IMG/VR virus record: IMGVR_UViG_3300030329_004507 | Span: 59,608 to 84,111 of that record | From: a virus | DNA length: 24,504 nucleotides | Direction: 5' to 3' (one strand) | In this document: piece after piece, positions 1 through 24,504 of the stretch | How positions within the stretch are numbered: position 1 is the first letter of the stretch | How the letters are laid out: each line of letters begins with the position of its first letter | Translations under genes and position numbers: made by a program | The notes under the pieces: generated by a model | Databases searched by the model: none | Told to the model about the DNA's origin: nothing | Seen by the model: only the letters and a program-made list of their open reading frames with translations

Positions 1-2
1 CG

Positions 3-269
3 TGGACCGATCAGTATTGTGATATTGAAATAACAAAAATTAGAGTTGTTGATCAGTCTGGCACAGTTATAGAAGAAAGAACAGAAGAGAAAATGACTTG
101 TTCAGATGGAGCAAAAGATTTCTTACACGGAATGGGCATAGCAGACAGTTGCCAAATTTTTACTTGGGATATGCCTTTAGGTCAAACAGTAGTTACACAA
201 AGGTCAATTGCTTGTCATAAAATGGATGGAGGATATGAAATCGTTAAAGGTTATCATTATATTGAGTAG
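3..269 (+). CDS. Unknown protein, 3' end only
   Basis: The frame is open from the left edge and ends at a TAG at 267-269, leaving 88 residues of a C-terminal part. The peptide is mildly acidic and has five cysteines (in QYCD, MTCSDG, DSCQ and IACHK), which would fit an exported, disulfide-bonded or metal-binding protein. I do not recognise a family. The next gene starts inside its last codons (ATG at 235), so the two are probably co-transcribed, and since that neighbour is exported this one may be too. The missing N terminus prevents a firmer call. Confidence 0.6.
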   Translation, partial: WTDQYCDIEITKIRVVDQSGTVIEERTEEKMTCSDGAKDFLHGMGIADSCQIFTWDMPLGQTVVTQRSIACHKMDGGYEIVKGYHYIE

Positions 270-681
270 TTTATTTTTATTTGCACCAGCAGTAGCAAGT
301 GACAAAATACCAAACGAAACAAATGGTGCATTTGAACAAATGCCAATACCGTTTTTTATAGAAGATGAAGCAATGAGTTTTCCGGCATTCCTTTGGAGAG
401 CCACTCAATATATGCGTTTTAGACTTAATAAAGATGAGAAAAAAATGCATCAATCTGCGGTGTTTTTTATGCTAGAAAATGCTCCAAACGGAGAAGTTGT
501 AAGTTGGTATAGCGACGAAAGACTAGCAAATGGTAAGGTTAGAGTAATACATTCATACGAAATAAGTGGGGGTTATTGCCGTACATACCAAGCATATATT
601 AAGTTAAACGGCTCAGAAAGGCATATGACTAACAATGCCTGCAAATATATTGGTTCGCCTAGTTGGTCATTTTATAAATAA
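235..681 (+). CDS. Exported protein resembling the 17-kDa surface antigen family
   Basis: The protein has 148 residues from the ATG at 235, which is preceded by GGAGG at 228-232 (a short 2-nt spacer). This start gives a clean signal peptide: MKSLKV, a hydrophobic stretch IIILSSLFLFAPA, and an AVA-S cleavage site. Starts at 208 (TTG) or 226 would only add residues before the signal. The C-terminal half follows the pattern of the surface-antigen domain of Rickettsia-type 17-kDa proteins: an aromatic W after a 'NGEVVSWYS' turn, then GGYCRTYQ and NNACKYIGSPSW, with paired cysteines about 23 residues apart. In that family these are small periplasmic or outer-membrane proteins. The domain match is from pattern memory, so the family is probable, not certain. 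In a phage such a protein could alter the host surface or be a lysis accessory. Confidence 0.7.
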   Translation: MKSLKVIIILSSLFLFAPAVASDKIPNETNGAFEQMPIPFFIEDEAMSFPAFLWRATQYMRFRLNKDEKKMHQSAVFFMLENAPNGEVVSWYSDERLANGKVRVIHSYEISGGYCRTYQAYIKLNGSERHMTNNACKYIGSPSWSFYK

Positions 682-693
682 ATCATATAAATA
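673..693 (+). promoter_or_regulatory. Tandem T4-late-type promoter boxes
   Basis: Two exact copies of TATAAATA, the T4 late promoter core, occur at 673-680 and 686-693, 13 nt apart. The second ends 27 nt before the ATG at 721, and an AAGGA ribosome site lies at 705-709. The first copy overlaps the stop codon of the upstream gene. This placement fits late transcription of 721-1359. The boxes are visible; their use by a phage late sigma factor is inferred. Confidence 0.55.
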
Positions 694-720
694 AGTTTAT
701 AAACAAAGGAATTAAACGAT

Positions 721-1359
721 ATGGCGGCAGGAGTACAAAAATTTACTACACAGGGTCCTAGTGCAGATACAGGCGAAAGACAACGTCTATACAATGTAAC
801 TATAACTCAATCATCATTCAATTCAACTGCATCATCAAATAACAGTGGTGGTGTTACACCAAATACTTGGAGAGATTTAGGTAAACCTTCGAGTTTGGCC
901 AACTCTAATAGACTAGCAAGAGGTGGTATGAGATATAGAAAAATGTTGCAAATATTAGGCACATATTGTAATTTTAAAATATCTAAACTTGTTAATGATT
1001 CATCTGAAGCGGCAAGTACACAGATTGCATCTTTAAGTTTTTCACTTGAATTTGAAAATGATTCCTACTTACCAACAACAGTAACATCAATTGACGGTTC
1101 AACTACTGTATCAACTAGAGAAGGTGTAATTCAAGAACTTATTGCTCAAGCACTACAAAATACATTTACAGAAGTTTGTGAGTTATATGACGTATCTGGA
1201 ACACCAGATGTTGGTATAGTTAATGCAGAAATTACTGCGGCTGATGTAGATGCAGAAAATGAAATACTTGAAGCAATATCAGTAACTAAATCTGCAAACT
1301 TTGACTCACTGGACGAAGCAGAAATACCTTTACAAGGTTCTGGTTTAACTCCAAGATAA
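721..1359 (+). CDS. Unknown protein, possibly virion-associated
   Basis: The 212-residue protein starts at ATG 721, with AAGGA upstream and tandem late-type promoter boxes. It has no signal peptide and no membrane segment. The N-terminal third is rich in Ser, Thr, Asn and Gly (ITQSSFNSTASSNNSGG), the middle has a GGMRYRKMLQ basic patch, and the C-terminal half is acidic and Ala/Glu-rich. This is compositionally like many phage structural proteins. I do not recognise a family. Late-type promoters and a place next to an exported gene favour a structural or particle-associated role, but this is inference only. Confidence 0.75.
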   Translation: MAAGVQKFTTQGPSADTGERQRLYNVTITQSSFNSTASSNNSGGVTPNTWRDLGKPSSLANSNRLARGGMRYRKMLQILGTYCNFKISKLVNDSSEAASTQIASLSFSLEFENDSYLPTTVTSIDGSTTVSTREGVIQELIAQALQNTFTEVCELYDVSGTPDVGIVNAEITAADVDAENEILEAISVTKSANFDSLDEAEIPLQGSGLTPR

Positions 1360-1369
1360 TATTAGTTTT

Positions 1370-1380
1370 TAATTACCAAA
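1370..1380 (+). repeat. 11-base repeat upstream of promoter, copy 1
   Basis: TAATTACCAAA lies 28 nt before the TG of the extended -10 box at 1409. An identical copy at 4990-5000 lies 30 nt before the TG of the hsp20 promoter. The similar spacing suggests an upstream activator site or simply a retained intergenic duplication. Confidence 0.3.
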
Positions 1381-1408
1381 TAATTCAATAGCACTATATT
1401 CCGTATTG

Positions 1409-1417
1409 TGTTATATT
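1409..1417 (+). promoter_or_regulatory. Extended -10 promoter element
   Basis: TG at 1409-1410, one spacer base, then TATATT at 1412-1417 form an extended -10 box 17 nt before the ATG at 1435. No good -35 hexamer is visible (around 1390 the sequence is AGCACT). The box continues into TAAATAC, exactly as at 5040-5045 before hsp20. It is also A+T-rich enough to arise by chance, so support is moderate. Confidence 0.4.
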
Positions 1418-1434
1418 AAATACATCTATAAATT

Positions 1435-3498
1435 ATGTTTATTGCAATTCTAACATTATTGTCAGCACTATCCATATCTGGAGTTGCTATCTTTTACTCC
1501 GTAATTGGTCTAGCGACTATATTTCCAGGAGCATTTTGGCCTGTGGTTATAATGGGTTCTGTGTTAGAAGTAGGCAAATTAGTTACAGCCTCGTGGTTGT
1601 ATAGGCATTGGAAACAAACCCGCTTTCTTTTAAAGTCATACCTCACAATAGCAGTTATAGTTTTATCTTTAATAACAAGTATGGGTATTTTTGGATTCTT
1701 ATCTAAAGCACACCTAGAACAAAACCTTGCTGAAAATACAGTAAATCAAAGGATTGAAATAATCAATAACAAAATTACAAGTGAAGAAACATATATTAAA
1801 AGACAAACTTTAATTATAGAAAGGGCAGAAAAGTCCTTATCAAAAACTAGTTCAACAAACGACGAAGCAATAGCAATAGAAAAAGAAAACTTAAAAGATG
1901 TACAAGACAAATTCAAAACACTACTTGCAGTCGAGACCAACACAATTAATAATTTAAATGAAAGAATTAAATCGTTAGATGCAGACGTAACTGCTATCCT
2001 AACTCAAAAAAACAAAGCATTCTTTAATGAAGAAAAAGCGGCCGCGGAATTAAAAGCAAGTCAAAAAGGTGAGAGAGAATCAATTGATTTAAAAATAGAA
2101 AAAGCACAAGACAAAATAGAGCAACTCAAAGAAGACTATGCAATGGATACTGCCGTTATACAGAAAAGAATAGAGAAATTAAGAGAAGGTGATACAGATG
2201 ATAAGTCAGATGTTTATACACAAATAGATGTAGCAGAAGCAAATATACTAAAAGCACAAAACAATATAGACGAATTAGTTATTGACAGAGAACCATTAGA
2301 AGCAAAAATGATTAAGTTAGAAGCAGAAATTGGACCTGTGAAATACATTGCCGCTTTGGCAATTGATTGGGGTGTAACAAAAGAAGTTGACACTGAAGAA
2401 GCAGTAAGATGGGTAATACTTGTTATTATCTGTGTATTTGATCCACTTGCAGTATTATTGCTTGTTGCGGCCAACCAAAGTTTATTAAGAAGATTTCCAG
2501 TTAAACCACTTCCGCCAGAAGAAGTTTTAGATTTAGAAAAACCAGATGATGAAGATATTACTCTTAAATGGAATGAAGCAATGGGTAGAAAACAAAAAGA
2601 AACAATGGAACAAGCCACTACCCAATTAAAAGATTGGAAAAATAAATTAGAAGCATTTAATAAAAAAGTTCCAAAGCCAGAAGAGAAACCTGTAGAAATC
2701 GTTCAAAAAAAAACTGAACAGGAAGAAATAGACGCATATAAAGATAAGAAAGCAAAAGAAGAAGAGTACGAACGAAAAATTCAAGAACAAGCAGAAAAAG
2801 AAAAGCAGTTAGAAAGATTTAAACAACGAGAAAAAGAAGAGCAAGAAGCATTAGAAGAAGTTGCTCGTAAAGCCAAAGAAGAAGAACTAGTAGAAGAATC
2901 TATTGCAGACGATATAAAAGAAACAGTTGTTGCAACTGACGAATATAACTTTGAAGACGAAGTTGCAGGATTTGAAGATTTTAATACAAGACCAGAACAA
3001 ACACTCTCAGAACATTTTAATACAACACCAGAACAAACAATTTCAGAACAAATAGAAGAAGTAATGGAGCCTGAAAGAACACGTCCAGATTTTACTGAAG
3101 TACTTGAACCTGAAAAAGCAGTGCAAGATATGATGGAAGATCCAAAAAAAGCAGTAGAAGAAAATTTAAGAATAGAAAGTAATACTGCAAAAAAAGGTGC
3201 TCTTGGACAGGTAATAGTTAAAGCACAAAATAAAAGAGTGGTTGATAAAATAGAACCAAAATTACCTAAAGAAGATTATGTACAAAACGAAGAGCAAGAT
3301 GATAAAACCATATGGCAAAAATCTTTAAAAAGATTATCCACAGAAGAAGAATACAGAGCAAAACTAGATAAAAGAATTGATGAACTAATGGCAAAACTTG
3401 ATGCAGGTGAAATCACATTAGAAGAATTGACACCTGAAGATAGACAAACTATAATAGATATAAGAATGCAAAACGAAAGCGGTGATAGTATTAAATGA
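1435..3498 (+). CDS. Multi-pass membrane protein with long coiled coils
   Basis: The protein has 687 residues. The N terminus carries three hydrophobic segments (about residues 3-23, 26-46 and 69-90), followed by a long charged helix (about 95-300) with coiled-coil character. A fourth hydrophobic segment near 325-347 contains VFDPLAVLLLVAAN. The remaining 340 residues are extremely Glu/Lys/Gln-rich and probably helical, and include a tandem 12-residue repeat at 516-539. The overall plan is a membrane anchor with two large helical domains, and large proteins of this type occur in marine T4-like phages. The function is unknown; it could organise an infection site at the inner membrane. It ends in an ATGA overlap with clpX (3495-3498), so the two are translationally coupled. 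No enzyme motif is seen. Confidence 0.85.
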   Translation: MFIAILTLLSALSISGVAIFYSVIGLATIFPGAFWPVVIMGSVLEVGKLVTASWLYRHWKQTRFLLKSYLTIAVIVLSLITSMGIFGFLSKAHLEQNLAENTVNQRIEIINNKITSEETYIKRQTLIIERAEKSLSKTSSTNDEAIAIEKENLKDVQDKFKTLLAVETNTINNLNERIKSLDADVTAILTQKNKAFFNEEKAAAELKASQKGERESIDLKIEKAQDKIEQLKEDYAMDTAVIQKRIEKLREGDTDDKSDVYTQIDVAEANILKAQNNIDELVIDREPLEAKMIKLEAEIGPVKYIAALAIDWGVTKEVDTEEAVRWVILVIICVFDPLAVLLLVAANQSLLRRFPVKPLPPEEVLDLEKPDDEDITLKWNEAMGRKQKETMEQATTQLKDWKNKLEAFNKKVPKPEEKPVEIVQKKTEQEEIDAYKDKKAKEEEYERKIQEQAEKEKQLERFKQREKEEQEALEEVARKAKEEELVEESIADDIKETVVATDEYNFEDEVAGFEDFNTRPEQTLSEHFNTTPEQTISEQIEEVMEPERTRPDFTEVLEPEKAVQDMMEDPKKAVEENLRIESNTAKKGALGQVIVKAQNKRVVDKIEPKLPKEDYVQNEEQDDKTIWQKSLKRLSTEEEYRAKLDKRIDELMAKLDAGEITLEELTPEDRQTIIDIRMQNESGDSIK
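2980..3051 (+). repeat. Tandem in-frame 36-bp duplication
   Basis: Two adjacent 12-codon units, 2980-3015 and 3016-3051, encode FNTRPEQTLSEH and FNTTPEQTISEQ. They lie in the C-terminal charged region of the membrane/coiled-coil protein. The copies differ at four residues, so the duplication is not recent. Confidence 0.7.
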
Positions 3499-4742
3499 GC
3501 GAAGAAAATTTAACTTGTAATTTTTGCAGTAAATCACGTAAAGATGTAACAAAAATGATAGTAGGTGCAACCAAAGTTGCCATCTGCAATGAGTGTGTCA
3601 AACTATGTGTTGAAATACTTGAAGAAGATGTAGTTAAATCTAGAAAAGAAAAGTTATATGCAGGTGATAAAGAAATATTAAATCCTGTTATGATCAAAGA
3701 ACACTTAGACGAATATGTTATTGGACAAGATCAAGCAAAAACTGTTTTTTCAGTAGCAGTTTCAAATCATTATAAAAGAATTACACAACCACCTAAAGAT
3801 TTTGAATTAGATAAATCAAATGTTATTATGCTTGGTGCCACAGGTGCAGGTAAAACATTAATGGCACGAACTATTGCAAAGTATTTAGAAGTACCATTTA
3901 CTATTGCTGACGCAACAACACTTACAGAGTCTGGTTACGTAGGAGAAGATGTTGAGAATGTTGTTCAAAAACTTTATGCAAACGCCAAAGGCGATATTAC
4001 TAAAACTGAACGTGGTATTATATTCATTGACGAGATTGATAAAATTACACGTAAAAGTGAAAATGCATCTATAACAAGAGACGTATCAGGTGAAGGTGTA
4101 CAACAAGGATTATTAAAAATTATTGAAGGTACAGAATGTAGAGTGCCTCCACATGGTGGTAGAAAACATCCTGATGCACAAATGGTAACAATAAACACCA
4201 GCAATATTTTATTCATAGTTGGTGGTGCATTTACAGAATTAGAAAAACAAATTAAAGCAAAAGTATCAGGTGGAATAGGATTTGGTTCAAGATTAAGAGA
4301 TTCAGATAATAACAATTATCTAGCAGATGTTAAACCAGAAGACTTAATGAAGTATGGATTAATACCTGAATTTGTAGGTAGGTTCTCAATGATCACAAGT
4401 GTTAATCAGTTAACAGAACAACAGTTAGTTAAAATATTAACTGAACCAAAAAATGCACTTATCAAACAAGTAAAATATCTTTTCAAATTAGATGATATTG
4501 ATATTGAGTTTACCAATGAAGCCAAACACTCAATTGCAAAAAAGGCCAAAGCACTTGGAACTAATGCAAGAGCACTGAAAAATATATTAGATTCTATAGT
4601 TTTACCGTATCAGTTTGATGCTCAAGAAATGAGAAACAAGGGTGTCAACAAAATACAAATCACAGGTGACGTGGTTGACAAAGGCGACGATCCTGTGTTA
4701 TTGTTTAAAAAACCAGATGCGAAGAAACAACAAGCCAAATAA
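3495..4742 (+). CDS. clpX: ClpX, AAA+ unfoldase subunit of the Clp protease
   Basis: Full-length, at 415 residues. The N-terminal zinc-binding domain has C8-x2-C11 and C31-x2-C34. The AAA+ module has Walker A GATGAGKT (114-121; the usual GPTGSGKT carries Pro and Ser), pore loop GYVG (147-150), Walker B IIFIDE (175-180), an RKH pore loop (223-225) and a sensor-2 region with NARALK. The IGF tripeptide that docks ClpX into ClpP is present (261-263). It should therefore unfold substrates by ATP hydrolysis and could feed a host ClpP, since no clpP is in the window. Its ATG overlaps the stop of the previous gene (ATGA). A phage copy could redirect host proteolysis or remodel phage complexes; that role is inferred. 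Confidence 0.97.
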   Translation: MSEENLTCNFCSKSRKDVTKMIVGATKVAICNECVKLCVEILEEDVVKSRKEKLYAGDKEILNPVMIKEHLDEYVIGQDQAKTVFSVAVSNHYKRITQPPKDFELDKSNVIMLGATGAGKTLMARTIAKYLEVPFTIADATTLTESGYVGEDVENVVQKLYANAKGDITKTERGIIFIDEIDKITRKSENASITRDVSGEGVQQGLLKIIEGTECRVPPHGGRKHPDAQMVTINTSNILFIVGGAFTELEKQIKAKVSGGIGFGSRLRDSDNNNYLADVKPEDLMKYGLIPEFVGRFSMITSVNQLTEQQLVKILTEPKNALIKQVKYLFKLDDIDIEFTNEAKHSIAKKAKALGTNARALKNILDSIVLPYQFDAQEMRNKGVNKIQITGDVVDKGDDPVLLFKKPDAKKQQAK

Positions 4743-4992
4743 ATCAAATAGACCAATGGGTTTCCATGGCTATTATGTAGAAATACCGCCAGGCGGTGAT
4801 GCTATGCGAGCCTATCGTAAAATTAAAAAATGGATAAAAAACGATCGTTTCATGGAAGAATTAAAAGATCGTCAATATTTCCAAAAACCTTCATTTAAAA
4901 AACGTGAAAAAGCAAAACGTAAAAAACTAGTCCTAAAAAAATTGCAACGAGAACGAGACGATAATCGTTTTATGGGCACAAATAGAAAATAA
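4717..4992 (+). CDS. rpsU: bS21-like ribosomal protein
   Basis: The core reads VEIPPGG...AYRKIKKW...ELKDRQYFQKPSFKKREKAKRKK, matching the bS21 pattern: a VEV-type N terminus, a Leu/Arg helix, a 'Y-x-KPS' turn and a very basic tail. bS21 sits on the small subunit near the anti-Shine-Dalgarno region, exchanges easily, and is known to be encoded by several marine phages. A phage copy may bias host ribosomes to phage mRNAs. The start is uncertain: ATG 4717 gives 91 residues and overlaps clpX by 26 nt, while ATG 4756 gives 78 residues and is closer to the normal family length. Neither has a clear ribosome site. An open extension to a TTG at 4642 inside clpX is unlikely. Confidence 0.8.
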   Translation: MRRNNKPNKSNRPMGFHGYYVEIPPGGDAMRAYRKIKKWIKNDRFMEELKDRQYFQKPSFKKREKAKRKKLVLKKLQRERDDNRFMGTNRK

Positions 4993-5000
4993 TTACCAAA
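4990..5000 (+). repeat. 11-base repeat upstream of promoter, copy 2
   Basis: TAATTACCAAA overlaps the stop codon of the bS21 gene and is identical to 1370-1380. It ends 11 nt before the TTGACA of the hsp20 promoter. Confidence 0.3.
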
Positions 5001-5011
5001 AAGGTCGTAAT

Positions 5012-5039
5012 TTGACATATAGTACATATATGTTATAAT
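5012..5039 (+). promoter_or_regulatory. Consensus sigma-70 promoter of hsp20
   Basis: TTGACA (5012-5017), a 16-nt spacer and TATAAT (5034-5039) form a perfect housekeeping promoter, with an extra TG one base before the -10. Transcription would start near 5046, giving a leader of about 60 nt. Full consensus boxes suggest strong early transcription by host polymerase, with no heat-shock sigma site visible. Confidence 0.8.
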
Positions 5040-5047
5040 AAATACAG

Positions 5048-5076
5048 TTGAAGATTGCTATAGATAGGATCTTCAA
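5048..5076 (+). promoter_or_regulatory. Leader hairpin upstream of hsp20
   Basis: TTGAAGAT (5048-5055) is the perfect reverse complement of ATCTTCAA (5069-5076), giving an 8-bp stem with a 13-nt loop. It lies right at the predicted 5' end of the mRNA and 19 nt before the AGGAGG site at 5096-5101. As drawn it does not cover the ribosome site, so it may be an mRNA-stabilising 5' hairpin; a thermometer role would need another fold. Confidence 0.45.
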
Positions 5077-5108
5077 TATATTAACTCGCTAACTTAGGAG
5101 GAAAGCAC

Positions 5109-5558
5109 ATGAAAAATAATCTATCTATCTTTAATAACTTAAGACCCATAACAGTAGGGTTCGATGATATGTTCGATCACTTTGAGCATATGATGGACGA
5201 CGGTTTCTTTAGAAACGGTACTGTTAGTAACTTCCCACCTTACAATATTGTAAAGACTGGAAAAAATACCTATAACGTAGAACTTGCACTTGCAGGTTTT
5301 AATAAAAAGGATATTGAAGTTCAATATGAAGAAAACCTTTTAACAGTTAAGTCTAAGAAATCAGACGAGGCTGAACAAACAGATGAAGATGGTAATATCA
5401 TACACAGAGGAATTTCCAAAAGATTTTTCTCAAAATCATTTACCATTGCTAATGATGTTGAAATAAAAGGTGCTGAACTTAAAGATGGTTTGCTAGTAAT
5501 CGCTTTGGAAAGAATAATTCCAGAAGCCAAAAAAGCAAAAACTATCGAAATAAAGTAA
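5109..5558 (+). CDS. hsp20: Hsp20 small heat-shock protein (IbpA type)
   Basis: The 149-residue protein has an alpha-crystallin domain at about 42-140 (PYNIVKTGKNTYNVELALAGF, then DIEVQYEENLLTVKSKK, GISKRFFSKSFTI and LKDGLLVIALERIIPE). The IIPE segment is the C-terminal I-x-I-type anchor used for oligomer assembly. It acts as an ATP-independent holdase in the cytoplasm. Small heat-shock proteins are common in T4-like marine phages, where a role in particle assembly has been proposed. It has its own consensus promoter, a leader hairpin and a strong AGGAGG ribosome site 7 nt before ATG, and it is followed by a terminator-like hairpin. It therefore looks like a single-gene unit. Confidence 0.95.
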   Translation: MKNNLSIFNNLRPITVGFDDMFDHFEHMMDDGFFRNGTVSNFPPYNIVKTGKNTYNVELALAGFNKKDIEVQYEENLLTVKSKKSDEAEQTDEDGNIIHRGISKRFFSKSFTIANDVEIKGAELKDGLLVIALERIIPEAKKAKTIEIK

Positions 5559-5569
5559 AGTATTGGATA

Positions 5570-5592
5570 GGTAGGGTGGTAAACACCCTACC
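5570..5592 (+). terminator. Terminator-like hairpin after hsp20
   Basis: GGTAGGGTG (5570-5578) pairs perfectly with CACCCTACC (5584-5592) around a 5-nt GTAAA loop, 11 nt after the hsp20 stop. The stem is G+C-rich in an AT-rich genome, but only CTTCT follows, so the U-tract is weak. It probably ends or attenuates hsp20 transcription just before the dnaK promoter. Confidence 0.65.
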
Positions 5593-5596
5593 CTTC

Positions 5597-5624
5597 TAGA
5601 CAAAAACAAAAATTATGTTATAAT
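5597..5624 (+). promoter_or_regulatory. sigma-70-type promoter of dnaK
   Basis: TAGACA (5597-5602), 16 nt, TATAAT (5619-5624), with TG at 5616-5617 as an extended -10. The spacer and core (TGTTATAATAA) match the hsp20 promoter. The -10 box sits only 11 nt before the start codon and directly abuts the AAGGAG ribosome site, so any transcript would have a very short leader or start almost at the AUG. That makes the box less certain. Confidence 0.5.
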
Positions 5625-5635
5625 AAGGAGATACA

Positions 5636-7528
5636 ATGAGTAAAATAATTGGAATAGATTTAGGAACAACAAACAGTTGCGTTGCTATCATGACTGGTAA
5701 GGACGCAAAAGTATTAGAAAATGCAGAAGGAGTTAGAACAACACCTTCAGTAGTTGCATTTAGCGACGAGAAATTAGTTGGAGAGCCTGCTAAAAGACAA
5801 GCAGTTTCAAATCCAGCAAATACAATCTTCGCGGCTAAAAGATTAATTGGAAGAAAGTTTGATGGAGATTCTGTACAAAAAGACATACAAACATCACCAT
5901 TTAAAATTACAAAAGCAGACAACGGAGATGCTTGGGTAGAAGCAAAAGGTGAAAAGTATTCACCTTCACAAATCTCTGCTTTCGTTTTACAAAAAATGAA
6001 AGAGACTGCTGAAAAATATTTAGGTCAGGAAGTTAAAAAGGCTGTAATAACAGTACCAGCATACTTTAATGACTCACAAAGACAAGCAACCAAAGACGCA
6101 GGTAAAATTGCAGGACTTGAAGTTGAACGTATAGTAAACGAACCAACTGCGGCGGCACTTGCTTATGGTTTAGATAAAAAGAAATCAGGCACAGTTGCAG
6201 TGTACGACTTAGGTGGTGGTACATTTGATATATCTATATTAGAAATTGGCGATGGAGTATTTGAAGTTAAGTCTACAAATGGTGATACATCATTAGGTGG
6301 TGAAGACTTTGATAATGTATTAGTCAATTATCTTGTTAGTGAATTTAAAAAAGATACTGGCATGGATATTAAAGGTGATAACCTGGCTATGCAAAGAGTG
6401 AAAGAAGCGGCAGAGAAAGCAAAATGTGAATTATCATCTACTGCACAAACAGAGATTAATTTGCCATTTATCACTGCTGATAAAACAGGACCAAAACATT
6501 TAAATCTTAAACTTACAAGAGCAAAACTAGAAGCACTAGTTGAGGATTTAATTACTAGAACACTTACTCCTTGTAAGACTGCACTGAAAGATTCAGGTGT
6601 TAGTGCAAATGAAATAAGTGAAGTTATACTTGTAGGTGGTATGACTCGTATGCCAAAAGTTATTGAAACAGTGAAAAACTTCTTTGGCAAGGAACCACAC
6701 ACAGGAGTTAATCCAGACGAAGTTGTAGCAATAGGAGCCGCAATACAGGGTGGAGTATTACAAGGTGATGTTAAAGATGTATTACTATTAGATGTAACAC
6801 CTTTATCACTTGGTATTGAAACACTAGGCGGAGTTGCAACAAAACTAATTGAAAAGAATACAACTATTCCTACAAAGAAAAGTCAAGTATTCTCTACCGC
6901 AGAAAACAATCAAGCGGCAGTTACAATTAGAGTTGTACAGGGTGAAAGAGAAATGGCCGCTGACAATAAAATACTTGGAAACTTTAACCTAGAAGGTATT
7001 GCACCTGCACCAAGAGGTGTGCCACAAATTGAAGTAACATTTGATATTGATGCAAATGGTATTGTAAATGTATCTGCAAAAGATAAAGGTACAGGCAAAG
7101 AACAAAAAATTACAATACAAGCATCAGGAGGATTAAGTGAGGCTGATATTGAAAAAATGGTTAAAGAAGCAGAAGCAAACAAAGAAGCGGACAAAAAGAA
7201 AAGAGAAGATGTTGATGCTAGAAATCATGCTGACGCACTTGCTGACGCAACTGAAAAGTCATTGAAAGAACACGGTGACAAAGTTTCTGCAGAAGATAAA
7301 GCAAAAATAGAAACTGGTCTAACTGATTTAAGAGATGCACTTAAAGGAACTGATGTTGAAACTATAAAAAGTAAAACAAAAGATCTTACTGAAGCATCTA
7401 TGAAACTTGGTGAAGCAGTTTATAAAAGTCAACAACAAGAACAAAAACCAGAACAAGAAACACAACAAACAAACGAACAAAGCAAAGACGATGTTGTTGA
7501 TGCTGAGTTCGAGGAAGTTAAAAAGTAA
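5636..7528 (+). CDS. dnaK: DnaK, Hsp70 chaperone
   Basis: The complete protein has 630 residues. The ATPase domain starts with GIDLGTTNS (6-14) and includes DLGGGTFD and the VGGMTRMP motif. The interdomain linker [13 protein letters not shown] is at about 381-393. It is followed by the substrate-binding beta domain (RVVQGERE...NKILGNF), a helical lid, a Gln-rich tail and a final EFEEV motif as in bacterial DnaK. It binds exposed hydrophobic segments in an ATP cycle that needs DnaJ and GrpE; neither is encoded in the window, so host co-chaperones would be needed. AAGGAG lies 5 nt before ATG. clpS follows after 2 nt and is probably in the same transcript. A full DnaK is uncommon in phages. Confidence 0.98.
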
Positions 7529-7530
7529 AT

Positions 7531-7839
7531 ATGAGTGTAATGGATCCAGGAGTTAAAACTCTCACTAGAGAAAAAACCAAACTCGAAGAACCAGGGTTAT
7601 GGGACGTTATCTTTTTAAATGATAACATCACTACTATGGAATTTGTTATAAGAGTTTTAAAACAAATATTCAATAAAACACAAGAACAAGCAGAAGCAAT
7701 CACAAGAAGAATACACGATGACGGACAAGGCGTTGTTGGGTCTTATGTACATGAAGTTGCTGAACAAAAAGGCATTGAAACAACTTTACTTGCTAGACAG
7801 GACAACTTTCCGCTACAGGTAAAGGTAAAGAAACAATGA
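7531..7839 (+). CDS. clpS: ClpS, N-degron adaptor of Clp protease
   Basis: The 102-residue protein has the ClpS core: DVIFLNDNITTMEFVIRVL, then EAITRRIHDDGQGVVGSY and an AEQK helix. ClpS recognises N-terminal bulky residues and hands substrates to ClpA (or ClpC). The binding-pocket residues Asn, Asp, Thr, the gatekeeper Met and the distant His are present, but the second Asp of the usual NDD is Asn here (NDN), which may shift specificity. There is no clpA in the window, so a host ClpA would be the partner; the neighbouring ClpX is not a known partner. It begins 2 nt after dnaK and overlaps the next gene by ATGA. Confidence 0.93.
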   Translation: MSVMDPGVKTLTREKTKLEEPGLWDVIFLNDNITTMEFVIRVLKQIFNKTQEQAEAITRRIHDDGQGVVGSYVHEVAEQKGIETTLLARQDNFPLQVKVKKQ

Positions 7840-8180
7840 GTTTAGAAAAGTTTGTTTTAGAGAATCAAAAAATATTAGAGTTAGTAAGAGATAAAGTTCC
7901 AGGACGAGATGATGTAGATATGTATTACGGTACACTTGATTATGCAACTGCAAGATTTCACACAATACTATTAAAACTTTCACAAGATAAAATACTTGAA
8001 GCAGATAATATAAAAGAAGTTGAAGAATGTTTCAATGCTATACAAGACTTTTATAAAAATGTTGAAAAATACAGATGGGGGTCGTGGTGGACAAAACCGT
8101 TTATTAAAATAGTACTGCATCGCATTGGAACCAAACGTATTCCAAAGATAAAAAAGTTGTTACAAAAACTCGATAATTAA
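7836..8180 (+). CDS. Unknown 114-residue protein
   Basis: The ATG overlaps the clpS stop (ATGA), so it is translationally coupled. It is mostly helical, acidic in the middle (ILEADNIKEVEECFNAIQDFYKN) and strongly basic at the C terminus (HRIGTKRIPKIKKLLQKL), with an aromatic YRWGSWWTKPF segment between. No signal peptide or clear membrane helix is seen, and I recognise no family. The WGSWW segment and basic end could suit membrane-surface contact. Confidence 0.75.
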   Translation: MSLEKFVLENQKILELVRDKVPGRDDVDMYYGTLDYATARFHTILLKLSQDKILEADNIKEVEECFNAIQDFYKNVEKYRWGSWWTKPFIKIVLHRIGTKRIPKIKKLLQKLDN

Positions 8181-8184
8181 CAGT

Positions 8185-8400
8185 ATGATTATGAGTAATT
8201 GGTTTTGGTGGGCAATACCAGAAAAATATGTTAGAAGATATTTGATATTTTTATGGTTAATACTGTTTATAGTGCCTGGTTATGTGTTTGGATTACAGTA
8301 CACTAAACTAGGTTTGATTGTAAATTGGTTGTGGTATGATATTATTTTTTATGGTTGGGTAAAAGTGAAAGAACAATTAGAAAAGGATTTAAACGAATGA
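8185..8400 (+). CDS. Small membrane protein
   Basis: The protein has 71 residues, with two hydrophobic, Trp-rich segments: about 19-38 (RYLIFLWLILFIVPGYVFGL) and 44-58 (LIVNWLWYDIIFYGW). A charged tail EQLEKDLNE ends it. The start may be ATG 8185 or ATG 8191; neither has a good ribosome site. It overlaps the glutaredoxin start by ATGA at 8397-8400. The function is unknown; small phage membrane proteins at such places often affect the host inner membrane. Confidence 0.7.
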   Translation: MIMSNWFWWAIPEKYVRRYLIFLWLILFIVPGYVFGLQYTKLGLIVNWLWYDIIFYGWVKVKEQLEKDLNE

Positions 8401-8636
8401 AAGCAATAGTATGGAGTAAACCAGCCTGTCCATGGTGCGACAGAGCAAAGAACCTTTTAAAAAATAAAGGTATAGAGTACGAAGAAAAAAACATAGCAGA
8501 AGGACACAAAATACAAGACTTATTAGCACTTGTACCTAATGCTAAAACAATGCCACAAATTTGGTTAGACGACGAACACCTTGGTGGTTATCCTGAATTA
8601 GAAAAAAAATTAAATGAACTTTCTGATAACCAATGA
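8397..8636 (+). CDS. Glutaredoxin
   Basis: The 79-residue protein starts at ATG 8397, inside the stop of the previous gene; longer versions upstream would read through the neighbour's coding region and are unlikely. The thioredoxin fold shows active site C11-P-W-C14, the cis-proline loop TMPQIW and the glutathione-site GG (LGGYPEL). It reduces disulfides using glutathione, and in phages commonly serves ribonucleotide reductase. Dithiol CPWC differs from the monothiol CGFS type used in Fe-S transfer, so a redox role is more likely than cluster delivery, even though Fe-S genes lie 3.5 kb away. Confidence 0.93.
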   Translation: MKAIVWSKPACPWCDRAKNLLKNKGIEYEEKNIAEGHKIQDLLALVPNAKTMPQIWLDDEHLGGYPELEKKLNELSDNQ

Positions 8637-9690
8637 TAAAGACTATAAAAACGACTTTAGTCTAAACGAAATTAATCACAAAAATTATAAAATACTTTTT
8701 GATGACAACTGGACTCGTGATAACAATAGTATAACAAAAGGAACAGCAAATAATTATTGCACCATTAAGTTTGACGACACTATTGAAATAACACACAACG
8801 AATTAAGAGACTTTCCACTTTGGTATGATGAACATACCTGCAGTAATTTTACAAAACTAGACAACTATGTTCCTGTTGATGGAATATTAAAGCACGATAG
8901 TGAATGGCATTTAACATATCAAAAAGGGTTTTATGATAAACCAGAGTCTTGTGGTTGTGGTAGATCAACTGTTGCAAGATGTGTTGGTTGGCATAGTTTT
9001 GACGAAGAACCTTATGCAGTAGCACTTATTAAAAAAGTATTACTAGATAATACTAAAGCATTTCTTAAATGTAATACACTAGACATATTAGTACCAAATA
9101 ATAACGGACTTGATACATTAACAGTTAGAAGTGTTTTAGATTATTTGAATGTTGATTACAAATTATTTGACATTGAGAAAAAAGATTATCAAAAACTACA
9201 AGCAACATTAGAGTTAGATTACTATGGCTTTAATCAAATACAAGAAATAGGATCTCCTCAATGTATTGTTACAGGATTCTATGGAGATGAATACATTTTA
9301 AGAAATCCTTTTTATGTTCAAAACATATTAAAAAATAGAGGCAAAGATCTTATTGAAATATTTGATTCAAATCCAACTTGCTATATGAGAGAATTTTTTG
9401 ATTTAGTATATAGAAAAAAATGTAAAAAAGTTGAACCTGTTAATATAGATAAGTTAAGTCAAATGATTTGCAATGATATACAGGTTTGGCATATTAATAA
9501 TACTATGCTTTTCACACCGTTTAAAGACAAACGATTATTAAAATTATTAGAATGTGACAGCAACATAATAGTTTCACAAGTTACAGATGGCAAATTATCT
9601 AAAACAGTTATAGAACATTTCAATAAAGACTTATTAAAGTTGTTAGATAAGAGTAAGAACAATGCTGACCCGCATTGGTTTTGGCAATAG
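8614..9690 (+). CDS. Degenerate PP-loop (asparagine-synthase-like) protein with CDGSH-like Cys/His motif
   Basis: The 358-residue protein overlaps the glutaredoxin by 23 nt. Residues 156-186 read like the start of a PP-loop ATPase (ILVPNNNGLDTLTVRSVLDYL), but the SGGLDS loop that grips ATP is NNGLDT (163-168). A later PFKDKRLLKLLE resembles the PFLDxRL element of asparagine-synthase C-terminal domains. Residues 113-127 carry C-x-C-x2-S-x4-C-x-G-x-H, also found in the microprotein at 13911. It may have lost ATP pyrophosphatase activity or use a changed loop. It converges with the minus-strand pair with no gap between stop codons (9690/9691). The family assignment rests on motif pattern only. 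Confidence 0.7.
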   Translation: MNFLITNDKDYKNDFSLNEINHKNYKILFDDNWTRDNNSITKGTANNYCTIKFDDTIEITHNELRDFPLWYDEHTCSNFTKLDNYVPVDGILKHDSEWHLTYQKGFYDKPESCGCGRSTVARCVGWHSFDEEPYAVALIKKVLLDNTKAFLKCNTLDILVPNNNGLDTLTVRSVLDYLNVDYKLFDIEKKDYQKLQATLELDYYGFNQIQEIGSPQCIVTGFYGDEYILRNPFYVQNILKNRGKDLIEIFDSNPTCYMREFFDLVYRKKCKKVEPVNIDKLSQMICNDIQVWHINNTMLFTPFKDKRLLKLLECDSNIIVSQVTDGKLSKTVIEHFNKDLLKLLDKSKNNADPHWFWQ

Positions 9691-10773
9691 TTAAGAGTGC
9701 TTATGAAACATATTGCCTGTCTCGTTCAAATAAGATACAACTAAATCGTGATTTTCAAATAAAGGCACAAAATTAAATAGTTTTTGATTTACACCATCCT
9801 CCACAAGATGTTTATGTTCTGCGTACCATAATAAATCATCTCCACTCTTAGCATTATGAACACTATTTGTTTTTTCAAATCCTAATATATCACACCAGTA
9901 TGTTTGCTTGTCCTTATACTTTTCAACTATATCATTTGCAGGAAATTTTTCCATAAGTCCTATTAGCAATTCATTTCCAAATCTATTTGTACTGTACATT
10001 GTGTCATACTTTGATATGTCTTTTGTTTTACAAAACTTAAATGCTTGTCTAAAGCCTTCTATTGGAAACATTTTTCCTAATGTGCAAGTTACAGTATCAA
10101 TACAAGGATAACTTAAATTAAGAAAAAAATCATGTTGGAACCATGCCCAGCAAACATCAACCAATATAGGGACATTTATTGCACTACATTTCTTGAATAG
10201 TTCATATATCCATTTTGGAGTTTCATATGTTCCATGCAAAGGCAGACTTATTATAATGCAATCGTTATAATTGATATCGTCAGGATCGCTAAAATATTCT
10301 GCGTCTACTTTATAGTGTTTAAGATGAGTTTTGTTCCAATATTCCTCCTGATGGATTCTAACCTTTCTGCCTGTATTCTTTTGTAAGAACTCTATCACAG
10401 CATTCCTTGTAGAAGGCATAGAAAGTAAAGATAAATGATCTCCTATGTGCAAATGATTGCTGGTCCATTTTTTTGCAACTTCAACTAATTTATCATGCTG
10501 GTCAAGATCCTGATGGACTTTCCATAAGTCCATTTTAAAATTTTTTATAAATTCAACGTGCTCTGGATCTCGCAAGGCTCTTACATCACAGAATAAGTGT
10601 TTTGCTCTACCATAAATTGATTTAAAGTCTTTGGATATTTTATCCCATTCTCTTTCTCCTCTAGGTGCTTTCCCTTGTGACTGTGCATTCGCAATCAACA
10701 TCGCTAATTCAAATAAAAATTTAAATCTAGGAGATCTTGTTAATGTATTCCAATGTGCTTCTGTATAAATCAT
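9691..10773 (-). CDS. PLP-dependent aminotransferase-like protein (fold type I)
   Basis: The protein has 360 residues from the ATG at 10773. A TTG at 10797 would add eight residues and is less likely. Counted from that TTG, D214 (VDVCWAWF) sits where the PLP-ring Asp lies, K242 (TLGKMFP) is the likely Schiff-base Lys and R250 (EGFRQAF) matches the G-x-R after it. The N-terminal 110 residues are helical and unusual. The order D, about 28 residues, K, eight residues, R is as in aspartate-aminotransferase-fold enzymes. The substrate is unknown. It overlaps the 3' end of the radical SAM gene by 47 nt on the same strand, so the two form an operon and probably one pathway. Confidence 0.72.
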   Translation of the reverse strand: MIYTEAHWNTLTRSPRFKFLFELAMLIANAQSQGKAPRGEREWDKISKDFKSIYGRAKHLFCDVRALRDPEHVEFIKNFKMDLWKVHQDLDQHDKLVEVAKKWTSNHLHIGDHLSLLSMPSTRNAVIEFLQKNTGRKVRIHQEEYWNKTHLKHYKVDAEYFSDPDDINYNDCIIISLPLHGTYETPKWIYELFKKCSAINVPILVDVCWAWFQHDFFLNLSYPCIDTVTCTLGKMFPIEGFRQAFKFCKTKDISKYDTMYSTNRFGNELLIGLMEKFPANDIVEKYKDKQTYWCDILGFEKTNSVHNAKSGDDLLWYAEHKHLVEDGVNQKLFNFVPLFENHDLVVSYLNETGNMFHKHS

Positions 10774-11872
10774 AGTCCTGTTCAAATTGTCCTTCAATTT
10801 TGTTTTGGTTGTATACTAAATGCCATTCGGGCATAAAGTCTGTTATCTTTGTGTTCCAATGCTTATCTAATTTCCTTACAAACTCAAGGCAACTATCTGT
10901 AGGTTCGTCCTGCAGGAAATTAGTAAATCTTTTATCAACTAAATGTTTCAATGAATTAGGTAAATTTTTTGGGTGTAGTGCTTCTGGCTCATGAACCAAA
11001 CTCATTTGAGTCATGTGTAATTTTCTTTCATTGCACCAGTCTATTAATTCTGGTAGACATAAAATATTAATTGCAGATATTACTGGCTGGATTATTACAT
11101 TTAATCTATTTCTCTGTAATTTTTCAATGTTATCAACTATTGTGTTCCAATCCGCTCCAGGACGAATGTATTCATGTTTTTTGCCCACTGCATCTAAACT
11201 TACAATAACCACAACCTCTTTAAATTTTTTAAGGTTATTAATAAGTCCATCGTTTAGAAGCATGGCATTTGTTGTCACATATATGGTTATATTTTTTGCG
11301 TGATCGTTATCAACAAGCCATTGTATTAGTTTGTGTATTCTTTTGTTGTAAAAAGGTTCACCTCCCATAAGATCTATATACCTTACAGACTCAGCATTTT
11401 CTCTGATTATCTCTTCACTTTCAAAATCATATTTGTATGGTTGTTTCAAAGGCATTCCAATCGCCTCCCATACATTATAAACTTTACTGCTTACATGACT
11501 TTGGCACATTCTACACGCCAGATTACAACTAGCACCAGCCAATAATTTAATTTGTATTGGTTTTAGAACAGCGGCCTTTTTATCCAAAAGGTCTTTGTGT
11601 ACATCAAGCCTTGATTCGTTTACACTCTGCCTCATAGATTTTTTACCAGTATCTTCATCCTTGTAGCACTTCCAACATCCTGCCGGTCTCTGACCAAGCC
11701 TCATCTGTTGTCTAACATTTTCCATTTCGTTGCTTTTCCAATATGCTTCAAAATTGTGATGTGGTTTGTTCTGTGCTTGGTAAACACAACAGGGTGCAAA
11801 CGACGGGTTCGATGTGTCCGCATTTCTGTCTAAACTAATCCATGGTAATATGCAAAGGTTTTTCTTATTCAT
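10727..11872 (-). CDS. Radical SAM protein with N-terminal auxiliary-cluster cysteines (twitch/SPASM-like)
   Basis: The 381-residue protein has the radical SAM cluster motif C116-x3-C120-x2-C123 (CNLACRMC), followed by MGGEPF, the SAM-binding GGE. Before it, residues 1-90 have C7 (CILPW), C28-C29 and C66-x2-C69 (AGCWKCYKDEDTG), the arrangement of proteins annotated as twitch-domain radical SAM. These probably hold a second Fe-S cluster. Enzymes with this layout act on peptides or small molecules; the substrate here is unknown. It starts an operon with the aminotransferase-like gene, reads from the divergent region 11873-11968 and is oriented against most of the window. It would need Fe-S clusters, which fits the nearby Suf genes. 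Confidence 0.88.
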   Translation of the reverse strand: MNKKNLCILPWISLDRNADTSNPSFAPCCVYQAQNKPHHNFEAYWKSNEMENVRQQMRLGQRPAGCWKCYKDEDTGKKSMRQSVNESRLDVHKDLLDKKAAVLKPIQIKLLAGASCNLACRMCQSHVSSKVYNVWEAIGMPLKQPYKYDFESEEIIRENAESVRYIDLMGGEPFYNKRIHKLIQWLVDNDHAKNITIYVTTNAMLLNDGLINNLKKFKEVVVIVSLDAVGKKHEYIRPGADWNTIVDNIEKLQRNRLNVIIQPVISAINILCLPELIDWCNERKLHMTQMSLVHEPEALHPKNLPNSLKHLVDKRFTNFLQDEPTDSCLEFVRKLDKHWNTKITDFMPEWHLVYNQNKIEGQFEQDYDLYRSTLEYINKIS

Positions 11873-11892
11873 ATTTTAATATTTAAGTATAC

Positions 11893-11949
11893 TATAAATA
11901 CTGACAAAATTAAACCACGACGTTGACAAATACCAAGATCTGTTATACA
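11893..11949 (+). promoter_or_regulatory. Promoter region of the Fe-S operon
   Basis: TTGACA (11923-11928) is followed after 15 nt by TATACA (11944-11949), with TG at 11941-11942 as extended -10. The core TGTTATA matches the hsp20 and dnaK promoters. Upstream, an exact late-type TATAAATA lies at 11893-11900. Together they would allow early and late transcription toward 11969. The region is also the divergent start region of the minus-strand radical SAM gene; no convincing minus-strand -35/-10 pair was chosen. Confidence 0.6.
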
Positions 11950-11968
11950 ATTATACATAGGAGAATAC

Positions 11969-12157
11969 ATGATAAAAAAAGCACTTATAAAAAAACTAGA
12001 AGGTGAAATATACCAAATAGAAGCCAACATTAGAATATACCTAGATAGTCCTACTCAAACAGTAGCAGATCATATTGATTACACTGGAACTGTTGAGAAA
12101 GAATTAGAAAAGTTATCTAGTGCCAAAGAAAAATTAGAGGCAATAAAAAGTTTCTAG
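11969..12157 (+). CDS. Small coiled-coil protein
   Basis: The 62-residue protein has an AGGAG ribosome site at 11959-11963, 5 nt before ATG. It is nearly all helical with heptad-like Leu/Ile spacing (IKKLEGEIYQIEANIRIYL ... VEKELEKLSSAKEKLEAI), interrupted by a DSPTQTVADH loop, so it likely forms a helical hairpin. Similar small proteins are, from memory, common in T4-like marine phages. The function is unknown. It is the first gene of the Fe-S operon; the ferredoxin starts with the base after its TAG. Confidence 0.75.
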   Translation: MIKKALIKKLEGEIYQIEANIRIYLDSPTQTVADHIDYTGTVEKELEKLSSAKEKLEAIKSF

Positions 12158-12481
12158 GTGACGTACACAGTCAACGACAAGTGTATAATGTGTAAGCACA
12201 CAGATTGCGTTGAAGTATGTCCAGTGGATTGTTTTTATGAGGGCGAAAATATGCTTGTCATTAATCCAGACGAGTGTATTGACTGTGGAGTATGTGAACC
12301 AGAGTGTCCAGAAGATGCAATACTCCCAGACACAGATGAAGAAGGTGCAAAATGGGTAGAGTTTAATGGCAAATGGTCACAACAATGGGCAGTGCTTACA
12401 ACTAAAAAAGATTCATTGGACCCAGACGGCAAACACAAAAACGAGCCAGATAAACTCAATAAGTATTTTAGAGACAAATGA
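12158..12481 (+). CDS. fdxA: Seven-iron ferredoxin (FdxA type)
   Basis: The 107-residue protein starts with GTG directly after the preceding stop. Its cysteines match the 7Fe-8S ferredoxins exactly: C9, C17 and C50 for the [3Fe-4S] cluster, and C21, C40, C43 and C46 for the [4Fe-4S] cluster, with the sequences [13 protein letters not shown] and [14 protein letters not shown]. It carries low-potential electrons in the cytoplasm. Sequence detail ([20 protein letters not shown]) is the alphaproteobacterial form, suggesting capture from such a host. Its stop overlaps the sufB start (ATGA at 12478-12481). It could feed electrons to Fe-S assembly, to the radical SAM enzyme, or to ribonucleotide reduction; context favours the first two. 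Confidence 0.95.
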
Positions 12482-13911
12482 GTGATGTATTACAAGAAAG
12501 ACTTAACAAAAAATATGATGCAGGGTTTACAACAAACGTTGAATCAGAGACACTTCCTCCAGGCTTAAACGAAAACACAATAAAACAAATATCAAAAATT
12601 AAACAAGAACCCGATTGGTTATTAAAATTTAGATTAAAAGCATATCAACGTTGGACAAAATTAGAACAACCTAATTGGGCAAATCTTGATATAGAACCTA
12701 TTGACTTCCAATCAATAAGTTATTACTCTGCACCTAAAAAAGGACCTGCAAGTTATGATGATGTAGATCCTGAAATTAAAAAAGATTTTGAAAAGTTAGG
12801 AATACCTTTGTCTGAACGTGCCAAACTAGCAGGTGTGGCTGTTGATGCAGTATTTGATTCTGTATCTGTTGCAACAACATTTCAAAAAGATTTAGCAAAA
12901 CAAGGTATTATATTTTGTTCATTTTCAGAAGCAGTTAAAAATCATCCAGACCTTGTTAAAAAATATTTAGGCTCAGTAATACCCATAAGCGATCATTCAT
13001 TTGCCGCTTTAAACTCTGCTGTGTTTACAGATGGATCATTTGTTTATATTCCACCTAATACAAGATGTCCTATGGAACTGTCTACATATTTTAGAATTAA
13101 TGCGGCCAACACAGGACAGTTTGAAAGAACTTTAATTATAGCAGACAAAGGCAGTTATGTAAGTTACCTTGAAGGATGTACTGCACCAATGAGAGATGAG
13201 AATCAATTACACGCCGCTAATGTAGAACTTGTTGCATTGGATGACGCAGAAATAAAATATTCAACAATACAAAATTGGTATCCTGGAGATCCGGTTACAG
13301 GCAAAGGTGGCATATACAATTTTGTAACCAAACGTGGTAAATGCAAAGGACGTAACTCAAAAATTACCTGGACGCAATTTGAAACAGGGTCTAGACTAAC
13401 TTGGAAATATCCTTCTTGTTTGCTAATGGGAGATAACTCAGTAGGAGAATTTTATTCAGTTGCATTAACTAATGGTAGACAACAAGCGGATACAGGTACT
13501 AAAATGATACATATGGGTAAAAATACTAAGAGCACAATTATATCAAAAGGTATATCTGTAGGTCATTCTAAAAACACATACAGAGGATTAGTTAGAGTTA
13601 TGAAGAAAGCAGATAACTCAAAAAACTTTACTCAATGCGATTCATTAATGTTGGGTAGTAGTTGTCATGCAAGTACTATACCATATATTGAAAATAGAAA
13701 CAGTACAAGTAATTGTAATCACGAAGCAACAACATCTAAACTTGATGATGAACAATTATTCTATGTGATGCAAAGAGGACTTAAAGAAGAAGATGCTAGA
13801 AATTTAATCATAGCAGGATTTTGTAAAGAGATATTTCAAAAACTACCAATGGAATTTGCCGTAGAGGCCAATAAACTATTAGAAGTAAGCATGGAAGGAT
13901 CAATTGGATAA
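12478..13911 (+). CDS. sufB: SufB, Fe-S cluster scaffold subunit
   Basis: The complete protein has 477 residues. The middle is the repetitive beta-helix of SufB/SufD. The conserved 3' block has [19 protein letters not shown], followed by [16 protein letters not shown], with the His-Glu pair that lines the assembly site and cysteines around it. In bacteria SufB works with SufC (ATPase) and SufD to build [Fe-S] clusters; neither SufC nor SufD is here, so it would have to join host SufC/D or act as a SufB-only scaffold. It overlaps the ferredoxin by ATGA and the CDGSH-like microprotein by one base (TAATG). Confidence 0.97.
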
Positions 13912-14072
13912 TGGCCTGCAGATGTGGACGATCTCCAACAGGAGTATGCGTTGGTTGGCACAGTTTAACTGAAGAAAAATATTTAGAATATAAAAAAATA
14001 TATGATGAACTTACAGAAGAAGAAAAGAAAATTGCATTTCACGCCAGAGCAGTGGACGGATTAGGAGAATAA
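13911..14072 (+). CDS. CDGSH-like Cys/His microprotein between sufB and sufE
   Basis: The 53-residue protein starts at ATG 13911 in a TAATG overlap with sufB, and its own stop overlaps the sufE ATG in another TAATG. The N terminus has C3-x-C5-x2-S8-x4-C13-x-G15-x-H17. CDGSH [2Fe-2S] proteins use C-x-C-x2-S-x3-P-x-C-D-G-S-H, so the three-Cys/one-His ligand order is kept with one residue fewer in the loop. The rest is an acidic helix (EEKYLEYKKIYDELTEEEKK) and a short HARAVDG tail. The near-identical motif in 8614-9690 shows that it is a real module. It could bind an Fe-S cluster or zinc. Coding is supported by the exact coupling on both sides. Confidence 0.8.
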   Translation: MACRCGRSPTGVCVGWHSLTEEKYLEYKKIYDELTEEEKKIAFHARAVDGLGE

Positions 14073-14476
14073 TGATACTAGATAAAATTAAAGAACGAGG
14101 CGAACTAATGGCACCACTTGAAGGACATGACAGATTACAATATATTATCGATGAGGCAAAAAATGCAGAACCTTTAGAAGACAAATTTAAAATAAATGAA
14201 AACAAAATACGTGGATGTGTATCTAACCTTTGGGTAGTAGGAGAAATTTTAGAAAATGGCACAATGAAATATAATCATGACGCAGAGTCTTTTATTACAA
14301 AAGGAACTGCAAAAATAATAATAGATATGGTAAACGGTGAACATAGAAGCGAAGTTGCAAATCTAACATTAGAAAACTTTCAAGCATTAGGAATCAGAGA
14401 GTTACTTACAATGCAGAGACAAATAGGATTTGCAAGTTTAATAGAAAAAATAATAAGGATAGCACATGACAATTAA
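14072..14476 (+). CDS. sufE: SufE, sulfur-transfer partner of cysteine desulfurase
   Basis: The protein has 134 residues. The catalytic Cys is in KIRGCVSNLWV, the family's GCqS loop; other family features are LQYIIDEAKNAEPL near the start and a helical C terminus (LGIRELLTMQRQIGFASLI). SufE takes persulfide sulfur from SufS and passes it to SufB. No SufS is in the window, so a host desulfurase would be the donor. It starts with a one-base overlap with the microprotein stop and ends 11 nt inside sufT. Confidence 0.96.
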   Translation: MILDKIKERGELMAPLEGHDRLQYIIDEAKNAEPLEDKFKINENKIRGCVSNLWVVGEILENGTMKYNHDAESFITKGTAKIIIDMVNGEHRSEVANLTLENFQALGIRELLTMQRQIGFASLIEKIIRIAHDN

Positions 14477-14867
14477 TATGCCTCCAGGGTGGACTCCTCA
14501 ACCACATACAAATATAGATCCTAGTCTACACGCGACATTGGACGATATAAAAGATAATCAAGAAATGAAAGATGAATATATTGGATACATCACAGAAAAA
14601 CTTAAAGAAGTATATGATCCAGAAATATCTATAGACATATACAATTTAGGTTTAATTTATGATGTAAAAATAACTGAAGAAAGATATGTATTTGTATTAA
14701 TGAGTTTGACATCAGCATTTTGTCCAGCCGCTGATACAATACCTTTAGATGTACAACAGAAAATTGAAAGCATACCAGGACTAAAATGCAAGGTTAAAAT
14801 AACTATGCAACCTCAATGGGGTCGTGAAATGATTAATCCTGATATGCGAGACTTAATGGGACTATGA
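14466..14867 (+). CDS. sufT: SufT / MIP18-family (DUF59) Fe-S protein maturation factor
   Basis: The 133-residue protein has the MIP18-like domain from about 37 on: VYDPEISIDIYNLGLIYDVKI, then MSLTSAFCPAADTIPLDV with the reactive Cys, VKITMQPQWGREM, and an RDLMGL end. These proteins help to insert Fe-S clusters into target proteins and are often the last gene of suf operons. The N-terminal 36 residues (Pro-rich, then acidic) are an extension. It overlaps sufE by 11 nt and thyX by ATGA, so order and spacing fit one translational unit. Confidence 0.93.
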   Translation: MTINMPPGWTPQPHTNIDPSLHATLDDIKDNQEMKDEYIGYITEKLKEVYDPEISIDIYNLGLIYDVKITEERYVFVLMSLTSAFCPAADTIPLDVQQKIESIPGLKCKVKITMQPQWGREMINPDMRDLMGL

Positions 14868-15493
14868 TGAAGGTAGAACTTATAGATAGAATGGGAACAG
14901 ATTTATCTGTTGTCAATGCCGCTAGGGTAAGTTATTCAAAAACTAAAGATGTGTTTGATGGCAAAGATGAAAAGTTGATAAAGTTCCTAGCAGAACACGA
15001 ACACTGGTCACCATTTGCACACGCATCAATGCAGTTCAGGATCAAGGCACCCATATTTGTAGCAAGACAACTTGTTAAACATCAAGTAGGACTTGTATGG
15101 AATGAAGTTTCAAGACGTTACGTGGACTTTCCACCTGAGATATACAAACCAGAAGCATGGAGAGGACGTCCTGTAAATTCAAAACAGGGTTCAGATGGCA
15201 CAGTTGAACTAGGACAAACAATAGATCATAATTTAGAAACAACAATGGAAAGTTGTTTGATACTCTATAACACAATGATTCAAAAAGGTGTTGCACCAGA
15301 ACAGGCACGTATGGTGCTACCACAATCAATGATGACTGAATGGTATTGGTCAGGTACTGTATATGCTTTTGCAAGGGTATGTAATTTAAGATGTAAACCT
15401 GATACTCAGAAGGAGACACAGGACGTTGCAAACATGATAGATAAATTAGCAGATGAGGCATTTCCTTACTGCTGGAAATATTTGAGAAAATAA
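14864..15493 (+). CDS. thyX: ThyX, flavin-dependent thymidylate synthase
   Basis: The 209-residue protein has the FAD/dUMP signature as RQLVKHQVGLVWNEVSRRY (family RHRxxSxNExSxR, changed in phages to KHQ with GLVWNE). The C-terminal region includes RMVLPQSMMTEWYWSG. It methylates dUMP to dTMP with FAD, NADPH and methylenetetrahydrofolate, supplying thymidine for phage replication. It is typical of marine phages. Its start is in an ATGA overlap with sufT, so nucleotide synthesis shares a transcript with Fe-S assembly. The next gene begins in a TAATG overlap. Confidence 0.96.
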   Translation: MMKVELIDRMGTDLSVVNAARVSYSKTKDVFDGKDEKLIKFLAEHEHWSPFAHASMQFRIKAPIFVARQLVKHQVGLVWNEVSRRYVDFPPEIYKPEAWRGRPVNSKQGSDGTVELGQTIDHNLETTMESCLILYNTMIQKGVAPEQARMVLPQSMMTEWYWSGTVYAFARVCNLRCKPDTQKETQDVANMIDKLADEAFPYCWKYLRK

Positions 15494-15753
15494 TGCAAGT
15501 AATAGAAATATTAATATACGGTCTAGGAATGTTAGAATTTCCTTATGACTCAAATGTAGGCAAGTGCCAAGAAAATGCAAGTTTGATATATCAACAAAAC
15601 GGTGTGGAATATTTCAACACAATAGATCCACCAGAGTTTTGGGCAGAAGGTGATTACTGGTTGGGCGAAGATGGCAAACGATACAGACTTGCTGGCCACA
15701 GATGCATTGACAAAGAGACCGGAAAAGAAATAGGACGTAACAGAGGTTATTAA
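15493..15753 (+). CDS. Unknown 86-residue protein
   Basis: It starts and ends in one-base TAATG overlaps with thyX and the sugar dehydrogenase gene. It has no signal peptide. The second half has DYWLGEDGKRYRLAGHRCIDKETGKEIG, a turn-rich, beta-like stretch with a single Cys, and the first half has a GKCQENASLIYQQ helix. I recognise no family. Confidence 0.7.
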   Translation: MQVIEILIYGLGMLEFPYDSNVGKCQENASLIYQQNGVEYFNTIDPPEFWAEGDYWLGEDGKRYRLAGHRCIDKETGKEIGRNRGY

Positions 15754-16559
15754 TGAAACTAGGTATTGTAGGACATGGCTTTGTAGGTTCAGCAGTTAAT
15801 CAAGGATTTACCAAAAACGTAAAAAAATATATTGTTGATCCAAAATATTACAGTAGCAACACCATTGAAAGTTTGATTCAGTTTAAACCCAACGCAACTT
15901 TTGTGGCAGTACCAACTCCACAATTAGAAACAGGTGAGTGTAATACAGACATACTGCAAGAAGTGTTACAAAAATTAAACAAGTACAAAGGACATCTTGT
16001 TATTGTTAAAAGCACTGTACCAGCATACAAACTACAAGCACTACAAGAAGAGTGTGTTGATTTAAAAATAGTATATAATCCAGAATTCCTCACAGAAAAG
16101 AATCACATAGAAGATTTTAAAAATCCACCCATGCACGTCTTTGGTGGAACATTGTCAGACACAGATGAAGTAGAAAAACTATACAAAGAACATTCAGTTT
16201 GCGAACCCTGTCCTGTTTACAAAACAGATATAGTAACTGCAAGTATGGTCAAGTATTGTATTAACAGTTTCCTTGCAACCAAGGTCACATTCATGAACGA
16301 GATGTATGATGTATTAAGAACGGCCCGAGGAGCAGATTGGCAAACATTTATAAAAATTATACAAACAGATCCACGTATAGGCAACACACATATGAAAGTG
16401 CCAGGCAATGATGGACAACGTGGATATGCTGGATCTTGCTTTCCTAAGGATACTAACGCACTGGCTTGGTTTGCAAGAGAGATATTAAACACACCCTTTA
16501 CACAGTTAGAAACAAGCATCAAAATCAACGATACACTAAGAAAACGTAACCAGTCATAA
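15753..16559 (+). CDS. UDP-sugar 6-dehydrogenase, short form without the C-terminal domain
   Basis: The 268-residue protein has an NAD-binding Rossmann start (GIVGHGFVGSAV), TFVAVPTPQ, NPEFL, and a catalytic Lys in ATKVTFMNE (about 177). C229 lies in the active-site loop GYAGSCFPKDTNAL. These belong to the UDP-glucose/GDP-mannose dehydrogenase family, which oxidises the sugar C6 alcohol to the acid. Family members usually have about 390-430 residues, and the C-terminal UDP-binding domain is missing here. The gene ends with an intact stop and no sign of a frameshift, so this is probably a real short form, seen in phages. Activity on free sugar nucleotide is uncertain. Confidence 0.88.
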   Translation: MKLGIVGHGFVGSAVNQGFTKNVKKYIVDPKYYSSNTIESLIQFKPNATFVAVPTPQLETGECNTDILQEVLQKLNKYKGHLVIVKSTVPAYKLQALQEECVDLKIVYNPEFLTEKNHIEDFKNPPMHVFGGTLSDTDEVEKLYKEHSVCEPCPVYKTDIVTASMVKYCINSFLATKVTFMNEMYDVLRTARGADWQTFIKIIQTDPRIGNTHMKVPGNDGQRGYAGSCFPKDTNALAWFAREILNTPFTQLETSIKINDTLRKRNQS

Positions 16560-16574
16560 CGGTTAAATACGTAT

Positions 16575-17828
16575 ATGAAACCATGGTTTGAAAAAGAAGC
16601 AGATATAATAGACTTTCCTAAACCCGAAAGGAAGGTTATTAAAATGCCCAGTGTCGCAGAATATCCAGACTTTATTACAGGTGTGCTTGACCTACAAGCA
16701 AGACGCGACAAAGGACAAATTGGCAAAGATTCATACGATAGACTTTACACAGAACTAATACACAGATTTATGAAGAAGGAATCATTTGAGAACCCATGGT
16801 TCTTGAGAGAAAAGCCTGAAGGAATAATGGGCACCGATCAAGCAACAGCAGGTAAACTATCGTGGATACAAGATAAACTTGCAAAAGGTGAAGTTAAAGA
16901 TCCACAAACAATTGACTTCGTATACAAAATTTTAAACAAAGAAAAAATTAAATCCACAATAGATTCGTTAGTTACAGGTATTGCTAAAAAAGATGCTGAC
17001 ATACAAGGATTTAGAAAATTAAATCAAGGTGTGTTTAGCACACTTATAAGAAAAATGCCTGTTAAAAAAGAACAATTAGATAACTTTTTAACTAAATGGA
17101 ATAACAGCGAAGGTTTTGTTAATACAAAAAACTTAACGCCAGGTAACAAAGGTAATATAGCAGATCTAATTCCTGACCCAACAGCATTAAAGGCTTTTGA
17201 AATTTTTGAATCTGTAAAATCACAATACAGAATGCCTAAAAAAGGTTCAACAGGTTATGGCGAATTTGGAATGGCTATGTTGTCAAATGCAGTAAGAATG
17301 AAAGCACCAGGTGATATTGAAGTGGACGGAAATCCAATCGAAGTTAAAGGAAATGATGCTAGACTATATGCAGACGAAAGAGCGATGTCTAAATCAGAAT
17401 CATTAGAAGAAGCAAGAGGTGATGCTCCTGGACTTATTTCTAATGCACACAAAAATTTACAAGATCCAGATGCATCAATTAGAAAGCCAACTGTAAAAGC
17501 AGTTGCAAACGCATTTGCATCTAGAGGATTAAAACAAGTAGAAATCAAACAAATTATAAAAGATGCACAAACAGAAGGATCAGATCCATTAAAAACTCTA
17601 GGTGTACCGTGGTGGAAAGCAGGATTTAATTATTATACTAGAGCAATCGGTATGCCAGTATTAATAATGGGATTTGGAAAATATCTGATTAGTAATAATG
17701 CAGACGATTTTGTAGACTGGGGTTGTTTACCGAGAACTCCGTCAAATTTTGGATATCTATTTGGAAGACAAGCAGGACAATCTAGAGAGATGTTCCCAAA
17801 AATTTTCATACCCGGCCATAACAAATAA
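16575..17828 (+). CDS. Conserved T4-like phage protein of unknown function
   Basis: The 417-residue protein starts at ATG 16575. It begins with MKPWFEKEADIIDFPKPERKV, followed by SVAEYPDFITGVLDLQARRDKG and LIHRFMKKESFENPWFLREK. From memory this N-terminal block recurs in cyanophage T4-like proteins of unknown function. The middle is Lys-rich, and the C-terminal part has a GYGEFGMAML segment, a VKGNDARLYADERAM stretch reminiscent of restriction-like nuclease strands (EVKGNDAR), and an aromatic end. No signal peptide. A TTAAATA box lies at 16563-16569, only 5 nt before the start, so it may be a late promoter of a nearly leaderless mRNA. It could be a nuclease or structural protein; I cannot decide. 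Confidence 0.8.
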   Translation: MKPWFEKEADIIDFPKPERKVIKMPSVAEYPDFITGVLDLQARRDKGQIGKDSYDRLYTELIHRFMKKESFENPWFLREKPEGIMGTDQATAGKLSWIQDKLAKGEVKDPQTIDFVYKILNKEKIKSTIDSLVTGIAKKDADIQGFRKLNQGVFSTLIRKMPVKKEQLDNFLTKWNNSEGFVNTKNLTPGNKGNIADLIPDPTALKAFEIFESVKSQYRMPKKGSTGYGEFGMAMLSNAVRMKAPGDIEVDGNPIEVKGNDARLYADERAMSKSESLEEARGDAPGLISNAHKNLQDPDASIRKPTVKAVANAFASRGLKQVEIKQIIKDAQTEGSDPLKTLGVPWWKAGFNYYTRAIGMPVLIMGFGKYLISNNADDFVDWGCLPRTPSNFGYLFGRQAGQSREMFPKIFIPGHNK

Positions 17829-17836
17829 TTAATAGT

Positions 17837-18643
17837 ATGGACATAGACATAGGCAATGACAAGCCTTTCTTTCTGATTGCAGGACCTTGTCAAATAGAAT
17901 CGCAAGAACACGCACTACATATGGCAACTGCCATAAAACATATTACTGACTATCTAGATATACCACTCATTTATAAATCAAGTTTTGACAAAGCCAACAG
18001 AACTTCTTTACACGGTAAACGTGGAGCAGGACTAGAACGTGGTATGCGAATATTTGATTACCTCAAAGAACAAATACCTGGTTTAAAAATAATAACAGAT
18101 GTACACACTGAAGAACAATGTAATATAGTTGCACCACACGTGGACGCACTACAAATACCTGCTTTCTTATGCAGACAAACAGACTTACTATTGGCCGCGG
18201 CCAACACAGGCTTATATATTAATGTTAAAAAAGGACAGTTTCTAGCACCATGGGATATGAAAAACGTTGCAGAAAAATTAGCATCCACAGGCAACGAAAA
18301 AATTTGGTTGTGTGAAAGAGGCACAAGTTTTGGATACAACACTCTTGTAAATGATATGAGAGGATTACATGAAATGAAAAAGACAGGTTATCCTGTTGTT
18401 ATAGATGCCACACACAGTTGTCAACAACCAGGTGGACAAGGTACAAGTTCAGGTGGTAACAGAGAACACATACCTGTAATTGCAAAGTCGGCTGTTGCTG
18501 TTGGTGTTGCTGGTGTGTTTATGGAAGTGCATAATGACCCTGATAATGCCGCAAGTGATGGACCAAACAATTTACATTTAAACGATCTAGAAAAACTTTT
18601 AATAAAACTAAAACAGATAGATGACATTACCAAATCTGAATAA
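17837..18643 (+). CDS. kdsA: KdsA, 3-deoxy-8-phosphooctulonate synthase
   Basis: The full-length protein has 268 residues. Key motifs are IAGPCQIES near the start, YKSSFDKANR, the KDO8P-synthase signature RGAGLERGM, IITDVHTEEQC, LQIPAFLCRQTDLL, NVKKGQFLAPWDM, LCERGTSFGYN and VIDATHSCQQPGG. It condenses phosphoenolpyruvate with arabinose-5-phosphate to KDO-8-phosphate, the LPS inner-core sugar precursor. With the sugar dehydrogenase 1.3 kb upstream it suggests manipulation of host surface carbohydrate. It starts 8 nt after the previous stop, with no strong ribosome site, and overlaps the SGNH gene by 23 nt. Confidence 0.97.
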   Translation: MDIDIGNDKPFFLIAGPCQIESQEHALHMATAIKHITDYLDIPLIYKSSFDKANRTSLHGKRGAGLERGMRIFDYLKEQIPGLKIITDVHTEEQCNIVAPHVDALQIPAFLCRQTDLLLAAANTGLYINVKKGQFLAPWDMKNVAEKLASTGNEKIWLCERGTSFGYNTLVNDMRGLHEMKKTGYPVVIDATHSCQQPGGQGTSSGGNREHIPVIAKSAVAVGVAGVFMEVHNDPDNAASDGPNNLHLNDLEKLLIKLKQIDDITKSE

Positions 18644-19277
18644 ATTAAAGCCTAGAAAATTTTTAAGTTTAGGAAGACATTCTCTTGCACACGTTGGAGA
18701 CTTATCTAAACCTTATTTTGTTGTGGTTGGTTGCAGTTACACATACGGAGTTGGTTTAAATTACAAAGATGTATGGTGTAATAAACTAGCACAAACCTTA
18801 GGCCTAGAACACATCAATTTGTCGTTTCCAGGAACATCCATAGAATATCAATACGATAAAATATTACAAACAGAAAAAATATTGTCAGATGCAAAATTTA
18901 TCATTTGGATGCAATCTTCTCCTGTGCGTTCACACAGAACATTTTTAAGTTTTTTAATTGGCGATAAATCTGCTAGAATTCCAGTTTCTACAACTTGGGG
19001 AGACAAAAAACTTTGGGAAAAAGTTCAACGTTTTTATGATCTAACTAAAAATAAAAAAATAATTTTTACCAACGGATGGCATTGGAATAACAAAATAAAA
19101 CTTTTATTAGAAAATAAAATTTGTAAACAAAACAAAAACTATTTTTTAAACAAATACGAACCTGAAGATTTAGGATTTGATAAAATACACCCTGGTACAC
19201 AATCTCATCTACATCTTGTAAATGATATTGGTTCTCATATAACAAAACATTTCTCTGATTGGATTGGTAATAAGTAA
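18621..19277 (+). CDS. SGNH/GDSL-like hydrolase
   Basis: The 218-residue protein has an SGNH pattern: the catalytic Ser region VVVGCSYTYGVG (S39), the NLSFPGTSI block, and a C-terminal D187-x2-H190 (DKIHPGTQSHLHLV). These esterases and acetylhydrolases remove acyl groups from sugars and lipids. There is no signal peptide. SGNH-like proteins are frequent in marine phages as tail- or glycan-modifying enzymes. The position after kdsA supports a glycan-linked role, but the substrate is unknown. It overlaps kdsA by 23 nt. Confidence 0.8.
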   Translation: MTLPNLNKLKPRKFLSLGRHSLAHVGDLSKPYFVVVGCSYTYGVGLNYKDVWCNKLAQTLGLEHINLSFPGTSIEYQYDKILQTEKILSDAKFIIWMQSSPVRSHRTFLSFLIGDKSARIPVSTTWGDKKLWEKVQRFYDLTKNKKIIFTNGWHWNNKIKLLLENKICKQNKNYFLNKYEPEDLGFDKIHPGTQSHLHLVNDIGSHITKHFSDWIGNK

Positions 19278-19283
19278 TAGTGT

Positions 19284-19862
19284 ATGACAGATACACATGG
19301 CAAATTACTTGTAGCACCTCCAAATATGCCAGATTGGCGATTCCAAAAAACAGTTATCTATATGTGGCGACACGATGTTTCAGGGGCGGCCGGTGTAGTT
19401 GTTAATAAAAAATGCAAACATCCTGATTTCAAACACATATGTGATGAAGGAGTAATCAAACGAAACGAAAATGTTAATACTCCTGTGTATTACGGTGGAC
19501 CTGTATTAAACAATATTATTGGTGTATTACACTCAAAAGAGTTTACACTGGGCAGTTCAAATAAATCAGAAACTCAACCACTTGCATTTACACTTGATAG
19601 AAAAATGCTAGAAGTTATTGCACAAGGTGCCGGTCCTAAACAAAAAATTATTACTATGGGAATGGCAAATTGGACTGGAGGACAACTGGAAGATGAACTA
19701 GAAGCATTACCACCACGTAAGCCTGCAATGAGTTGGCTTGTTCTTCCTTATGATGAAAAAATTGTGTTTGGTCCACAACCAGTGGATCTCTGGGAGATGT
19801 GTGTATCTCGTGCTATTGAAAACAAAACAAAAGAAATTTTATCTCATAACTTCAAAGACTAA
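19284..19862 (+). CDS. yqgE: YqgE/AlgH family protein (UPF0301, DUF179)
   Basis: The 192-residue protein has the family start GKLLVAPPNMPDWRFQKTVIYMWRHD, then GAAGVVVNKK, VYYGGPV and a C-terminal EDELEA...WLVLPYDEKIVFG segment. Bacterial YqgE/AlgH is a cytoplasmic protein linked to transcriptional regulation and envelope genes in some species; its biochemical role is unsettled. It starts 6 nt after the SGNH stop in the same operon. A phage copy is unusual and may change host envelope gene control. Confidence 0.9.
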   Translation: MTDTHGKLLVAPPNMPDWRFQKTVIYMWRHDVSGAAGVVVNKKCKHPDFKHICDEGVIKRNENVNTPVYYGGPVLNNIIGVLHSKEFTLGSSNKSETQPLAFTLDRKMLEVIAQGAGPKQKIITMGMANWTGGQLEDELEALPPRKPAMSWLVLPYDEKIVFGPQPVDLWEMCVSRAIENKTKEILSHNFKD

Positions 19863-19893
19863 TCTTTATTTTTAAGAAATAATAAATATTGTG

Positions 19894-20982
19894 ATGAAGA
19901 AATTCCTTACAATTTTTATACTTGTTACATTTTATTCAGTATCATTTGCTGAAGAAATTCAATGGAAATGGGAAAAGGCTTTTAATAGTGTTGTATTGAT
20001 TAGTGGAGAAAATGAAGTTGGTAGAATAATAAGCGATCCATTTGACCAAGCAACTCCTGACGGGCCACCAGGTGAAGATAAAGGACCTAATTCAGTAGTC
20101 CCAAAGACAGTACCATATGGTATGGGATCAGGATTTTTTATTGATGAAAAACATATCATAACAAACTATCACGTTGTTAAAGGTTTTGATAAAATAACTC
20201 TTTACATTTATAATCATCCATATCCAGTAGATGATGTTGAAATTATAGGATATGATGCATCTATTGATATTGCTATTTTAAGAGTTAATGAAAAAGATCT
20301 TCCTAATGATATTTTGTCATTTGCAAAAGAAAGTCCTTTAATTGGTGATGATGTTTATGCACTTGGACACGGAATGAGTCAAATGTGGTCATTGACTAAA
20401 GGCATTTTAAGTTATGACTATAGAAGAAATCCAGGCACAAGTTTTGTTCACTACTTACAAACTGATGCAGTCATAAACTCTGGTAATTCTGGAGGTCCAT
20501 TAATGAATAATGATGGCGATGTTGTTGGTGTTAATACTTTAATAATATCAGGAGACAAATTCTATGTTGGTTATGGTTATGTTATTCCAACACCTTTAGT
20601 TGAAAGAGTAGCAACACAAATTATAGAAACTGGTAAACACGTCAAACCATCTATAGGTATAAAAATGAGTATTACAGAGGATAGAGAATTATACGAAAGA
20701 TTAAAATCTGAAGGTTTAGGACATTATTTAGAAATTAAAGAAGTTATTGTAGGTTCCGCGGCAGAACAATACGGTATACAAAAAGGCGATATAATAATAT
20801 CAATTGATGGCACAGATATTCAAGTAATGCCTCAAGTAATTGAATTTTTATGGACTAAAAATCCAGGCGACGAAATTGTTTTTAAAGTTTATAGAATAAA
20901 TGCTAGAGAAAAAATTGTAGATGTTCCTGTTGTATTAGGAACTCTTGAAGAAAAAGAACCAGTACCTCTTTACGGAAAATAA
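19894..20982 (+). CDS. HtrA/DegP-type serine protease with PDZ domain
   Basis: The 362-residue protein starts at ATG 19894 (a GTG three bases earlier is less likely). A signal peptide is visible: MKKFLTIFILVTFYSVSFA with an AFA-like cleavage. The trypsin-like domain has H93 (NYHVVKG), D125 (SIDIAILRV) and S199 (NSGNSGGPL), and a PDZ domain follows (YLEIKEVIVGSAAEQYGIQKGDIIISIDGTDI). It should be a periplasmic protein-quality protease. Length fits an HtrA with one PDZ. The upstream 32-nt gap holds an AATAAATA-like stretch and no clear ribosome site. It converges with the next gene by 3 nt. Confidence 0.95.
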   Translation: MKKFLTIFILVTFYSVSFAEEIQWKWEKAFNSVVLISGENEVGRIISDPFDQATPDGPPGEDKGPNSVVPKTVPYGMGSGFFIDEKHIITNYHVVKGFDKITLYIYNHPYPVDDVEIIGYDASIDIAILRVNEKDLPNDILSFAKESPLIGDDVYALGHGMSQMWSLTKGILSYDYRRNPGTSFVHYLQTDAVINSGNSGGPLMNNDGDVVGVNTLIISGDKFYVGYGYVIPTPLVERVATQIIETGKHVKPSIGIKMSITEDRELYERLKSEGLGHYLEIKEVIVGSAAEQYGIQKGDIIISIDGTDIQVMPQVIEFLWTKNPGDEIVFKVYRINAREKIVDVPVVLGTLEEKEPVPLYGK

Positions 20983-20985
20983 AAA

Positions 20986-21399
20986 CTACTGCATAGGATC
21001 GCAGGAACTAATAACAAGAAACCACAACTTATCATATTCCCAAGTATAATCCCATTGGTGCTTTAGATAAAACTGCTGTATAGGCCAAGCCATTCTTTCC
21101 ATTTCTCTTGAACAAGCAAACTTCATGCCGTTCATGTCCTGAAGATAGTGTACCATTTCGTGTACAAGCACTCCCATATCCCAAGCCTCTCTACGATCCC
21201 AATCATCTGGCAAAAATATAGTATCTGATTCTTTATTGTACATTCCGTGGAGTTGATCAGGTTCATACTTGTTATCTCCATAGAACATCTCTTCTAATTG
21301 ATCTTGTGGTAAGAATATCACTTTTGGTACATCAAAATTTGTACTAAACGGAGTATTGGCTCCTAACCATATCATTAACGCAGTTAAAATCTCTTTCAT
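20986..21399 (-). CDS. HExxH zinc-metalloprotease-like protein
   Basis: The 137-residue protein starts at the ATG complementary to 21397-21399 (TTG three bases earlier is unlikely). H80-E81-x2-H84 (LVHEMVHYLQD) is the zinc-binding motif, and a downstream MERMAW helix plausibly gives the third ligand. Several prominent residues (FLPDDWDRREAWDMG) match a marine-phage HExxH family I remember only loosely. The N terminus is weakly hydrophobic (TALMIWLGA). It sits alone on the minus strand between two plus-strand genes, with no clear ribosome site, so its own promoter would lie in 21400-21478. It could be a peptidase acting with the neighbouring HtrA. Confidence 0.85.
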   Translation of the reverse strand: MKEILTALMIWLGANTPFSTNFDVPKVIFLPQDQLEEMFYGDNKYEPDQLHGMYNKESDTIFLPDDWDRREAWDMGVLVHEMVHYLQDMNGMKFACSREMERMAWPIQQFYLKHQWDYTWEYDKLWFLVISSCDPMQ

Positions 21400-21478
21400 C
21401 AAAATATTTACAATAATATACGTAGTTTTAATAACTGCACATATTATTAAATATCAATGAGCGAGGTTAACGTACATA

Positions 21479-24400
21479 ATGGCAGGTCCATCTGACACGA
21501 TAGAAATATCCTATGAACAATTATCTACGGGTAAATTTATACGTGATGGGAGTGACTTAACTATTACGACCAACAACCTATTCGGTGAATCAGAAACGGT
21601 TCTGCTCAAAAACTACTTTCTCACATCACCCGACCTCGTAACGACCAAAGGATCAATTCTCAAAGGAAACATAGTTAACCTACTGGCTATTAACAGCCAA
21701 CCTCTTGACCAGACATATGTGGCCTTTGAGGATCCACAAGCAATAGGTAAGATAACAATCGCCGACGGACCTGTAGTTGTTCAACGGGCAGACCAGTTAA
21801 TTGAACTTCAAGTGGGTGACTTTATATATCTCAACGATGTTATAGAGGCAAAGACCGGGTCCGTTGGTATTGCGTTTGCAGACGAAACTACACTTTCAGT
21901 TGATGCAGGATCAAAAATGGTTGTAGATGAATTTGTTTACGATCCAGAAAATCCAACAACAGGTTCAATGAATGCAAATATTATTACAGGAAACTTTTCT
22001 TTTGTATCAGGACAAATTGCAAAAGTAGGAAACGATGCAATGACTGTAACAACACCAGTATTAACAATTGGTGTTAGAGGTACGCAAGTGGCAGGTAAAG
22101 CATCACAAGAAGGTGAAGCAAACGAAATTGTACTACTTCCAAATGAAGATGGAACAGTAGGACAAATTTTAGTTTCTAACCAATCAGGCACTGTGCTATT
22201 AACAAAAGCATTTGAGTCAACAACTATTACATCAAGTTTTATGCCACCAACTGTTCCTGTAATACTTCCAGAAGAAATAGTATTAAAAAAGTTTGGTACT
22301 ACAATTAATACCACACGTAGAACAGAAAAAAAAGCAGAAGAAGAACGTGAGGAATCTGAGAACGAAGAAGAAAAAGAAGAAGACGAAGAAGAAAAGGACG
22401 AAGAAGAAAAAGAAGAAGAGACTGAGGAAGATACTGAGGAAGAAGTAGAAGACCCATTCGAAGAAGAAATTAGTGAAGAAGAATTAGAAAATTTAGAAGA
22501 TGAGGTTGCTGAAGAAACAGCACCAGTAGAAGAAGAAACTCCTATTGAAGATGATATTTTTACAGAAGAACCTATCGTAGAAGAAAAAGAAGATCAACCT
22601 GTTGTTGAAGAACAACCTATTGTTGAAGATACACCAACAGAAGATACGCAAACAGAGGATACACAAACAGAAGAACCAGAAGTGGAAGAAGAACCTGTTA
22701 TTGAAAGTGAGCCAATAATAGAAGATACATATGTACCACCTCCACCACCACCACCTGTTACTGATCCTATAGTAGATACACCGGTTGTTGCTCCACCACC
22801 TGTAACATATGAACCAGAACCGGAACCAGAGCCTTATGTACCACCTCCTACTGAAGAAGAGGAAGATCCACCTGAAGTTAATGAAGCACCAACTTTTAAT
22901 ACAACTACTGCTGTATCAGTTGCAGAAAGTCTTTCAAATGGATCAACAGTTGCCACTATGTCAGCAACAGATCCTAACACAGATACATCATTAAACACAT
23001 TAACGTATTCAATTACAGCAGGAAATGATGAAGGTAAATTTACAATCAATTCATCAACTGGAGTAATATCATACTCAACACAGGCGGCAACATTAACAAC
23101 AGAAACATTTGAAAGTTTTTCTAATGGTGCAACAGCAACAGGATGGACTGGAGATAATGGAGTTTATGATACTAATAAATGGACAACTGTACTAGGAAAA
23201 ATTAATGGTAACATAAATTCAGAACAAGACGTTTATAAAACATTTGACTTTAGTGAAACATATGCAGGAAAAAGAGTTGCAATAGACTTTTTGTTTTGGG
23301 AGTGGGGTACTTGGGACGCACACAACTACGGACCAGATGGTGGTACAGAACAATTCCGTGTCTATGTTAATGATACTAATGTTGTTGCTGATGACAGACG
23401 TAAGGATGGATTTGGTGCTGGTGATAAAAAATACGGTGTAGAAACACAAAGCACTGGTTGGGATCCAGTACAAGATTCAGCCATATACGGAGATGAAGAA
23501 GGAGAACTTTATACAGTGTATGGCACACTGGACGCAAGTGGAGATATCAAATTAGGATTTGGTATGCGAGTTGGCGAAGGCATAAACAATGAATCAGGAG
23601 CAATAGATAATTTAAAAATTTACTTAACAGATTTAAACTATGAAGATGATCAACAATATGTATTAACTGTTCAAGCAAGTGATGGCAGTTTATCTGCAAC
23701 CACAACACAAACAATTAATGTAACAGATGTAAATGAAGCACCAAGAATGGAAGATGCTAGAGATCCTGTAACCGTTGCTGAAAATGTTGCTGACAATACA
23801 AACATAGCATCAATTTTTGCAGAAGACCCAGACGGTGACGATGTTACATATTCAATTACAGCAGGTAATACAAATAACAAATTTAGTATTACCTATTACA
23901 ATTCTACAAATTCAGGTTTAATTGAAACCAATGGATCATTAGATTATGAAACAACAACACAATATACTTTAACTATAACAGCAACTGATGAACATGGTTT
24001 GACTGCAACCACAACACAGGTTATCAATGTATCTGATATTGATGAAGCCACACAATATTCAAAATCAATGAATTATGGAACACTAGCGACTTGGGGTGGC
24101 AAATATAATGAAGACATGATGATTAACAACGCATGGACCAATCCAAAAGTATTACTATTAGGAGAATTTAATTCTGGTAATAGTGAACACGTAGAAGATA
24201 TTTTTGAATCAGTTGCTAGTGGAAGTAATTATCCCTCCTGGACTGTAACGGATGGTGGAAATAATTGGGGTACAATTGACTCATACACTAAAGTACAATT
24301 ATCAGACTATGCCGTGGTAGTTGATCTTACAGTTGACAACAGACATGGTGATGGTGCAGGTGGCAATTCGTCAAGTTATACAAAAACAATAACTGATGAT

Positions 24401-24504
24401 GATGAAGCGGCATACAAAGATGTGTTACAACTTGGGGGTACTTTGTATATGCAAGGTGAAAACATTAATTGGGATAGTCCAAGCACAGATGCCAATCCTG
24501 TATT
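21479..24504 (+). CDS. Very long FecR / cadherin-repeat protein, 3' end missing
   Basis: The frame is open from ATG 21479 to the window end: 1008 codons with no stop. Order: an N-terminal region without signal peptide (1-88), a FecR-type domain (about 89-243, with LQVGDFIYLNDVIEAK, DETTLSVDAGS and PVLTIGVRGTQV), an acidic Glu/Pro-rich spacer (about 282-468), a cadherin repeat (from about 469) split by a beta-rich domain (about 539-718), then a second cadherin repeat (about 750-858). A further alpha/beta domain begins at 860 (VLLLGEF, DYAVVVDL, LGGTLYMQGEN). FecR domains sense or anchor in large bacterial surface proteins. A phage adhesin or tail-fibre role is inferred. A TATTAAATA-like box at 21445-21453 precedes it. 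GAGG at 21463-21466 is 12 nt upstream. Confidence 0.85.
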   Translation, partial: MAGPSDTIEISYEQLSTGKFIRDGSDLTITTNNLFGESETVLLKNYFLTSPDLVTTKGSILKGNIVNLLAINSQPLDQTYVAFEDPQAIGKITIADGPVVVQRADQLIELQVGDFIYLNDVIEAKTGSVGIAFADETTLSVDAGSKMVVDEFVYDPENPTTGSMNANIITGNFSFVSGQIAKVGNDAMTVTTPVLTIGVRGTQVAGKASQEGEANEIVLLPNEDGTVGQILVSNQSGTVLLTKAFESTTITSSFMPPTVPVILPEEIVLKKFGTTINTTRRTEKKAEEEREESENEEEKEEDEEEKDEEEKEEETEEDTEEEVEDPFEEEISEEELENLEDEVAEETAPVEEETPIEDDIFTEEPIVEEKEDQPVVEEQPIVEDTPTEDTQTEDTQTEEPEVEEEPVIESEPIIEDTYVPPPPPPPVTDPIVDTPVVAPPPVTYEPEPEPEPYVPPPTEEEEDPPEVNEAPTFNTTTAVSVAESLSNGSTVATMSATDPNTDTSLNTLTYSITAGNDEGKFTINSSTGVISYSTQAATLTTETFESFSNGATATGWTGDNGVYDTNKWTTVLGKINGNINSEQDVYKTFDFSETYAGKRVAIDFLFWEWGTWDAHNYGPDGGTEQFRVYVNDTNVVADDRRKDGFGAGDKKYGVETQSTGWDPVQDSAIYGDEEGELYTVYGTLDASGDIKLGFGMRVGEGINNESGAIDNLKIYLTDLNYEDDQQYVLTVQASDGSLSATTTQTINVTDVNEAPRMEDARDPVTVAENVADNTNIASIFAEDPDGDDVTYSITAGNTNNKFSITYYNSTNSGLIETNGSLDYETTTQYTLTITATDEHGLTATTTQVINVSDIDEATQYSKSMNYGTLATWGGKYNEDMMINNAWTNPKVLLLGEFNSGNSEHVEDIFESVASGSNYPSWTVTDGGNNWGTIDSYTKVQLSDYAVVVDLTVDNRHGDGAGGNSSSYTKTITDDDEAAYKDVLQLGGTLYMQGENINWDSPSTDANPV

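Follow-up and report, generated by a model that had tools for sequence, protein, structure and literature searches.

We analysed a window of 24,504 nt of viral DNA (IMG/VR record IMGVR_UViG_3300030329_004507, positions 59,608 to 84,111), in which a radical SAM gene and an aminotransferase-like gene of the pyridoxal phosphate (PLP) type overlap on the minus strand and lie among genes for Fe–S cluster and redox proteins. The following features were assigned:

8397..8636, plus strand: glutaredoxin (PF00462, E 2.4e-15), marking the conserved slot of the radical SAM–PLP pair
8614..9690, plus strand: orphan 358-aa ORF, initially annotated as PP-loop-like; coding-like codon use, without homologues
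9691..10773, minus strand: PLP gene, 360 aa from an ATG start; a TTG at 10797 is also possible (368 aa, 9691–10797)
10727..11872, minus strand: radical SAM gene, 381 aa, first of the conserved pair (NF033640 and PF04055)
12158..12481, plus strand: 4Fe-4S ferredoxin (PF00037, PF11953)
12478..13911, plus strand: SufB, Fe–S cluster assembly (PF01458, E 1.4e-81)
14072..14476, plus strand: SufE-like Fe–S assembly protein, named by reading of the sequence
14466..14867, plus strand: SufT/PaaD-like Fe–S assembly protein (PF01883, E 1.1e-14)

ORF calls place the three central genes where the initial annotation had them and reproduce both the 47-nt overlap of the radical SAM and PLP genes, which grows to 71 nt with the TTG start, and the gapless convergence of the PLP gene with the 358-aa ORF, whose stop codons abut exactly (9690 is the last position of one ORF, 9691 the first of the other). 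When the region was shuffled by mononucleotide 300 times, no open frame exceeded 159 codons, so ORFs of 358–381 aa are not due to chance, and by the codon usage of the window each of the three scores best in its own frame.

The product of 10727..11872 is, as judged from its sequence, certainly a radical SAM protein with an N-terminal twitch domain. Its initial identification as radical SAM is confirmed by matches to NF033640 (E 9.2e-89; 298.3 bits against a cut-off of 170, covering nearly the whole model) and PF04055 (E 6.8e-16). Alignment shows the SAM-cluster motif CX3CX2C (C116-x3-C120-x2-C123) and the cysteines of the N-terminal twitch or auxiliary cluster (C7, C28, C66 and C69) to be invariant across seven orthologues, of which that of contig G005 is 41% identical to the window protein and forms a fully supported pair with it in the tree. 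The window protein scores above the cut-off of NF033640 and shares the N-terminal twitch cysteines of this family; the definition of the family rests on sequence, and its model names no specific function, but the phage member comes with a PLP partner of its own.

This partner matches no profile in Pfam, NCBIfam or PHROG when the window protein is searched alone, and standard annotation therefore misses it. With PF00155 (Aminotran_1_2), the window protein gave no match and one of seven PLP family members did (E 9.4e-05). Although it lacks a profile match, the aminotransferase-like identity initially proposed is supported by family motifs and predicted fold. In the family alignment, D214 (the Asp facing the pyridine nitrogen) and K242 (the Schiff-base Lys) are invariant in 28 sequences and in the closest orthologues, and G129, S239, R250 and G252 are each kept in at least 90% of the alignment. 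The AF2 model (pLDDT 77.8, pTM 0.77) matches BacF in a Foldseek search of the PDB (E 5.9e-11, prob 1.00, TM ~0.5–0.6). The phage protein has the same predicted fold and the same Asp, Lys and Gly-loop positions as the fold-type-I aminotransferases BacF, HisC, CobC, Plu4 and GntC, but the phage proteins are only 11–18% identical to these and comprise ~300–370 aa. The product of 9691..10773 is thus predicted to be a compact fold-type-I PLP enzyme of the aminotransferase-like kind. The phosphate-side Arg (R250) is present in the window protein, but the four closest orthologues have Lys or Ser at this position, so that enzyme activity is not assured.

When the PLP, PP-loop-like and radical SAM proteins were used singly to scan viral contigs, no matches emerged, nor did tblastn against deposited phages find relatives of the PLP protein or of the 358-aa ORF. 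Relatives were found through SufB first and afterwards through family alignments; a mixed family alignment was too divergent for use as a scan query. The resulting set of loci contains 63 ORFs of the PLP family, which is almost confined to viral contigs: the search used found one relative among ~85,000 species genomes of bacteria and archaea. Among the seven contigs with the closest radical SAM relatives, four carry a PLP gene that overlaps the 3′ end of the radical SAM gene by 11–44 nt (L145, L146/G005, L147 and L149), and in three of these loci (L146/G005, L147 and L149) a glutaredoxin gene lies directly upstream of the pair; orthologous radical SAM genes occur without the PLP gene in L144, L148 and L150. 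Across 33 dereplicated PLP loci, a radical SAM gene stands immediately upstream on the same strand in 23 and the two genes are fused in 3, with PLP-family genes that do not adjoin radical SAM in L044, L048, L102, L108 and the L038 form. The radical SAM proteins of the window and G005 group with the clade that lies upstream of PLP in radical SAM arrays (SH-aLRT 85), a grouping of moderate support only and with long branches. Mapped onto the radical SAM tree, the label for a PLP neighbour changes 9 times, against a mean of 21 for shuffled labels (0 of 500 shuffles as low), in keeping with co-inheritance of the two genes. In many phage contigs, radical SAM and PLP genes form a conserved two-gene unit whose members overlap and are sometimes fused.

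The 358-aa ORF is missing from all relatives searched, including those that hold the pair in the same slot. The initial annotation had joined all three genes in one modification module and proposed their co-occurrence in relatives as its test; the three do not co-occur, and what survives is the radical SAM–PLP core with its overlap, shared slot and fusion. The PP-loop identity assigned to the ORF is not sustained either. No match was found in Pfam, NCBIfam, PHROG or PDB sequences, PF00733 gave nothing at E ≤ 10, and hhalign comparison with families of AsnB-like and PP-loop proteins from phages gave probabilities ≤0.2% (a single orphan query, of low power). At the presumed motif the ORF reads NNNGLDT, not the SGGxDS of PP-loop enzymes, which genuine phage PP-loop proteins keep in alignment; neither a PP-loop ATPase nor an asparagine synthetase-like assignment is supported. 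A single-sequence AF2 model, examined for a HUP/Rossmann-like fold, reached a pLDDT of only 32 and was uninformative, and a DNA-pattern scan for relatives by GFYGDEY returned 12 matches, all unrelated. The gene is probably a lineage-specific neighbour outside the conserved core. It shares a C-x-C-x2-S-x4-C-V-G-W-H segment with a small ORF at 13911; assignment of this segment to a CDGSH iron–sulfur domain is not supported, as a search of the record with PF09360 gave nothing at E ≤ 10.

The Fe–S genes recur beside related loci. In L053 and L070 a PLP array is followed directly by a ferredoxin homologue, and the ferredoxin at 12158..12481 is a plausible electron donor for the radical SAM protein. 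Relatives of the SufE-like protein adjoin SufB in L018, L038, L030 and others (tblastn). An intein in phage SufB, suspected from matches ~560 nt too long, was discarded once alignment showed an uninterrupted SufB. Host-like genes (ClpX, DnaK, SufB, ThyX and KdsA) are abundant in the window.

Many PLP loci lie within tandem radical SAM arrays of T4-like phages; the array contigs carry phage markers, T4-type gp23 in G016, G037 and G052 and terminase in five, and SufB, Hsp20, DnaK, ClpS and SufT adjoin the array of G016. The arrays contain amidinotransferase-like proteins (20 loci), AspH-type hydroxylases (10 loci) and B12-radical SAM proteins, and some hold genuine PP-loop (SGGxDS) proteins. Phages with related arrays thus also have true PP-loop enzymes beside radical SAM genes, and the initial suggestion of a phage pathway that joins these enzyme types is in this respect supported. 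The record of the window, itself a fragment, holds no amidinotransferase-like and no B12-radical SAM gene. Tentatively, T4-like large phages may encode an undescribed class of biosynthetic cluster that makes a phage-specific modification of the amino or guanidino type, in which up to ~12 radical SAM proteins surround a dedicated PLP enzyme together with amidinotransferase-like, hydroxylase, B12-radical SAM and PP-loop proteins, and of which the window pair would be the smallest known form.

We consider it fairly probable that the radical SAM–PLP unit of large aquatic phages is a minimal form of the larger array pathway, its two enzymes acting one after the other on the same substrate. The analysis shows the pairing, the families, the predicted fold, the conservation of Asp and Lys and the neighbouring Fe–S genes, whereas the catalysis, the sequence of steps, the source of electrons, the substrate and the use of the unit are inferred. 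The radical SAM enzyme would abstract a hydrogen and oxidise or rearrange the substrate, and the PLP enzyme would then transaminate (or eliminate from or decarboxylate) its product, while assembly and reduction of the Fe–S clusters would fall to SufB, SufE, SufT, ferredoxin and glutaredoxin. The product would probably be a sugar, an amino acid or a protein side chain in modified form, destined for the cell or virion surface. A precedent is aminocyclitol biosynthesis, in which twitch radical SAM enzymes and PLP aminotransferases alternate: in the butirosin pathway, the twitch radical SAM dehydrogenase BtrN works with PLP aminotransferases, likewise a twitch radical SAM enzyme and then a fold-type-I PLP enzyme, and streptomycin-type pathways add an amidinotransferase, paralleled by the amidinotransferase-like proteins of the phage arrays. 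However, the twitch of BtrN is C-terminal and that of the phage enzymes N-terminal, the PLP partner in phages has diverged and is far shorter, and nothing points to an aminocyclitol.

Radical SAM proteins with twitch or SPASM domains commonly act on peptides, and several of the weaker NCBIfam matches of the window protein are peptide maturases. The radical SAM proteins, alone or in arrays, could accordingly have a protein of the phage or its host as their target, for instance a small precursor, a tail protein or one that binds the receptor, with PLP and other enzymes acting on side chains, as the AspH-type hydroxylases and ADI/amidinotransferase-like proteins of the arrays can do; radical SAM cassettes of pelagimyophages, moreover, sit in a host-recognition cluster (PMC7029224). 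Small molecules are the normal substrates of PLP aminotransferases, and we regard such maturation as unlikely. Radical SAM, PLP and PP-loop enzymes also occur in known phage base-modification pathways, thymidine hypermodification having the use of radical SAM and PLP in common with the unit, so that the enzymes might build a modified nucleobase protecting phage DNA. ThyX in the window and a QueC-like gene on array contig G047 (L124) agree with this, but the latter lies far outside the array, the window's own PP-loop assignment lacks support, and no known signature gene, including the others of thymidine hypermodification, was seen beside the pair in the relatives' neighbourhoods as read; DNA-base hypermodification is quite improbable.

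The pair might instead, with the Suf and ferredoxin genes, aid amino-acid or cofactor metabolism of the host during infection. The wealth of host-like genes in the window would fit, and Fe–S assembly genes of T4-like environmental phages have been proposed to serve host and viral proteins (PMC5332604). The nearly virus-only distribution of the PLP family argues against a borrowed host enzyme, and we give this explanation little credence. That unrelated genes were brought together by chance in a hypervariable region fits the 358-aa ORF, a gene without relatives; for the radical SAM and PLP genes it is contradicted by repeated overlap, kept order, shared slot and fusion, and it is very improbable.

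Literature searches found no published description of a phage radical SAM/PLP pathway, and the unit and its pathway are, as far as could be found, undescribed. Like the phages studied here, the T4-like environmental phage TARA_ERS488813_N000010 carries many radical SAM genes (12) together with cas4 and the Fe–S genes grx and paaD (PaaD/SufT); the available part of that account gives gene counts only, and no aminotransferase was found there (PMC5332604). Marine T4-like pelagimyophages likewise carry radical SAM genes, as variable cassettes within the host recognition cluster, for which no PLP partner or gene order is described and the search made there found no aminotransferase (PMC7029224).

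Radical SAM genes of marine phages have so far been counted and left unexplained, and the conserved, sometimes fused radical SAM–PLP unit offers a concrete two-enzyme start that can be expressed and assayed. Together, unit and arrays suggest that these phages possess a multi-step pathway of chemical modification of their own, and the arrays point to one unusually elaborate for phages. Knowledge of its product could reveal how these phages modify virion, host surface or DNA, and new enzyme chemistry could come of it.

We analysed three adjoining ORFs that the initial annotation had drawn as one modification module:

8614–9690, plus strand: 358-aa ORF, annotated as PP-loop-like
9691–10797, or 9691–10773 from an ATG start, minus strand: PLP aminotransferase-like ORF
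10727–11872, minus strand: radical SAM ORF

With the middle ORF read from its ATG, we confirmed the annotated 47-nt overlap between the PLP and radical SAM ORFs, and the convergent stop codons of the 358-aa and PLP ORFs abut exactly, as had been claimed. Codon use favours all three ORFs in the annotated frame, and the longest open frame in shuffled sequence was ≤159 codons. Further genes of the window (some named by reading) include ClpX, Hsp20, DnaK, ClpS, glutaredoxin, ferredoxin, SufB, SufE-like, SufT, ThyX and nucleotide-sugar dehydrogenase. The window corresponds to bases 59608–84111 of a virus record (G000) 84,111 bases long, which holds four more radical SAM genes (17959–18858, 29996–31039, 31017–32312 and 56973–57884), two of which overlap one another.

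The radical SAM identity of 10727–11872 is secure (NF033640, E 9.2e-89, well above cut-off; PF04055, E 6.8e-16). The protein carries CX3CX2C at residues 116–123, its N-terminal Cys 7, 28, 66 and 69 are invariant in seven orthologues, and its nearest relatives, at 36–47% identity, lie in seven contigs. The PLP protein alone gave no family match in profile searches; relatives were gathered via related phage contigs and then via alignments. The family so defined numbers 63 ORFs across the loci set, duplicate contigs accounting for some of them. An alignment of 28 members shows no exception at Asp214 or Lys242 and ≥90% conservation of Gly129, Ser239, Arg250 and Gly252; the four closest orthologues have Lys or Ser for Arg250 and retain Asp214 and Lys242. 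Foldseek placed an AF2 model built with the family alignment (pLDDT 77.8, pTM 0.77) among fold-type-I aminotransferases at probability 1.00 (BacF, HisC, CobC, Plu4, GntC). Because of the invariant Asp/Lys, the predicted fold and the retention of Asp and Lys where Arg changes, we call the product of 9691–10797/10773 a putative PLP enzyme of aminotransferase type; family motifs and modelled fold support the annotated reading. A search of about 85,000 genomes of bacteria and archaea found a single relative. This locus (L057, JACOND010000006.1) is on a contig from a Bdellovibrionales MAG, and the strand opposite its PLP-family gene carries two radical SAM genes; the contig may be phage DNA binned with the host.

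The PLP gene overlaps the radical SAM 3′ end by 11–44 nt in related loci L145, L146 (contig G005), L147 and L149. The order ClpX, S21-like, Hsp20, ClpS, o114, o71, glutaredoxin, radical SAM, PLP is common to L146, L147 and L149, except that ClpS was not detected in L149, and matches the window bar two differences: the window pair runs in the opposite orientation, and the 358-aa ORF separates it from glutaredoxin. The radical SAM orthologue occurs without PLP in L144, L148 and L150; in L148 a 363-aa protein (6041–7132), UV-damage endonuclease-like in appearance, takes the place of PLP. L018 and L038 carry, without radical SAM, a 444-aa PLP-family protein in the post-glutaredoxin slot (L038:5776–7110, same ORF in L018), in which an N-terminal domain of unknown kind is fused to the PLP-family domain. 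TonB-dependent-receptor-like genes (named by reading) occur in phage contigs at L038:10955–12628 and at L146:7221–9086, the latter directly after the G005 pair.

Across 33 dereplicated PLP loci, radical SAM lies immediately upstream of PLP on the same strand in 23 and downstream in 14, and the two are joined as a single ORF in three. At L063:234–4487, a 1417-aa radical SAM-containing ORF lies directly 5′ of a PLP–radical SAM fusion. In a tree of 96 radical SAM proteins, made by a quick method and limited by long branches, the window protein pairs with that of G005 at full support, and the two group, with moderate support (85), with the clade of array radical SAMs located upstream of PLP; the label "upstream of PLP" changes 9 times on the tree versus a shuffled mean of 21, with 0 of 500 shuffles as low. 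Tandem radical SAM arrays are common among PLP loci (e.g. contigs G016, G035 and G037); in G016, many radical SAM genes surround PLP at 198.8–215.6 kb, adjoining SufB, Hsp20, DnaK, ClpS and SufT. T4-type gp23 is present in G016, G037 and G052 and terminase in five contigs, and the arrays therefore belong to phages. An AsnB-like protein adjoins radical SAM genes in G051. Conserved array neighbours are:

20 loci: ADI/amidinotransferase-like protein (ADI assignment weak)
13 loci: pair of unknown 428/467-aa proteins
12 loci: 283-aa protein
10 loci: AspH-type hydroxylases (AspH by Pfam)

The PP-loop identity of the 358-aa ORF was not supported: PP-loop profiles gave no match, and its motif reads NNNGLDT. 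Searches for relatives in INPHARED phages, in the viral collection (at the sensitivity of that scan) and in related or array-bearing phage contigs searched whole found none, leaving it an orphan. An AF2 model from the single sequence was uninformative. By eye, the ORF may faintly resemble asparagine synthetases (LRDFPLWY, TGFYGDEY), a lead only. Its residues 111–136 share 54% identity over 26 aa with a 53-aa ORF (13911–14072, between SufB and SufE) containing CRCGRSPTGVCVGWH; a CDGSH reading of that segment was not supported, the resemblance being loose and PF09360 giving no match. In G037 and G028, radical SAM genes have true PP-loop proteins (SGGxDS) as neighbours. Phage PP-loop proteins of one alignment, A7 (L128:1495–2235, L127, L125 and L126), combine SGGxDS with a C-terminal Cys-rich TRSC...CWWC.ER and appear QueC-like by eye; the genes in L125, L127 and L128 adjoin radical SAM genes, and the phages concerned have PLP arrays.

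The radical SAM–PLP unit is real and conserved; the three-gene module as initially drawn is not supported, the 358-aa ORF being absent from the related phage contigs searched. A T4-like environmental phage carries 12 radical SAM genes with grx and paaD (PMC5332604), and pelagimyophage host-recognition clusters contain radical SAM cassettes (PMC7029224); the relevant passages of these two papers make no mention of an aminotransferase partner. Searches of open-access papers turned up nothing closer to the unit, which is apparently new to the literature.

Overlap, order, co-inheritance and fusion support the view that the two enzymes would act consecutively. Aminocyclitol pathways use twitch radical SAM dehydrogenases together with PLP aminotransferases, and by this analogy the simplest scheme would be oxidation by the radical SAM enzyme followed by transamination by the PLP enzyme. 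Its main rival is peptide modification. An amidinotransferase encoded in the larger arrays would be consistent with a guanidino product. The Fe–S assembly genes and ferredoxin adjoining the pair match what radical SAM enzymes require.
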